Origin: Polyangiaceae bacterium
Lineage (GTDB): Bacteria > Myxococcota_A > Polyangia > Polyangiales > Polyangiaceae
Length of the DNA: 64,000 bases
Direction of reading: 5' to 3'
Assembly (NCBI GenBank): GCA_025353725.1
Contig: JANXOF010000092.1
Location: 62,001 to 126,000, forward strand
The notes beneath the pieces were generated by a model. The model searched no databases. It was not told the origin of the DNA and worked only from the letters and a program-made list of their open reading frames with translations. Below, piece after piece: positions 1-64,000 of the stretch (the first letter of the stretch is position 1; each line of letters starts with the position of its first letter). A program made the translations under genes and the position numbers.

Positions 1-2
1 CG

Positions 3-1616
3 CTCAGCGGGCCACGCGCGAAGCTCCTCGCAGAGGTGGTCCGAGATTTCCGTCGTAATGGTCTCGACCTTGATGCGAACGGCCAAAGGCGCATTCGAGC
101 GATCAACGAAGCCGTCACCAAGCTTGGTCAGGACTTCGACTCGAACCTCGCTGCGTCTCACCTCGAAGTGGAGGCAACTCCATCCCAGCTTCAGGGCCTA
201 CCGAAAGAATGGCTCGCGTCCCACAGTCCGGGTGCGAACGGCAAGATCACGATCACCACCGACTATCCCGACTACTTCCCAGTCCTCACGTATGCCACGA
301 ATCGAAAGCTCGCGCTGGAGCTCTACAAGCAATTTGAAAACCGCGCGGCGAATACGAACGTAGAAGTTCTTGATAAGATTCTCGCGCTCCGCGCCGAGAA
401 AGCCAAACTCCTCGGTTATGCGACGTGGGCCGATTACGTCACCGAGCCAAGAATGGCAAAAAATGCCAAACAGGTAGCTCATTTTCTCGATGGGCTCAAA
501 CGTCACATTGCGAAGAAAGCGCAGACTGAATTCGCCGAATTTCGTGCCGTTCATGTCGCCCAAGGGGGCAAGGCGAACGACCCCATTCCGCCCTCCGACA
601 GGCCTTACCTCGAAGACCAAGTGCGCAAAGCCACCTACGGACTCGATTCAAAAGAGGTGAGTCAGTACCTCGAGGTTCGCAAAGTAAAGCAGGGGATTCT
701 CGCTATCACGTCGAAGATGTACGGGATTACCTACCGCGCGGCGAACATGCCGACGTGGCATGCCGACGTCGAGCCGATGGAGATCGTCGCCGCAAACGGC
801 CAGGTTCTTGGGCGCTTCTTCTTCGACCTCTACCCCCGCGAGGGGAAGTACAAGCACGCGGCCGTTTTCAGCGTGCGCGACACGCGGCACATGCCGGACG
901 GCTCCCGCCTCATGCCGATGGCCGCTATCGAGTGCAACTTTCCGCGCCCGGGTGCCAGCGGCCCCGCGCTCATGAGCCACTCCGATACGGTGACGTTCTT
1001 TCACGAGTTTGGACATGTCTTGCACCACTTGCTCAGCGAGGCGGAACTTTCCTCTTTTGCCGGCACAACCGTTGCGCGCGACTTTGTCGAAGCACCCTCG
1101 CAAATGTTCGAAGAATGGGCGTGGGCCAAAGAGACGCTCGACCTGTTTGCGCTTCATCACCAGACGGGCAAACCAATGCCTAAGACGTTGCACGCGGCTA
1201 TGCTCCGCTCACGTGGCCTGGGGCGAGCCCTCAGCACGCAGCGTCAGCTCTTTCTCGCCGCGCTCGATCAGGCGTACCACACGCGCCCGCTACCCCTCGA
1301 CACGACCAAAGTCTTGCAGGAAGTGGGCGAGGCGTACACGCCGTTCAAGTACGTCGAAGGCACGCATTTCCAAGCGAGCTTCGGCCACCTCATTGGCTAC
1401 GACGCCGGCTACTACGGCTACCAGTGGGCGCTTTCGATTGCTCAAGATCTGTTTACGAGATTTAAAACCGAAGGCTTGCTCAATCCACGGACAGCGTCGG
1501 CGTATCGAGCCTCCGTGCTGGCAGCAGGCTCTCGTGACGAAGAAGCCCAGCTTGTGGCGACATTCCTGGGCCGCCCACCGAGCGACGTCGCCTACAAGAG
1601 CTTCCTCCTGGACTAG
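3..1616 (+). CDS. M3 family zinc metallopeptidase (thimet oligopeptidase / Dcp-like), 5'-truncated by window edge
   Basis: The reading frame is open from the first bases of the window, so the true start lies upstream; about 537 codons are visible, against roughly 680 for the family. The zinc motif HEFGH is at about bases 1002-1016, followed at the expected distance by a Glu-rich segment (EAPSQMFEEW) that supplies the third zinc ligand. The C-terminal part has the Gly/Tyr-rich segment typical of M3 peptidases (HLIGYDAGYYGYQW). The family cleaves short peptides of up to about 20 residues, usually in the cytoplasm or periplasm; the missing N terminus prevents a judgement on export. It converges on the solute-binding lipoprotein gene to its right with a gap of only about 40 bp. 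Confidence 0.93.
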   Translation, partial: LSGPRAKLLAEVVRDFRRNGLDLDANGQRRIRAINEAVTKLGQDFDSNLAASHLEVEATPSQLQGLPKEWLASHSPGANGKITITTDYPDYFPVLTYATNRKLALELYKQFENRAANTNVEVLDKILALRAEKAKLLGYATWADYVTEPRMAKNAKQVAHFLDGLKRHIAKKAQTEFAEFRAVHVAQGGKANDPIPPSDRPYLEDQVRKATYGLDSKEVSQYLEVRKVKQGILAITSKMYGITYRAANMPTWHADVEPMEIVAANGQVLGRFFFDLYPREGKYKHAAVFSVRDTRHMPDGSRLMPMAAIECNFPRPGASGPALMSHSDTVTFFHEFGHVLHHLLSEAELSSFAGTTVARDFVEAPSQMFEEWAWAKETLDLFALHHQTGKPMPKTLHAAMLRSRGLGRALSTQRQLFLAALDQAYHTRPLPLDTTKVLQEVGEAYTPFKYVEGTHFQASFGHLIGYDAGYYGYQWALSIAQDLFTRFKTEGLLNPRTASAYRASVLAAGSRDEEAQLVATFLGRPPSDVAYKSFLLD

Positions 1617-1655
1617 CCTCGGCAAAGAGACTGCGCTCGCTCGGAATCCAGAGCG

Positions 1656-3305
1656 TCAATAGTTACAGGTTGCCAAAAGCTTCGCGTCGATGGGGTCGAG
1701 CCTGGGTCCCGTAAGCGTACGCTTGGTCGCATCGTAAAAGAGCCCGGAATTGATGCCGGGCCCAGCTTTGCCATCCACTTTCCTATCTTCCGTCGGTATG
1801 CACCAAATCTGGATATCGGAGCTCGCTTCGCCTTTCGCAACGTCGAAGTCTAGCGGGCCCGATGCGCCTGTATAATCGATGTTTTTGCCGGATGACAAAA
1901 CGCTGAATGCGGTATTGATATTCGTGGTCCCGGGCTGAGAGTCTTGCCCTGGGGGCACGAGTCGCTTCAACCCGACATTGATACTTGATCCGTTGAGCGG
2001 CTTGTCCGAAACAGCCGCTATCGCGTACGCCAAAAGATAGAGCGCATCGTAGGCGGCTGCGGTCCCACCAACGTCGGGACCTGTGCCGTCTTTCGTCGAC
2101 GAAGAGTACCGACTACGGAAAAGCTTATAAATCGCATTGTCTGTGCCGGGAGTCGTACCAAACACGCGTTTGCGCAAATCGGTATTTGTACCGATTTCGG
2201 CCCAAAGTTCGGGAACGAGCCCACCGTCCGGGAAAAGATACGTGGGCTTTTTCCCCGAGGGCCAAGCTTTCGAGGCTTCGAGTTTATTGAGAAATTCTGG
2301 TACTATTTCGTTGGTTCCGAGCAAAAACACGACGTGAGGCGTGGCGGTCGCGAGAGAATCGAAAACTTTCTGACGCGCCGCACTGTAGTCGATGGCTTTG
2401 CCGGAGCTCGGGTCGCCGTAGTCAATCACTGTGAGCGTTGATAGACTAAGATTATCAAAGGCCGTTTTTCCGTTGAACTCAAGCTGCGCCTGCAACGCGG
2501 CGGCGAGTCCCTGACCGTAAGAATCACCCTTGTTGAGAATGAGAACCCGCAGTGGCATCGAGACGGCGTCCGGACCGAGACTTAGCCGCGCGCGCGTGCT
2601 CGATTCAATCTGCGGCATGAGTCCGACGAGTGCCTTCGCCTGAATCACGTCCGACGGTGCCGTGCGCCAGACGAGGCCATTGTCCTGAAGATCGGTGAGT
2701 GCCACGCTCGTAGCCGTGGGCGACATGAGCAAAACGCCCTTCGGGATTGTGATTTGGGCAACCGCTTGCGTGTCGCCGCTGAACGAAGCTCCGAGGATCG
2801 CAGGCACCCTCACGTCGTCGACCAGATGCCTGGCCGAACGCACGGGCGCTTCGGCGTCGTTCAGTTCGTCAGACTCTTCAGAACAGGCCACGACAACGAT
2901 AGGACGTCGGCTCGACGAACCTACGGCCGGAGGCAGGCCGTTCGCTCCCGACGTGAAGTCGTCGACCGCAAGGGCTATCGAATTGAGAAGCGGAATTCCA
3001 CCCGGCTTATCGGCACCGACAATGGGGAGAATCGATCCCAAAATCACGGCGTTATCATTTTTCCAATCACCGATAACTTGTGGGCAGTCGGGCGAAAGGA
3101 GTTTCGTGCACGTGAGGTCCGCTTTTCGACAGATAGAGAAATCACCGAGCTTTTTGACGCAATCAGCGTTGGTCGAGCACGTCGCGGCCTCACCCGCATC
3201 GGCCGCGCCCGCATTGGAGCTCACACTGTACGCGTTGAGGTCGAGCAGTGACGTGCAGCCCACGAGCGCGAGCAGTGAAGCAAAGGAGAAAGAGCGACAG
3301 CGCAT
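1656..3305 (-). CDS. ABC-type branched-chain amino-acid-like substrate-binding lipoprotein (orphan receptor)
   Basis: The 549-residue product begins with a lipoprotein signal peptide with lipobox LVGC about 17 residues in. A short Cys-rich linker with four visible cysteines follows, then a type I periplasmic-binding-protein fold of the Leu/Ile/Val receptor class (Peripla_BP_6-like), recognisable from LGSILPIVG near the start, a GASFSGDT segment and VVFLLGTNE further on. No permease or ATPase gene is nearby, so it is more likely a sensory or orphan receptor than part of a working transporter. It is the last of three minus-strand genes (kinase, PEGA/TPR protein, this one), 62 bp after the PEGA gene. 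The fold is clear; the ligand is unknown. Confidence 0.8.
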   Translation of the reverse strand: MRCRSFSFASLLALVGCTSLLDLNAYSVSSNAGAADAGEAATCSTNADCVKKLGDFSICRKADLTCTKLLSPDCPQVIGDWKNDNAVILGSILPIVGADKPGGIPLLNSIALAVDDFTSGANGLPPAVGSSSRRPIVVVACSEESDELNDAEAPVRSARHLVDDVRVPAILGASFSGDTQAVAQITIPKGVLLMSPTATSVALTDLQDNGLVWRTAPSDVIQAKALVGLMPQIESSTRARLSLGPDAVSMPLRVLILNKGDSYGQGLAAALQAQLEFNGKTAFDNLSLSTLTVIDYGDPSSGKAIDYSAARQKVFDSLATATPHVVFLLGTNEIVPEFLNKLEASKAWPSGKKPTYLFPDGGLVPELWAEIGTNTDLRKRVFGTTPGTDNAIYKLFRSRYSSSTKDGTGPDVGGTAAAYDALYLLAYAIAAVSDKPLNGSSINVGLKRLVPPGQDSQPGTTNINTAFSVLSSGKNIDYTGASGPLDFDVAKGEASSDIQIWCIPTEDRKVDGKAGPGINSGLFYDATKRTLTGPRLDPIDAKLLATCNY

Positions 3306-3367
3306 CGACGTCGATGGTACGGCCTTTTCTTACGACATCACAACCGTTCCGACGCGGACAAGCGACC

Positions 3368-4435
3368 TCAAAAGCGACCCGTAATTCCTGCTCGATCGAG
3401 GCCGAGATAAGGTGCAAAAGATGCCGTAAACGTCGCTGACCTCGCCGTCTTCGCGTTTACGCTCGGCGTCTTGGCAGCCACGCGGGATGCCAAATAGAGA
3501 TACGTTCCGGAGACGAGTCCTAGACCGCCGACGACAAATCCGACGGTGGAGACGGTACCCGCAGACTTTGCGGAGTCGAGGGTGCTCTGCTGGTTCGAGG
3601 GGCAAATCTTGTTGGCGCACGCGGCGTCGAGGTCGCTCTCCTTCGAACTTGCCATCAAACCGAACAACGCGCCCACGCCGACGCCAAGGACTCCCACACC
3701 GAGCGCGAGATAGGCTGGTACGTGGCTCGCGCGCCCGGGCGCGTCGCCTCGCGACTCAGAGGCCAACGGAGGCTCCGCGTGCGGCGTCACCACGGGCTGG
3801 GCGTTCGGATCGAGTTCAAGCGTCACGGCTATCGAGTCGACGCTCCCTTCCGCGAGGCGGATCTTCGTCACACTCATTTTAAAGCCCGGGGCAGTCGCCT
3901 CGATCACGTGCTCGCCGGGGTCCATAGGGCGGTTCGCGTTGAGGTTTGCGGCAGGGACAACGTCACCGTCGACCTTCACGAGCACACGGCTGTCCAAGGG
4001 AGCCGCCACGGCGATCTTCAGTTGAGCGAGCCGCTGTCGTGCCTCTGCGAGGACGACTTTGGCTCGCTCTTGCGCTTGAACGAACGCCGGAGGCGCCCCC
4101 TGCGGGAGCACTTCACGCGCCACACGATTTAGGTTTTCCGTCCCGTCAACGATTCTGCCGAGCTGAACTTGACATTCGCCAAGCCGTGCAAGTGTGGAAG
4201 GCGCATGAAAAAGCTTTTCGGAGCGCTGAAACTTCTCGACCGCTTCCGCGCAATTGCCCATCTCTGCGAGTTTGACCCCCTCACGCCCGAGCGCTCGCGC
4301 GGCCGAAATGGTCGCCGAAGCAGGCTCGTCTTGACCGAACGCACGGCAAGGAAGAAGGCCCACACCCGCGACGCCGAAGAGCCAAAAAGCGCCGCGCAGC
4401 CGGGGTCGTAGTCGTCGATGGATCATCCTCCTCAA
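3368..4435 (-). CDS. Exported TPR/PEGA-domain membrane protein
   Basis: The 355-residue product has an N-terminal signal sequence (hydrophobic core FWLFGVAGVGLL, Ala-rich cleavage region). A short TPR-like helical region with the NCAEAVEKF and LARLGECQ signatures common in myxobacterial secreted proteins follows. Residues about 140-205 form a PEGA-like beta domain (MDPGEHVIEATAPGFK). Two hydrophobic segments lie near residues 235-265 and 295-318, with a Cys pair (CANKIC) between them. It starts 13 bp after the kinase stop, so the two are probably co-transcribed. In myxobacteria such proteins commonly sit beside Ser/Thr kinases; their function is not established. The start is a plausible ATG, though a second Met at residue 4 is possible. 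Confidence 0.75.
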   Translation of the reverse strand: MRRMIHRRLRPRLRGAFWLFGVAGVGLLPCRAFGQDEPASATISAARALGREGVKLAEMGNCAEAVEKFQRSEKLFHAPSTLARLGECQVQLGRIVDGTENLNRVAREVLPQGAPPAFVQAQERAKVVLAEARQRLAQLKIAVAAPLDSRVLVKVDGDVVPAANLNANRPMDPGEHVIEATAPGFKMSVTKIRLAEGSVDSIAVTLELDPNAQPVVTPHAEPPLASESRGDAPGRASHVPAYLALGVGVLGVGVGALFGLMASSKESDLDAACANKICPSNQQSTLDSAKSAGTVSTVGFVVGGLGLVSGTYLYLASRVAAKTPSVNAKTARSATFTASFAPYLGLDRAGITGRF

Positions 4436-4448
4436 GCAATATCCGAAA

Positions 4449-6068
4449 TCAATATCCGAGATCGGCTTCCTCGGAGGCTTTCGCGTTCGGCTTTGTGGCT
4501 GACCCGAGCGAAGGCGCCGTCGCCGAGGCGGCGACGAGGGAAGGCGCAGAGCCCCGGGTGGGCGGCATGAAAGAGGGTCGCACGCTCGGAACCGGCGGCG
4601 GCGTCACAGGAGAGGCCGCCAGCCCCACCGCTGCTCGAGTCGCGGCATCAAGGGTGGGCGCGGCCGGCACGTCGGAGGCGGCCGAGAGCACGAGCGGTGT
4701 CGCGGTGCGCGCCGCGGCAGGCTTCTCCGACGCGGTGGGATGCTCAAGCCCAAACCGGACCGCCAGCGCGAGCGGAACGCCGATGAGCACACATGCCACC
4801 AGGGCGAGGCGCGAAGCCCTGGCGTTTGGCCTCGGCGCGGGCAGAGTGGGCACAGTCGATGCGACCGCCGAAGCCTCGAGAGTCGGTGGCGCCGTCCTTT
4901 GGGCTCGGCTCGCATCCCGAACGGCCATCGCCGCGATGGGACGCTTCGCAGTGACCGTCTCGGACCGGACCGGCTCAACCGCGTCAGCAGGCAACGCCGA
5001 AGGCACTTCACTGGCAAAGCGCACCTGACTCGCGTCGATAAGTCCCGCCGCACACAAAGCCTGGCTTGCCCGCTCGGCGCAAAGCAGAGACCGGCGAGGC
5101 GCAAACGGCATGAGCGCGGTAGCCACCTCTGCGATATTTTGGAATCGCTTGCTCACATCCTTTTCGAGGCATTTGTGAAGAATCTCGGCCAGACCGAGTG
5201 GCAAGTCCGGGCAATGATCGAGGATCGACGCCAACGGCTGCTCAAGGATCGCCGCGCAGACCTCGGCGATGGACGCAGCCTTGAACGGGAGCCTTCCCGC
5301 GAGCATCTCAAAAAAGCTCATCCCGAGCGCCCAAATGTCCGAACGCGCATCGACTTTAGCCGACGCACGGAGCTGTTCCGGTGCCATGTAGCAGGGAGTA
5401 CCGACAAGGCTCATCGTCGAAGCCAACGGCGCTTCACCCGCTAACGTAGAACCCGTGAGCGCTCGCTTCGAGATTCCGAAGTCAAGCACTTTGACGATCT
5501 GCATTCCCGCTTGGGTCGTGAGAAAGAGATTTGCCGGCTTGATGTCTCGATGGATAATTCCTTTCGCGTGGGCCACGGCGAGTGCCTCACACGTCTGCAT
5601 GACGTACTCGACAGCCTCCCTCGGCCGGAGGCGCCCTCGCTCCACGATCACGGCGTCGAGGTCATCACCTTCGAGGTACTCCATGACGAGGAAGGGTTCG
5701 CCGTCAGGTGTCGAACCGACATCGTAAACACTGCAGACGTACTCGCTCCGAATGCTGCAAGCAGCCTTTGCCTCACGCGCAAAGCGGGACACAACCTCTG
5801 GTACGGCAAGCATCTCGGGTCGCAAAAACTTGAGCGCAACGCGCTCGTCGAGTTCGATGTTGCGCGCGGCGACCACGATAGCGACGCCGCCCTCACCGAT
5901 CACGCGCTCGATGAGGTACTTGCCATTAACCGTACGTCCAGGACGCGCGCCAGCCGTAAGCGGCACGCGCGCGAGAGTCTGTTTCCTAGAGTCCGAGACG
6001 TCTGCAACGGCAGCTTCCGAAGGCGGCTCGCTCTCCGGCGACTTCGAACCGAGCTGGCTCTTCGCCAT
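4449..6068 (-). CDS. Eukaryotic-like Ser/Thr protein kinase with one membrane segment
   Basis: A 539-residue protein. The N-terminal kinase domain (about residues 50-325) has the catalytic Lys in VALKFLRPE, the catalytic loop HRDIKPAN, the magnesium-binding DFG (DFGISK) and the APE-type MAPEQ segment. The glycine loop reads GEGGVA, with Ala in place of the usual third Gly. An Ala/Pro-rich region, one transmembrane helix (LALVACVLIGVPLALAV) and a low-complexity Ser/Ala/Pro tail follow, so the kinase domain is cytoplasmic and the tail external. I chose the ATG at 6068 over the TTG at 6092 because a good ribosome site (AAGGGAAGG) lies about 6 bp upstream. It is the first gene of the set with the PEGA/TPR protein and solute-binding lipoprotein. 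The phosphorylation target is unknown. Confidence 0.92.
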   Translation of the reverse strand: MAKSQLGSKSPESEPPSEAAVADVSDSRKQTLARVPLTAGARPGRTVNGKYLIERVIGEGGVAIVVAARNIELDERVALKFLRPEMLAVPEVVSRFAREAKAACSIRSEYVCSVYDVGSTPDGEPFLVMEYLEGDDLDAVIVERGRLRPREAVEYVMQTCEALAVAHAKGIIHRDIKPANLFLTTQAGMQIVKVLDFGISKRALTGSTLAGEAPLASTMSLVGTPCYMAPEQLRASAKVDARSDIWALGMSFFEMLAGRLPFKAASIAEVCAAILEQPLASILDHCPDLPLGLAEILHKCLEKDVSKRFQNIAEVATALMPFAPRRSLLCAERASQALCAAGLIDASQVRFASEVPSALPADAVEPVRSETVTAKRPIAAMAVRDASRAQRTAPPTLEASAVASTVPTLPAPRPNARASRLALVACVLIGVPLALAVRFGLEHPTASEKPAAARTATPLVLSAASDVPAAPTLDAATRAAVGLAASPVTPPPVPSVRPSFMPPTRGSAPSLVAASATAPSLGSATKPNAKASEEADLGY

Positions 6069-6262
6069 CGCGACCTTCCCTTCAACAGGCAAACAAAACG
6101 ACCCCGACGGAGTTTTACCGAATCACTCCTTGGCCCCGCCGGTCAAGGGGTCTTCCGGTAAGCTCGCAAGCGCACACACGAGCCTTCACGTCCGCACGAC
6201 AGCCTCAGAAGATGCCAGCGAGCCCCTCGATGACCTAACAAGCTAGATGAGCGATGGGCGCG

Positions 6263-8023
6263 CTAGGGATCCTTCACGACCGAGGGGAAGAAGTGTGCGA
6301 GGACCCTCGTAGCAAAAGCATCGAACGCTTCGGTCGCCATCGCGTCGTACGTCCAGTCCTCCGCGGGGCCAGGCGACAGGTCTTGCTCTTTGAGCTTCCC
6401 AAGTGACGGGTGCTTCGTAATGTCTGCACGGAGCTTGAGCGGCTTCGCCTCGCCGGGGAGCACGAAGACCGCGTCGATCGGAAACACGATACCGATGTAG
6501 CTCCCGCGTGGCTTTTGGCTCGCGTAGCTGTGGCCCGACCACTCCGCGGTGTGCGTCACGAAGAGCGTTGGAACCTTGACGTCCGGGAGCGTCTCCGCGT
6601 CGAACGGAACTTGCGCGCCTAAGGAGAAGTCAAAGAGTTCCGGCCCCAGCCCCGAGTCGAAGCGCGCCACGAAGGTCTTCCCGAGGGCGGCTTCACGCTT
6701 TGTCGCGTGTTTCTCATCAAAGTAGCGTGACGGATAGGACACCTCGCCCATAAACGAAGGGGTCTTTGCAATCATCTGGTCGGCGCGGCCGATGGATTCC
6801 GACTTCTTCCTGCGGAAGCGCACGTCGAATGCCCCTCCGTGAAGTTCGGCCCAAGCAAAAAGGCGCTCGACGAAGGAGACGATGTTCTTGTCTTTCGAGG
6901 GTGCGGCGCGCTTGAACGAATCGAGCTCGCGCACGTACACGGCGTGGATAGACTGCTTCAACTCCGGCTCGACGCCGTGATTCGGATAACGCTTCGCAAA
7001 ATCAACGAGCGCGGCGAGTGAGCCCACCGACTTCGCTTTTTCAAGTTCGGCGAGCATCATCGTTCGAATCGATACGCTGATCTCTCCTGCAATCTTCGAT
7101 GCCGGATGAGAGGCACTGTACGCAAGGAGAGCATCGACGGTGCCGACGCGTTCGGCGTCGCGGAGCTCGGCGCGTGGCAAAAGCGTGTCGCGCACGTCCG
7201 AACGAAACGTGGACCCTCGCTCGAGGTACGCACGATACGAGGGCGAATCGTTCGCTTGCGTAGCCCGGGCGTAGAGCGTCTTGTCGCTGTGACGATTGCG
7301 AACTGCCCACACGGTCACCGCGACCACAGATCCGACGGCTAACGCGACGAGCGAGCCCAGCTTCTTCCACGGTGGGAGGCGCATCGTGTAGGCCTCACGA
7401 GGTCCGACAGGGCTAGAAAAGCGCGGATTGTGCAGTGGGTCGACGGCAACCAGCTCCTTGGGGTCGTCGCTTGCTTTCGCGTGCATGGCTCGGTCGCGCG
7501 ACGCCTGAACGAGAGCTACCTGCGCGCTCACGTTTGCTCTGTCGGTGGATGAGCCGACGAACAGAAACTCGGAACCGCCGGAAAACGCGACGCGTACAGC
7601 TCCCCCCACGGCGTCGACACTCTGGATATCTTGGGTTGCGTAGACTTTGAACTGCTCACGGCGGGCATCAATGAGACACGCCGGAAAGAGGTAGATGCCT
7701 GGCGCGTAAGGCAGGGCACGCTCACGCACGCGAAACGCAAACGCCTGAAGCAGTCCGAAGACAAATCCGAATGCCAGCGCCGCGTAGAGCAGAAGCGCCT
7801 TCCACGAATGAATCGCGAGTCCGCTTTCAAGCGAGCCGTAGCCCAAACGGGTAACCACCACGAGGACCACGAAACACCCGCCCGTCACTCCGAGCCATAG
7901 GCGCTTGGTCGGCATGGCGCCTTTCGTCGCGAGGAGCGCGGCCGGCGGGAAACCGCTCATCACTGAACCGACGAAACGGTCTTGAATCGCGCGAGGGAGT
8001 TTGTAGAAGTCGACGGCTTTCAT
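6263..8023 (-). CDS. Unknown membrane protein with about three transmembrane segments
   Basis: A protein of about 586 residues that I do not recognise. Two hydrophobic helices near residues 40-90 are followed by a short beta-rich region with an IDARREQFKVY segment, possibly PH-like, then a third helix near residue 225 (LGSLVALAVGSVVAV). Beyond it lies a mostly helical soluble region of about 330 residues with no cysteine motif. I prefer the ATG at 8023 to the TTG at 8038; neither has a strong ribosome site. It lies about 50 bp downstream of the ArsA pair on the same strand, so it may share their transcript. Codon use looks like that of its neighbours, and uninterrupted length plus ordered hydrophobic segments support a real gene. 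Confidence 0.7.
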   Translation of the reverse strand: MKAVDFYKLPRAIQDRFVGSVMSGFPPAALLATKGAMPTKRLWLGVTGGCFVVLVVVTRLGYGSLESGLAIHSWKALLLYAALAFGFVFGLLQAFAFRVRERALPYAPGIYLFPACLIDARREQFKVYATQDIQSVDAVGGAVRVAFSGGSEFLFVGSSTDRANVSAQVALVQASRDRAMHAKASDDPKELVAVDPLHNPRFSSPVGPREAYTMRLPPWKKLGSLVALAVGSVVAVTVWAVRNRHSDKTLYARATQANDSPSYRAYLERGSTFRSDVRDTLLPRAELRDAERVGTVDALLAYSASHPASKIAGEISVSIRTMMLAELEKAKSVGSLAALVDFAKRYPNHGVEPELKQSIHAVYVRELDSFKRAAPSKDKNIVSFVERLFAWAELHGGAFDVRFRRKKSESIGRADQMIAKTPSFMGEVSYPSRYFDEKHATKREAALGKTFVARFDSGLGPELFDFSLGAQVPFDAETLPDVKVPTLFVTHTAEWSGHSYASQKPRGSYIGIVFPIDAVFVLPGEAKPLKLRADITKHPSLGKLKEQDLSPGPAEDWTYDAMATEAFDAFATRVLAHFFPSVVKDP

Positions 8024-8074
8024 GGGGACCACGCGCAAGCCGCAGGCGCGGTCATCACCCGTGAGGTTACCCTA

Positions 8075-9232
8075 TCAGGCGGTTTCAAAGCGTACGAGGT
8101 TCCGTGCAAGGGTTCCGAGCCCGACGAGGTCCTCGACAGCGCCGCCGAGATGCGGCGTCGCTATCGCCGCCCCGGGCTCCGTTTCCATTCGCAAGCGCGC
8201 GAGCAAATCTCGATCACGCTGCGCGCGCCAGCGCTCGGCCTCCGCGAGCTTCACGAGTTTCGCGAGCACGCCGCGCTGCATGTCGCTCGCGTGAAGCGGC
8301 AACTCAATCGTTTCCGGACCTACAAAACCCCTTGTGTAGGCTCCGCTACGGTTGAGGATGTATCCGGCAAAGGGCAAGCCGAGTTCGTTGATTTTTTTCT
8401 GAAAGTACGAGGCCTCCGCGAGGGCTGCGGGCTCGGGGCTTGTCACGAGGAGAAACGCCGCGTCTGGAGAAGAGAGGAGCGTCCGCACCGCCTCGGCGTG
8501 AGCACGCATTCCACCAAACATTCCCGAAAACGCACCGAGGAACGACTGAAGGTCCGTAAAGAACCCTTCGCCGAACGCGCGCTTGAAGACCCGCTCAGTC
8601 AAGTCGGAGGCCGCCCGAAAGAACGCGTTTCTCTTCGGCAGAAAAACCCCGATCACCCGCTCGTCGAGGAACATCGAAAGTTTGCGCGGAGCTTCGAGGA
8701 ACTCGAGCGCGTTTCGCGAGGGCGGCGTGTCGAGCACCACAAGGTCGTACTTGCCCTCGGTCGAAAGCGTGTAGAGGGCCTCGGCCGCGGTGTACTCCTG
8801 CATTCCGGCGACGATCTTCGATAAGTGCTGGTAGAGGCGATTGCCCAAGATCTCCTGGACACGCACCTCGTCGCCCGCGAGGCGGCGGACCATCGACTCG
8901 AACACCACTTCTGGGCTCAACATCCACGCCGAGAGGTCACCCTCGGGCGGCACGCCCAACGCGTCGAGCTTCGCGCGCGGTACCTGTGAAGGTGTGCGCG
9001 CGGCCGCAGGAAGCCCCATAGCTTCCGCCAGGCGCCGAGCCGGGTCGATCGTGAGCACGAGAACCCGTCGTCCGTGAATCGCACTCGCCACGCCGATCGC
9101 CGCCGCCGTCGTCGTTTTGCCGACCCCTCCCGCACCACAGCACACAATCACCTTTTTTGTGCGAATCAGCGGTTCGAGAAACGTGGCTTCATCGCGCACG
9201 TTCGGGAGCACGTCGGCGGCTCGCGACGTCAC
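8075..9232 (-). CDS. ArsA/GET3-like ATPase, second member of a pair (signature lysine missing)
   Basis: A 385-residue P-loop ATPase of the ArsA family. Its Walker A is CGAGGVGKTT (Lys39 binds phosphate), but the signature lysine that makes the loop 'deviant' in ArsA/GET3 is replaced by Ala34. LTIDPARRLAEAMG and the switch segment VLDTPPSRNALEFL are family hallmarks. The GTG at 9232 is the best start: GTGA overlaps the stop of the upstream ATPase gene, and an AGGAAG lies about 12 bp before it. The longer frame reading back to 9304 would overlap that gene by 76 bases. The layout resembles the mycobacterial Rv3679-Rv3680 (BagA/BagB) pair, where the two subunits differ in the same lysine. A role in arsenite export is unlikely, as no arsB or arsR is nearby. 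Confidence 0.88.
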   Translation of the reverse strand: MTSRAADVLPNVRDEATFLEPLIRTKKVIVCCGAGGVGKTTTAAAIGVASAIHGRRVLVLTIDPARRLAEAMGLPAAARTPSQVPRAKLDALGVPPEGDLSAWMLSPEVVFESMVRRLAGDEVRVQEILGNRLYQHLSKIVAGMQEYTAAEALYTLSTEGKYDLVVLDTPPSRNALEFLEAPRKLSMFLDERVIGVFLPKRNAFFRAASDLTERVFKRAFGEGFFTDLQSFLGAFSGMFGGMRAHAEAVRTLLSSPDAAFLLVTSPEPAALAEASYFQKKINELGLPFAGYILNRSGAYTRGFVGPETIELPLHASDMQRGVLAKLVKLAEAERWRAQRDRDLLARLRMETEPGAAIATPHLGGAVEDLVGLGTLARNLVRFETA

Positions 9233-10155
9233 GGCGCACCCGAGCTTCCTGACGCTGCCATACGCGACGCCATCTCTTCGACAAGCCGAGGGCCATCGGT
9301 CCAAACTTCTTGAAGCGCGGTAATCGGAACCTTCACCTCACGCTCGAGGCGGGCGAGGGAGACGCGGGCACGGTCGATTCGCTCCATGGACCGCTCCCCA
9401 AGCGTAGGCCCGCGGCCCGAGAGCAGCGCGCGAACCGCTTCGCGCTCCGCGTCGTTGAACGGGTCAAACGGCACCCGGTTGACGAACACTTGCGCCAGCG
9501 GAATCTCATGGCTCTCGATGCCGTTGATAAGTTCGAGGGCCTCGCTCACGGGAAGGGTCTCAGGGAGGGTAACGACAAGGGCCCCCGTGCGCGCGCGATC
9601 CGTCAGTAGATTGAGCCCCTCGCGGACCGCCGCAGCAATAGGGCCCGAGGGGATGACCCTCAACAAGGACGCAGGAATTTGCGCAAGCGCGAGCGCGTGG
9701 CCCGTCGCCGGGAGATCGACGACAATCAACTCGTACTCGTCCGACCCGTCTCTCCGCTTCGCACGAACCAGATCCAAAAGCCTGTAGAGTACACCCATCT
9801 CGGGAAAGGTCGGAGCGGCCGACAGAAACCTCCGGATCGCGGCGGAGCGCATGGCGGCATCGGCAAGGAGCTTCATCGGCAGTACGTCACGCAAAAAGCG
9901 CGCGTGGCCAAGGTGTGGCGCGAGGAGCACGGCGGCAAGGTTTGGGGCCACGGTCACGGGCTCGATCCCGAGCTGCGGCACCCCGAGGGCGGCCGCGAGC
10001 GCCGAGCTTGCAAGCGGGTCACCGACGATTTCAGCGCAGAGCACGCGCTTGCCTTGGGACGCTGCGAAGCGCGCGAGCGACGCCGTTACGGTCGTCTTCC
10101 CGACACCGCCCTTCCCTGTCACGAGCACGGCACGCAGCGAAAGCAGCCTCTTCAA
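9229..10155 (-). CDS. ArsA/GET3-like ATPase, first member of a pair
   Basis: A 308-residue P-loop ATPase with the complete deviant Walker A GKGGVGKTTVTA at residues 14-25, including the signature lysine. A hydrophobic strand and Asp follow (ELIVVDLPATGHAL), giving the switch II region of the ArsA/GET3 class. No arsenic-binding Cys triad and no GET3 CxxC is visible, so it is a generic ArsA-related ATPase. It ends in a 4-base GTGA overlap with the second ATPase, so the two are translated together and probably form a heterodimer, as inferred for the actinobacterial BagA/BagB pair. It diverges from the zinc-ribbon gene on the other strand with about 70 bp between starts. Confidence 0.88.
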   Translation of the reverse strand: MKRLLSLRAVLVTGKGGVGKTTVTASLARFAASQGKRVLCAEIVGDPLASSALAAALGVPQLGIEPVTVAPNLAAVLLAPHLGHARFLRDVLPMKLLADAAMRSAAIRRFLSAAPTFPEMGVLYRLLDLVRAKRRDGSDEYELIVVDLPATGHALALAQIPASLLRVIPSGPIAAAVREGLNLLTDRARTGALVVTLPETLPVSEALELINGIESHEIPLAQVFVNRVPFDPFNDAEREAVRALLSGRGPTLGERSMERIDRARVSLARLEREVKVPITALQEVWTDGPRLVEEMASRMAASGSSGAP

Positions 10156-10224
10156 TCCTTCCGTGACTTATCACACCCGCGCCGAGGATCACGGGTTGAC
10201 TCGCACCGGTGCTACGCTCTGCCT

Positions 10225-10371
10225 ATGGCGAGCAAGGACAAGGAAGAAATCGAGGTCCGTTGCCCGGACTGCGGCGTCACCGTGCGAATCACGACGGAAG
10301 AGGCCGAGCGTACGCATCAAGCGACCTGCCGTAACGGTCACACGGTGCCGCTGGCCAAGGCCTTGGGCTGA
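10225..10371 (+). CDS. Zinc-ribbon miniprotein
   Basis: A 48-residue protein with CPDCG near residues 14-18 and a second pair of possible ligands, Cys and His, in CRNGH near residues 37-41: a treble-clef or zinc-ribbon pattern that could hold one zinc ion. The rest is Lys/Glu-rich and hydrophilic, so it is probably cytoplasmic. The ATG at 10225 has no Shine-Dalgarno sequence; a TACGCT hexamer lies 6 bp before it, so the mRNA may be leaderless. It is followed after 3 bp by the large Cys-rich exported protein gene. Very short, but the Cys pattern and codon use support a real gene. No function can be assigned. Confidence 0.65.
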   Translation: MASKDKEEIEVRCPDCGVTVRITTEEAERTHQATCRNGHTVPLAKALG

Positions 10372-10374
10372 GGT

Positions 10375-12534
10375 GTGCGGCACGCTTCTGTTCTCATGGC
10401 GGGGACGCTCAGCCTCGCGGCACTGCTAACTCTCGGGGTGGCCGAACCAGGGTGCGCCGATGACCCGCGTGACCTTTTCTCGCGCACCGTCGCGCCCGAC
10501 GCGGGCACCGCCGATCCGCGCTCCAAGCCTCCAAAGGTCGACCCAACGCTCGGCGGCCCGTGCACGGAGGATTCGCAGTGTAACGACGCTCTCGCGTGCA
10601 CGTTCGATAGCTGCGACCGCGAACTCAGGCGCTGTCGAACAATTCCCGACGACTCGCTCTGCGCCGACAGCTCGTTTTGCAACGGTCGTGAAACGTGCGT
10701 GCTGCGCGTCGGGTGCACCGCCTCCGCCGTGGTCACGTGTCAGGACGACGATTCCTGCACACTCGACCGATGCGTCGAGTCGACCAAGGCTTGCGAGCAC
10801 GCCCCACGCGACGTCGACGGCGACGGCGACCCTGATGACCACTGCGTGCGAAAGCGCGATTGCGACGACCTTGATCCGAATGTAGGCAGCCAACGTGCTG
10901 AGATTTGCGGCAATCTTCGCGACGACAATTGCAACGGGCTCGTCGACGAAGCCGGATGCGTGCAACCTGCAAACGACGTGTGCGCGACAGCCCTCGCGAT
11001 CTCAGCTTCCGGTACCTACGCACTCTCGACACGGGCAACGAAGAAAGACTATGGCGCGACCTGCTCCGTGGCGACGCCAAGCAGCGCCAAGGATGTCGTC
11101 GTCGCGATGCGCGTTCCCGGCGGCGTGGGAGACCCCGCTCGGGACGTCGAGGTCTGGGTGACCGCGGACGTCGCGACGAACGAGGTCGCCGTGGCGCTCC
11201 AACGCACCTGCGGCGATGCCGCGAGCGAACTCGGGTGCGGGCACGTCGACCGATCTCCCTCCGCGAGGACGATCGCGCGCGCCGTGCAGCCGGGTACCGT
11301 ACTTTACGCCGTCGTGACCACGCAGACGGAAGGCTTTGCCACCGTAAACGTCGACTTTCGTGCGTCGAGCCCGAAGTCCTCCAACGAAGGCTGCGCGGCG
11401 CCGGAGGCTGTCGCGCTCGATGCCCCGACCGTCGTGCGCCTCGTCGACGCGGAAAGGGACCTTGAAACCGACTGCGAAAAGGCGAAAACAGGCGAACTTG
11501 CCTATTCGTTTATGCTGGCCGAGCCACGCGACGTACGAATTTTTGCGTCGACGCTCGTGGGCGCCGGCGTCCCCGTGGTGACGCTGCGCGACGCGGACTG
11601 CACGCGCGAGGTTCGCTGTACGGAGTCGCCCTCACGCCCACTTTTCGCGCGCGGGCTCGACGCTGGAAGGCACGTTTTCAGCGTGGCGGCCACGCAGCCC
11701 ATCGACGCGAGCGTGCTCGTAACAGCGTATCCGCCGACGGCGGCGCCGGCGAACCAGAGTTGCACAACGGCGCCCGCTATCGAGCCAAACACGACCCTCG
11801 CCGTCGACCTTTCGGGCCATGAGGCCGCCCTCAAAAGCGGCTGTTTTGCAGGAGGCTTAGCCGCCGCCTACGCACTCACACTTGCACGCGCGAGTGACGT
11901 GCTGCTGATCGGCCGATTTCCCGCCAACGAATCTGGCTCGTTGGCCCTTCACGGGCCGTCGTGCGCGCCGGGCGGTGTCCTGGGGGACGGCTGCGCGGTC
12001 GGTGTGTCGCCGCAGCGCGTGAGCGGCCGGAGCGTTCCCGCCGGAGACTACCGCGTCGTTGTGGCCGACGAGCTAGGCCAGACCGCTCAACTCTCGGTGC
12101 TCGCGCGCGACGCCGTCCCGCCGACGACCGTAGGCGCGTCCGACACGTGCGCCGCAGCCTTCGTGCTTCCCGCCGCGGGCGGCTTTTTTACGGGAGATAC
12201 GTCGAACGCCGCGGCGGACTACAGCGCCGGGTGTGACGCTCCGGGGCAGCCACTAAGCGGCGCCAAAGATCAGATTCTCAGGCTCGATCTCGCGGCGTCG
12301 CGGCGAGTCGTGATGGACATGACAGGGTCGGCCTTCACGACGGTCCTCGATGTCCGAAAGGGCGCCGTGTGCGGGTCGGCCATCGAGGTCCCAGGCGCGT
12401 GCTTCGTAGGAAAGGGATCCGGAAAAAGCTTCCTCGACCTCACCCTCGGCGCGGGCACGTACTGGCTTCAAATCGACGGTTATGCCGGCGAATTCGGCCC
12501 GTGGAGTCTCGACGTACGCGTCCTGCCTCCGTGA
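10375..12534 (+). CDS. Large exported Cys-rich protein with MopE-type metal-binding motif and repeated beta domains
   Basis: A 719-residue protein with an N-terminal export signal ending at a Cys (VAEPGC), which may be a loose lipobox. Residues about 55-135 are Cys-rich with the DALACTFDSC / DDSCTLDRC pattern typical of myxobacterial surface proteins. A putative metal-binding motif of the MopE type follows (DVDGDGDPDD, RDCDDLDP, DDNCNGLVDE). The remainder comprises about four beta-rich repeats of roughly 115-130 residues, each opening with an NDxC-, NExC-, NQSC- or SDTC-like element, resembling PPC-type bacterial domains. The GTG at 10375 is 3 bp after the zinc-ribbon gene; an in-frame ATG at 10396 is the alternative. 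It is probably an outer-membrane or secreted protein. Ligand and function are unknown. Confidence 0.78.
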   Translation: MRHASVLMAGTLSLAALLTLGVAEPGCADDPRDLFSRTVAPDAGTADPRSKPPKVDPTLGGPCTEDSQCNDALACTFDSCDRELRRCRTIPDDSLCADSSFCNGRETCVLRVGCTASAVVTCQDDDSCTLDRCVESTKACEHAPRDVDGDGDPDDHCVRKRDCDDLDPNVGSQRAEICGNLRDDNCNGLVDEAGCVQPANDVCATALAISASGTYALSTRATKKDYGATCSVATPSSAKDVVVAMRVPGGVGDPARDVEVWVTADVATNEVAVALQRTCGDAASELGCGHVDRSPSARTIARAVQPGTVLYAVVTTQTEGFATVNVDFRASSPKSSNEGCAAPEAVALDAPTVVRLVDAERDLETDCEKAKTGELAYSFMLAEPRDVRIFASTLVGAGVPVVTLRDADCTREVRCTESPSRPLFARGLDAGRHVFSVAATQPIDASVLVTAYPPTAAPANQSCTTAPAIEPNTTLAVDLSGHEAALKSGCFAGGLAAAYALTLARASDVLLIGRFPANESGSLALHGPSCAPGGVLGDGCAVGVSPQRVSGRSVPAGDYRVVVADELGQTAQLSVLARDAVPPTTVGASDTCAAAFVLPAAGGFFTGDTSNAAADYSAGCDAPGQPLSGAKDQILRLDLAASRRVVMDMTGSAFTTVLDVRKGAVCGSAIEVPGACFVGKGSGKSFLDLTLGAGTYWLQIDGYAGEFGPWSLDVRVLPP

Positions 12535-12600
12535 GCAACTTTCCTCGACGTCCGAATCGAGGAGTGCACAACGGCCTCACGCGTCTGCTAAGGGCGAAGG

Positions 12601-13092
12601 ATGTCCCTCGAGCCTCGACCGCAGCTTCGTAGCCGTACCCAAATGACCGAATACGTACTCCCGCAACACGCCAACGCGCTCGGAAGCGTTTTCGGCGGAC
12701 AAATTATGGCGTGGGTCGACCTGTGCGGAGCTATCTGCGCGCAGCGACACTCGGGCCGAATGGCCGTCACCGCGTTCGTCGACGACCTGAAGTTCGAGCA
12801 ACCCGTGCGTGTCGGCGAGGTTGTCCGGCTTCAGGCGACGGTGAGCGCCGTCTTTCGAACGTCGATGGAAATCGAGGTCATCGTGGAGGGTGAAGAGTCG
12901 ACCACGGGGAGAAGGTGGCCTTGCGTCGACGCACGCCTCACGTTTGTCGCTATCGATGACCTGCGAAAGCCCACGCTCATCCCTCAACTCACGCTCGATA
13001 CGGACGAGGTCCGGGCATCCCAAGCCGCCGGAGAGAGACGGCGGAGAGAGCGTCTTGCGCAAAAATCGACGTCTACGATCACGGAAGGGTGA
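12601..13092 (+). CDS. Acyl-CoA thioesterase, hotdog fold
   Basis: A 163-residue single hotdog domain of the YciA/ACOT type, which hydrolyses acyl-CoA to free fatty acid and CoA in the cytoplasm. Recognisable elements are the early LPQHANALGSVFGG segment (the Asn/Gly/Gly loop of the active site), the hotdog helix IMAWVDLCGAICAQRHSG and later strands with VRVGEVVRLQATV. The C-terminal tail is Arg/Glu-rich and probably disordered. AAGGG lies about 7 bp before the ATG. It follows the Cys-rich protein by 66 bp and converges on the NrsF-like gene with only 15 bp between stops. Substrate chain length cannot be read from the sequence. Confidence 0.88.
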   Translation: MSLEPRPQLRSRTQMTEYVLPQHANALGSVFGGQIMAWVDLCGAICAQRHSGRMAVTAFVDDLKFEQPVRVGEVVRLQATVSAVFRTSMEIEVIVEGEESTTGRRWPCVDARLTFVAIDDLRKPTLIPQLTLDTDEVRASQAAGERRRRERLAQKSTSTITEG

Positions 13093-13107
13093 AGCCCGTC
13101 GCGAGAC

Positions 13108-13797
13108 CTACCGCAGGGGTTGTAGGCGGAGCACAAACCGGCCGAGCACCCCGCCGATCATCGAGAGAAGGAGCGCCGGTAAAACATGGGCGAGCATGCC
13201 GTGGAGCGCGGCGGCGTGCGCACACCGCAGCGTCGCGAGAGCCACCGTGTAAGCCCCCGCTGTCATTCCTAACGCAGCCCCCGTCACCGTGGGGTGGACG
13301 GGGTCGGTCCCGCGTTTTAGAAGCAGCCACACCACGAGGGGAAGCGATCCCTGAATCACGCTCATCAACCCGCAAGCGAGGTCCGTCGCACGACTTACGT
13401 GCTCGCCTCCGAGATCGGGCCACGCCATAGAGGCTCCCCAGATGGCCATCGCCAGCAGCAGCGCAGTCAGCGCAAGGGCCGACACCAGAACCACGCGCGG
13501 TCGCCCAAGCATCGAACCCGGCTGACCGGAAGAAAGACGCGTCATGGCGGCCGACGCAACAAGAGCGAAACCGAGGAGGAACGCGACCATCTCGAACGGG
13601 CGGGCGCCTTGTGTCGGCCCGCCCATGCCGAGGAACAGCCCGCACGTCGCCAGCGCGCCAACGCCGGCGAGCCAGGCGGCGCGACGCGTGTAAACAGCAC
13701 GGGCTGGAGACGGCGTCCCCGCTATCGCTTCGAGCACGCGAGCTCGAGCGCCAGCATCAACGGAGGAAGATCGCCCGGCGGTATCGTCGCTCGTCAT
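13108..13797 (-). CDS. NrsF-like (DUF1109) membrane anti-sigma factor
   Basis: A 229-residue integral membrane protein with about six hydrophobic helices starting near residue 40. The C-terminal half carries the family layout: a HPTVTGAALGMTAG segment, then a Cys four residues before an alanine-rich helix with a conserved His. Its start overlaps the stop of the ECF sigma factor by four bases (ATGA), which is the usual position of the cognate anti-sigma factor. In Caulobacter and Cupriavidus, NrsF/CnrY-type proteins of this family hold an ECF factor at the membrane until a signal releases it. Binding to the adjacent sigma factor is inferred from gene order; the signal is unknown. Confidence 0.82.
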   Translation of the reverse strand: MTSDDTAGRSSSVDAGARARVLEAIAGTPSPARAVYTRRAAWLAGVGALATCGLFLGMGGPTQGARPFEMVAFLLGFALVASAAMTRLSSGQPGSMLGRPRVVLVSALALTALLLAMAIWGASMAWPDLGGEHVSRATDLACGLMSVIQGSLPLVVWLLLKRGTDPVHPTVTGAALGMTAGAYTVALATLRCAHAAALHGMLAHVLPALLLSMIGGVLGRFVLRLQPLR

Positions 13798-14450
13798 GGC
13801 GCGTCCCTGAGGTGGTCCGCCGCGAGCTCGCCGAGCACTTCGCGCATCGCCTCGTACGCACGGTGTGCGCGAAGCTTCACGGCAGCCACGGTCGTTCCGA
13901 GCACTTGAGCCGCCTCCTTTACCGTCAGACCGTCCTGCTTAATGAGCTCAAACGCCATGCGCTGGTTTTCGGGAAGTCGCGCCAATTCCTGCGTGAGACG
14001 AGCTGCAACCTCTTTCGCGACGACGACATCGTCCGCGCGATCGTCCGTGGAAGCGAGCGGGCGAATCGCGTCATCGAAGTCGACGGGAGCAAGCACTTCC
14101 CGACTGCCGCGTCGATGAGAATCAATGAGTAAGCGCCGCGCAATGGCGAAGGCCCACGGCACGACTTGCGCTCCTACAAGAAACCGACCGCGAGCACGGT
14201 GAATCTGGAGCATGGTCTGCTGAACGACGTCTTCAGCGCGCGCTCTGTCACGCGTGTAACGTGCAAGAAATCCGTAGAGGCGAGGTGCGAGACCGTCATA
14301 GAGTTCGGCAAACGCGCTGTCGTCACCCGTCGCATAGCGATCCATTGCGGCGTTAAGGTGCGAGGCTGACGACGACCGCGACGCACCATGCGTCTCCGCT
14401 TCCGACTCCGACGCGCACGGTGTGCGAGGCGCGTTTGAAGGGTCTGCCAC
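13794..14450 (-). CDS. ECF RNA polymerase sigma factor (NrsF-coupled)
   Basis: Region sigma-2 begins with YATGDDSAFAELYDGLAPRLYGFL and continues through DRARAEDVVQQTMLQIHRA; a linker and region sigma-4 follow, with LPENQRMAFELIKQDGLTVKEAAQ and the helix-turn-helix segment VLGTTVAAVKLRAHRAYE. It would direct RNA polymerase to a small regulon. The start is uncertain: sigma homology begins about 100 residues into the longest frame (ATG at 14651), and I used the GTG at 14450, which leaves a short Ser/Ala-rich lead. No start has a good ribosome site. The gene is translationally coupled to the NrsF-like gene downstream. Confidence 0.85.
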   Translation of the reverse strand: MADPSNAPRTPCASESEAETHGASRSSSASHLNAAMDRYATGDDSAFAELYDGLAPRLYGFLARYTRDRARAEDVVQQTMLQIHRARGRFLVGAQVVPWAFAIARRLLIDSHRRGSREVLAPVDFDDAIRPLASTDDRADDVVVAKEVAARLTQELARLPENQRMAFELIKQDGLTVKEAAQVLGTTVAAVKLRAHRAYEAMREVLGELAADHLRDAP

Positions 14451-14854
14451 ATGAGTTTGCGGACTCAACACCACGTGCGTCGTATCACGGAGGAGCCAGC
14501 CCATGGAGGAAGCTACATCCACCGACAGCGACAAGGCGGAAAAGGCGAACATGGCGTGGGGCTCACGGAGCATTACGCCGCATTGGGCAAGAAGTTTCGA
14601 CGGCTCGCGGCTCACGAATGCCACAGCCGTGACAGCCGGTGACTGGGACATAGCCGAACCAGTCGATGTCGTTTGTCCTCATCGGCGGTGAGTTGAATCT
14701 CGCCCATGCGCCGCGTCGCCGAGGAAAGAAGGCCGAAAAAAGAAGCTTAGAGCCGGTAGCCTACGTTCTGCGCAGGCCTTCGGCGCGTATGTTGCTGCGC
14801 ATCCCGAGAAGCGATGCCCAACAGAAGTGCGCCTGGCAGGAAGACACGATCGAC
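14451..14854. other. Intergenic region between divergent ECF sigma and outer-membrane protein genes
   Basis: About 400 bp with no recognisable gene. It may include the 5' end of the sigma gene if the longer start at 14651 is used. I looked for ECF-type or TTGACA-type promoters and saw none convincing on either strand. Confidence 0.5.
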
Positions 14855-15520
14855 ATGAGCCGCGGAGCTGCCATCGCGGCCCGAGGCGCGCTCATCGCTT
14901 CTCTGTTCGGCACAAGCTCGGCATTCGCCGACACGACAGCGACCGAGGGCGCTGGCGTCGACTGGTCGCGGGTACTTGTCGAGTTCGACGCTCTTGCGCG
15001 TCGCGGCGCGGATGTTCTCGATAGCCCACGCTGTAGTCGTGCAGGTTGCCAGACGGAGACGAACGTGACGGCCGCTCGTCCGGAACGCGCGATTCGTTTT
15101 GACGTCGAAGAAACGTCGAAAGCTTGGTTCGGCATCCAGCCACGACTCACGCTCGTGGCACGCGATTGGGCCGGGTCTTTTCGTGTCGCAGGCGACCGTC
15201 TGGCACTTGTCGACGTCATGCGCCTCACGACTTCGACGCGCATGGTGCTCACTCGGGTGCGCGTAACGAACGCCCGTGTCGCGCCGTTCGCGCAGATCGG
15301 GCTTGGCCAATGGCGCACCGATCCCGCGCTCATGCCACACACCGCGCGGTATGAAGAGATCGCAGCTCAAGTCGCGCTCGGGGTCGAGATCCGAGTCAGC
15401 AGCGCATGGGCCTTAGGCGTCGAGCAGACAGGAACGATGCTGCACCGTGAACGCGGGGACAATAGCTTGCCGTGCGCCCGCATGTGGAGCTCCGCGCTGG
15501 CGTCGCGCCTCGAGTTCTAG
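14855..15520 (+). CDS. Small exported protein, possible outer-membrane beta-barrel
   Basis: A 221-residue protein with a clear signal peptide (RGAAIAARGALIASLFGTSSAFA). It has one Cys pair (CSRAGC) near residue 65, then alternating hydrophobic/hydrophilic strands and a C-terminal Phe (SRLEF), as in many outer-membrane barrels. I chose the ATG at 14855 because it gives a normal signal peptide and an AGGAAG lies about 13 bp upstream; the same frame is open further left without a signal peptide. It converges on the caspase/barrel gene, whose C-terminal part looks similar in style, but I found no clear sequence match between them. Function unknown. Confidence 0.62.
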   Translation: MSRGAAIAARGALIASLFGTSSAFADTTATEGAGVDWSRVLVEFDALARRGADVLDSPRCSRAGCQTETNVTAARPERAIRFDVEETSKAWFGIQPRLTLVARDWAGSFRVAGDRLALVDVMRLTTSTRMVLTRVRVTNARVAPFAQIGLGQWRTDPALMPHTARYEEIAAQVALGVEIRVSSAWALGVEQTGTMLHRERGDNSLPCARMWSSALASRLEF

Positions 15521-15574
15521 CGAGGCACGTCTTCGCGTGCGATCGCGCACCGGTAAACAAAGGGTCGGAAGGTG

Positions 15575-17155
15575 TTACCAGCGCTTGCCGAGTCCCACGC
15601 CCGGACGAAGAGCAAATGACGCGACAACCTCCGTACGGTCTCCGCCGGTGCGTGAAAGAGAAAAGACATAAACCTGAGCCTCGACTTCGCCGAAAACGTA
15701 GACCCCGCCCACGAGATCTCGCGTAACGCCTATTCCGGCGCTGCCCTCGCCTGCGAGCGACATGCGATCTGGGGCGACGCCGCGCGTCGTAAACGATTGG
15801 TGAAGAGTCGCCATGGCAAGACCCACGCCAACGTCGAGGGTTACAAACGGCGTATCCCACGACCGAACGACGTTGAGCCCAAGCTCCACCTCGTCACTCC
15901 GTGCGCCAAGCGTCGCATTGTCGAACGTGCTCCGGCACACACCAGCGCGTGGCACGAGACTGAGAGCACGAAAGTCAATTGGATACCCAAAGAAGACCCC
16001 GTGACATAGCGAGGCCGCATTCGCAAGTGGAGTTCGGACGCGATAACCGACTTGAGGCCCGTGCACTATGGATACGTCGCTCCCGCCTTTGCGAACGAGT
16101 CGCGCGTACGCGACACGGTGAAGAAGTGCGTCGGCCACAATCCGGTTTTCGCCGGCGTCGACACGGAGCTCACCCTCGAGGAGAAAAGAAGCGCCGCGGC
16201 CGCGGACAAAGTAGCGACCGGGCTTCACCGTGAGGCGCCGGCTAACGTCCCGTTCACCGACCTCGCCGACGACCGATCCGTCACTGGACGCTGCCATCAC
16301 GAGGTACGAAAGCGCTTGAGGAAAGAGGAGAGACGACCGCGACGCGCCGTGAGCGGTAAGATCCGTGAGCACCACGTTGCCCTGACCGCGTAAATCAAAG
16401 CGGAACGACGGATGCTGCGGCCCCACCCACGACTGACTCGTCGCGCGAAGGGTCGCGTCGTAGGCGTGGCGATAGGCCTCTTCGAGGACGACCAACCCGT
16501 CTCCATTTGAATCCGCCGCGCCGAGGAGTCCGCTCACGAACGCGTGCGTGAAGAATGAACCTTTGAGCGTGTCGGACTCCTGCGCGTCTTCGTTCGCGGC
16601 CGTCGACGTAAGCACAACCATGCCTTGTCCGGCCAACCGGTCGTCCATTTCGATCGCGAACGGGGCCGTCGAACGCCCGCCTTTTGTGCGCGTTATCGTG
16701 CCTGAACGACACGCGTCGATCACGAGTAAGCGCAGCGTCGCGCCTGACTCCCGTACGGTTTGTTCGATTTCGGCGAGCGCGAGCGTCGATTCGCCAAGAT
16801 GCAGCGCGCCGGCGTCGGCGTGGCCCGAATAAAAAACGAAGAGCATGGTTTCGGCCGCGCCGTTCATCCGCCGTATGCGATCATTGACATTGGCGAGCGT
16901 GTGCCGCACGGATTCCGCGTTCTCTCCGCGAAGCAGCACGGAGTTTGCCGGTGAAAACCCACCAAGGTCCTTCAACACCTCCTGCACACGGGATGCCTCA
17001 GCCTCCGCGTAACGGAGTTCGGTGTCGCCGCGTGCGCCTACGTTATTGCCAAGAATGACGGCAAATCGCTCGACACTCGCGAGCGCGTGTGACGAAGTGA
17101 GGAGAGCGGTGAAGGCCACAAGCCACGAAAGCCATCGCACGCATCCGCGTGGCAT
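15575..17155 (-). CDS. Exported caspase-like (C14) protein with C-terminal beta-barrel-like domain
   Basis: A 526-residue protein. A signal peptide (WLSWLVAFTALLTSSHALA) is followed by a caspase p20-type domain at about residues 28-270 with the catalytic pair His112 (YSGHAD) and Cys149 (IDACRSG). A short beta domain (KPGRYFVRGRG) follows, then about 200 residues of alternating strands with aromatic ends and a terminal Trp, which looks like an outer-membrane barrel. The ATG at 17155 overlaps the anti-sigma stop by one base (TGATG); the longer frame back to 17200 would run into that gene. It is the third gene of the sigma / anti-sigma / caspase operon. Caspase-like (metacaspase or paracaspase type) proteins cleave after basic residues or Asp; the specificity here is unknown. 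Confidence 0.82.
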   Translation of the reverse strand: MPRGCVRWLSWLVAFTALLTSSHALASVERFAVILGNNVGARGDTELRYAEAEASRVQEVLKDLGGFSPANSVLLRGENAESVRHTLANVNDRIRRMNGAAETMLFVFYSGHADAGALHLGESTLALAEIEQTVRESGATLRLLVIDACRSGTITRTKGGRSTAPFAIEMDDRLAGQGMVVLTSTAANEDAQESDTLKGSFFTHAFVSGLLGAADSNGDGLVVLEEAYRHAYDATLRATSQSWVGPQHPSFRFDLRGQGNVVLTDLTAHGASRSSLLFPQALSYLVMAASSDGSVVGEVGERDVSRRLTVKPGRYFVRGRGASFLLEGELRVDAGENRIVADALLHRVAYARLVRKGGSDVSIVHGPQVGYRVRTPLANAASLCHGVFFGYPIDFRALSLVPRAGVCRSTFDNATLGARSDEVELGLNVVRSWDTPFVTLDVGVGLAMATLHQSFTTRGVAPDRMSLAGEGSAGIGVTRDLVGGVYVFGEVEAQVYVFSLSRTGGDRTEVVASFALRPGVGLGKRW

Positions 17156-17943
17156 CACGGACGAGCACGCTTGTCTAGCGTTTGACGGCCGACGGAACAC
17201 CCGACGGGGGCCGGAGTACGCGAAGGATCCGCCTCGATTCCGCGGCGGACCGCCTCAAGCGGAAGCGGCGCATCACAGAAAATTCCGAAGAGCACTTCCT
17301 CGCCCAGTGTGTCGTCGAGGAGGGTGCTCGTCGGCAACGCCACGCTGTCACCAGCCGCCACAAACGCCGACGTCTCGCCCGCCTCTGGAGAGTAGACGCT
17401 CGCCTTGCCCGCGCCGTCGAGGCTGAAAATGGCAAGATAACGCGGCGCGCGCGCGGTGTAAGCAAAGCGAAGCAAGTCGCCCGGGTAGACGCGCATGCCC
17501 GTCACTCCCTCGGTCACGTGCGGCCCTCGCTTGACGAAGAACGTCATGCGCTCGCTTCCTTTCAGGCGAACGCCGTCGGGCACGTCAGGCCGACTTTGGA
17601 GAAAAAGCGTGGTCATCGCGGCGATGGCGAGCGCCCCTCCGAACGCCACGGCCTTCGCGGAAGCCGGGAGGCGCATGCGAAGGCCTGAGCGTGAGCTTGA
17701 CGAGGCGATGGCGGTTGCGTTGGGCGACGCGACGGCGGTTCGTCTCGTCAGCGGTGGTGCACTTTGCAAGTAAGTTGTCCTCGCGGCGTCCAGATCGTTG
17801 AACCGAGCCGTGCAACGAGAACAGGTGGCGAGATGTGCATGCGCGCTCGCTCGCGACGCCGCGGTGAACTCGCCAACCATAAGCTTATCCATCTGCAGGT
17901 CCGAAAGGCACTGACGGCTACGTGTCTGGCTAAGTGTCGTCAC
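17155..17943 (-). CDS. Zinc-finger anti-sigma factor with DUF4384-like external domain
   Basis: A 262-residue single-pass protein. The N-terminal about 60 residues contain the anti-sigma zinc-finger pattern HLATCSRC with an upstream His. A transmembrane helix follows at about residues 100-125 (AVAFGGALAIAAMTTLFL). The external region has the FFVKRG, VYPGDLLRF and PRYLAIFSLDG pattern of DUF4384-like domains, which often sit beside caspase-like proteins. The GTG at 17943 overlaps the sigma stop as GTGA; the longer frame back to 18015 would overlap the sigma gene by 75 bases. It should hold the neighbouring ECF factor at the inner membrane and sense something outside; this is inferred from domain layout and gene order. 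Confidence 0.82.
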   Translation of the reverse strand: MTTLSQTRSRQCLSDLQMDKLMVGEFTAASRASAHAHLATCSRCTARFNDLDAARTTYLQSAPPLTRRTAVASPNATAIASSSSRSGLRMRLPASAKAVAFGGALAIAAMTTLFLQSRPDVPDGVRLKGSERMTFFVKRGPHVTEGVTGMRVYPGDLLRFAYTARAPRYLAIFSLDGAGKASVYSPEAGETSAFVAAGDSVALPTSTLLDDTLGEEVLFGIFCDAPLPLEAVRRGIEADPSRTPAPVGCSVGRQTLDKRARP

Positions 17944-18434
17944 CGTGCGGCCTCCTCTCGACGCATGCGATCGTCCAGGCGCGCGAGCAGGTTGGCGACG
18001 TGCCGGCGCGAGCATCCGACGATCTCGGCGATCTCTTCGTGCGTCATCTCGTCCATGTAAAAATAGACGGCCACTTGAGCAAGTTCCTCGGGCAGCTGAG
18101 CAAGCACCTGCCGAAGGACAGCGATCGTCTCTGCGCTTGCCGAATAGGCCTCCGCAGCCGGAGGCGCTACTTCAGATTCGAGAAGGCGCGTGCGATTTTT
18201 CACGTCGCGGAGGCGATTCAAGCACCGGTGCGTCGTTGCGGTGTACAGCCAACTTGCCAGCGAAGTTGCGGCACGAAACCCTGACGGATCATCGACCATG
18301 GTAAGGAACATCTCTTGGACGATCTCTCGTGCCTCGCTCTCGTCGCGTAAAAGAGCGCGAGCGCGACGAAAGACCATCGGAGCAAACGCACGATAGGCGT
18401 CGTCGAGCGCCTTATTGTCGAGTCCGCGGATCAC
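17940..18434 (-). CDS. ECF RNA polymerase sigma factor (caspase operon)
   Basis: A compact 164-residue ECF factor. Region 2 reads AYRAFAPMVFRRARALLRDESEAREIVQEMFL and continues to SWLYTATTHRCLNRLR. Region 4 holds a helix-turn-helix (MTHEEIAEIVGCSRRHVANLLARL). It is the first gene of an operon with a zinc-finger anti-sigma factor and a caspase/barrel protein; all three are linked by 1-4 base overlaps. The usual arrangement is that the sigma factor transcribes its own operon when released, but no promoter was clear in the 10-bp gap to the gene upstream. Confidence 0.9.
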   Translation of the reverse strand: MIRGLDNKALDDAYRAFAPMVFRRARALLRDESEAREIVQEMFLTMVDDPSGFRAATSLASWLYTATTHRCLNRLRDVKNRTRLLESEVAPPAAEAYSASAETIAVLRQVLAQLPEELAQVAVYFYMDEMTHEEIAEIVGCSRRHVANLLARLDDRMRREEAAR

Positions 18435-18444
18435 GCCACCGAGG

Positions 18445-19128
18445 TTAGCTCAAGTCGGGAAAGTCCACGTTTAGATAAAACGCGAGCTTTAGCGTAACGT
18501 CGAACGCGAATCCAGAATCCACCTCCGAAACGTACATTTTGAAAGCAAGACAAGATGCCCGTCCGTTCGCGCCGTCGGCCTCGGCGCGCGCCCGACAGGA
18601 GGCTATCGCCTCTTTTTCTCCGGACGTATAAGGACGTGCCGACATAAGGTGATAACCCGCTTTCAGCGGACCGTGAAAAAACTCCGCCGTGATCGACGTA
18701 GGATTGATGTCACGATCGGCGTAAAGCACGAAGTGGTCTGCGCATCCTCCAACAATCGCTTTTGTCATCTCGGCTTGGGTGGAAGGGGACGCGTTCTCGG
18801 AGAGCGCCGCGATGTAACCGAATCCGAGGCGACTCTCGCCTGCACCACCCGGCGTAAGCACCGCTTCGGGCGGTACATCACGGACGTACATCGTAAATCG
18901 ACTGGGAAACGAACCGGATACCGAAGCGCGCAGCGAACTCGGGAGCAGCTCCCCACGGAAGTTGCCCCACACGAGCGCGGCGACTGGCCTTCCGGCATTC
19001 GTCGGCAGCTCACCGCTCACCTTCCCGCGCACGATGGCCAGAGACTCGCCTTCGTAATCGGGATCCGCTTGCGCGGCGCATCCGCCCGCGACGAGCGCAA
19101 ATAGCGCGACACGCCTACTTAATTGCAT
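18445..19128 (-). CDS. Predicted lipoprotein of unknown function
   Basis: About 227 residues, starting with a short signal peptide and lipobox (VAGGC). The mature part has two Cys pairs and a mixed alpha/beta composition; I recognise no family. I used the ATG at 19128 (MQLSRR), which gives a standard lipoprotein signal and avoids overlapping the upstream lipoprotein gene; the frame is open to 19158. It lies 10 bp downstream of the other small lipoprotein gene and 10 bp upstream of the ECF sigma gene, so all may share one transcript, and a link with the sigma/caspase operon is possible. Confidence 0.62.
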   Translation of the reverse strand: MQLSRRVALFALVAGGCAAQADPDYEGESLAIVRGKVSGELPTNAGRPVAALVWGNFRGELLPSSLRASVSGSFPSRFTMYVRDVPPEAVLTPGGAGESRLGFGYIAALSENASPSTQAEMTKAIVGGCADHFVLYADRDINPTSITAEFFHGPLKAGYHLMSARPYTSGEKEAIASCRARAEADGANGRASCLAFKMYVSEVDSGFAFDVTLKLAFYLNVDFPDLS

Positions 19129-19138
19129 CAAGTTTAGC

Positions 19139-19627
19139 TTACTCACGAAGACCGCCATCGGGAGTCCCGATGGGAAACTTCGGGCACGATGCCTGCGCAG
19201 GCAGACCTTTTACGGCGACTGGCAACGTCTTACCTTCGATTGAAACATCAAAGGTGTCGATGTTCCCCGAGGTGGCGAACCCCTCGTCGTAGCGACGTTC
19301 GACAAGCACCTTACGAGCCGGCCCTACCGCCGTGAACTCTCCGGGTACGGTCTCGACGTAAGACGGTCCGACGCCAACTCGAACGAAATAAGCGCTCTCC
19401 TTCTCGAAATTCTGTTCGACCTCGAGCCAGACATTCGCCCCAGAAGGTTTCTGCACGTCGAGTGTCAGCGAGCTGGTGGACTTGTTGCTCCCCGCAGGCA
19501 CGCAGAGGCCCGCTCCAGGTCGGGCATCGGCGTAGTCCACCGTGAGGCCGAACGTTGAGACTTCCTTCGCCCCGCAGGCTGACGTCAGGAGGCTGGATAG
19601 CGCACACACTAAAAATAATGATTTCAT
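19139..19627 (-). CDS. Predicted small lipoprotein of unknown function
   Basis: About 162 residues with a lipoprotein signal peptide (MKSLFLVCALSSLLTSAC). The mature protein is beta-rich with two further Cys that could form a disulphide. No family is recognised. The start at 19627 gives a normal lipoprotein signal; a longer frame back to 19714 adds 29 residues that do not look like a leader. It is the first of two consecutive small lipoprotein genes that read toward the ECF/anti-sigma/caspase operon. The compact exported design suggests an envelope role, but this is inference. Confidence 0.6.
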   Translation of the reverse strand: MKSLFLVCALSSLLTSACGAKEVSTFGLTVDYADARPGAGLCVPAGSNKSTSSLTLDVQKPSGANVWLEVEQNFEKESAYFVRVGVGPSYVETVPGEFTAVGPARKVLVERRYDEGFATSGNIDTFDVSIEGKTLPVAVKGLPAQASCPKFPIGTPDGGLRE

Positions 19628-20240
19628 AACGATGACTCTTCCCATTTGGCACACAGGCGCCGTCGTCCACGATGTGGGTGCAACGGAGGAACGTGAGCTC
19701 AGTGATTTGGGCAAACTTCTTTTCCTTCGCGCGATTTTGAAGCCCCGATGTCACTTGCACCGCTTCTCGTCGGTTTGGGCTTCGCGCGCTTCAAGGCGTC
19801 TGCCCTAAGCAGGGTACCAAAGCTCTCGAGCCGAAAGCCGATGACCTATGTAGCGCGACGCGGCGCGTACAACAGCTGACCGCGGGATCGCGAGTCAGCA
19901 TGGTTTCGGCCGCGCCGGTTTTCGAGTTCAAGGCGACCCGAACCGCCAAAAGTAGGCCCGCGGGCATCTGACGAGCCGGTCGCGACCGACTCGAACAGGC
20001 CCTTAGGCCTGCGCCGCCACAAGCCGCAGCCGCAAAACCACGCCGCAGGGGCTATGGACATGGGTCGGGAGGCCTTCGGACACCAGCCGAAGCGACGCTG
20101 CACTCCAGCTGTTGAGAGCGATAGGGCCGTGCGCGCGGAGCCAACAACGGCCCATGGCTGCCTCAACGTAGCCAGAGCACCCCGAGTTGCCAGGTCAAAG
20201 CTTCAAAAGGCGACGCGGCGACCGTGGCGTCATCTGCGTA
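19628..20240. other. Gene-poor region next to the Uma2 remnant
   Basis: About 610 bp with only short overlapping frames, none with a recognisable domain. It should contain the promoter of the lipoprotein pair (minus strand). The right end adjoins the eroded Uma2 gene, and the missing C-terminal 40 or so codons of that gene were not found here, so part of this DNA may be decayed coding sequence. Confidence 0.5.
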
Positions 20241-20741
20241 CTAAGCTTCGTTCACGTAGCGCGGGCTACCCCTAGGGGTGATGAGTGCAAGGACTTCCAA
20301 CGTGCGCGCGAGCGGGTCCACGAGCCAGACGTGGCTTACGCTCGCTTCAGCATAGACCTCGAGTTTACGACCCCGATCGAAACGCGCGGTTGAAGGTGAA
20401 AGCGCCTCGCAAACCCAATCGGGTGGCTGCGTGAAGAATGCTGCGTGCGGCATTTATGGCATCGTGCTGCGCCGCCCACCCGCCAAGTTCGGAACCAAAA
20501 CCTGATGGGCATACGCACCGAGATGAAGCTCGGGCTTGTCCAAAAGAATCCAACCTCCGGGCCCGCCTCGGCCACGCTTAAGGGGTGGCCCGAGCTCTTC
20601 GCCGAACGTACTCACCGCTTGTGCGTGCGCGGATGCAGGCCGAGGCTGGACTCGTAGCTCACCATCGACCACCTGCGCCACCAAGTGTTCAGGAACCGCG
20701 AGGAGATCCTCGTAGGTTGCAAGCTTGTGCGCGACGGTCAT
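20241..20741 (-). pseudogene. Uma2-family (DUF820) nuclease pseudogene, in-frame stop and lost 3' end
   Basis: Two consecutive stretches in the same frame read as one Uma2 protein. The first (from ATG 20741) has TYEDLLAVPEHLVAQVVDGE and PPLKRGRGGPGGWILLDKPELHLG; the second has FFTQPPDWVCEALSPST and RGRKLEVYAEASVSHVWLVDP. They are separated by a single TAA at 20454-20456, followed directly by an ATG. The catalytic Asp normally found in VPDLAG is Asn here (VPNLAG), a few extra residues interrupt the segment before it, and the homology ends after RTLEVLAL, so the normal C terminus is missing. Nonsense codon, altered catalytic residue and truncation together indicate a dead gene. An intact relative lies at 60803-61381. 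Confidence 0.75.
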
Positions 20742-20819
20742 CCAAAAAGGGTAGCGCGCGCGCGTGGCCTGCGAAAGGTTGGCTTTCAAACCACCGCCAC
20801 AATCGCGCGCGAGCCACGT

Positions 20820-21347
20820 TCACATGCCCGCGGAGGAACGAGCTACGCCGGCAGCGTCGTTGACGGCCGTGCCGTTCGCGCGAACGACCACGACGTCGTT
20901 CGTCGCGCCACCTGTACTCGCGGGAGCCGTACCGCTTGCCGGATCCTTCGCGGCGGGGGCAGCGGGGCCACCCGCAACACCTGGTTGCGTATCCGGACAC
21001 TTGAATGCGTTCCCCGCGTGGGTAACGTCGGTTTGGCCACCCGAGCCGTCAGATACCGAATTCCCTGCGTGCGTGTCCTCGAGCACTACGTAGTTTGCGC
21101 CGAGGGCAAAGGCCTTGTTCTTCATATCATTGAAGGCGCCTTCCGCGAGCTTCGCATTGCTCGTGTACTTCCCCGTGAGCGAGCCGCCTTGTTCGCCAAT
21201 CACGCTACCGAGGTACTGGCAGCCAGGAGGGGCCGCAGTCTTCGTCACCATCACGCGCGCAGCCATGGGGTTCAGCGCGGTAGCCGCGCAGCCGCCAACG
21301 AGAGCAAGCACCGAAACGAGGAACACGGACGACAGTGAATATTTCAT
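20820..21347 (-). CDS. DUF4156-like lipoprotein
   Basis: About 175 residues with a strong lipoprotein signal (VFLVSVLALVGGC). The conserved part has VTKTAAPPGCQYLGSVIGEQGG, then helix AFNDMKNKAFALGANYVVLED, the usual DUF4156 pattern of a Cys and an Ala/Gly-rich helix. The last about 50 residues are Ala/Pro/Gly-rich and probably unstructured. A GGGAG lies about 9 bp before the ATG at 21347, which decides the start over the frame opening at 21386. A perfect 14-bp palindrome lies in the leader. DUF4156 proteins are outer-membrane lipoproteins of uncertain role. Confidence 0.8.
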   Translation of the reverse strand: MKYSLSSVFLVSVLALVGGCAATALNPMAARVMVTKTAAPPGCQYLGSVIGEQGGSLTGKYTSNAKLAEGAFNDMKNKAFALGANYVVLEDTHAGNSVSDGSGGQTDVTHAGNAFKCPDTQPGVAGGPAAPAAKDPASGTAPASTGGATNDVVVVRANGTAVNDAAGVARSSAGM

Positions 21348-21367
21348 GGACGTACTCCCAAGGTGGA

Positions 21368-21381
21368 GCGTCACGTGACGC
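21368..21381. promoter_or_regulatory. Perfect 14-bp palindrome upstream of the DUF4156 lipoprotein gene
   Basis: GCGTCACGTGACGC is a perfect inverted repeat centred 28 bp before the ATG at 21347. Its size and position fit a repressor or activator site overlapping the promoter or leader; no regulator gene is nearby, so which protein binds it is unknown. Confidence 0.3.
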
Positions 21382-21386
21382 GCCAT

Positions 21387-21707
21387 AATGTCGCCAAAGC
21401 ATAAAACATACCGCGATGAGTTGACGCCTTTTTTTCGGGTTTACATGTCATGTGTAGTCGCGCGTTCGCGGGCCAAACAGCCCGCTGGCAGACAGCCGAC
21501 GGCGCCCCACCGCGCTAAGCTCGGCTCGACTTACGCACGCGACACGCGAAAAAGGCGCGAGCTTGGCGCCGAGCCAGGCCCCTCTGCGTGAGGTACGAAG
21601 ACGCCTTTGCCTTGCGCAGACCGCATCGGACGCGCTGGGCGGTGCCCCACCTCCCCTTATACGAAAGAAGCACGCGCCCACCTATACAGAGGAAGGCTCG
21701 ACGCCCG
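21387..21707. other. Intergenic region between the DUF4156 gene and the parE stop
   Basis: About 320 bp without a recognisable gene. It should contain the promoter of the DUF4156 gene (minus strand); a short AT-richer stretch near 21388-21450 is the likeliest place. I saw no clear terminator for the topoisomerase operon and no RNA gene. Confidence 0.45.
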
Positions 21708-23651
21708 CTAGACGTCGATATCCACCGCGTCTTCCGCGTGCTCCATGATGAACTGGAAGCGCTCCGACGGATCTTTACCCATCAGCTGATTGATAATCTT
21801 GTCGGTCTGGAGAGCGTCGGCTATCTCGACGCGAAGGAGCCTTCGTGACTTCGGCGAAAGCGTCGTCTCCCAAAGGACTTTCGGCATCATCTCGCCGAGA
21901 CCTTTGAAGCGCGTGATATCGACTTTCGTTTCGTCTTTTCCAAGCTTCTTCAGGATACGCGCTTTGTCGTCTTCATCGACCGCCCAAAACGTCTCTTTCG
22001 CGACGTCAATACGGTAGAGCGGCGGTACTCCGACGTACACTTTGCCTTGCTTCACCAGCTCGTGGAGATGACGGTAAAAGAACGTCAAAAGCAGCGTCGT
22101 GATGTGGTGGCCATCGGAGTCGGCGTCGGCGAGCAGAATCACGCGCGCGTAACGGAGGCGAGAGATATCGAAGTCTTTACCGATGCCGCACCCGAGCGCG
22201 ACGACCAAGTCCGCGAGCTCTTTGTTCTCGAGCACCTTAGCGAGCACAACAGACTCAGTATTCAGTACTTTACCGCGCAACGGTAGAACGGCCTGATGCT
22301 CGCGGTCGCGCCCTTGCTTCGCAGACCCACCCGCGGAATCGCCTTCGACGATAAAGAGTTCGGTCTTTTCGCGCAGATTGCTCGAGCAGTCGCTTAACTT
22401 GCCAGGGAGCGTGAGCCTTCCGCTCGTTGCAGTCTTCCGCGAGATGGCCGCAGAGGCCGCGCGCGACGCCTCGCGCGCACGCGCCGCGAGTACGATTCGC
22501 GCGACGATCTGCTCCGCCACGCTTCGGTTCGAGTTAAGCCATTGCTCGAGCGCCGGTCGCACGGCGCTATCCACGTACGCCTGAATCTCCGGGTTATTCA
22601 GGCGATCCTTCGTTTGCCCTTGGAACTGAGGCTCGGCAAGATAGACGCTGAGGACCGAAACGAAGCCCTCGCGGATGTCTTCCGCCGTCAACGTTACCCC
22701 GCGCGGCGCGAGTTCGTGTGTCTCGACATAGTTTCGTACGGCCTTCCCGATCGCGCTTCGGAGCCCCATTTCGTGGGTGCCCCCCGAGCCGGTCGGGATC
22801 CCGTTTACGTAGCTTCGTACATGCTCGTCCGTCGACTCTGTCCACTGGAACGTGACTTCGACCTTGGCGCCGTTTTCTTTCACGAGCGTAAAGGGTGCGT
22901 CGTGGATCGGCTTGTGACCGCGAGATTCGATGATCTTCTTGAGGTAGTCGACAATGCCCTGCTCGGCTTTAAAGACTTCGTCTTTGCGATGGGGCTCGTC
23001 GACAAAGCGAATCTTCACGCCGCGGTGCAAGAAGCTCGCGACCTCGAGCCGCTCACGAATGATCGAGGCCTCGAACTCCGTGCGCGGGAAAATGCTCGGA
23101 TCAGGCTGAAAAAACACGGTTGTGCCGGAGCCGCGCGCAGCTCCTACCTTCTTCAAACCACCTTGGGCCAAGCCACGCCGAAACTCCATTTGCCACTCGG
23201 CGCCGTCGCGCTTCACCGTCGCGATGAGCTTCGTCGACAGTGCGTTGACGACCGAAGCGCCAACGCCGTGCAGGCCGCCCGACGTCTTGTAGTTTTCGCC
23301 CTCGAATTTGCCGCCTGCGTGCAGCGTCGTGAAAATAATCTCCAACGCGCTTTTCTTGTGGGTCGGATGCTTGTCGACGGGAATGCCGCGCCCGTCGTCG
23401 CTCACCGTCAGGCTCGAGCCGTCCTTGTGTAGCGTCACGGTGATGTCTTTTGCGTGGCCGTTCATGGCCTCGTCAATCGAGTTATCGAGAATCTCCCACA
23501 CAAGGTGGTGAAGACCGGCGCTGCTTACACCTCCGATGTACATTCCCGGGCGTTTGCGCACCGGCTCCAGGCCCTCGAGCACCTGAATGTTCGCGGCCGT
23601 ATACTCGCCGCCTTTGGCTCGTTTCGCTTCGCTGTCGTTTTCGCGGGGCAT
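21708..23651 (-). CDS. parE: DNA topoisomerase IV subunit B
   Basis: A 647-residue type IIA topoisomerase ATPase subunit. The GHKL ATP site is intact: EILDNSIDEA, DDGRGIPVDKHP and GLHGVGASVVNAL. The TOPRIM domain has EGDSAGGSAKQGRD and LLADADSDG (metal-binding acidic residues), followed by the PLRGKVLN segment. Length near E. coli ParE (630) rather than GyrB (804), with no room for the long GyrB insert, and a ParC-type partner immediately upstream support ParE over GyrB. The start is preceded by GAGGT about 11 bp upstream, overlapping the parC stop region; the two genes lie 14 bp apart. Together with ParC it decatenates and relaxes DNA using ATP. Confidence 0.93.
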   Translation of the reverse strand: MPRENDSEAKRAKGGEYTAANIQVLEGLEPVRKRPGMYIGGVSSAGLHHLVWEILDNSIDEAMNGHAKDITVTLHKDGSSLTVSDDGRGIPVDKHPTHKKSALEIIFTTLHAGGKFEGENYKTSGGLHGVGASVVNALSTKLIATVKRDGAEWQMEFRRGLAQGGLKKVGAARGSGTTVFFQPDPSIFPRTEFEASIIRERLEVASFLHRGVKIRFVDEPHRKDEVFKAEQGIVDYLKKIIESRGHKPIHDAPFTLVKENGAKVEVTFQWTESTDEHVRSYVNGIPTGSGGTHEMGLRSAIGKAVRNYVETHELAPRGVTLTAEDIREGFVSVLSVYLAEPQFQGQTKDRLNNPEIQAYVDSAVRPALEQWLNSNRSVAEQIVARIVLAARAREASRAASAAISRKTATSGRLTLPGKLSDCSSNLREKTELFIVEGDSAGGSAKQGRDREHQAVLPLRGKVLNTESVVLAKVLENKELADLVVALGCGIGKDFDISRLRYARVILLADADSDGHHITTLLLTFFYRHLHELVKQGKVYVGVPPLYRIDVAKETFWAVDEDDKARILKKLGKDETKVDITRFKGLGEMMPKVLWETTLSPKSRRLLRVEIADALQTDKIINQLMGKDPSERFQFIMEHAEDAVDIDV

Positions 23652-23665
23652 GACTTTGCGCGACC

Positions 23666-26071
23666 TCAGGTGTCGTTCGTGAACGGCGTAGGCACCGAGG
23701 GTGCTTCGGTGACGAGCTCCGTAAAGCTACCTCGGGAAATGACCTCGTTGCCCTTTCCGCCTCGAGCCGTTTTCTTGTAGCGCGCCGTGTTGATCCGTTG
23801 CTCTCCGCCCATGCTCGTCTTGACGACAAGGGTTTCGCGGTCTGACCGAGCGGCAAGAATGCCAAGCAATGCGTCATCCTCGCCAAGTCTCATAAGGAGC
23901 ACTCCCTTGCCCGCGGCCGCAAGAAAGTTGATTTCGTTCAGGCTACATAGGAGCGCTCGGCGCTGCTTTGAGACCGTAATGACAGTCTCGTCGCCGCTTA
24001 CGAGTTGAATCCCGATAATTGAAGCGCCCTCCGAGGTTCGCGCAAAGCGCCTGCCCGACCGCGTACTCGGCTCGACAAACCCCTCGAGACTGAACGTGAG
24101 CGCATTGCCGTCCGAGCTCGCCGCGAGCGCAAAAGTCTCCGGGTAGCGCTTCTCGTCTCCCGAAAGCTGTCCGACGACACGCGCGTCAAGCGACGCCACG
24201 GCGAGGATGGATTCGCCGTCTTTCAACTTGAAGAGCTTTTGAATCGGCTCACCGTAGCCCGTCGTTGCGGGGATATCGACGATTCGACTGGTATACGCCG
24301 TACCGTAATTCGAGAAGAAGACGACGCTCGCCTTGGTCGAACCTGCGACCAAGCCAAGCACGTGGTCGCCCTCGCGAAGGCGCGTCGCCGCCGGATCTTT
24401 AATCTCGCGCTGACGCTTCACCCACCCATCGCGCGTCAGGAGCACATGGTTGTCCTCGGCGACAATGAGCTCGTCTTCCGAGAACATCCGCTCCTCGCCC
24501 ACGGCCTCGATAATCGTTCGCCGCTTCCCCGCCGGCCCGAAGCCCGACGCGAGCGTGCTCAACTCCTGACGCACAATGTTCCAGATACCTTTTGATCCGC
24601 TCTCGCCAAGTAGCCTTTTTATCGCCGAAGCGCGCTTCTTCTTCGCGTCGAGCTCCTGTTGGATAACAAGAATCTCGAGGCGCGCAAGGCGGTAGAGACG
24701 AAGCTCCAAGATCGCGTCCGTTTGCTCTTCATCGAGTTTGAAGCGCACCATGATCTTCTTCGCGGCGTCTTTTTTCCCTTCGGAGGCGCGAATGATTTTC
24801 AGGATTTCATCGAGCGCGTCGAACACGAGCGCGAGCCCGTCCAGGATGTGCATGCGGCGCGCGAGCTCGGCAAGCTCGTACTGCAAGCGCTTGGTGACGA
24901 CGTCGAGTCGAAACTGGAGGAAGTGCCAAAGCATGGCCCGCAGGTCGAGGCGCTCCGGCCTACCTACATCGGGGTTCTCAGTCGGTACAAGGCACGTGAG
25001 ATTGACCGCGAACGTATTTTGAAGCGGCGTATGTTTAAAGAGATACGCGAGCACTTTTTGCTCATCCGCTTCTTTCTTTAGTTCCAATTCGATACGAACA
25101 TCGTCGGTCGAAATGTCTTTTACATCGAGAAGGAGCGGCATCTTCCGCGCGAGGACAACGTCTGCAATGCGCTCGACAAGCACGGACTTGTTGGTCGCGT
25201 ACGGAATGCTCGTGATGAGAATTGTCTTCGTCCCACGCCCCTGCGAAGTTCCGGCCTCCCAGGTCGCGCGCACCTTCAGACTGCCGTGTCCCGTATCGTA
25301 GATGGCTTTGATCTCCTCAGGCGTCGACACGATCTGCCCGCCCGTCGGAAAATCAGGCCCTTTTACGGTGCGACACAGCTCGCGCGAAGACAGGTCTTTC
25401 CCGTCGGTAAGTGCGTCGAGAAGTCGAATCGCGGCGGCGCACACCTCCTCTGGATTGTGGGGCGGGATGTTGGTGGCCATCCCGACGGCGATTCCCGTCG
25501 CACCGTTGATGAGAAGGTTTGGCAGGTTCCCGGGCAGAACCACCGGCTCCGATTTCGTGCCGTCGTAGTTCGGTCGAAACGGGACCGTCGCTTGGTCGAG
25601 TCCGTCAAGCAGCTCACTCGAGAGTGGGGCAAGGCGACACTCCGTGTAACGCATCGCAGCGGCCGGATCGCCGTCGAGCGAGCCAAAGTTGCCCGACCCT
25701 TCGACCAGCGGCACGCGCAGCGCAAAACTCTGAGCCATGCGGACGAGCGCTTCGTAAATCGACGAGTCGCCATGCGGGTGGTAGCTGCCCATCACCTCAC
25801 CGACGACGGTGGCGCACTTGCGATGTTTCGCGTCAGCGAAGAGTCGCTGCCGCCACATCGTGTAGAGAATGCGCCTTTGAACAGGCTTCAAACCATCGCG
25901 GACGTCCGGGAGAGCCCGGCTCGTGATCACGGAGAGCGCGTAATTGAGGTAGCGCGTCTGGGCGATCTCGTGGAGCGACGCGAGCTCCTCGGGGTTCGCC
26001 GGAGCGTCGTCCAGCTTTCCCGCGTTGCGCCCGTTGCTACTGCGCGAGTTCGATATTTTCTTGGTTGCCAA
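23666..26071 (-). CDS. parC: DNA topoisomerase IV subunit A
   Basis: An 801-residue type IIA A-subunit. The catalytic Tyr142 lies in [10 protein letters not shown]; the quinolone region reads [13 protein letters not shown] with Ser and Glu at the two resistance positions. The C-terminal beta-pinwheel lacks a standard GyrA box: the equivalent is KTARGGKG, whereas the second A-subunit in this window has QKRGGKG. That, and the parE gene 14 bp downstream, make this ParC and leave the other as GyrA. The start is a TTG with a good GGAAG site 7 bp upstream; the 30-residue lead before the core is Ser/Asn/Ala-rich. ParC cuts and religates both DNA strands. Confidence 0.92.
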
Positions 26072-26133
26072 GAGTTACTTCCGTACGCCGGGCAAGGTTG
26101 CCCCGGGGCGAACTCACCAGGTCGAACGTCGGA

Positions 26134-26139
26134 TGTCAA
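26134..26139 (-). promoter_or_regulatory. Possible -35 element of the parC-parE operon
   Basis: TTGACA on the minus strand, 63 bp before the parC start. The best hexamer at 17-bp spacing is TGAGTT, a poor -10, so this is only a candidate. A 6-bp-arm hairpin (26090-26103) would then lie near the 5' end of the transcript. Confidence 0.25.
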
Positions 26140-26221
26140 TTTTGACGCTTACATCGCTTTGCTTGAGGAGTGCGCGGCAAGGCTTGCGCTAGCCGAATCC
26201 GTGTAGCTCAATGCGCGAACG

Positions 26222-27454
26222 ATGATCGTTCGTCCCCGAGTCATTCTTGCGCTTCTCACGGGACTGAACCTCTTCAACTACCTCGACCGTTTGGTCCTCG
26301 CGGCCGTTCTACCGAAAATCCAGGCCGAACTCGGACTCTCGAACTTCGTCGGCGGGCTCCTCGAAACCGTCTTCCTTGTCGGCTACTTCGCGACGGCCCC
26401 TATTTTTGGCGCGCTCGGGGATCGCGTGGCTCGAAAGTGGCTGATTACTGGGGGTGTCATCGTTTGGAGCGCGGCAACGTGCGCGTCGGGCCTTGCCACG
26501 ACCGCGGCGGGTCTCGTGGTCGCGAGGATTTTCGTCGGAATCGGTGAGGCAAGTTACGCCACGCTCGCGCCCACCATCATCGACGACCTCACCGAACCGG
26601 CCAAACGCGGTCGCGCGCTCGCCTATTTCTACGCGGCAACGCCCATCGGCGGCGCCCTCGGCTATCTCGTCGGCGGCTTTGCCGAAGCGCGTTGGGGTTG
26701 GCGCAGCGCATTTTTCGTCGCAGGGGGGCCAGGTCTCCTGTTTGCGCTCGCGTGCCTCGCCATCAAAGAGCCGACGCGGCAACTTCTCACCGAAAAGCCC
26801 GCGCTGACCCGCGATCTCCGCCGCCTGTGGAACGTCGACCTCTACCGCAAGGCTGTCGTCGGATTCTGCGCGTACACGGCGGCGATTGGCGCGTTTTCGT
26901 ACTGGGCCCCGACGTTCCTCTATCGCCGCTACGGCCTCTCGCTCGCCGTCGCGAACTTTCGCTTCGGCATCATCACGGTGCTCGCTGGCGCCCTCGCGAC
27001 CGGGCTAGGCGGGAAATGGGCGGATGCCATTCGCGCGCGGGTCGAACGCGAACACCCCTCGAAGGAGGCGCTCGAACGCGAGACAGTGCGCGGTCTTTTC
27101 CGCATTTGTGCCACGGGAAGCGCTCTTGGTGTCCCGCTGACGGTCGCGTGCTTCTTGAGTCCGTCATCCACCGTGTTTTTCGTCCTTGTCTTCTTCAGCA
27201 TCCTGGCTTTGTTCCTCGGAACTGCACCTATTAACGCAGTGATTTTGCGCGGCGTCCCGCCCGAGCTGCGGGCCAGCGCCATGGCGGGTTCTATTTTCGC
27301 CATTCACTTGTTCGGCGATTTATGGTCGAAACCCGCGGTCGGCGCGCTCATTGACGCCGTGCCCGTCGAGCTGGCGATGCTGACGTTGCCCGCAGCCCTC
27401 GCCGTCGCCACCGCGTGCTGGGCACCAAGAAAGACCCGTCCCGTCGCGACCTGA
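26222..27454 (+). CDS. MFS transporter, Spinster-like
   Basis: A 410-residue polytopic protein with about 12 hydrophobic helices and a hydrophilic middle loop near residues 260-290. The first helix has the Spinster-type NYLDRLVLAAVLP signature, and the loop after helix 2 gives the MFS motif GALGDRVARKW. Further motifs (RIFVGIGEASYATLAP; RGRALAYFYAATPIGGALGY) fit the Spns group, whose characterised members export lipids or small organic molecules in eukaryotes; bacterial substrates are largely unknown. It diverges from parC with 150 bp between starts and stands alone. Confidence 0.88.
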   Translation: MIVRPRVILALLTGLNLFNYLDRLVLAAVLPKIQAELGLSNFVGGLLETVFLVGYFATAPIFGALGDRVARKWLITGGVIVWSAATCASGLATTAAGLVVARIFVGIGEASYATLAPTIIDDLTEPAKRGRALAYFYAATPIGGALGYLVGGFAEARWGWRSAFFVAGGPGLLFALACLAIKEPTRQLLTEKPALTRDLRRLWNVDLYRKAVVGFCAYTAAIGAFSYWAPTFLYRRYGLSLAVANFRFGIITVLAGALATGLGGKWADAIRARVEREHPSKEALERETVRGLFRICATGSALGVPLTVACFLSPSSTVFFVLVFFSILALFLGTAPINAVILRGVPPELRASAMAGSIFAIHLFGDLWSKPAVGALIDAVPVELAMLTLPAALAVATACWAPRKTRPVAT

Positions 27455-27614
27455 AGAGAGCGTGAGAGGTATTCGCCGACCTCCCCGAGCGCCGGCTGAG
27501 CCTCGGAAACGGCCGCGGACGAGTCGAACTCCTCTTCTTTCGTGCTTGGAGCGGAAGGTCGGTTGACCTACGAGGCGTGAGTCGGTTACTGAACACCTCG
27601 ATCCGCCGCCCACA

Positions 27615-30347
<2,733 letters not shown>

Positions 30348-30456
30348 GCACGACGCTTCGTACGCTGCGAATACGCGTATTTGCCCGCAATTACAGGGCT
30401 TTTTGGCACCGTTTCTACTGGCCGCGAGGGGCGGGACGGGTTAGAGATCCGGGCTG

Positions 30457-33261
<2,805 letters not shown>

Positions 33262-33299
33262 GCGCGCACGCGAAGCCGAAGGCGCGCTCGGCGAAACAC

Positions 33300-34049
33300 T
33301 TGGTGGGTGGCCAGGCGCGCGTTCCGAAAAAGGTCACGCGGGCGAAGGTCGCGAAGGCTGCTTTGAAGCCGCAGATCTCGAAAATATTGCCGGCGGAGAT
33401 GCTCACGCGACTGCACGCGGCGCATCCGGACGCGCACTGCGAGCTCGTTCACGCGAACGCGTTTCAGCTTCTTTGCGCCACGGTTCTAAGCGCGCAGACC
33501 ACCGATGTGAACGTCAACAAGGCGACGCCGCGGCTCTTCGCGGCTTACCCTGATGCCGCCGCCATGGCCAAGGCCGAACCTATCGACCTCGAGCCGTATG
33601 TCTCGACGCTCGGCTTTTTCAGGCAAAAGTCGAAGAGTCTCGTGAACCTCGCGCGTGCGTTGATCGAAAAACACGGCGGCGAAGTTCCGCGCACGATGAA
33701 CGAGCTCACGGAGCTGGCGGGCGTAGGGCGAAAGACCGCCAACGTGGTGATGGGCGTCATCTGGCACGCGCCAGACGGCGTCGTCGTCGATACGCACGTC
33801 CAACGGTTAGCGCAGCGGCTCGGCTGGACGCGCGAAACGGAGCCGGTAAAAATCGAAGCCGATCTGTGCAATCTCTTGCCGCGTGATCGCTGGGACCTCG
33901 CGAGCCATATCTTAATTTTCCACGGAAGGCGCACGTGTCTCGCGAAGAAGCCCGCGTGCGCGACTTGCAGCGTGAACGATACCTGCCCGAGTGCCTTCGA
34001 GGCCGAGGCCGTCGGCCGTAAGCCTATTCGCGTGCGCCGCGTTCCCTAA
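33300..34049 (+). CDS. nth: Endonuclease III (DNA glycosylase / AP lyase)
   Basis: A 249-residue HhH-GPD enzyme. The helix-hairpin-helix with catalytic Lys is LAGVGRKTANVV, the catalytic Asp is in VVVDTHVQRLA, and four cysteines in C-x6-C-x2-C-x5-C spacing near the C terminus hold a [4Fe-4S] cluster. It removes oxidised pyrimidines and nicks the abasic strand. Homology starts near residue 33; the preceding lead is Lys/Arg-rich. The annotated TTG at 33300 has a GTG at 33303 as an equal alternative, 38 bp after the gyrA stop. The stop shares CTAA with the convergent meaB gene. Confidence 0.93.
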   Translation: MVGGQARVPKKVTRAKVAKAALKPQISKILPAEMLTRLHAAHPDAHCELVHANAFQLLCATVLSAQTTDVNVNKATPRLFAAYPDAAAMAKAEPIDLEPYVSTLGFFRQKSKSLVNLARALIEKHGGEVPRTMNELTELAGVGRKTANVVMGVIWHAPDGVVVDTHVQRLAQRLGWTRETEPVKIEADLCNLLPRDRWDLASHILIFHGRRTCLAKKPACATCSVNDTCPSAFEAEAVGRKPIRVRRVP

Positions 34050-35071
34050 CGCGCTCGGAATGCCGCGAGCAGCTGCTCGGTCGCCGTATACGGGTCGATC
34101 GACTTCGCCTCGACGTCGGAGACGGCGCGTTCAATCTCGCGGCCGAGTGCACCTGTCGCGGCTTCGATGAGCGTCTCGCGGAGTGATTCGCGGAGCTCCT
34201 CGGCAAGGCGAAGGCGGCGGCGGGCACGGCCGGCTTCTGTTCCGTCAATCCACGCCTTGTGGCGGTCAAGCGCCTCGAGAATGTCGGCGATCCCCTCACC
34301 TCTCGTCGAGACGCATTTCACGATAGGCGGCGTCCACCTCGCCTCTGTGGTCTCAGGGCAGGAGGGAAGGATATCGACCTTCACCGCGCCATGCATCACG
34401 TGGCCCTTGGTTTTCCCTACCGCTACCATCGTCTCGGTCCCGAGCGCGATCATCAATTCGAGATCGCGCATCGCGCTGTCCGCGCCGTCACGATCGGCCT
34501 TGTTGACGGCAAAGACGTCGGCTGTCTCAAGAATCCCCGCTTTGATGGCCTGCACTTCGTCGCCCATCCCCGGGGCCATCACCACGAGCGTCGAGTGCGC
34601 CGTGCGCGTGATCTCGAGCTCGTCTTGGCCGACGCCCACCGTCTCGACAATCACGACGTCGCAGCCATAAGCGTCAAGCACACGAACCATATCGCGCGCC
34701 GAACGCGACAACCCGCCCAAGTGTCCCCGGGTCGCCACAGACCGAATGAACACGCCCGGATCCGTCGCGTGGCGCGTCATGCGGATTCGATCGCCCAAGA
34801 TTGCGCCCCCCGTATAAGGACTCGACGGGTCGACACAGATAACCCCCACCGAGCGCCCACCGGCTCGATAACGCTCGATGAGGCGGTCCGTGAGCGTGCT
34901 CTTCCCTGCCCCCGGGTTGCCCGTCACTCCGACCACGAACGCGCGCCCCGTGCGAGGGAAGATCTCTTTCAACAATTCGAGATACCCAGGCATCCGATCG
35001 TCGACGTTGCGCATCGCGCGCGCCGCGGCACGTGGGTCTCCCGCCTCGATACGCGTTCCAAGATCCGACAT
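34046..35071 (-). CDS. meaB: Methylmalonyl-CoA mutase-associated GTPase
   Basis: A 341-residue G3E-type GTPase. G1 is VTGNPGAGKSTL, the switch I region follows DPSSPYTGGAILGDRIRM, G3 lies in ETVGVGQDELE and G4 is NKAD. MeaB protects and reloads the B12-dependent methylmalonyl-CoA mutase; the mutase genes are not nearby. I used the ATG at 35071 (MSDLGTRIEAGD) where family homology begins; the frame is open to 35122. C-terminal helices provide the dimer interface. It is convergent with nth, sharing its stop bases. Confidence 0.93.
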   Translation of the reverse strand: MSDLGTRIEAGDPRAAARAMRNVDDRMPGYLELLKEIFPRTGRAFVVGVTGNPGAGKSTLTDRLIERYRAGGRSVGVICVDPSSPYTGGAILGDRIRMTRHATDPGVFIRSVATRGHLGGLSRSARDMVRVLDAYGCDVVIVETVGVGQDELEITRTAHSTLVVMAPGMGDEVQAIKAGILETADVFAVNKADRDGADSAMRDLELMIALGTETMVAVGKTKGHVMHGAVKVDILPSCPETTEARWTPPIVKCVSTRGEGIADILEALDRHKAWIDGTEAGRARRRLRLAEELRESLRETLIEAATGALGREIERAVSDVEAKSIDPYTATEQLLAAFRAR

Positions 35072-35248
35072 CAGGCGCGTGAGCCTAGTGCGGAAGAGAG
35101 CGCGACGCGAGACCGCATACAACCCCGCCCGAACCTTCAGACGTCCAGAAAGAAGACCTTAGATTTTGACGATGGCCCTCCCTCGTTTCTCGCCCCAGTA
35201 CTCGTTTGCCGACGAACTCGTTTGCCGACGACGAACCGCATTCGTCCG

Positions 35249-37153
35249 CTATGCACTCAGCCCGCGGCTCCGAGCCCAGCTCTGATAGGCCAGTACGGGC
35301 CACAGCAGCGTTTCGCATTGGGCCCCCTCGAGATGATCTCGCCACAACGCGCGAACGAGCGTGCTGTCGAACACGCCCACACGGGCGATTGCGTCCTCGG
35401 AGATGAGCGACTCGACCCAGTCTCGGAGGTCGGCACGCATCCACTGATCGACGGGGACGCTGAAGCCCGTTTTCTTTCGGCCCCAGATCTCTTCGGGCAG
35501 GTATCGCTTTGCGAGTTCTCGCAGGATTACCTTTCCCTGCTTGCCTTGCCACTTCGCTTCGTTCTTCACGCGCCAGGCGACGTCGAAGAGATTTCGATCG
35601 AGGAAAGGCACACGCGCTTCGAGGCCGACCGCCATCGTCGAACGATCGACATTGGTAAGGAGCTCGGGCATATCCGTCATCATATCGATGTACGAGGCTT
35701 GGGCCGGCGGGAATGTCGTCACCTGCGGCCACGCGCGCGTGGGAAATTCCCGCTTATCTTGGAGAGCCATGGAGGGCTTCAGCCAAGCCGAAATCAGCGT
35801 GCGGTACTCCGCGTCGAGCCCCGGTCCGTTGAGGAGCTCACTAGCCGCCAGCATCCGCATGGCATGGCGACGCGCGTGACGCGAAAACCGCGGCGCCACG
35901 AGCTGCGATGACAGGAGGGACGAAGCGAACCCGCCCACGCGACGCACGATCCGCGGCATCCGCGAGAGGATGGCGTGGTTGCGACGCGCCGTCAGGTAGC
36001 GCGAGTACCCGCCGAACAGTTCGTCGCCCCCGTCTCCGGAAAGGACCACCTTCACATGGTTGCTTGCGAGGCGCGCGACGAAACACGACGGAATCTGACC
36101 GGGGCTCGCGTAGGGCTCGTCGTAGATCGTCGGTAAGCGATCGACGAGGTCGAGCGCGTCTTTGGCGCCAACGTAGAGCTCGGTGTGATCCGTCTCGAGG
36201 AGAGCGGCGGTACGTTTCGCGAGCGGTGCTTCGTTGTTCGCATACCCCTCAATGCCTACGGTGAAGGTCTTGACGGACGAGAGCCCCTCTTGCCGCATCA
36301 TTGCGACGATGAGCGAGGAATCAATGCCTGCGGAGAGAAACGCCCCGACGGGTACATCCGCGACGAGCCGCGCGCGCAACGACGTTCGGAGCGCCGCATC
36401 GACGGCGTCGAGCGCCGCTTGGCCCTCCAGTGAAGGCTTTTGCAGCGCGGCCGCGACCGCTTCATGCGTGTGAAAGTAGAAGCCGGACCGTCGCTCTGCG
36501 GATGTCGAGATGGACATCCACTCGCCCGGCTCGAGCTTGCGAACCGAGCGGTAAATGCTGAATGGAGCCGGAACTGTCGTGAAGCGGAGGTACTCGGAAA
36601 GCGCCTCCGGATCGGGCGTGCGATCAAGATCCTGAAGGGTCTCGAGCGGACGCATTTCGGACGAGAACGCGAAGTGACGATAGGAGTCGGCCGTGTAGTA
36701 GAGCGGCTTCTCTCCAAACCTGTCGCGCGACAGCCAGAGCAGGCGTTCGTCGCGGTCCCAGGCCGCGAACGCGAACATGCCTTCGACCCGTCCGAGCGTC
36801 GCGAGCACGCCCCACTCCGAAATGGCTTCGACGAGGACCTCCGTGTCGGAGCGCGACTGAAACACTGTGCCGTGTTTTTCGAGGTCCTCCCGAAGCTCGC
36901 CGGCGTTGTAGATCTCTCCATTGTAGGAAATGATCCAGCGGCCTGATTGAGAGCGCCGCGGCTGCACGCCCCCTTCCGACAGGTCGAGGATGGCGAGCCG
37001 ACGATGTCCGAGTCCGACACGAGCGTTTTCGTCGAACCAAAACCCTTCGCCGTCGGGTCCTCGATGTTCGATGCGCCCGGTCATGCGGCGAACGGTCGGC
37101 TCGAGAGACTCGCCCGTCGACCCAAGTTGAAGGTATCCCGCTATCCCACACAC
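35249..37153 (-). CDS. asnB: Asparagine synthetase (glutamine-hydrolysing)
   Basis: A 634-residue two-domain amidotransferase. The N-terminal Ntn glutaminase begins MCGIAGY, so Cys2 becomes the nucleophile; RIEHRGPDGEG and the SYNGEIYNAGELR segment are family marks. The synthetase domain has the ATP-binding loop LSAGIDSS and SGDGGDELFGGY, where Asp/Glu residues hold the adenylate. It converts Asp, Gln and ATP to Asn, Glu, AMP and PPi, though members of this subgroup are often found in polysaccharide or natural-product loci. The start is a GTG. It follows an acyltransferase-3 gene by 273 bp on the same strand. Confidence 0.93.
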   Translation of the reverse strand: MCGIAGYLQLGSTGESLEPTVRRMTGRIEHRGPDGEGFWFDENARVGLGHRRLAILDLSEGGVQPRRSQSGRWIISYNGEIYNAGELREDLEKHGTVFQSRSDTEVLVEAISEWGVLATLGRVEGMFAFAAWDRDERLLWLSRDRFGEKPLYYTADSYRHFAFSSEMRPLETLQDLDRTPDPEALSEYLRFTTVPAPFSIYRSVRKLEPGEWMSISTSAERRSGFYFHTHEAVAAALQKPSLEGQAALDAVDAALRTSLRARLVADVPVGAFLSAGIDSSLIVAMMRQEGLSSVKTFTVGIEGYANNEAPLAKRTAALLETDHTELYVGAKDALDLVDRLPTIYDEPYASPGQIPSCFVARLASNHVKVVLSGDGGDELFGGYSRYLTARRNHAILSRMPRIVRRVGGFASSLLSSQLVAPRFSRHARRHAMRMLAASELLNGPGLDAEYRTLISAWLKPSMALQDKREFPTRAWPQVTTFPPAQASYIDMMTDMPELLTNVDRSTMAVGLEARVPFLDRNLFDVAWRVKNEAKWQGKQGKVILRELAKRYLPEEIWGRKKTGFSVPVDQWMRADLRDWVESLISEDAIARVGVFDSTLVRALWRDHLEGAQCETLLWPVLAYQSWARSRGLSA

Positions 37154-37426
37154 TTAACGCCACCCGACCCATATGGGCTCGAAAACACGAGGCATGAAAG
37201 TGGGCGTGAACGCGGCGGTGATCGGGATGTTGAGGGCGTCAAGGAACCGCCAGCAGAGTCGGGTATCGGTCGCCTCCTCGCATCACTCGGTAACCGAGCC
37301 ACTCGCCGTTTGGATCACCACCTTGAAGGCGTTGTAGCGCAGGTTTGTCTCCAAGAGCTCGCCGACAAGACGCACCTTCCCCGATGGCGGAGGTCGCGCT
37401 CACGCGCGTGCCGATGCACCTACGTT

Positions 37427-38548
37427 TCATCGAGCTTTGGCGAGCTCCCGACGAGGAGCAACGATTCCCATCAGCCTTTGCATGACGGGCCGCTCGAGAA
37501 AGCGGTAGCAAAAAAGTCCGACCGCGAATCCACAAGCCCCCAGCGCGATAAGCCACGCTGCGTGTGCAGGCATCGATGGGCGGTTCAAGGGTGAAAAGAC
37601 ACGCCGAAGTATGGCGAACACGAAGAGGTGACTCAAGTACAAAGCATACGAAGCATCACCGAGGCTGATGAGCCAGCGGGGCACGAACGCACCCCCGTAC
37701 CGGCGCTCGTAGGATACCGCACCGGCGAGCATGCCCGCGGACCCTAGGCCGAACACCACAATGAGCTCGGGGCGCCATAAATCGCTGACGTGCGCGAGGC
37801 GCTCGAGCATCGCAACGCGGGCTCCCCCCACCGCGTAAAGAAGCCCCCCAGCGCCACACCAAAGCGCTGGCATGGGGAGCGTGCGGCCTTTCAGGAAAAG
37901 AGCGATGGCCGCACCAAACATAAACTGAATCGTCCGCAACCCTAGAGCGACATACGAGACGCGACTCAGAACGGAGGTGGGCTCATCTATCGGCGGAGCA
38001 AAGCCGTTGAACAACACTACGAGCAAAAACCACGTGAGCAGGAGCCATGGCAACCGGCGGGGGCGGAAGCAAAGCATCACCCCAAAGAGGCAGTAAAAAA
38101 AGAACTCGAACGTCAGCGTCCACGAAACGGGAACGACATGCACGCACTTGATTGGCAACAGGAAGAAAATGCCGAGAATGTTCCACGGGTCGGCTGCCGT
38201 TCCGTCGTCGAGTGCGTGACTCAGCCCCACTCGCGCCATTACGAAAGCAAACGCAAAAAATAACCAATAGAGTGGAAAAATACGAAGGATACGTCGCACA
38301 AGATAGCGAGGGACGCGCTCAGGATGACCTAATGAATCAAGGTTGGTCCACACGATGATGAACCCGCTAATAACGAAAAAGAGGTCGACGCCTTGCGCTC
38401 CGACATACCGAAAAATGTCGAGAGGATGAAAACTCGAAAGACCGAATTTCTCATCGGTCGTCGCGAGGTGATAGAGCAAAACAAGCGACGCTGCGACTCC
38501 GCGCAAAGCTTGCACAGAGTTGAGCGTCTGACGACTCTCGACCTGCAT
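37427..38548 (-). CDS. Acyltransferase-3 family membrane protein (OafA/YrhL type)
   Basis: A 373-residue integral membrane protein with about ten helices. The N-terminal signature ALRGVAASLVLLYHL contains the conserved Arg and the catalytic-type His, followed by VDLFFVISGFII, and SWTLTFEFFFYCLFG in the middle. The family O-acylates sugars of polysaccharides, lipopolysaccharide or peptidoglycan at the inner membrane. It is upstream of asnB on the same strand, and the pair could modify a surface glycan, but no glycosyltransferase is present. The start ATG at 38548 gives a normal N terminus. Confidence 0.9.
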   Translation of the reverse strand: MQVESRQTLNSVQALRGVAASLVLLYHLATTDEKFGLSSFHPLDIFRYVGAQGVDLFFVISGFIIVWTNLDSLGHPERVPRYLVRRILRIFPLYWLFFAFAFVMARVGLSHALDDGTAADPWNILGIFFLLPIKCVHVVPVSWTLTFEFFFYCLFGVMLCFRPRRLPWLLLTWFLLVVLFNGFAPPIDEPTSVLSRVSYVALGLRTIQFMFGAAIALFLKGRTLPMPALWCGAGGLLYAVGGARVAMLERLAHVSDLWRPELIVVFGLGSAGMLAGAVSYERRYGGAFVPRWLISLGDASYALYLSHLFVFAILRRVFSPLNRPSMPAHAAWLIALGACGFAVGLFCYRFLERPVMQRLMGIVAPRRELAKAR

Positions 38549-39092
38549 GGACTGCCGGACCTACACGCCTAAAAGCTCGGAGGAAAGTTCTTTTCGAGCC
38601 ATACAGCATGATAGTCGCGCAGAGCCGCGCCGTGTCCGGACGCTACGTGACAACTATCGACCTTCTCCGTGCGTCGGAGCTACGGCACCCACGGGCGAAG
38701 AAACGGGCAACCTAGAGGCCTAGGGCTCGCCAAGGAGCGGCGCCGAGGCCGCGCGGGAAGCGTTTCGGGCCGAGATTCCGCGATCGCTGAACGGAGCGAC
38801 AGGTCAGCTCGAGCGTCGGACAAGACATGGCCAGGACGTGACGTGTTACGCGAGGTCGTGCGGAGGTCACGCCGCGACAGGCGGACAGCGGGAGCGACGC
38901 CGCGCAAGGAGAAGCCGGACTACGAACGGCAGGGCCGTCACAAGCGTGCGAACGTTCATGCGTCACGCACGGCCAGAGACGCATTTAACGTCAATGTCGG
39001 TGACCTGTGTGTGGAAGTAGGGCACCTCGGAGCCGTGCCGCTCACGCCGTGAAGGCGTTGCGAAAACGCAAGGCTACCGCGATCGCTGGACC
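38549..39092. other. Gene-poor region
   Basis: About 540 bp with short, overlapping frames on both strands, Arg-rich and without recognisable domains. It should hold the promoter of the acyltransferase gene; none was clear. The base composition stays high-GC and I see no remnant of a transposon. Confidence 0.5.
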
Positions 39093-39419
39093 TTGGCGAA
39101 GACCGCCGGCGGCACATTGCGACTCAGCGCGCTTGCCGAGCATAACGAAGTTGCATGGGTCGAATTTCAACTCGCGGGCGGCTTCAATCCTCGCGAGAGC
39201 GCAATCGTTAGCGACTGGTCATCGACCGGCTACCTCGTCACTGAGATATCCTCACAACTTCGCGCGATTACGGGCTTCGAAGTAGGAGATATTATCGTAA
39301 GTATTGACGGCTCTCCGCCGTCGGACGAGCTCTTTCGCCTGAAGCAAAGTGCATGGCAGGTGGTTTTCGAAACGAGCCACTTAGGAAAGCGCTACATCCG
39401 CGTACTCCACTGGAGATAG
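39093..39419 (+). CDS. Small protein with possible PDZ-like fold
   Basis: A 108-residue frame starting at TTG, with no ATG or GTG available after the in-frame stop at 39018. The middle (FEVGDIIVSIDGSPPSD) resembles the carboxylate-binding and turn region of PDZ domains, and strand-like segments flank it. Codon use is like that of real genes. It is isolated, with 127 bp to the next gene. It could be a genuine short gene, or the 3' remnant of a larger PDZ-containing protein whose 5' part has decayed in the gene-poor region to the left. Confidence 0.4.
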   Translation: MAKTAGGTLRLSALAEHNEVAWVEFQLAGGFNPRESAIVSDWSSTGYLVTEISSQLRAITGFEVGDIIVSIDGSPPSDELFRLKQSAWQVVFETSHLGKRYIRVLHWR

Positions 39420-39546
39420 CGAAGCGCGCCCAAGCCGTGGCAGGCTGGAGGGTCGTTGCGTCAACGCGTAAGCCTTCTTCGCGAACGCGGAAGCGTAACT
39501 CGCGCGCATCCCGTTCGCCGACACACGAGAGTGAAGGCGCGTCGAG

Positions 39547-40845
39547 CTACATCAAGCGCGCGAGCTTCTTGTCGAGCATGGCGACGTCACCGCCGCCCGC
39601 CTTCTTCGCGGTTTCGTATGCCGCGCGCGCGCCGGGCACGTCACGGTCGGCGGCGAGCGCATCGCCGAGCGCCGTCCACGCGAGGGTGGAATGCCCAAAG
39701 TCCTTCGTCGCGCGCGCGCCGAAGGCTTTCGCGCTCGTGACGCGTCCGGCGGCGAGGCAGGCGGCAGCCGCGCTCACGAGCGGCGTGAGATCAGAGTTAT
39801 CCAGCCAAAACGCGGCCTGGTAGGCCTCGACGGCGAGGTCGATCTCGCCCTTCTTCGACCACGCGTCGGCGACGAGCAAGCGCGCCGCCTGTACGTTCGG
39901 CATCAGCTTCGCGGCGGCCTCACCTTGTTTAATCGCGTCGTCGGGACGCCCGTCCGCGAGCGCGAGTCGGCCGGCTATCACCCGCGCGCTCACATCGTTC
40001 GGAGCGAGCTTGAGGATCGTCGCGACGATCTCTTTCGCATCCGACAGCTGTTGGGCAACCAACAGCCCGTCGGCAAGATCGCGCAACGCCTCAAGTCCGG
40101 CCGGGCGCTCTATGACCGCGCGCTTGAACGTCGCCAGCGCCTCCGCGCTTCCTTGCGGCAACGATCGCCCGAGTTCAAGCAGTGCGAACGGGTCATGCGG
40201 ATCGAGTTCGACGGCTTTTCGCAGCGAAGGCGCGCCGTCGCGTCCGGTACGCCTGAGCAACGTGCCGAGCGACAGGTAAGCGTCGGCGCTTCGTTCCGAG
40301 AGCCGAATCGCCTCTCGATAGGCCGCCTCGGCTTCGACGTCTTTCGACGCGAGCTCGTGCACGCGACCGGCCGCGACCTTCGCGGCGTACTGCACCTCAG
40401 CCGAAGCCTTTGCCGGGTTTACCGAGGCAAGCTCCGCCTCCGCCTGCGTACCGCGACGCCAGAGAAGATGAGCCTCTGCCGCACAAACATGGCTTGAAGC
40501 TTCCGCCGATGCGGGCATCGCCTTGCAGGTGGCGAGGGCTTGTTCGAACGCCCGCCGGGCGATTTGCGTGCGCGCGAGTTCCCACTGCACGCGCGTGGCC
40601 ATCTCAGACTTTCCGCCGGTCAGGCCGAACGCGCGTCGCAGCTCCGCGAGGGCGTCGCCTTCGCGGCCGGCGCGGCGCAGCGCCTTTCCATAAGCGAAAG
40701 AGGCTTCGCTGCTCCCTGGCGCGGCCTTCACCACGGCGCGCGCGCTTTCGACCGCCGACTCGTCCGCGCTCGCAGTGGTCGCCACCATGGAGAAAGCGAC
40801 CCCCAGGACAAGGGTAACGGCGGTCTTTAACGCTTTGGATTGCAT
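39547..40845 (-). CDS. Exported TPR protein
   Basis: About 432 residues. After a signal peptide (AVTLVLGVAFSMVATTASA) the rest is a string of about 10-11 TPR units with typical Ala/Leu/Tyr positions (for example SSEASFAYGKALRRAGREGDALAELRR and SADAYLSLGTLLRRTGRDGA). TPR arrays bind partner proteins; an exported one of this size probably acts in the periplasm. I used the ATG at 40845 (MQSKALKTAV), which gives a standard signal peptide and has a GAAGGG site about 9 bp upstream; the longer frame to 40899 would abut queG. It lies 57 bp downstream of queG on the same strand. Confidence 0.8.
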   Translation of the reverse strand: MQSKALKTAVTLVLGVAFSMVATTASADESAVESARAVVKAAPGSSEASFAYGKALRRAGREGDALAELRRAFGLTGGKSEMATRVQWELARTQIARRAFEQALATCKAMPASAEASSHVCAAEAHLLWRRGTQAEAELASVNPAKASAEVQYAAKVAAGRVHELASKDVEAEAAYREAIRLSERSADAYLSLGTLLRRTGRDGAPSLRKAVELDPHDPFALLELGRSLPQGSAEALATFKRAVIERPAGLEALRDLADGLLVAQQLSDAKEIVATILKLAPNDVSARVIAGRLALADGRPDDAIKQGEAAAKLMPNVQAARLLVADAWSKKGEIDLAVEAYQAAFWLDNSDLTPLVSAAAACLAAGRVTSAKAFGARATKDFGHSTLAWTALGDALAADRDVPGARAAYETAKKAGGGDVAMLDKKLARLM

Positions 40846-40902
40846 GAAATTTCCCTTCACTTGCGGAGCCGTCTCCGCGAGTTGCAGCGCCCGTGCCACC
40901 GA

Positions 40903-41979
40903 CTACGCGCGTGCACTGATTCGGGCGAGCGACCACGAAGCGGCGTCTCGAACGACCTCCGAATCATGATCTGCGCGCGCCCTTTCCAGCGCGGCGACAT
41001 GCCCTGCGCGGCCCCCGTCATACGTATTCCCCATCACGATCGCGGCATTTCGAGAAAGCCCTACGCGGGTCGCGCGACCCACCGGACTTCCTTCGCGTAG
41101 TCGCTCAAATCCCGGTTCATCGAGGTTCACGAGATCCGGAAGCGATGTCCCTGCCCAACGCACATCGGGCTCGAATAGTGGGTCCTTCACACGACCGGAC
41201 GTGTTCCTCGTACTCGCATTGAAGGGACACACCAATTGGCAATCATCGCATCCGAACAAATGCTCACCGACACCCTGACGAAGTTCGGGAGCGATGACGC
41301 CGCGATGCTCAATGGTGAGATAAGCTATGCATTTCCGCGGGTCGAGCACGAAGGGCCGCTCGAACGCTTGCGTAGGGCACGCGTCGAGGCAGCGCGTACA
41401 CGCACCGCAGCGCTCGGGGATGGGCGCGTCAGCCTCGAGTTCGAGCGTCGTGACGACCTCGCCGAGAAGCACCAACGAGCCCACACCTGGCACAATAAGA
41501 AGGCCATTTTTCCCCACGAATCCGAGCCCCGCACGAGCCGCCCACGCACGCTCGAGCACGGGAGCATCGTCACACATCGGACGCGCCTCCGCGGGCGACT
41601 CGGGCGAGCCGAGGGTGCGGATAAAGCGCGCGAGCTTGCGCAGCTTCTTTCGCAGACCGTTATGGTAGTCACGTCCACGCGCATACCGAGCTATCGCCCT
41701 GGCGAGCTCGGGATCTTTCGACTCTTCCTCCGTGCTTCGCCCGTAACGCCTCGCAAGGCAAACGACGCTTTTTGCGCCGCGGAGGATTTCATCGCCGTCC
41801 AAGCGCTGCCTCGCGTTACGCGCCGCGGCGAGCCACGCCATCCCGCCGTGCTTGCCATCCTCAATGAACGCCTCGTAGCGCTCGAAGTCGGCCTGGAGCG
41901 GAACATCGGCACGGGCCACGCCCACCGTCTCGAAGCCGAGTCGCCGAGCCTCGGCGACGACCTGCTGCTTGAGAGTCAT
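40903..41979 (-). CDS. queG: Epoxyqueuosine reductase
   Basis: A 358-residue cobalamin-dependent iron-sulphur enzyme that makes the last step of queuosine formation in tRNA. The N-terminal part has the family segment with Asp before PVLERAWAARAGLGFVGKN, followed by two [4Fe-4S] sites (CGACTRCLDACP and CDDCQLVCPFN, the latter completing both clusters). The C-terminal about 60 residues resemble a HEAT-like tail (NAAIVMGNTYDGG). I used the ATG at 41979, where homology begins; the same frame runs back to 42387 without family features. It diverges from the methyltransferase gene with 144 bp between starts. Confidence 0.92.
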   Translation of the reverse strand: MTLKQQVVAEARRLGFETVGVARADVPLQADFERYEAFIEDGKHGGMAWLAAARNARQRLDGDEILRGAKSVVCLARRYGRSTEEESKDPELARAIARYARGRDYHNGLRKKLRKLARFIRTLGSPESPAEARPMCDDAPVLERAWAARAGLGFVGKNGLLIVPGVGSLVLLGEVVTTLELEADAPIPERCGACTRCLDACPTQAFERPFVLDPRKCIAYLTIEHRGVIAPELRQGVGEHLFGCDDCQLVCPFNASTRNTSGRVKDPLFEPDVRWAGTSLPDLVNLDEPGFERLREGSPVGRATRVGLSRNAAIVMGNTYDGGRAGHVAALERARADHDSEVVRDAASWSLARISARA

Positions 41980-42123
41980 CGCGCGACCGAACCCGGCGGA
42001 GATTTCCAAGAACCGAGCGGCGCGGTCATGGCGCTCGTGCGCCTTTCGTGCGCAAAAGGCCAAGCGCCACAACCTCGGAACGAGTTGACTCCTGGCGACG
42101 TCGCGTTCACGGACCCGTCTGCA

Positions 42124-42924
42124 ATGGATACGAACGAACCTCTGCCCCCCACACGGGATACGCTTTTCGGCGGGGCCGTCCTTCTCGCGCAGCCCGCGCG
42201 AGGTTCCGGGTACCGCGTCAATGTCGACGCCTTGCTGCTCGCGGCCTTCGCGGCGGGTGCGCTCGGCTGGGCGTCTATCGATCCCGTAGCCCCTCGCGGC
42301 GTGCGACGCGCGCACTCCGCCTTCGATCTGGGCTCGGGAGTCGGCGCGGTGGGCCTTTCCCTTCTGCATCTCGACGCGACCGAGCACGTCACGATGGTCG
42401 AAGTTGACGGCGCGCTCGCGCAGCTTGCGAAAGACAACGCGACGTCAAATGGATGGACCGACCGTGTCGACGTGCGCACGACCGACGCGTCCGATTTGGC
42501 GAGCCTTCCCGCGGGCGCGGCCGATCTCGTCGTGTGCAATCCGCCATACGTAGAGCTGGGCCGAGGGCGGCCGCCCGCGCCTGATCGCGCGCGAGCAAGA
42601 ACCGGCCGGCTCGACGTGTTTCTCGACGCCGCCCGGAGGCTTGCAGGACGCCGAGCGCGCGTCTGCTTCGTGTATCCTGCAAACGAAGCGGTCTCGCTTC
42701 TCACGGAGCTTCGTGCGCGCGGCCTCGAGCCGAAGCGTCTTCGCGCGGTACACGGCAAGCAGGCGAGCCATGCCCGCGTTGTGCTCGTCGAGTGCCTTGC
42801 GGGTCGACCGGGCGGCCTCTCCATCGAGCCTCCTTTTGTCGAGGTCCAAGCCGAAGCGGACACGGAAACGAGAACGAGCGCCAAGGCAAACGGCTTCGCC
42901 GCGGACGTCAAACGCGGCTCCTAG
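42124..42924 (+). CDS. N6-adenine RNA methyltransferase, TrmN6/YfiC-like
   Basis: A 266-residue class I SAM methyltransferase. FGGAVLLAQP and GYRVNVDALLLAAF match the TrmN6/YfiC opening, the SAM loop is DLGSGVGAVGLS and the catalytic NPPY motif is at about residue 140. E. coli TrmN6 methylates A37 of tRNA1-Val; other relatives modify other RNAs or proteins. The C-terminal about 30 residues are Glu/Thr/Ala-rich and probably disordered. The start is the ATG at 42124. Its stop shares the bases CTAG with the stop of the convergent SPOUT gene. Specific target not certain. Confidence 0.82.
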   Translation: MDTNEPLPPTRDTLFGGAVLLAQPARGSGYRVNVDALLLAAFAAGALGWASIDPVAPRGVRRAHSAFDLGSGVGAVGLSLLHLDATEHVTMVEVDGALAQLAKDNATSNGWTDRVDVRTTDASDLASLPAGAADLVVCNPPYVELGRGRPPAPDRARARTGRLDVFLDAARRLAGRRARVCFVYPANEAVSLLTELRARGLEPKRLRAVHGKQASHARVVLVECLAGRPGGLSIEPPFVEVQAEADTETRTSAKANGFAADVKRGS

Positions 42925-43475
42925 CGCGGCGCGCGCAACCTATCGAGAGCGATAGCGCAAGCCGAGCGAACGCTCAGGTGGTTCCACGGGCCGAAGCCCG
43001 AAATAGGCTCGAGCAGCGCATCGGCACTCTCGAGAAGCTCCGGAGCGAGCCCCCAGGCGGTACCAAACACGAGGAGCACGGGGCGCCCGGACGCGGCGAG
43101 CGACGCGCGCGCAGCCTCGAACGAGACCAGAGGCTTGCCCGCGAGCGCCCGCGCCGCAGTCACCCAAACCTCCACGTCACCGCCGAGCGACGCCACGGCG
43201 TCAGCGAGCGTCGGAACCGCGCGAACCAAAGCCAACGCGTCTTTTCGATCGGGAATGCGTTTCGCACTCGACCCCTCGGTCCAATGGTCGACGATCTTCG
43301 TCGCAAGCCCGCGCTGAGCCTCCACAGGATGCACCACGAAGTAATCTGTGCACCCATACGTACGCGCGCTTCTCGCGAGATCGTGCACGTCGATGTTGGT
43401 CAGTGCCGACGTGACGACAAGCCCTTCTTTATCGATGACCGGGCGGTGCACGAGCGCAATAGCGAGCGACCTCAC
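42921..43475 (-). CDS. SPOUT RNA methyltransferase (PF09936 family)
   Basis: A 184-residue SPOUT-type protein. ALVHRPVIDKEGLVVTSALTNIDVHDLARSA at the N terminus, the glycine-rich PVLLVFGTAWGLA loop of the knot and FGPWNHLSVRSACAIALDR at the C terminus match the family found beside trmD in many bacteria and fused to it in some. It probably methylates a tRNA or rRNA base; the position is not known. It begins at a GTG that overlaps the trmD stop as GTGA, so the genes are coupled. It is the last gene of the rpsP operon. Confidence 0.85.
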   Translation of the reverse strand: MRSLAIALVHRPVIDKEGLVVTSALTNIDVHDLARSARTYGCTDYFVVHPVEAQRGLATKIVDHWTEGSSAKRIPDRKDALALVRAVPTLADAVASLGGDVEVWVTAARALAGKPLVSFEAARASLAASGRPVLLVFGTAWGLAPELLESADALLEPISGFGPWNHLSVRSACAIALDRLRAPR

Positions 43476-44215
43476 GACGCACTCTTTCGCTTTCCGGCGG
43501 TGTCCGCTGCGACGTGAGCCGCCGTCACGAGATCAGGGCGGCGCGAAAGCGTTCGCGCCAAGGATTGCCCCTTACGCCACTCTTTGATGTGCGCGTGATT
43601 CCCTTTCGCGAGGACCTCCGGGACGGCTTGCCCGCGAAACTCGGCGGGACGCGTGTATTGCGGGTATTCGAGGAGCCCGCCTTCGGCGTGCGATTCCTCG
43701 TGTGTCGATTCCGCATTGCCAAGTACGCCAGGCAAGAGACGCACGACGGCTTCGACCACGGCCATCGCCGCGACTTCACCCCCTGTCATCACGAAGTCGC
43801 CAAGCGACAGCTCCTCGTCGATGAATCCACGAATACGCTCGTCAAATCCCTCGTAACGACCACAAACGAGCATGATGGCGGGCAGCCCCGCGAACCGCGC
43901 GGCCGCGGCTTGGGCGAAAGGCTGGCCCTGCGGAGTAAGCAAAATACGTCGCGCCCTTGGCTTCTCTTCTTTCGCCGACTCGGCGTCGAGATCGAGGGCC
44001 TCCATGCAGGCGACCATGACGTCGACTCGCATGAGCATTCCGCTCCCGCCGCCGTAGGGCGTGTCATCCACGCTCTTGTGATTCCCGAGGCCGAAGTCAC
44101 GCGGCGAGCGAAGCCGAACGTCGAGCCGCCCCGTGCTTACCCCGCGCCCGACGAAACTCGTCTTGAGAAACGTGTCGAAAAGCTCAGGAAACAGCGTGAC
44201 AATGTCGACCCGCAC
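43472..44215 (-). CDS. trmD: tRNA (guanine-37-N1)-methyltransferase
   Basis: A 247-residue SPOUT enzyme. It opens MRVDIVTLFPELFDTF, with the SAM-binding knot LVCGRYEGFDERI and the conserved SLGDFVMTGGEVAAM. It methylates G37 of tRNAs with GG anticodon neighbours, preventing +1 frameshifting. The start is a GTG at 44215, directly after the rimM stop, and the end overlaps the SPOUT gene. Confidence 0.96.
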   Translation of the reverse strand: MRVDIVTLFPELFDTFLKTSFVGRGVSTGRLDVRLRSPRDFGLGNHKSVDDTPYGGGSGMLMRVDVMVACMEALDLDAESAKEEKPRARRILLTPQGQPFAQAAAARFAGLPAIMLVCGRYEGFDERIRGFIDEELSLGDFVMTGGEVAAMAVVEAVVRLLPGVLGNAESTHEESHAEGGLLEYPQYTRPAEFRGQAVPEVLAKGNHAHIKEWRKGQSLARTLSRRPDLVTAAHVAADTAGKRKSAS

Positions 44216-44968
44216 TCAGACTCCGCCGTCGGTCAACCCACGTGGTTCAGTCGCGCGAAGGGTGCCGGAAGTGTCACGCTCGTCGGTCTCGCGCCCCCCT
44301 GGGTCCGCTGGCTCGACCAAGGCATCCAGTACCTTCGCACGGCGTCGTGGCTGACGTTCCACGTCATCGAGCGTGTTGAGTTCGACAACCTTTGCCTCCA
44401 CGTCGACGCGCCCGATGAACATCTCGGTGAGTGGCACTTCCCAGTCACCCTTCTCGTCATCAGCGTGCACGAGAAACACCTCGATACTCGGGTACGAGAC
44501 GAGCTCAGCGACGACTCCGATCCGCGCGCCCGCGAGGCGTACTTCGGAGCCGACCACATCGACGGCGTAAAACTCGCCCGGGTCGACAGCGGGAAAATCG
44601 CTTCGGCGAGCGCAAATATGGGCCCCGCGGAGCTCCTCGGCGCGGTCACGGTCATCGACCGAGTAGAGCTTCATCAAGATGGCGTCGTCCGCGCGTCGCG
44701 CACGCTCGACAGAAACCTCGTGCTCCTCGCCTGCCGCGGTCCTCACCAGCACTTCGTCTTTGCTGAGCAAAAGGTCGCTGCTGGCGTTGAAGAGCCTAAG
44801 ACGGACTTCGCCTTTCACGCCGTGGGGTCGGGCGACCTCGGCAAGCGGCACCCAGCCGTCGAGGTCCTTCACTGGCTCATCGACGGTCACGACGGTCGCA
44901 CCGCGGGTCATCGTAGGGGTAGCAGAAGAGGCGCCTCCGACATCGAAGCGATCAGAACTTATCGTCAT
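44216..44968 (-). CDS. rimM: Ribosome maturation factor RimM
   Basis: About 250 residues. The family core begins at WVPLAEVARPHGVKGEVRLRLF and continues to ELRGAHICARRSDFPAVDPGEFYAVDVVGSEV, covering the N-terminal RimM barrel and the PRC-barrel; C-terminal about 45 residues are Arg/Thr-rich and variable. RimM binds ribosomal protein S19 and assists 30S assembly. I used the ATG at 44968 (MTISSDRFDVGG); the open frame back to 45145 overlaps khpA and has no homology. It sits between khpA and trmD. Confidence 0.93.
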   Translation of the reverse strand: MTISSDRFDVGGASSATPTMTRGATVVTVDEPVKDLDGWVPLAEVARPHGVKGEVRLRLFNASSDLLLSKDEVLVRTAAGEEHEVSVERARRADDAILMKLYSVDDRDRAEELRGAHICARRSDFPAVDPGEFYAVDVVGSEVRLAGARIGVVAELVSYPSIEVFLVHADDEKGDWEVPLTEMFIGRVDVEAKVVELNTLDDVERQPRRRAKVLDALVEPADPGGRETDERDTSGTLRATEPRGLTDGGV

Positions 44969-45000
44969 TGCCTTCTTCCGAGCTGTAAACACTCGTCGAT

Positions 45001-45231
45001 TCAGTCGACGATATCGAGGTGAGCTCGGATTCCGAGCTTTGTGGACATCGCGGACAGCAGCGTGCGCATCGACTGAGCGGTGCGCCCCTCTTTCCCGATG
45101 ACCTTCCCGACGTCCTCTTTTGCTACGCGCAGCTCGATCACGCAACTGTTGTCGCCAGGAACCTCGACGACCGAAACTTCTTCGGGATGGTCGACTAGCT
45201 CGACGGCGATCGCCTTGATGAGCTCTTTCAT
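45001..45231 (-). CDS. khpA: KH-domain RNA-binding protein
   Basis: A 76-residue single KH domain with the GxxG loop in GKVIGKEGRTAQSMRTLL. KhpA-type proteins (formerly YlqC) bind RNA, usually together with KhpB, and influence cell size and small-RNA function in Firmicutes. It is placed between rpsP and rimM, its standard position, 6 bp after the rpsP stop. Confidence 0.94.
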   Translation of the reverse strand: MKELIKAIAVELVDHPEEVSVVEVPGDNSCVIELRVAKEDVGKVIGKEGRTAQSMRTLLSAMSTKLGIRAHLDIVD

Positions 45232-45237
45232 CGAAGT

Positions 45238-45516
45238 CTACTTGGCCGTCGCGGCTGGGGAGGACGCAAGGTGCTTTCCTTGCTCCTTCAAAAGCTTGAT
45301 GAGGGTATCGGAAGGCTGCGCGCCGGTGCCGCGCCAGTAAGCGAGACGCTCGTGGTCAATCGATAGCGAGGCGTCCTTGATCTCTTTGGCCGGGTCGAAC
45401 GTTCCAATGTTTTCGAGGAACTTTCCGCCGCGGGGGCTGCGTGAGTCAGTGACGACGACGCGGTAGAAGGGCCTTTTCTTGGTACCCTGGCGAGAAAGTC
45501 GGATCGAAACGGCCAT
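45238..45516 (-). CDS. rpsP: 30S ribosomal protein S16
   Basis: A 92-residue S16 protein with the conserved start MAVSIRLSRQGTKKRPFYR and VVTDSRSPRGGKFLENIGTFDP. It is the first gene of the operon rpsP-khpA-rimM-trmD-SPOUT. A strong sigma70-type promoter lies about 57-85 bp upstream. The Ala/Ser/Lys tail is slightly longer than the E. coli protein (82). Confidence 0.97.
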   Translation of the reverse strand: MAVSIRLSRQGTKKRPFYRVVVTDSRSPRGGKFLENIGTFDPAKEIKDASLSIDHERLAYWRGTGAQPSDTLIKLLKEQGKHLASSPAATAK

Positions 45517-45572
45517 AGAATAAACCTGTAAACCTTGGTGCGGGGCAGAACGTAGCGGTCTGTAGCGCGCGG

Positions 45573-45601
45573 AAACTACGAGGGGCCTGCGAGAGTGTCA
45601 A
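45573..45601 (-). promoter_or_regulatory. Sigma70-type promoter of the rpsP operon
   Basis: On the minus strand, TTGACA (45596-45601) is followed after exactly 17 bp by TAGTTT (45573-45578). The -35 is a perfect consensus; the -10 has the three most conserved bases T, A and final T. The leader to the rpsP ATG would be about 50 nt. It lies in the gap between the amylase stop and rpsP and is the clearest housekeeping promoter in the window. Confidence 0.65.
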
Positions 45602-45676
45602 GCGTTGCAGCCGGTTCGAGGCCTAGAAACGCCTCGAAACACTTCAAAGCGTCGGGCTCGCGGCTCGGGCTTCGGA

Positions 45677-46945
45677 TCAGGGCGAGAGCATCACCCAACC
45701 GGTCGGCGGTATCGAGACGAGAACGCGTCGGTCCTGGGACGTGTAGACGTCGCTGGTGTGCCCCGTGTAGTCGTGCAGCTTGGTACCGCTCCACGAGGTG
45801 TCAATCCAACGGCTCTGCCAAGAACCGCTCTGGTTGATGCCGACCACGAGGTTGCCTTGTCGCTCGAAGATTAGAACGTCGCGCTCTTTCCAGCGACTCA
45901 GATAAGAACCAAAGGCCTTACTGTTGTGAATGAACGCGAGGTTATTCAGATTTGAATCGCGCGTGTCGACATTGGCAAACATGGGGTAACCCGGGTAGCC
46001 GGCAATGAACGCGTAGGCCAGATAGCGATTGCTCGGTGCATCGACGTCTTGGTTCTCCACGAACGTCAGGGCTCTGGCGCCGTTGCGCGCGGCAAACCCC
46101 GCACCGTCGAGCGTCGTCAGGTCACCGCCGAACGTGAACGCGTTTTTCATCGCGAAGTACAGGCTAAAGTCAGTTACAGCCATTCCCGTATTTACGTAAC
46201 CTTGGAGATAATCTGGATTTCCATTAAATACCTCTCCGAAGCTATATTTGCCCCACGCGTTCACGTTATTCAGCACGTGATCTCGCCAAAACCAAAGGGG
46301 CACGTGTTTTGCGGCGTCCCAACGGTAGCCGTCGAAACCCATATTGTTCGTTTTCACGAGATAATTGAACAGCTCTCCGCGAACGTAACCCGACTCTTGC
46401 GCCAAGTCGTTCAGCCCTACGAGATCGTTATTCTCGAGCTGATACTGATTGTTGAAGTCCGAGATCCCGCCGTTTCGGTGGAAGTCGTTCGAACCAAAGC
46501 GCGCGTACTGGTAGTCGCCGTGCGTGCACATATGATTCATCACCATGCTCGCGTAGACCTGAAGGCCGATGTCGTGCGCTTTTCCAATCAGCTGCGCGAG
46601 CTCGCGCTCTGTACCGAAGCCTCCGTCGAAGCTCGCGAAGTCCGAGGGGTCAAACCCTCGTCCCCCGAAGGCGCCGCTACATGTCGCGGTGTGCGGTGCG
46701 AGCTGCAGAGCCGTGTAGCCTGCGTCTTTGAGCGCCTGCATGCTGCCTGTCACATCTCTCCACTTCCAATCAGAGAGCAACACCGCAGTCCCCGAAGAGT
46801 TGGCTCCTAACGAAGCGCGGCTCGCCCCGACCTCCGCGACGATCCCAGCGGCGTCGTTTGGTGGGGCCGAGTCCGACGGATCAGACGCGCACGCGGCGCC
46901 GAATGCAGCGAGAAGCCCTAGAAGAGCGATCTGACGACAGTTCAT
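45677..46945 (-). CDS. GH13 alpha-amylase family lipoprotein
   Basis: A 422-residue exported glycosidase. A signal peptide with a lipobox-like end (AAFGAACAS) and a short Asp/Ser/Pro linker precede a GH13 barrel. Catalytic residues are visible: nucleophile Asp in FDGYRWDAAKHV, acid/base Glu in YSFGEVF and the third carboxylate Asp in FVENQDVD; ASMVMNHM stands for conserved region I. The protein is compact, like small bacterial amylases. It hydrolyses alpha-1,4-glucans, probably at the cell surface. GAGGT lies 6 bp before the ATG. It is 160 bp from rpsP and 170 bp from the next gene. Confidence 0.9.
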   Translation of the reverse strand: MNCRQIALLGLLAAFGAACASDPSDSAPPNDAAGIVAEVGASRASLGANSSGTAVLLSDWKWRDVTGSMQALKDAGYTALQLAPHTATCSGAFGGRGFDPSDFASFDGGFGTERELAQLIGKAHDIGLQVYASMVMNHMCTHGDYQYARFGSNDFHRNGGISDFNNQYQLENNDLVGLNDLAQESGYVRGELFNYLVKTNNMGFDGYRWDAAKHVPLWFWRDHVLNNVNAWGKYSFGEVFNGNPDYLQGYVNTGMAVTDFSLYFAMKNAFTFGGDLTTLDGAGFAARNGARALTFVENQDVDAPSNRYLAYAFIAGYPGYPMFANVDTRDSNLNNLAFIHNSKAFGSYLSRWKERDVLIFERQGNLVVGINQSGSWQSRWIDTSWSGTKLHDYTGHTSDVYTSQDRRVLVSIPPTGWVMLSP

Positions 46946-47115
46946 CTGCGTACCTCAGGTGGGAGTGACGTGAAAGCTAGCTGGCAAGGCTTGCACCACG
47001 ATCGTCGTCGCGACAACGCGAGATCGCTGACGTGACGAAATTAGACTCACACGATGTGTGCTTAGGTAACGAACGGGGGCGTGCGTCTTTCAAAATCGAA
47101 CGATGCTCAAGCTCG

Positions 47116-47577
47116 CTAGCCGTTGACGCTCATGACCCTCGTCAAGCGCGACAATACGGCGAGATTGCCAAGCATACCGAAGACCGCAAGCTCACCCGTT
47201 CGTACGGCTCGAACCATGGAAGTTAGGACTTCGAGCGCCGACCTGTCTGTGGGCAACGGCAGCGCTAGCGGCCGCGTAAGCGGGACATTCGACATTGCCA
47301 TAATCATGTCGGAAGAACCTTTCACGACGACGTCGGGCACTCCTTTCAAACCGTCGTGCAACACTAATCCGCCACGGCGGAACGCGAGTGTGAGCGCGAC
47401 GTCCGCGTCCTCGGCCACGAGCGCAACGCTCACGCCAGAGCCATGCGCGAGCCGGGCGAAGTCTTTCTTCTTGTGCGGCTTGCTGTCGAGGTTCTGGCGT
47501 ACGAGATCGCAGAGCATCGTTGCGAAAGCATTTTGATCGGCGCCGTGCCCGAGCGATATCGAGGGCTCAAGCCTCAT
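47116..47577 (-). CDS. Small SCP2-like protein coupled to M16 peptidases
   Basis: A 153-residue protein, probably cytoplasmic, with an alternating pattern (DVALTLAFRRGGLVLHDGLKGVPDVVVKGSSDMIMAMSNVPL) that resembles the SCP2/sterol-carrier strand-strand-helix layout. No cofactor motif is evident and the family assignment is tentative. It overlaps the end of the inactive M16 gene as ATGA, so it is translated with the M16 pair. It is the last gene of that three-gene operon; a link to peptide or lipid handling is only inferred from position. Confidence 0.6.
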   Translation of the reverse strand: MRLEPSISLGHGADQNAFATMLCDLVRQNLDSKPHKKKDFARLAHGSGVSVALVAEDADVALTLAFRRGGLVLHDGLKGVPDVVVKGSSDMIMAMSNVPLTRPLALPLPTDRSALEVLTSMVRAVRTGELAVFGMLGNLAVLSRLTRVMSVNG

Positions 47578-49094
47578 TCGCCCTCCGGTCCTTTCGTTTG
47601 GATAGCGTTGATGCCTATCGCGCGGAGCTGCGGCTCGATTTTCGTTCGCGGTCCGACAATCACAATCAGGGCGTTTGACGGGTCGATCGCGAGCGCCGCC
47701 GCTTTTTTTAGCGCCTCGGGCGTCGCACGGTCGAGCACGAGGCTTGCCGTCTGTTCGTGATCGGGAGGAAGCCCGACGCCTGCATTGCGCGCAAGGCGAC
47801 GCGCGGCAGCCTGAACGCCCGCGAACGATTCAACGAGCTCACCCCGCGCGATGAGGCGCGTCTTCTCGAGCTCCTCTTGCGTGAGCCCACCTTGCACGAG
47901 GCCCTGCATGTCGTTCAGCATCGCCTTGAGGGCGTCGCCCGTGTGCTCGGTATGCACGGCCGCCTGGGCCGAGAAGAGGCCGGGCGCTTTCGTAAACGTA
48001 AAGCGCGAGCGTGCGCCGTAGCTCCACCCGTGCTCCTCGCGCAGATCTTGGTTGAGTCTCGACGTAAAGCTTCCACCGAGAGCCGTGTTCACACGCGCAA
48101 GAAGGGGCGCGAGCGCATCCGCTGCGGCGACTCCCCGGCGCACGACGGCGAGGATGGCCTGCGGTGCATCGGGTCTGTCGACGAGTACGACGTGCTGACC
48201 GTCTCCTCGCGGCGCCGTCGTGTCGTTCGGGACCACCGCACCCGGTGGCGTCATCCCTTGCGAACCCGCACGAGGAACCCACGCCACAAGGACGCGTTCG
48301 AGTAGCGGGTCAAGCTCGGCACGCGTGATGTCGCCCGCGACAACGACGATGGCGCGCTCCGGTGCCCACGCAGCCCCGTAGAACCGCTTCACGTCCTCGA
48401 GGGAAACCTTATCCGCAGACTTGAGAGTGCCGTCCGTCGGGTGCCCGTAGGGCTCGTTTCCGAACACAACCCGCGAAGCGACAACGCCCGCCACCGCGTC
48501 GGGTTCGCTTGCACGCGCGCGGAGCTCGTTGAGCCATAAATCGTGAAAGCGCCTCCATTCGACCGCCGCGAACGTCGGTTTTGCCACGACGTCGCCGAGA
48601 ATTGCACTCGCAGGCGCGAGGTTCTTTTTGAGTGTCGTGAGCTCGGCGAACGCGTAATCCGCGTAGGCCCCCGTTCGAAGCGTCGCGCCGAGACGGTCGA
48701 TGTCGCGCGAAATCTCGAGCGCACCGCGCGCGCCAGCTCCTTCGTCGAGCATGCTGGCCACGGCAAACGCGAGGCCCCCCTTGCCTTCCGGGTCGGTCGC
48801 GGCGCCCGCAGGCACGACGACCTGGAGCGAGACGATGGGCAATCCATGGCGCTCGAGCAGCCACACTTGCAAGCCCGTCCGCGACCGGTAGGCCTGCGGC
48901 AACGGCGGCACGAAGGACGGCGGCGAAACCAACGTCGGACGTGCCCCGAGCACATCGCCCGAAGCGTTGGCGGCGCCCGACGCGGCGACTCCGACAACAG
49001 GCTTCTCCGCAGCCTTCAGGCTCGTCTCGCGAGCACCGCAACCGACGGACATGACAAAAGCCAACCCCAGCGAGAGTCTCGAGGAAAAGCACAT
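47574..49094 (-). CDS. M16-family protein, non-catalytic partner (lipoprotein)
   Basis: About 506 residues with lipobox MSVGC near residue 19 and an Ala/Ser linker. Two M16-type domains follow, but the zinc motif HxxEH is absent: the corresponding segment reads GLAFAVASMLDEGAG. The C-terminal domain keeps the Arg/Tyr substrate-binding pair in LREEHGWSYGARS. This is the pattern of the regulatory subunit of a heterodimeric M16B peptidase, as in mitochondrial processing peptidase. The ATG at 49094 overlaps the stop of the active partner (TGATG); a GTG at 49097 is equally possible. Confidence 0.87.
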   Translation of the reverse strand: MCFSSRLSLGLAFVMSVGCGARETSLKAAEKPVVGVAASGAANASGDVLGARPTLVSPPSFVPPLPQAYRSRTGLQVWLLERHGLPIVSLQVVVPAGAATDPEGKGGLAFAVASMLDEGAGARGALEISRDIDRLGATLRTGAYADYAFAELTTLKKNLAPASAILGDVVAKPTFAAVEWRRFHDLWLNELRARASEPDAVAGVVASRVVFGNEPYGHPTDGTLKSADKVSLEDVKRFYGAAWAPERAIVVVAGDITRAELDPLLERVLVAWVPRAGSQGMTPPGAVVPNDTTAPRGDGQHVVLVDRPDAPQAILAVVRRGVAAADALAPLLARVNTALGGSFTSRLNQDLREEHGWSYGARSRFTFTKAPGLFSAQAAVHTEHTGDALKAMLNDMQGLVQGGLTQEELEKTRLIARGELVESFAGVQAAARRLARNAGVGLPPDHEQTASLVLDRATPEALKKAAALAIDPSNALIVIVGPRTKIEPQLRAIGINAIQTKGPEGE

Positions 49095-50515
49095 CACTTC
49101 TTGTCTCCTGCGATACCGACGGCCTGCGTCACGGAGCTCGGCGTCTTTTTCTTTGGGATGACGCGCAGGATGACCCGCGCGTCGGGGCGTAGAAACGTCT
49201 CGGCCGCGACCCGAAGGTCGTCTTTCGTCGCGCCCCGATAGCGGGCGAGATCCTTCGCCGCGAAGCCGGGATCTTTGACCTCGGCTTGGTACATGTTCAA
49301 GAGCGACGCTCGCTCACCGACGCTCTCGACGCGAAGCACGAACGACGTCTCGAGTAGGTTTTTCGCGCGGTCGAGCTCTTCGTCCGCAAGAGGCATTTTT
49401 CGTACTTTTTCGAGCTCGCGGTCGATGGCGACCTCGAGCTTGTCAAGCGAGATACCCGGGCGCGCGATGACATCAACGGTGAACTTCGATCCGAGCGTGC
49501 CGGACCCCTGGACCGCCGAAACGGACTGAGCGAGTTTTTGCTCGTAGACGAGCGCTTTATACAGACGACTCGTCTTGCCGTTGGCAAAGGCTGTCGCAAG
49601 GAGGTCGAGTGCGGCGTCACCAGGTCCGAAATGCCTCGGGCTCTGCCATGCCATGACGACCTTTGGCAGTTCGACGTCGTCTTCAAGCGTCTCGCGCACG
49701 ACAGACGTGAGGGTCGTCTTCGTATCGCTAAATCCGGGCGCTCCTGGGTCCTTCGGGGCGCCGCGCGTAGGCAGCGAGCCGAACCACGTTTCAATTCGCG
49801 CCGCCACGCGTTTTGAGTCGAAGTCTCCGGCGACTACGAGGGACGCATTGGCCGGGTCGTAGTAGCGCGCGAAAAACTCCTTCACATCGGTCACGGCTGC
49901 CGCCTCGAGGTCGGCGTGCGAACCAATCACCGGGTGGTGGTAAGGGTGATCGTTCGCGTAAAGAAGCTCAGGTAAGCGTAGCTCTACTTTGCCGTACGGC
50001 GTATTTTCGCTCGTCTGGCGGCGCTCGTTCTTCACCACCGCGCGCTGCGCGTCGAGCTTCTCGAGGGTCATCAAAGGGCCGAGATCGCGCAACCGGTCGG
50101 CCTCGAGCCACAACAGGAGGTCGAGCGCGGTCTCCGGACCAACATCGAAGTAATCCGTTCGGTCTTCACTCGTCCACGCGTTGTTCCACCCGCCGGCCGC
50201 CTCCATCCACGCATCGAAAGCTTTTGTGGGAACGCGGGCTGTCCCCATGAACATGAGGTGCTCGAACAGGTGGGCGAACCCCGTCCTCTTCGCCACCTCG
50301 AACCGAGAGCCAACGTCGTACGAGACGTTGACAACCACCTGCGGCACGGCGTGATCCTCGTGAAGAATCACGACCATTCCGTTCTTCAATGTTGTCTTTG
50401 TGAAGGGAATCTGAACGTCCCCGGCGGAGGCCGTTGTGGTCCGCGCGGCGGTTGCGCCCAAGAGTGCGAGCGCGGCGACAATCCTCACGAGCTTACCGAG
50501 GCTCCGACTCTTCAT
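49094..50515 (-). CDS. M16-family zinc peptidase, catalytic partner
   Basis: About 473 residues with a signal peptide (LVRIVAALALLGATAARTTTASA). The inverted zinc motif HLFEHLMF is intact, and VVKNERRQTSEN supplies the downstream Glu ligand. The second domain lacks the Arg/Tyr pair, which the partner provides. Such M16B pairs degrade or process peptides in the periplasm. I used the ATG at 50515; the frame back to 50851 lies in the divergent acyltransferase gene and has no signal peptide. It begins an operon with the inactive partner and the SCP2-like protein. Confidence 0.9.
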   Translation of the reverse strand: MKSRSLGKLVRIVAALALLGATAARTTTASAGDVQIPFTKTTLKNGMVVILHEDHAVPQVVVNVSYDVGSRFEVAKRTGFAHLFEHLMFMGTARVPTKAFDAWMEAAGGWNNAWTSEDRTDYFDVGPETALDLLLWLEADRLRDLGPLMTLEKLDAQRAVVKNERRQTSENTPYGKVELRLPELLYANDHPYHHPVIGSHADLEAAAVTDVKEFFARYYDPANASLVVAGDFDSKRVAARIETWFGSLPTRGAPKDPGAPGFSDTKTTLTSVVRETLEDDVELPKVVMAWQSPRHFGPGDAALDLLATAFANGKTSRLYKALVYEQKLAQSVSAVQGSGTLGSKFTVDVIARPGISLDKLEVAIDRELEKVRKMPLADEELDRAKNLLETSFVLRVESVGERASLLNMYQAEVKDPGFAAKDLARYRGATKDDLRVAAETFLRPDARVILRVIPKKKTPSSVTQAVGIAGDKK

Positions 50516-50585
50516 TCGGCTGGCTCTAACACGGGTCCGCGCAGGCAGTCCCTGGTCATGTGAAGTCTCTGGTAGGGTTCGCACG

Positions 50586-51527
50586 ATGACGGAGTCCGCT
50601 AGCGACGTGCGCGAGGGGGGCCGTTGGTCGCCCTTGCAGCGTTTCAAAAACGACCTCCTTTGGGCGCTCGTTTGGACGGCCGTAAAGGGTCTCGGGGCAC
50701 TCTCACCACGCGCGCTGCACGCCACCGGTCGAACGCTCGGGCGCCTGGCGTACGTCGTGGCCCCTGCGACGCGGCGCCTGGCCGAGCACAACGTCGCGCT
50801 CGCGTTTCCCGAGCTCGACCCAACGGCGCGCCGAGCACTCGTCGCGCACACCTACCAAACGCTGGGTGGCTACCTCGGTGACGCTTTATCCATGCTCCAT
50901 CCGCAGAGGCCCGTCGCGTCGATCCCGTTTGAGACGGGCGCTCGTGAAACCCTCGACCGTGCGATCGGCGAAGGCCGCGGTGTACTTTTCGCCTCGGCGC
51001 ACCTCGGTCCGTGGGAACGCGTCGCGTCGACCTTATCGGCCGCCGCTATCCCTTTCATCGCCGTCGCGCGCGAAGCGTACGATCCTCGGTTTCAGTCACT
51101 TTACGACCGCCTCCGCTTTGGACGTGGGCTCGACGTGATCTACCGAGGAAGCCCCGGCGCCGGAGCACGGCTCGTGCGCGGGCTACGTCGCGGGCGCGTG
51201 ATCGGCATCCCGATGGACCTCGCTTCCCGCGTGCCAAGTCTCGACGTGCCGTTTCTCGGCATTCCAGCACGAACGCCGCTAGGCCCCGCACGGCTCGCGT
51301 TGCGCACGGGAGCCGCGGTCGTGGTCGGTGTCCCCACACCGTCGCATCCCGTTACAGGATCGCTCGAGCTCGCGATCGACCGCATCACGACCGTTGATCT
51401 CCACAGCTCCGCCGAGGGTGAGCGCATTCTCACGACGCGCATAAACGACGTCCTCTCTAAACGCATCCGAGCGATGCCCGAGGCGTGGGTGTGGATGCAC
51501 CCACGTTGGGGCGGCTTGCCGATGTAA
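50586..51527 (+). CDS. Lysophospholipid / lipid A acyltransferase (HtrB/LpxL-like)
   Basis: A 313-residue membrane-associated acyltransferase. After an N-terminal hydrophobic helix, the HxxxxD/E-type motif is SAHLGPWER, followed by GIPMDLASR and the C-terminal PEAWVWMHPRWG that ends LpxL-type enzymes. It would add a secondary acyl chain to lipid A at the inner membrane. The frame is open upstream to 50436, but the ATG at 50586 (MTESASDVR) fits the family. A TAGGGT hexamer ends 7 bp before it and no clear ribosome site is seen. Confidence 0.85.
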   Translation: MTESASDVREGGRWSPLQRFKNDLLWALVWTAVKGLGALSPRALHATGRTLGRLAYVVAPATRRLAEHNVALAFPELDPTARRALVAHTYQTLGGYLGDALSMLHPQRPVASIPFETGARETLDRAIGEGRGVLFASAHLGPWERVASTLSAAAIPFIAVAREAYDPRFQSLYDRLRFGRGLDVIYRGSPGAGARLVRGLRRGRVIGIPMDLASRVPSLDVPFLGIPARTPLGPARLALRTGAAVVVGVPTPSHPVTGSLELAIDRITTVDLHSSAEGERILTTRINDVLSKRIRAMPEAWVWMHPRWGGLPM

Positions 51528-51624
51528 GGGTAGCCGCGTCTTCAGCCACGCCTTCGAGGCTCTTCGGGCAAGGCGCGCCCTTTTTGCCGCGCTGACTCTT
51601 CCGCTCGGTTATTCTGGGCTGTCG

Positions 51625-53136
51625 ATGTCGGAGAAGGTTCCACGGCGCCTCGCTCACGTCATTCTCGGACAGCTCAAGTTGGACGCGAAAGACGGATTTT
51701 TGCTCACACGTATTGACGGTCGCGCGGGCCGCCGAGAGCTTGCTCGCGACACCGGACTTCCAGACTTTCAAGTCGACAGTTCGCTCGAGAAGCTAGAGCG
51801 CCTCGGCGTCATCGAGTTCGTCTCACCCGGTGCGGCCCCGCGCGAGACAGCTAAGCCCCAAACGCTAACGAGTCCGCCACCGTCGGCGCGCGACCGAACG
51901 CAGTTGCCTCAGTTCGGCTCGCTCGGCGTCGACGCTCGGTACGATCCGAAGGAACTCGAAGAGGAAGTCGACCTTTCTGCAGAGCAGAAGAAGCGCGTGC
52001 TCGATATCTTCTACCGGCTCGACGACCTCGACCATTTTACGCTTCTTGGCATCGCCCGTGACGCGGACAAGAAGTCCGTGAAACGAGCGTACTTCGAGCT
52101 CGCCTCGGTCATGCACCCCGACCGCTATTTCAAAAAGAACCTTGGTTCCTTCAAGCCAAAGGTGGAGGCTCTTTTTGACCGCATCACCGAGGCCCACGAC
52201 ACGCTCGTCGATGCTTCGAAGCGACTCGCTTATGGTGCGTATCTTGATGAAGTAGCGACCACGATGGGCATGGAGGCGCTTCTCGCGCGGGCCGTCGAAG
52301 AAGCGCAGTCTTTCGTGCCTGTCTCCTCGTCGCGACCGCCGGGTGCGGCCGCGAGCGAAGCGATGCCCCCACCGCATCGGTCACCTTCAAATGCGGGTCC
52401 CTCTGCGCGACTCGTTTCGACGGGGCCCGACGCGCACGAACTACAGGCTCGCCGCGAAGCGCTTGGTAAGCGCCTCCTCGGCGGAAAATCGGCGCGCGCC
52501 ACTACGGGAAACCTATCTCCGCCCTCGCAAGCGCCGAGTCCGCTGCGGTACTCGAATTCGGGTGAGGCGGTGGAGGCCTTGAGGCGCCGCTATGAGGAAC
52601 GAATCGAGAACGTCGCGAGTTCGCAGCTCCAGCGCTACATCAAGGCCGGCGAAGAGGCACTCGCCAAGAACGATATCGTTGCCGCCGCGAGCGCGTTTCA
52701 GATTGCGACAAAGTTCGCACCGAACGACGCAGGACTCGCCATGCGGTACCAGGAAGTGAAGAACGACGCGGACACACGCCTCTGGGAAAGCTACACGAAG
52801 CAAGCCACTTATGAAGAGGAGAACCGCCATTGGCCCGAGGCGGCGCGCTCGTGGCAGAAGGTGTGCAAGCTCCGAGTGGGCGACGCCAACGCGAACGCTC
52901 ACGCCGCGCGATGCATTCTTCGGGCGGCCGACCCGAATCTCCATCACGCCGCCGAGCACGCGAAGTGCGCGGTCGCATGCGAACCTGCGGAAGTCGACCA
53001 CCACGCCACACTCGCCGAGGTTTATCTCAAAGCTGGGCTCTTCGTTTCCGCTAAAAAAGCGGCCGAAACGGGGCTTCACCTCGCTCCGAACCACGCCGTA
53101 TTGCTTGGTATCCTGAAGAAGGCGACGAAGACGTGA
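51625..53136 (+). CDS. J-domain protein with N-terminal winged-helix-like and C-terminal TPR domains
   Basis: A 503-residue co-chaperone. Residues about 17-65 form a small domain (LKLDAKDGFLLTRIDG, TGLPDFQVDSSLEKLERLGVIEF). Residues about 136-206 are a J-domain with HPD at 164-166 (DHFTLLGIARDAD; KRAYFELASVMHPDRY). A Ser/Pro/Ala linker follows, and residues about 330-500 carry TPR-like repeats. The N-terminal domain aligns without gaps with residues 272-320 of the protein encoded just after dnaK. A J-domain stimulates Hsp70 ATPase, so it almost certainly works with the DnaK 75 bp downstream. No signal peptide; cytoplasmic. Confidence 0.88.
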   Translation: MSEKVPRRLAHVILGQLKLDAKDGFLLTRIDGRAGRRELARDTGLPDFQVDSSLEKLERLGVIEFVSPGAAPRETAKPQTLTSPPPSARDRTQLPQFGSLGVDARYDPKELEEEVDLSAEQKKRVLDIFYRLDDLDHFTLLGIARDADKKSVKRAYFELASVMHPDRYFKKNLGSFKPKVEALFDRITEAHDTLVDASKRLAYGAYLDEVATTMGMEALLARAVEEAQSFVPVSSSRPPGAAASEAMPPPHRSPSNAGPSARLVSTGPDAHELQARREALGKRLLGGKSARATTGNLSPPSQAPSPLRYSNSGEAVEALRRRYEERIENVASSQLQRYIKAGEEALAKNDIVAAASAFQIATKFAPNDAGLAMRYQEVKNDADTRLWESYTKQATYEEENRHWPEAARSWQKVCKLRVGDANANAHAARCILRAADPNLHHAAEHAKCAVACEPAEVDHHATLAEVYLKAGLFVSAKKAAETGLHLAPNHAVLLGILKKATKT

Positions 53137-53211
53137 CGGAGGCCCGCGTTGCACTCGACACATTGAAGTCCAAGCGTTGTAGGCTTTGATCTCGGCAAGG
53201 AGAGCGCGCGC

Positions 53212-55035
53212 ATGGAGAAGGTCATCGGCATCGACCTCGGGACGACGAATTCGTGCGTCGCGATAGTTGAGAACGGAACGCCAGTCGTTATCCCGAATCG
53301 CGGTGGGTACAAAACCACACCGTCGATGGTGGCCGTGACCGAGGCGGGCAAGCGGCTCGTCGGCCATATCGCAAAGCGGCAAGCCATCACGAATGCCGAA
53401 AACACGGTGTACGCCGCCAAAAGGCTTATCGGTCGCAAGTGGAATTCTCCGCAGGTCAAAAACGCCGTAGCGACTTCGAGCTACCGGATTGTGGAAGGCC
53501 CTCACAACGACGTACGCATCGTGCTTCGGGAGAAGGATTTTTCGGTTCCCGAAATCAGCGCGATGGTCCTTCAGGAGATGAAGGTCATCGCCGAGGATTA
53601 CTTGGGCGAGACCGTCTCTAAAGCCGTGGTCACGGTGCCCGCCTATTTCAACGATAATCAGCGCCAGGCGACGAAGGACGCCGGCGAAATCGCGGGCCTT
53701 GACGTGATCCGGATCATCAACGAGCCAACGGCTGCAGCGCTCTCGTACGGCTTTGGCCGCAACATCGAGAAGACCGTCGCGGTCTACGACTTTGGCGGGG
53801 GCACCTTCGACATCTCAGTCCTCGAGATTGGCGCTCACGGTGTGTTTAAAGTCATCGCGACCGCGGGAGACACGTTCCTCGGCGGCGAAGACATCGACGC
53901 ACGGATCATCGACTGGCTCGTCTCGGGATTCCAAGAAGAGAACGGAATCGACCTACGGCAAGACCGCATGGCGCTCCAACGGCTCAAAGATGCCGCAGAA
54001 AAGGCCAAATGCGAGCTTTCGTCAGTCCGCGAGACCGAAGTGAACCTTCCCTTTATCATCTCGAGTGGACGCAACGAAGCGCTTCACCTCCAGCGAACGC
54101 TTACGCGTCAAACGCTCGAGGAGCTTTCCGATGACCTGATCGAGCGAACGGTCGAAATTTGTAAGCAAACCCTCGAAGACGCAAAGCTCACCAAGAGCGA
54201 GATCGAAGAGGTGGTACTCGTCGGCGGAATGACGCGGATGCCGAAGGTTCAGCAGTCTGTCCAGGCCTTCTTCGAGAGAGAGCCAAGCAAAGGCGTTCAT
54301 CCCGACGAGGTCGTCGCGCTTGGGGCGGCAATACAGGGAGCCGCGCTCGTCGATGACAAGCAGGAGATGGTCCTTCTCGACGTCACCCCCCACGCCCTCG
54401 GGATTATGACATTCGGCTCCTACTTTGAAGAGCTCATTCCCCAGAACACCACGGTGCCGACGCACCGAACGAAGATTTTCACGACGAGCCGCGACAACCA
54501 AACCGCCGTCAAGATCCTCGTCATGCAGGGCGAATCACAGCGAGCCGAGGAGAACGAGCTCCTTGGGGAATTCATTCTTACGGGATTGAGACGAGCTCCC
54601 AAGGGCCAGATCGAGGTCGAGGTAACGTTTGAGATCAACGCCGACGGCATCGTGTCTGTCCGAGCGAAGGACCTTGAAACGTGCCTTGAGCAATCGATCC
54701 AGGTGACGGCAACGAGCGGCCTGACGAAAGAGGAAATCAAGGCAATGATGGACAATGCGAAAGACGACCTCGTCGATCGCAGAACGTCCGAGGAGTTTGA
54801 GGGTGCAAAGCAAGAAGCCGAAAAGCTGATTGCTGAAATCGAAAAACTATTTCCTCAAGTGCAGCAAATCGTCGCCTCTAGCGACTTCGGGCGCGATGCG
54901 ATAGAAAAAGCAAAGGCGATCGTTGACAAAGCGCGCGCGGCCATCGACAGGCGCGATGTGACCTCCGTGAAGGAACAAATAGAGGGTCTCACCAGGACCC
55001 ATCGCATGTTCAAAGGCGTCGTCGCAAAGACCTGA
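53212..55035 (+). CDS. dnaK: Hsp70 chaperone DnaK, short specialised form
   Basis: A 607-residue Hsp70. The ATPase domain opens EKVIGIDLGTTNSCVAIVENG and contains VYDFGGGTFDISVLE and VVLVGGMTRMPKVQ. The linker reads MVLLDVTPHALG, different from the DVLLLDVTPLSLG form, and the substrate domain (NQTAVKILVMQGES) and helical lid are present. The usual acidic Asp/Val/Glu-rich tail of main-type DnaK is absent: it ends VVAKT. GGCAAGGAG lies about 11 bp before the ATG. It lies between a J-domain/TPR protein and an uncharacterised protein, without GrpE, and is likely a paralogue beside a main DnaK elsewhere. Confidence 0.93.
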   Translation: MEKVIGIDLGTTNSCVAIVENGTPVVIPNRGGYKTTPSMVAVTEAGKRLVGHIAKRQAITNAENTVYAAKRLIGRKWNSPQVKNAVATSSYRIVEGPHNDVRIVLREKDFSVPEISAMVLQEMKVIAEDYLGETVSKAVVTVPAYFNDNQRQATKDAGEIAGLDVIRIINEPTAAALSYGFGRNIEKTVAVYDFGGGTFDISVLEIGAHGVFKVIATAGDTFLGGEDIDARIIDWLVSGFQEENGIDLRQDRMALQRLKDAAEKAKCELSSVRETEVNLPFIISSGRNEALHLQRTLTRQTLEELSDDLIERTVEICKQTLEDAKLTKSEIEEVVLVGGMTRMPKVQQSVQAFFEREPSKGVHPDEVVALGAAIQGAALVDDKQEMVLLDVTPHALGIMTFGSYFEELIPQNTTVPTHRTKIFTTSRDNQTAVKILVMQGESQRAEENELLGEFILTGLRRAPKGQIEVEVTFEINADGIVSVRAKDLETCLEQSIQVTATSGLTKEEIKAMMDNAKDDLVDRRTSEEFEGAKQEAEKLIAEIEKLFPQVQQIVASSDFGRDAIEKAKAIVDKARAAIDRRDVTSVKEQIEGLTRTHRMFKGVVAKT

Positions 55036-55097
55036 TTGATGGTCACACGCCGGACTCACATGCACACTTGGCCCACTAGGGAGGTAGTTGAACGGTC

Positions 55098-56063
55098 GTG
55101 ACGAACGAGCCCGACGAAAAAGCTGGGGACAGACCTGAGGACGACGACGCGGAGGCGGAGCAAGACCGACCTACCGTGGCGCCGCCCTTTGACCCCGTCA
55201 TGTTTGCCAAGGAGGTCCGCGGCGGCAAACCGTCACCCGCGGCAGGCACTCGGGCCGCGGGGTACGTGTCTGCAGCACATGTTCGCGAGGGACGGGAAGA
55301 ACGGGAGGAGCCGTCCGAAGGGTTTTGGCCCACGCGCCCCCCGATGCCGACGCTGACCGACCCCGTTGAGCTCGAAGTCGCTCGCCAGAAGTCGCTTGGC
55401 TCGAGACCCGTGCCTCGACGTCCCAGCGTGAACGACCTTGGTCCGATCCGAAGCGCCCGTGGTTTGCCGAGTCCGCCTCCGCAACGTGCCATTCGGCCCA
55501 AGCCGGCGCGCGCCCCCTCCCAAGTCTGGGACGAGATGCCTACAACGCCGCCCCCGCCGATGGAGCAAGAGCTCATCTACGCTTTCACGCGCGACGCGCA
55601 CGCGGGCCGGGGAAGCGCTGTACGTGAGGAGCTGGCGCCCTCGTTTGCCTCCAAGGCTCCCGTCTCGCCGCCGGCGCACGACCACCATGCAGCTCCGAAC
55701 GCAAAGGAAATGCATGATCGCGTATCTCTCGGTGACTACACGGGCGCCCTCGACATCGCCGAACGACTCCTCGAAGTCGACGGAACCAACGACTCCGTGC
55801 TCGCTTGCGCCGAGAGGTGCCGGACGGTCCTCAAGCAAATGCACACGGAACGCATTGGTCCGCTCGACCGTGTTCCCATCGTGATGGTGGCGCGGGACCA
55901 GCTGCGCTGGCTCTCGATCGACCATCGAGCGGGCTTCGTCTTATCTCTCGTCGATGGCGTATCAAGCCTCGAGATGATTCTCGACGTAAGCGGGATGCCG
56001 GAGCTCGACGCGTTACGTATTCTTTCCGAGCTCGCGCAACAGCGAATTATCTCGTTTCGCTAG
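55098..56063 (+). CDS. Uncharacterised protein of the DnaK cluster
   Basis: A 321-residue protein starting at a GTG, 62 bp after dnaK. The first about 190 residues are Pro/Glu/Arg-rich and probably disordered. Residues about 205-245 form a short TPR-like helical hairpin (LGDYTGALDIAERLLEVDG). The last 50 residues (LRWLSIDHRAGFVLSLVDG, SGMPELDALRILSELAQQRIISF) are the same small domain as the N terminus of the J-domain protein: ungapped, with L, D, GF, DG, G.P, L..L and I.F kept. I recognise no named family. It is probably cytoplasmic and a partner or regulator of the DnaK/J-protein pair. Confidence 0.75.
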   Translation: MTNEPDEKAGDRPEDDDAEAEQDRPTVAPPFDPVMFAKEVRGGKPSPAAGTRAAGYVSAAHVREGREEREEPSEGFWPTRPPMPTLTDPVELEVARQKSLGSRPVPRRPSVNDLGPIRSARGLPSPPPQRAIRPKPARAPSQVWDEMPTTPPPPMEQELIYAFTRDAHAGRGSAVREELAPSFASKAPVSPPAHDHHAAPNAKEMHDRVSLGDYTGALDIAERLLEVDGTNDSVLACAERCRTVLKQMHTERIGPLDRVPIVMVARDQLRWLSIDHRAGFVLSLVDGVSSLEMILDVSGMPELDALRILSELAQQRIISFR

Positions 56064-56226
56064 CTCAGACTCGCGGAGACAGCGTGCGCCGGTCACCTGC
56101 GCGCGGATGAATCGCACTGAGTCGCTATGAATCCAAAGGTCTTCTGGCGCACGCAACCCAAATCGTCAGCGTACGAACGATGCGTTGCGTGGTGCACCGG
56201 CGATCGCTACACCGTAGTCTGCACCT

Positions 56227-57327
56227 ATGGATTCAATCGCGGAGTTGAACCGTTTGCGTGAAGAGATTGAGCGTTCTCTTCGGCGCCCGTTCGACCCTGC
56301 GGACATTCTTCCGCGCTTGGCGCGCCTAGCTCGGCTCTCGCCTTCTGCGAGTGAAAACGCGGTGTTTGCGCACCGCCAACTCGCAGAGCTTCTGGTGGAA
56401 CAGCACCCCTGGCGCGCGGCAATCTACGCGCGACGGGCGCTCAAGCATTGTCCCGACGACGACCGCGCATGGGCGGTCCTCGCGTTCTGTCAGACGCTGT
56501 TAGGCAACTTCAACTGCGCGGCAAAAGCGTACCACGGCGCGATAAGGGCTGCGCCCGGTAACCCTTGGTACGCACACAATCTCGGACACTTGCTTGACGT
56601 CGGCCTCGGTGCGCCTCTACGAGCGCTCCCTTGGCTTCGGCGGGCGTACGGCGCCAAGGCCGACAACTCGGAGATCGTGGCGTCCTACGTCCACGCGCTC
56701 GCGCGCGCTACTCATACCGAAGAGGCACGGTCCGTTCTCGAGCTTGCACTCGCCCGGTTCGCGTCGCGCGAATTGAAGGCTCTCCTTCGTTGGTTAGACC
56801 AGGGCGCGCCATCTCGCCTCTCCCGTCCGCTGCCGCAAGCGAGCACGCCGTCGATCGCGGAAAGTGTCAGCCTCGACGTTCCCTCTCCGCCGCGACGGGT
56901 CCTCCGCAGCGCGGTTCGAAAAGAACGAAAAGGGCGCAACCTCCAGCACCTCGTTCGTTTGCTCGAGCGAGGATTGCTTCACCTTCCACTCGACGCCAGG
57001 CAGCGCGAGCGAGCTCTGGCTCTTGGTCGCGATGCGCTTGCCGACGCCGCACACCAGACGGCGCCAGGCAAACCTCTTCAACGCGCGAATGACGAGGGAG
57101 CCGCCGCGCGGACGATCACGCGCCCACGTAGTGACGACGTCGCAGACCTTGCGGCCGCCGTCGCTTACGCCATCGTCTACGTCGACCATGTGCCCCTTTC
57201 TCACGCCGAAGTCGCCGCACCGTTCCGTGTCGCCGTCGCATCGTTGCGAGGGCGCTTCGCCGAGCTTCGCGCCAAGCTCGACCTGATTCGCGGAGACGCG
57301 CGCTACGCTACCGTACGATGTAGCTGA
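56227..57327 (+). CDS. TPR-like protein of unknown function
   Basis: A 366-residue, mostly helical protein. Residues about 45-200 contain several TPR-like units (HPWRAAIYARRALKHCPDDDRAWAVLAFCQTLLGNFNCAAKAYHGAI). The second half is Arg/Ala-rich and less ordered, with a hydrophobic helix VADLAAAVAYAIVYV near residue 305. No signal peptide. A TAGTCT hexamer ends 6 bp before the ATG and no ribosome site is visible. It follows the uncharacterised protein of the DnaK cluster by 163 bp and may belong to the same group, but the gap is large enough for its own promoter. Confidence 0.68.
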   Translation: MDSIAELNRLREEIERSLRRPFDPADILPRLARLARLSPSASENAVFAHRQLAELLVEQHPWRAAIYARRALKHCPDDDRAWAVLAFCQTLLGNFNCAAKAYHGAIRAAPGNPWYAHNLGHLLDVGLGAPLRALPWLRRAYGAKADNSEIVASYVHALARATHTEEARSVLELALARFASRELKALLRWLDQGAPSRLSRPLPQASTPSIAESVSLDVPSPPRRVLRSAVRKERKGRNLQHLVRLLERGLLHLPLDARQRERALALGRDALADAAHQTAPGKPLQRANDEGAAARTITRPRSDDVADLAAAVAYAIVYVDHVPLSHAEVAAPFRVAVASLRGRFAELRAKLDLIRGDARYATVRCS

Positions 57328-57379
57328 AAGAGGTTAGCCTTGCGCAGAGCAAGGGAATACGGCTACACCCTCGAGCATC

Positions 57380-58987
57380 ATGCCGCGCATTATGCGAAGG
57401 CTCGCGGTTCCGCACCTCAACCTCATATCGCTCTCAAACGCTCGCGCCGGCGACGTCTCGAAGGGTAATGTTGCCGAAACGGCACCCTCGCGAGGGACGA
57501 AAGTCGTCTTGAAGGCGACGTTTGTGCGGCATATCCGGAGCCGACTCAAGCGCGCGCAATCGGCTGGGTTCGCGCACGCCGCTGCAAGTTCGACGGCTGT
57601 CGCGTTGGGTGCCCTGGTCGGGGCTGCGGCAAGTCTTTGCAGCCCTATCGCGTTCGCGCAATCCCCCGCCAACGTGGCAACGATACCCGAGCCCCCCAGC
57701 ATCGATGACCCGATGCTCGCGCCCATCGCCCGAGCGAAGGTTGAAGTGAATACGTGGGAGGAGGCCCTCCAGCACGTACGCGCGCTATCGACGGATTTGC
57801 GCGTCGCGGCCGACACAGTGCAACGCGCCGAAGCTCAACAACGCGTCGCTCTCGCAGGGACGCTTCCGACGTTGTCGGGGCAAGTCGCCTACACGCACAA
57901 CCTCATCACACGCGAGAGCCCCGTCCCCGTTGGTTTTGGCCCTGCTGGCCTCATCACCAGGCAAGTCGAGTCGCCGTTTGCGGACGCCCTAACGGGTCAA
58001 TTGGTCGCCTCTCAGCCCTTGCTCGCACTTCGGGCGTGGAACGCTATCGGGACCGCAAAGGTTGCCGCGGAGGCGTCGCGGTATTCGTTCGAGGATGCCA
58101 AGCGCCAAATCGCGCTGTCTGTGGCGAACTCCATGGTCGGCGTCGTCACCGCAGAGCGCATTGCCGAACTCAATCGCGTCGGACTTAAGAACGCGCTCAC
58201 CCGACTCGAGCTCGCGGTTCGGAAGTCACGGCTCGGCGGTGCGACCGGACTCGATGTCTTACGCGCTAGGCAAGACGTCGAGGTTTCGAGGGCACTTCTT
58301 GTCGCGGGTGACGAGTCACTCCGGCAAGCGCGCGAATCGCTGGGCCTAGCACTTGGAATCCCAGAACAAGTCGGCGTACCGAGTACCGTAGACATCACCG
58401 GTCTCGAGCGAGATGCCCGCGCCACGTGCAAGCCCGCCGCGAACGTCGATGCGCGTCCGGACATCCAAGCCTTCCGAACGCGTGTCGACGTCGCACACCG
58501 CGGCGTCAATGACGTGAAGTACCAGTTTGCCCCGACGATCGACCTGCGATCCTCGCTTGCCTCCACGACGATTACGTCGGGCACATCACCAAACACGACG
58601 TGGAACGTCCAGGCAGTCCTCACGGTGCCGCTATGGGAAGGCGGTGCGCGGTACGGAAATCTTCGCGACAACCACGCGCAAGAGGACATCGCGGCGCAGA
58701 ACCTCGAGGCAGGCCGGCGGACCGCTACGGTCCAGGTCACGCAGGCGCGACGCGGCGTTACGGTCGCGGACGAAAGGCTGCACGTCGCGACGTCGGCGCG
58801 CGATCTTGCGGCGGAAACAGACCGACTGACCCGCCTCGCCTACCAAGAAGGACGCGGCACGAGCCTGGAGCTGATCACGGCGGCGCAATCTCTCCGCGAA
58901 TCCGAGATTCAACTCGCGCTTCGCGAATTCGAATTGGTGAAAGCGAGGGTCCTCGCGGTCCTCGCGCTCGCCTCCTGCCCTTGGTAA
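57380..58987 (+). CDS. TolC-family outer-membrane protein
   Basis: A 535-residue TolC-like channel. A signal peptide (AALVGAA-type hydrophobic core, cleavage after AFAQ) is followed by two repeats of the outer membrane efflux domain: TLSGQVAYTHN, PLLALRAWNAIG, then VSRALLVAGDESLRQARESLGLAL and LTVPLWEGGARYGNL, the classical TolC second-repeat signature. TolC proteins form trimeric channels that connect inner-membrane pumps to the outside. The annotated ATG gives about 60 residues before the signal core; a start at GTG 57524 would give a conventional leader. No pump gene is adjacent. Confidence 0.87.
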   Translation: MPRIMRRLAVPHLNLISLSNARAGDVSKGNVAETAPSRGTKVVLKATFVRHIRSRLKRAQSAGFAHAAASSTAVALGALVGAAASLCSPIAFAQSPANVATIPEPPSIDDPMLAPIARAKVEVNTWEEALQHVRALSTDLRVAADTVQRAEAQQRVALAGTLPTLSGQVAYTHNLITRESPVPVGFGPAGLITRQVESPFADALTGQLVASQPLLALRAWNAIGTAKVAAEASRYSFEDAKRQIALSVANSMVGVVTAERIAELNRVGLKNALTRLELAVRKSRLGGATGLDVLRARQDVEVSRALLVAGDESLRQARESLGLALGIPEQVGVPSTVDITGLERDARATCKPAANVDARPDIQAFRTRVDVAHRGVNDVKYQFAPTIDLRSSLASTTITSGTSPNTTWNVQAVLTVPLWEGGARYGNLRDNHAQEDIAAQNLEAGRRTATVQVTQARRGVTVADERLHVATSARDLAAETDRLTRLAYQEGRGTSLELITAAQSLRESEIQLALREFELVKARVLAVLALASCPW

Positions 58988-59087
58988 CGCGCGAGCGTAC
59001 CGTTTGCAGACTGCACGCTATCGCACGGCGAAACCGGCCCGTGCAAGCCTGACTCCGAAAGAACCGAATGCTCGAAACGAACTGGGT

Positions 59088-60626
59088 TCAGGGCCGCGGG
59101 GCCGCGGCCTCCCAACCTGTAATTCGTGCGAGCTCGCTCAGCGCGAGGTTCACGTCCATGAGTGCTTGAATATGATTGGCCCTCGCAAAAACGTAGACGC
59201 GTAAGGGCTCGACGAGGGCGCGCTCGTCTTTCGTCCCAAGGTCAATGGCGTCTTGCACGCTTGAGATCCATCGCTTCGCGCGATGCTCCGAGCGATCCCA
59301 AATCTGCTCTCGCGCGTTCGCTTCTACAGCCACGCCGTGTGCATTTTCGACCTCCACGGCCACCCCTCCGAGCGCGTGGCGCTCCATCGCTCGCGCCTCC
59401 TCGAGCTTGGCTTCGGCTGCGTTCACCCGGGCATTTTTGGGGAGAAGATCGAGACCCCAATCAAGGCCGAGACCAATCGACGGACCTGAACCATTGAACG
59501 GATCACCAAGCCACGCCGTACTTTGCGGCGTCGCGCTTGGCGCGATGGCGTACGAGAACCCAAGTCCAAGACCGATGTTCGGATAGAGCTGAGCCCGCGC
59601 AAAGTCTACCAGCGCGCGTCGACCGGCCACGCCTGCGCGCGCCATGTTCACGTCGGCACGAAAAAGGCGAGCCGCCGTTAGGTAGCGAACCACGGGGCCA
59701 AGGCTGGTTTCAGGACGCTTCAACGGGTCGTCGGGAATGTCGAACGCCGTCTGGACGCCCGTAAGAAAGCGCAGCGCCGCTACCGCAAACGTCTCACCCT
59801 TCCGCGCGTCGCCGACGCGAGCGAGAAGTTCGTCACGGTAGATCTCGAGGCGAAGGCGATCGGGCTCTTCGACCGACGCATCATTCACGGCGAGCTTCTT
59901 CGTCACTTTTTCGATCGCGCCGTCAAGCTGCCGAAGAATGTCCTCGGCAACGTAGAGACCGTCGCGTGCGAGCATGAGTCCGTAATACGCACGACGCAGA
60001 TCGGCGCGCGCTTGGACGCGGTTTTTCTCAAGGTCCCATTCGTTGACGCGAATTTGCGCCTCTGCAGCGCGCAGAATTGAATCGATTTTCCCAAAGGTAT
60101 AAAGCGGAATTTTACCGCTCACACCAAACTGCAAGAACGGCTGAAAGTCTTGCGCAAAGCCTTTGCTCAGCAGCGAGCGCGGCACGGCATTGTAAAAGAC
60201 CGAGCCGCCTAAGTTTGGCAATAGCCCCGTCGCCGCGGTCGCCGACCAATTGGAATACGGCGTGTACCTCGCTTCATCGAGCTGCGCGTGAACCTCGGCA
60301 AGACGCGCACGCGCGGCCCAAAGAAGCGGGTAGTTTCTCTCCATGAGCGCGAGGCACTCGGCGAGCGTAAAGGCATGAGGCTTCACTGTTGTGATTGGCC
60401 CGGAAGCCATCCACCCCGTCGATGCCGCCGGCGGCGCGGCACTCGTTCGCTTCTCCTCGCTCTTCGTGTCCGTTTTCGCCTCGACCTTCTCAAGGTCGAA
60501 GTCGTCGGCATAAGCCATCGAGGGCGCGATTCCGACGCACACGCACACGCGAAGCGAAGCCAAGCCTAGCCTAGACCGCACAGCGGCGCGGCGCTGACTT
60601 CGTGGACGATGGCGCGGAAGAGACAT
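59088..60626 (-). CDS. TolC-family outer-membrane protein (second, convergent)
   Basis: A 512-residue TolC-like channel with a signal peptide (GLASLRVCVCVGIAPSMAYA), a low-complexity Lys/Thr/Ala stretch, and two efflux repeats (AFTLAECLALMERNYPLLWAARARLAEVHAQLDEA; IPLYTFGKIDSILRAAEAQI; later RRALVDFARAQLYPNIGLGL). It is convergent with the first TolC gene, 100 bp between stops. I used the ATG at 60626 (MSLPRHRPR); the frame is open to 61091 but the extra part runs into the Uma2 gene. No MFP or RND partner gene lies nearby. Confidence 0.87.
   Translation of the reverse strand: MSLPRHRPRSQRRAAVRSRLGLASLRVCVCVGIAPSMAYADDFDLEKVEAKTDTKSEEKRTSAAPPAASTGWMASGPITTVKPHAFTLAECLALMERNYPLLWAARARLAEVHAQLDEARYTPYSNWSATAATGLLPNLGGSVFYNAVPRSLLSKGFAQDFQPFLQFGVSGKIPLYTFGKIDSILRAAEAQIRVNEWDLEKNRVQARADLRRAYYGLMLARDGLYVAEDILRQLDGAIEKVTKKLAVNDASVEEPDRLRLEIYRDELLARVGDARKGETFAVAALRFLTGVQTAFDIPDDPLKRPETSLGPVVRYLTAARLFRADVNMARAGVAGRRALVDFARAQLYPNIGLGLGFSYAIAPSATPQSTAWLGDPFNGSGPSIGLGLDWGLDLLPKNARVNAAEAKLEEARAMERHALGGVAVEVENAHGVAVEANAREQIWDRSEHRAKRWISSVQDAIDLGTKDERALVEPLRVYVFARANHIQALMDVNLALSELARITGWEAAAPRP
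59092..59109. repeat. Perfect inverted repeat at the 3' end of the second tolC
   Basis: GGCCGCGG, two G, then CCGCGGCC: 8-bp arms straddling the last codons and close to the stop of the minus-strand tolC. Such a hairpin could slow RNA decay or polymerase, but no U-tract follows on either strand, so it is not a classical terminator. Confidence 0.45.
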
Positions 60627-60802
60627 CACGGCGACGCCGACACTACCAAACTGGCGCCAGCGTAACCAACTGCGTCGTACGACCCGATTGAGAAGTCTCC
60701 TTGGGCCACCAGGCGACGAGGAGCAGCACGCGGAAACGCGGTGAAGTTTGTGCAGGCGTGAGGTCATGGTCCCTCGCAGGGTCGTGATAGATTGGACGTA
60801 CC

Positions 60803-61381
60803 ATGCTTGCGAAGGTCGCCCACGAAGTGCTGGTTTCGCGAGCCGACTACCTTGAGGGCGAACTGCAAGGCGTGACGAAACACGAGTATGTGGCCGGCGT
60901 CGTTTACGCGATGGCCGGCGCTCAAAGCGTGCATAACGATATCGCGGGTAACAGCTTCGCGGCGCTGCATGCTCGTTTGAGAGGCAAGCCTTGTCGGCCC
61001 TACAACAGCGACACGAAAGTCCGCGTACGGCTGCCGAACGAACTTCGATTTTATTACCCCGACGTGCAGGTCGCCTGCCATCCGAACTCACCAGACCAAA
61101 GCTTTCAGGACCACCCTGCGATCGTGTTCGAGGTCATTTCGGAATCCACGCGGCGCACGGACGAAGGCGAAAAGCGCGAGGGTTATCTCGCGCTGCCGTC
61201 GCTCGAAAACTATCTCTTGGTCGACACCAAGAGCGCACTCGTCGTGGGCTTCCGGCGCACGCAACAAGGGTTCGTGCGCGAAGTATACGCAGGTCTGGAC
61301 ACCGTTTTGGCGCTCGACGCCATAGACATCCAAGTACCGTTGCGCGAGTTTTATGAGGGCGTCGCTGGCGGCGCACGCTAG
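60803..61381 (+). CDS. Uma2-family (DUF820) putative restriction-type nuclease
   Basis: A 192-residue protein of the PD-(D/E)xK superfamily. Conserved features are DYLEGELQGVTKHEYVAGVVYAM at the start, a catalytic Asp in FYYPDVQVAC, FEVISEST with the catalytic Glu, and a Asp/Lys/Tyr helix in RRTDEGEKREGYLALPSLENYLLVD. The family is abundant in cyanobacteria and some myxobacteria and its role is still unclear; a nuclease fold is accepted. A TAGATT hexamer ends 9 bp before the ATG. A decayed relative lies at 20241-20741. Confidence 0.85.
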   Translation: MLAKVAHEVLVSRADYLEGELQGVTKHEYVAGVVYAMAGAQSVHNDIAGNSFAALHARLRGKPCRPYNSDTKVRVRLPNELRFYYPDVQVACHPNSPDQSFQDHPAIVFEVISESTRRTDEGEKREGYLALPSLENYLLVDTKSALVVGFRRTQQGFVREVYAGLDTVLALDAIDIQVPLREFYEGVAGGAR

Positions 61382-61460
61382 TCGAAGTGTGCGCCGAACG
61401 TGCACGCTGCGCACCGTTGCGTTAGAAGCCTACGCCAACCAACGTGGGAAAGGGCGGCAC

Positions 61461-62612
61461 CTACGTGACGTCGCTGGCGGAAGGTGTGTAGATGAAACCC
61501 TCCTGCTGGAACACACACAAGCGATTGCCACCACGGCGCTTCGCCTCGAAGAGCGCGGCTTCGATCCCCGTGAGAAGCGCATCTTTCGTCCGCACATCAC
61601 GGCTCGGAAAGAGCGCCACTCCTAGCGATGCCGTCACTTTGATCTCGCTCACTGCTTCACCAATTTCGTTGGATTCCGCAGCTTTCCCAGAAACCGCTCG
61701 GCCGTCGACGCTGAAGTTCTTTTGTGAGATGTCACGCCAGATACGCGAAGCGACAACGAGCGACCCGGCAAAGTGCGTCGCGGGCAACATGACGAAAAAC
61801 TCGTCACCGCCGTAGCGGGCGACGACGTCTGTGTCGCGAATCGACTTCCGAATCACATCGGCCACACCCGAAAGCACGACGTCGCCGAACGAGCGCCCAC
61901 CGCGTTCGTTTTGGACCTTCAACTGGTCGACATCGAGAATGCAGCACGCGAGTGGCTCGGCGTGCTTTTCGGCGCGTGCAAATTCGACACTCAGGCGTTC
62001 GTGAAGGTAGAGAAACGAGCGAGCCCCCGTCACTTCATCGTAGCCGCGCAAGCGTTCAAGGCTTTCGCGCGCCGCGCGCAGGCGATCGTGAGCGCGCTTC
62101 GTTCGCACGGCCGACGAGACGCAACGCAGAAGCTCAGTCTCTTCGAACGGCTTGCATACATACGCATCCGCTCCGATCTTCAACGCCTCGACGCGACTCC
62201 TCGCATCGGTCTTCGCGAACATGAGTGCCACCGAGACGAAAGCGTCGGCGCGCAAACCCTTGATCGTACGACAGGCGTCCACCCCGTTCACGCGTGGCAT
62301 CACGGCATCGAGCAGCACGAGGTCGAGACCGCCGCGCGCGAAACGAGCGATAGCCTCCTGTCCGTCCGACGCCGTATCCACCTCGTAACCGCTCGCACGG
62401 AGAGTCGACGCAATAAGCCCGCGCGTCGCGGCATCGTCGTCCGCCACGAGCACGCGCGCCGGCTCGAGGCCAACGGCGTCGTGCAGATTCGCGCGGTCGC
62501 GTGCGGCGGCGCCCGCGGCCATTCCAGCACGTAACATCGTCGACTCACGCTCGGCACTCGAAGGAACCGCCGCAGCCAAAGGCGCGTCGCTCGTCGTCGG
62601 CTCGTCCCTCAT
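61461..62612 (-). CDS. Response regulator with GGDEF domain (diguanylate cyclase)
   Basis: A 383-residue protein. The receiver domain (about residues 50-170) has acidic pocket DDD, phospho-acceptor Asp in LVLLDAVMPRVNG and the Lys in CKPF, but the switch Ser/Thr position is Phe (ALMFAKTD). A GGDEF domain follows with YGGDEFFV intact and an inhibitory-site RxxD (RDTD) five residues upstream, so it can make c-di-GMP and be feedback-inhibited. The metal/substrate segment DVDQLKVQNERGG is divergent from DxDxFKxxND. The first 45 residues are Ala/Ser-rich. The ATG at 62612 begins 29 bp after the mutY stop on the same strand. Confidence 0.9.
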   Translation of the reverse strand: MRDEPTTSDAPLAAAVPSSAERESTMLRAGMAAGAAARDRANLHDAVGLEPARVLVADDDAATRGLIASTLRASGYEVDTASDGQEAIARFARGGLDLVLLDAVMPRVNGVDACRTIKGLRADAFVSVALMFAKTDARSRVEALKIGADAYVCKPFEETELLRCVSSAVRTKRAHDRLRAARESLERLRGYDEVTGARSFLYLHERLSVEFARAEKHAEPLACCILDVDQLKVQNERGGRSFGDVVLSGVADVIRKSIRDTDVVARYGGDEFFVMLPATHFAGSLVVASRIWRDISQKNFSVDGRAVSGKAAESNEIGEAVSEIKVTASLGVALFPSRDVRTKDALLTGIEAALFEAKRRGGNRLCVFQQEGFIYTPSASDVT

Positions 62613-62640
62613 CGCGTCACGGAAGGCGCTAACGTTCGCG

Positions 62641-63831
62641 TCACGTGCGGGGCCGTCGTTTGGTGCCGGGGGGCGTTGGACATTCCGATTCCTCGCGGCA
62701 AGCCTCGGCCAAGATCTTACGCGCAAGCGTGGAGAATCCAAGCGTTTCGATGTCCGCTACGGCGACGACTCGCACGGCGTCGTATCCAGAGTCTGGGGGG
62801 ATGTCGTTCGCGCGAATCGCCCCCGCGAGAAGTCCGCGGGAGACGTCGACCGTAAGCTTGCGGTGCGAAAGGACATGCGCCACCGACCCCACGCGCGTGA
62901 GATTCGCCACGGGCACCCAGGCCTGAAGTCGGGCACGCGCTTCGGCAGGGCCGTCGCCCTCGGCAGAGGGTGGTTCCCACAGTCCCCCAAACGTGAGCTC
63001 ACGACGCCGACGCGCGAGGAGGATCGCGCCATCGGAAGGCCGCGTCGCCACAATGGCTTGTACGCGCCGCAAAAGTGGCGCCTTCTTGCCGGAAAGGAAC
63101 GGCAGCTCGGCGACGCGCCCCGTCGCTCGGGCGCGGCAAACCGACGCGAGAGGGCATACCTCGCACGATGGCGACCGGGGCGTACACACGGTGGCGCCGA
63201 GCTCCATGAGGGCCTGGTTCCACCCACCAGGGTCGCGCGGGGCCACGAGCCTGTCCGCGAGCGCTTCCGCCGTTCGCATGCCACGCTTTCGCATGTCCTC
63301 CTCGATCGAGAAAAGCCGTGCGAAGACCCGCGCGACGTTACCGTCAACCAAGCCTACGGGCTGACCAAAAGCGATGCTTGCGATAGCTCCGGCCGTGTAG
63401 CGCCCTATCCCGGGCACGCCGAGCAAACCGTCTCGGCTCGCGGGAAGCGAACCGCCACTCGCGGCCACGGTTCGTACTCCTTCGAGTAAGAACCGCGCAC
63501 GCCTGTAGTAGCCAAGCCCACTCCACGCCGCGAGGACATCGTCCGCCGGAGCCTCTGCGAGCGCCATCGCGGTCGGGAACTTCGACATAAAGCGCTCGAA
63601 GTAGGGAATGACCGTGTCGACTCGGGTTTGCTGGAGCATGATTTCGCTCACCCAAATGGCATACGGGTCGCGTGTTCGGCGCCATGGCAAGTCGCGGCGG
63701 CAAGAATCATACCAACGCAAGAGCGTTTCTTGAAGATGAGCGACTTGCCCCGAGGTCAGCGCGATCGCATCCTTGGTGACCGTGAGCAAACCTCTTCCCT
63801 CTCCTGGTGTTCCTGCGGTCTTGTCCTTCAT
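62641..63831 (-). CDS. mutY: A/G-specific adenine DNA glycosylase
   Basis: A 396-residue MutY. The HhH-GPD core has the catalytic Glu in WVSEIMLQQTRVD, the hairpin GVPGIGRYTAGAI and catalytic Asp in GLVDGNVARVFA. Four cysteines in C-x6-C-x2-C-x5-C spacing follow, then the C-terminal NUDIX-like domain that recognises 8-oxoG. It removes adenine mispaired with 8-oxoG. The ATG at 63831 gives the longest form and overlaps the divergent small gene; a TTG at 63789 is a possible shorter start. Downstream is the REC-GGDEF gene. Confidence 0.94.
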   Translation of the reverse strand: MKDKTAGTPGEGRGLLTVTKDAIALTSGQVAHLQETLLRWYDSCRRDLPWRRTRDPYAIWVSEIMLQQTRVDTVIPYFERFMSKFPTAMALAEAPADDVLAAWSGLGYYRRARFLLEGVRTVAASGGSLPASRDGLLGVPGIGRYTAGAIASIAFGQPVGLVDGNVARVFARLFSIEEDMRKRGMRTAEALADRLVAPRDPGGWNQALMELGATVCTPRSPSCEVCPLASVCRARATGRVAELPFLSGKKAPLLRRVQAIVATRPSDGAILLARRRRELTFGGLWEPPSAEGDGPAEARARLQAWVPVANLTRVGSVAHVLSHRKLTVDVSRGLLAGAIRANDIPPDSGYDAVRVVAVADIETLGFSTLARKILAEACREESECPTPPGTKRRPRT

Positions 63832-63994
63832 CGTTCCCGGCGTCGGGCAGATCTACAACGGAGCCTTTCTCCGCGGGGTATTTTGGTTGATCGTCACGCC
63901 AGGCCTTTGGGTTGGCTCAGGAGGTACGCTGGGGTGGATTTGCCACCTTGTCGCCGCCTGCACGGCGTACACCTACGCGAAAAGAATGAGCTAG
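63776..63994 (+). CDS. Small TM2-like membrane protein
   Basis: About 72 residues with two hydrophobic segments (VPAVLSFIVPGVGQIYNGAF and FWLIVTPGLWVG / LGWICHLVAACTAYTYA). The PGVGQIYNG turn between helices is the hallmark of TM2-domain and related small membrane proteins. Starts are GTG at 63776 or 63782 (or TTG at 63773). It diverges from mutY and the two 5' ends overlap by up to about 55 bp. It ends 6 bp from the window edge, so it is complete. Function unknown. Confidence 0.7.
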   Translation: MTVSKPLPSPGVPAVLSFIVPGVGQIYNGAFLRGVFWLIVTPGLWVGSGGTLGWICHLVAACTAYTYAKRMS

Positions 63995-64000
63995 TTCTCT

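Follow-up and report, generated by a model that had tools for sequence, protein, structure and literature searches.

What does a caspase-fold protein do when it carries a signal peptide and a predicted outer-membrane barrel, and is encoded beside a sigma factor and that factor's likely inhibitor? Bacterial caspase-like proteins are often discussed in terms of cell death. The protein considered here is encoded in a stretch of 64,000 nucleotides from a Polyangiaceae bacterium (the window). A preliminary description made from the sequence alone noticed a signal peptide, a caspase-type His112/Cys149 pair and a C-terminal run of alternating strands ending in Trp, and read the product of the open reading frame at 15575-17155 as a caspase-fold protein anchored in the outer membrane. 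The sequence observation is confirmed, and the reading is supported by the structural models described below. Coordinates of all features are collected in Table 1.

Table 1. Features of the caspase-barrel operon (positions in the window; residues are those of the protein named)
Feature	Coordinates	Strand	Basis
Lipoprotein-like protein	18445..19158	minus	Cys after hydrophobic stretch, then AQ-x3-Y-x-GE
ECF sigma factor, 164 aa	17940..18434	minus	PF04542 E 1.7e-12, PF08281 E 2.7e-9
Putative anti-sigma factor, 262 aa, GTG at 17943	17155..17943	minus	HxxxCxxC, one TM helix, periplasmic DUF4384-like domain
Anti-sigma TM helix, residues 94-116	17596..17664	minus	Sequence and structure prediction of partner
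Anti-sigma stalk R126-L-K128-G129, candidate cleavage site K|G	17557..17568	minus	Conserved in 38 aligned
Caspase-barrel gene, 526 aa	15575..17155	minus	ORF: ATG start, stop included, last residue Trp
Predicted signal peptide, residues 1-26, cleavage after Ala-Leu-Ala	17078..17155	minus	Rule of thumb
Caspase (C14) domain, residues 27-260	16376..17077	minus	Pfam and VIA-align
Catalytic His112, motif YSGHA	16820..16822	minus	Invariant, 45 aligned homologues
Catalytic Cys149, motif DACRSG, Asp147 two residues ahead	16709..16711	minus	Invariant, 45 aligned homologues
T-R-T-K-G-G, residues 155-160, after Cys149; candidate self-processing or pseudo-substrate site	16676..16693	minus	R156, K158, G159 invariant
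EF-hand-type loop D215-S-N-G-D-G-L-V-V-L-E-E226, candidate calcium site	16478..16513	minus	Pattern and helices
Small beta domain, residues 262-349	16109..16372	minus	AlphaFold2
Eight-stranded outer-membrane-type barrel, residues 360-526, C-terminal Trp	15578..16078	minus	AlphaFold2, Foldseek, VIA-align, beta periodicity

The N-terminus has a hydrophobic stretch at residues 12-21 and an Ala-x-Ala motif closing at residue 26, which bear out the signal peptide; the call follows a rule of thumb based on hydrophobicity. The domain that follows belongs to family C14, matching the Pfam profile Peptidase_C14 (PF00656) over residues 30-215 (E 1.1e-11; 45.3 bits, cut-off 21.4). VIA-align superposes it on procaspase-7 (Z 19.6) and Arabidopsis metacaspase 4 (Z 18.6). 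As to the p20/p10 arrangement of type I metacaspases, the sequence match to solved metacaspases covers residues 25-114 only and the structural alignment residues 25-268. Its sole NCBIfam likeness at E <= 1 is to the EACC1-associated caspases (NF047832, E 8.4e-19), yet at 67.9 bits it falls well under the curated cut-off of 140 and outside that family. A defence system was considered and rejected, the PADLOC 'caspase' model matching at no better than E 0.0039 and the operon neighbours being regulatory.

The dyad is intact. His112 and Cys149 are invariant across 45 aligned homologues, as are S110, G111 and D147, and a loose spacing pattern (Gly-His ... Asp-x-Cys) occurs in 78/78 unique homologues. 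The pattern was also read in 29 of 35 more distant caspase ORFs; of the other six, three run into contig ends, a fourth is the second ORF of L177, and the remaining two are L167 (Thr-Gly-His with Asp-Ala-Cys) and L142, a partner caspase that has the Cys and Gly-His nowhere, so that not every module requires catalysis. By its sequence, the domain of the window protein is probably proteolytic.

The C-terminal 200 residues keep the beta alternation and final Trp first ascribed to them, and prove to be two units rather than one, a small beta domain and a barrel. AlphaFold2 places the barrel strands at 368-374, 384-390, 399-412, 417-434, 439-456, 464-480, 485-501 and 508-524; from residue 361, 14 of 17 ten-residue blocks average a pLDDT of 84-96, and the other three 78, 74 and 66. 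In a 27-sequence profile the beta-periodic hydrophobic moment exceeds that of shuffles by 3.8 SD at 355-526 and 4.3 SD at 375-526, against 1.8 SD at 28-260 and 0.9 at 265-355. Foldseek against the PDB returns top ranks split between outer-membrane barrels and caspases, with OmpA-short (9fzc, E 3.1e-7) at rank 1 and further barrels from NspA (1p4t, 1.7e-6), Ail (3.2e-6), OmpX (5.5e-6) and OmpW (1.4e-5). VIA-align matches residues 360-526 to NspA (Z 18.1, 151 aligned, 2.9 A) and residues 349-526 to a Legionella porin (Z 18.3, 162 aligned, 2.0 A). Rank 2 in Foldseek is a MALT1 caspase-Ig3 entry, but the VIA-align rows for MALT1 end at residue 264, and an Ig-type reading of the small beta domain was set aside for that reason.

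Were the C-terminal domain instead a soluble beta domain, the protein would be a free periplasmic protease, and the sequence families could be taken that way: no Pfam barrel profile matches the window protein at E <= 1, OMP_b-brl included, and a final Phe or Trp is missing from 16/45 untruncated homologues, including one close relative and four proteins from Sorangium, in which the last residue is Leu. Against this, the other 29/45 do end in Phe or Trp, the eight strands are mostly of high confidence, and the top PDB matches in this region are outer-membrane barrels; 10/45 relatives have a Pfam barrel match at E <= 1 (best 6e-5). The C-terminal domain is modelled as a barrel type and not as a soluble beta domain, so the outcome that the preliminary description had named as its refutation did not arise. 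AlphaFold2, Foldseek and VIA-align together rule against the soluble reading, which we hold to be very improbable. Signal peptide and terminal aromatic residue, expected of OmpA/OmpX/NspA-type barrels, are both present; as modelled, the protein resembles those barrels in fold, yet is no member by sequence.

Outer-membrane anchoring is predicted from the structural model and its PDB matches. In eight-stranded barrels both termini are periplasmic and the lumen has no room for a domain, and the caspase is therefore expected in the periplasm; of the two places first proposed for the active site, periplasm or outside, this topology would leave the former. The contrast originally drawn with 'usual cytoplasmic' metacaspases was overstated, since a TM helix is predicted in 104/671 prokaryotic metacaspases (15%), and in many cases it could be a signal peptide (PMC3501461). 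Among the 54 barrel proteins and 44 lipoproteins tabulated for the Myxococcus xanthus outer-membrane proteome, no entry goes by the name caspase or C14 (PMC3222651, Tables 3 and 4); the proteome is neutral on localisation because many entries are 'hypothetical' and the metacaspase tags are unmapped.

The gene is the last of four closely packed genes that encode, in order, a lipoprotein, an ECF sigma factor, a zinc-finger/DUF4384 protein (the putative anti-sigma factor) and the caspase-barrel. Ten bases separate the lipoprotein stop codon from the sigma start, the sigma stop overlaps the anti-sigma start (GTGA), and the anti-sigma stop overlaps the caspase ATG by one base (TGATG). The lipoprotein-like protein has no match in the Pfam scan. 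Sigma and anti-sigma genes both adjoin the caspase in 60/78 unique homologues, as judged from fetched flanks down to 1.5 kb; with flanks that short, the 18/78 without both partners are an upper bound, and longer flanks of six of these seemingly solitary caspases reveal both partners downstream (6/6 re-fetched). The homologues were selected by similarity, and the association counts ignore kinship. A conserved module of sigma factor, likely inhibitor and lipoprotein suggests that the protease may turn on a gene programme by cutting the inhibitor. The preliminary description had overlooked this operon, on which the functional interpretation mainly depends.

Sigma-metacaspase operons of myxobacteria are known already: four of five M. 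xanthus metacaspase genes have a sigma-70 factor in the operon, as here, and such operons also occur in Anaeromyxobacter, Haliangium, Sorangium, Ralstonia and Fibrobacter, with OmpA-domain genes in 14 metacaspase operons (PMC3501461). The main text of that source nowhere uses the words 'barrel', 'DUF4384', 'EF-hand' or 'calcium'. Our search of the open-licence PMC literature found no report of a caspase barrel, a paired R-x-K-G or a site-1 role.

The sigma factor's partner combines HxxxCxxC (HLATCSRC in the window) with a single TM helix, as class I zinc-finger (ZAS) anti-sigma factors do; among 65 partners the zinc motif is found in 58 and a TM-like stretch in all 65. Pfam zf-HC2 falls under its cut-off (E 0.018), DUF4384 (PF14326), with a cut-off of 27 bits, scores 26.9 bits in the protein scan and 29 in a six-frame genome search, and there is no FecR-type match in the Pfam scan. 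The protein is the probable inhibitor of the sigma factor. Outside the membrane, residues 118-127 are disordered and the first strand begins at 132; in 38 aligned anti-sigmas G129 of the intervening stalk motif is invariant and R126 and K128 are each at >= 90%.

The same R-x-K-G motif recurs in the caspase itself, in the loop after the catalytic Cys. R156, K158 and G159 are invariant across the 27 sequences of alignment A1, within a flexible loop (151-193, pLDDT < 50), and the motif is kept despite changes in loop length (DACRSGALTRVKGG vs DACRATREKGF). Metacaspases cleave after Lys/Arg. By motif position, S110 and D147 correspond to Ser84 and Asp137 of AtMC4, two residues of the pocket that binds Lys; in that enzyme Lys225 of the linker keeps the active site shut off until calcium arrives (PMC7206013). 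The window protein also has an EF-hand-type loop, between AlphaFold2 helices 201-213 and 224-240; the pattern lies 30-110 residues past D-x-C in 76/78 unique homologues and 24/35 more distant ORFs, and D215 and E226 are invariant in 45 aligned homologues.

Strict R-x-K-G was counted in 63/78 caspases and 56/65 stalks, a scan that shorter loops escaped. A looser [KR]-G occurs in 93/94 readable caspase loops and 104/105 stalks, by a window-based scan that, for L155 and L166 at least, took a site earlier than the likely one. The 105 rows yield 92 pairs, 13 being one-sided (six without a caspase, five with loops unread, one loop and one stalk patternless). Across these pairs, Arg two residues before [KR]-G is associated between caspase and stalk (61/5/16/10; Fisher p 0.0008, kinship ignored), though not strictly paired, 21/92 differing. 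R-x-K-G after the catalytic Cys is found in 0/13 other C14 proteins of five related genomes, controls with no sigma or zinc-finger anti-sigma in their short fetched regions; one of the 13 (L183) fits the looser R-x-[KR]-G.

The two motifs could be unrelated, a structural turn opening the DUF4384-like domain in the anti-sigma and an active-site loop shape in the caspase. Short motifs can converge, and the stalk motif lies three residues ahead of the first strand. The family caspase is absent from 6/40 fetched anti-sigma regions (the L165 region stops at a contig edge); of the 40, at least four (L168, L173, L176, L178) lie near an already known caspase, and the others were chosen for showing none. 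All six stalks nonetheless have K-G, and four have R-x-K-G, so that the stalk motif may be structural or cut by something else. Four of these six genomes carry family caspases elsewhere; in G063 and G077 none is found at E <= 1e-30, and the lone C14 protein of G063 lacks the motif. An accidental likeness nevertheless fits poorly with the persistence of the caspase motif through indels, and with two pairs of a C14 and a DUF4384-like protein with neither zinc finger nor sigma (L186, L189), in which partner and visible caspase loop both lack R-x-[KR]-G. We regard it as unlikely.

The reading we prefer, with a probability of about 0.4, is that the protein is an outer-membrane-anchored, periplasmic caspase-fold protease in a four-part module, most likely serving its own anti-sigma as a signal-gated site-1 protease. 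At rest, the TRTKGG loop would sit in or guard a pocket specific for Lys/Arg. The activating signal would be damage to the envelope, calcium acting on the EF-hand loop, or some alteration of barrel or lipoprotein, and the activated caspase would then cut the stalk at R-x-K|G, immediately outside the inner membrane; the periplasmic domain would be shed, and a general site-2 protease would complete the breakdown and release the sigma factor. Domain order, intact dyad, barrel fold, operon and conserved motifs come from computation; outer-membrane location and topology, inhibition of the sigma factor by the zinc-finger protein, proteolytic activity, cut site, signal and the reach of an outer-membrane-held protease to an inner-membrane stalk are what we infer here. 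More tentative is the fuller version, a pseudo-substrate self-lock at R-x-K-G, opened by calcium or an envelope signal and followed by the same cut in the stalk, as a trans-envelope route used across Myxococcota; through it, transcription would respond to the condition of the outer membrane.

Csx29 of type III-E CRISPR, a caspase-clan protease that cleaves Csx30, the inhibitor of the ECF sigma factor CASP-sigma, is a precedent for the proposed cut, but is RNA-activated, of CHAT type, part of a CRISPR complex and not described as exported in that source (PMC10028731). Fusions of DUF4384 to caspase in 23 cyanobacterial orthocaspases (PMC8283722) offer a further link between the two partners. Counting against the site-1 reading, the residue at cleavage sites mattered little for CgMCA-I in vitro (PMC9622860); the K-G stalks without a neighbouring caspase, the 21/92 pairs that differ in Arg and the partner L142 weigh on the same side. 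A difficulty of its own is that the protease is placed at the outer membrane and the stalk at the inner.

The protein might instead be an effector: the sigma factor would drive its own operon, the caspase-barrel would be the output, acting on other periplasmic or outer-membrane proteins or in developmental lysis, and a different protease would control the anti-sigma. The caspase is indeed the terminal gene, overlapping the one before it, the stalk motif is retained in the six regions without an adjacent caspase, and M. xanthus metacaspases have been proposed as lysis enzymes (PMC3501461). Such a role leaves unexplained the motif common to loop and stalk, its 0/13 among the other C14 proteins, and the DUF4384-caspase fusions elsewhere, and we think it somewhat doubtful.

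TonB-dependent cell-surface signalling is alike in layout, with an outer-membrane barrel bearing an N-terminal periplasmic signalling domain, an inner-membrane anti-sigma and an ECF sigma; in FoxA-FoxR-FoxI the N-terminal domain of the receptor both binds the anti-sigma and protects it (PMC11637429). The window module differs in its eight-stranded barrel, in having a caspase as periplasmic domain and in a partner without a FecR-type Pfam match; the caspase-barrel has no Pfam match to TonB-dependent receptor barrel, plug or STN and so falls outside the Fec/Fox type. By the same logic it could bind the periplasmic domain of the anti-sigma without proteolysis, shielding it or presenting it to housekeeping proteases. 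A barrel gene adjoining anti-sigma and sigma genes agrees with this, as does the distant partner L142; the dyad spacing in 78/78 closer homologues is unexpected for binding alone, and we consider such a receptor improbable.

DegS-type site-1 proteases are inner-membrane serine proteases, whereas the site-1 reading has a caspase-fold cysteine protease, predicted at the outer membrane, as initiator. As in DegS-RseA-RpoE and other cases of site-1 proteolysis of anti-sigma factors (PMC10028731), a protease would trigger the freeing of the ECF sigma from its membrane-bound anti-sigma in the window module. Caspase-like control of ECF sigma factors has been proposed before, for ECF54 with CHAT proteins, described without an anti-sigma (PMC8999054), and for EACC2-caspase genes, in passages that name no anti-sigma, periplasm or outer membrane (PMC8195603), unlike the module here. 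If the site-1 reading is right, an outer-membrane component would bear the initiating protease of sigma-factor activation, and the caspase would point to envelope-to-transcription signalling rather than cell death, with a concrete substrate and bond, anti-sigma K128|G129. For Fox signalling, the literature still gives no identity for the site-1 protease (PMC11637429).

The module occurs in many Myxococcota genomes. The caspase family was found in 139/317 genomes of the class and 124/377 of the phylum, and is present in Sorangium, Polyangium and Minicystis records.

The open reading frame of the caspase-barrel protein lies at the position first described and begins with ATG, and its product is indeed a caspase-type protein, scoring 45.3 bits with Pfam C14 against a cut-off of 21.4. 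A signal peptide is likely, with Ala-Leu-Ala ending at residue 26. The proposed catalytic pair, His112 and Cys149, is invariant among 45 aligned homologues, and the Gly-His ... Asp-x-Cys spacing, as a loose pattern, is found in all 78 unique caspase homologues. The front of an AlphaFold2 model built from a 27-sequence alignment (mean pLDDT 80.3, pTM 0.67) is the caspase domain, which VIA-align matches with procaspase-7 (Z 19.6) and with Arabidopsis metacaspase 4 (Z 18.6). Residues 262-349 form a small beta domain that separates the front from the C-terminal part.

The preliminary description had proposed a C-terminal outer-membrane barrel, and AlphaFold2 folds this part as eight strands, with mean pLDDT of 84-96 in 14 of 17 ten-residue blocks from residue 361 on. 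Foldseek against the PDB returns OmpA, NspA, Ail, OmpX and OmpW in the top ranks, interspersed with caspases, and VIA-align of the C-terminal part gives Z 18.1 for NspA and 18.3 for a Legionella porin. The strand alternation also noticed earlier is 3.8 and 4.3 SD for the barrel region, compared with 1.8 for the caspase domain. Phe or Trp is the last residue in 29/45 homologues and another residue in 16/45, leaving out two truncated sequences of the 47 listed. The Pfam barrel model does not match the window protein; it matches 10/45 relatives at E <= 1 and, among longer, more distant caspases judged by Pfam only, one in ten, weakly. Since structure matches are strong and the profile is weak, the barrel stays a prediction. 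As such it supports a barrel-anchored caspase, whose active site, earlier placed in the periplasm or outside, would lie on the periplasmic side.

The caspase gene belongs to a tightly packed set. A lipoprotein-like gene (237-residue product, Cys behind a hydrophobic stretch) stops 10 bases ahead of the start of an ECF sigma factor gene; the likely GTG start of the anti-sigma gene overlaps the sigma stop (GTGA); and the caspase start shares one base with the anti-sigma stop (TGATG). The putative anti-sigma has 262 residues, with HxxxCxxC, one transmembrane helix and a DUF4384-like periplasmic domain scoring at the cut-off (26.9 and 29 versus 27).

Coordinates of the caspase-barrel gene, its neighbors in the window, and related features at other loci
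Location	Position	Strand	Feature
Window	15575-17155	minus	Caspase-barrel; 526 residues, last residue Trp
Window	14666-15520	plus	Convergent gene ending ~55 bases from caspase stop; 284-residue product, weak match to an outer-membrane barrel (PF13505, E 0.0013)
Window	13108-14651	minus	Separate pair: ECF sigma gene, then NrsF-type anti-sigma (PF06532, E 1e-12)
Window	10375-12534	plus	719-residue secreted-looking protein, MopE-type metal-binding motif (PF11617, E 3.1e-8)
Window's genome, G000:C54 (L002, L051)	~2.1-6.0 kb		Second, diverged module: ECF sigma, anti-sigma, caspase (530 residues, Phe last), lipoprotein downstream
L142	4108-5919		Distant partner caspase with Cys and T-R-H-K-G-G loop, without Gly-His

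This arrangement is widespread. Of the 78 unique homologous caspases, 65 have the anti-sigma beside them, 61 the sigma and 60 the two together. Re-fetching 6 of the remaining 18 with longer flanks revealed both genes downstream in all six, so sigma and anti-sigma accompany at least 66/78 caspases. The lipoprotein family is present in 61/106 loci and adjoins 44 of the 57 caspases with usable flanks. The window's own genome (6.6 Mb, 98 contigs) has two matches to this family, one beside each of its two caspase modules; the second is weakly detected alone (E 0.0015) and strongly with a profile (E 2.8e-29). At E <= 1e-30 the caspase family occurs in 139/317 genomes of the class and in 124/377 drawn from the phylum. 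The larger finding is thus a four-part module of sigma, anti-sigma, lipoprotein and caspase, the last at a predicted outer-membrane location. Its sigma-metacaspase link is already known, an excerpt of a 2012 paper reporting metacaspase-sigma-70 gene linkage in Myxococcus, Anaeromyxobacter, Haliangium and Sorangium (PMC3501461); the rest of the module was not found in searches limited to open-licence papers.

Caspase and anti-sigma share a motif. In the caspase, T-R-x-K-G lies past the catalytic Cys in a loop modelled as disordered (residues 151-193, pLDDT < 50); all 27 sequences of alignment A1 have R156, K158 and G159, and more distant members keep the motif despite a shorter loop. In the anti-sigma, R126, K128 and G129 sit at the junction of the disordered post-transmembrane stalk and the periplasmic domain's first strand. 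Across 38 sequences, these three share the highest conservation with A109, D210 and the residues of the zinc motif. Strict R-x-K-G occurs in 63/78 caspases and 56/65 stalks, and a loose pattern in 93/94 readable loops and 104/105 stalks. The stalk of the second module in the window's genome has T-L-K-G instead. At L034 Arg replaces Lys before Gly in both partners. Presence of the motif's first Arg, two positions ahead of [KR]-G, is associated within pairs (61/5/16/10, p 0.0008, a statistic that ignores relatedness). None of 13 C14 proteins outside such modules, from five genomes, has R-x-K-G in the ~20 residues after Cys; one (L183) has R-x-R-G there.

The caspase domain also has an EF-hand-type loop, flanked by two of its helices. 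The loop pattern, 30-110 residues past Asp-x-Cys, occurs in 76/78 homologues (one of the two misses is truncated there) and in 24/35 more distant ORFs; the 45 aligned sequences all agree at the first and the last ligand position, and Pfam EF-hand_5 matches 16/45 weakly (best E 0.031). The loop may bind calcium.

According to excerpts of the cited papers, metacaspases cleave after Lys or Arg (PMC9622860), and plant metacaspase 4 holds a linker Lys between its catalytic residues, through Ser84 and Asp137, until calcium triggers cleavage (PMC7206013). S110 and D147 of the window caspase, invariant here, occupy the places of Ser84 and Asp137 relative to His/Cys, so that by this analogy the motif in the caspase loop resembles a site of self-processing or a pseudo-substrate. 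The stalk motif would be its copy in the partner, a candidate substrate. Our favored explanation, with a probability of about 0.4, is that the caspase, whose activity is predicted, is the site-1 protease of its own anti-sigma, cutting R-x-K-G before Gly and freeing the ECF sigma. Excerpts of earlier work propose caspase-like control of ECF sigma factors for ECF54 (PMC8999054) and EACC2 systems (PMC8195603), report its demonstration for Csx29-Csx30 (PMC10028731), and describe 23 cyanobacterial orthocaspases in which a caspase domain is fused to DUF4384 (PMC8283722). Against site-1 cleavage, the protease would be held at the outer membrane and the stalk at the inner, and the L142 caspase, perhaps a pseudo-protease, has no Gly-His. 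The caspase-barrel may instead be an output of the sigma and not its switch, or may act on the anti-sigma by binding, without proteolysis.

Anti-sigmas without an adjacent caspase also weigh against site-1 cleavage. We fetched 40 anti-sigma regions, most chosen because no caspase had been listed nearby; 34 have one after all, and six do not (L139, L140, L144, L151, L156 and, at a contig end, L165). The first five of these loci carry a sigma/anti-sigma pair of this family. All six retain the stalk K-G, and four R-x-K-G; the stalk motif thus does not depend on an adjacent caspase. Elsewhere in four of the six genomes (G044, G178, G179, G290) there are family caspases; at E <= 1e-30 none is found in G063 and G077, the sole C14 protein of G063 being outside the barrel-caspase family.

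A second way of pairing caspase and DUF4384 is seen in two genomes, at L186 and L189, where a C14 protein with a hydrophobic-looking C-terminal end precedes a protein that is DUF4384-like and has a lipoprotein-type Cys. The fetched stretches show neither zinc finger nor sigma match, and R-x-[KR]-G is absent from the DUF4384-like partner and the printed caspase loop. At L139, judged by eye, a lipoprotein gene lies upstream of the sigma/anti-sigma pair.
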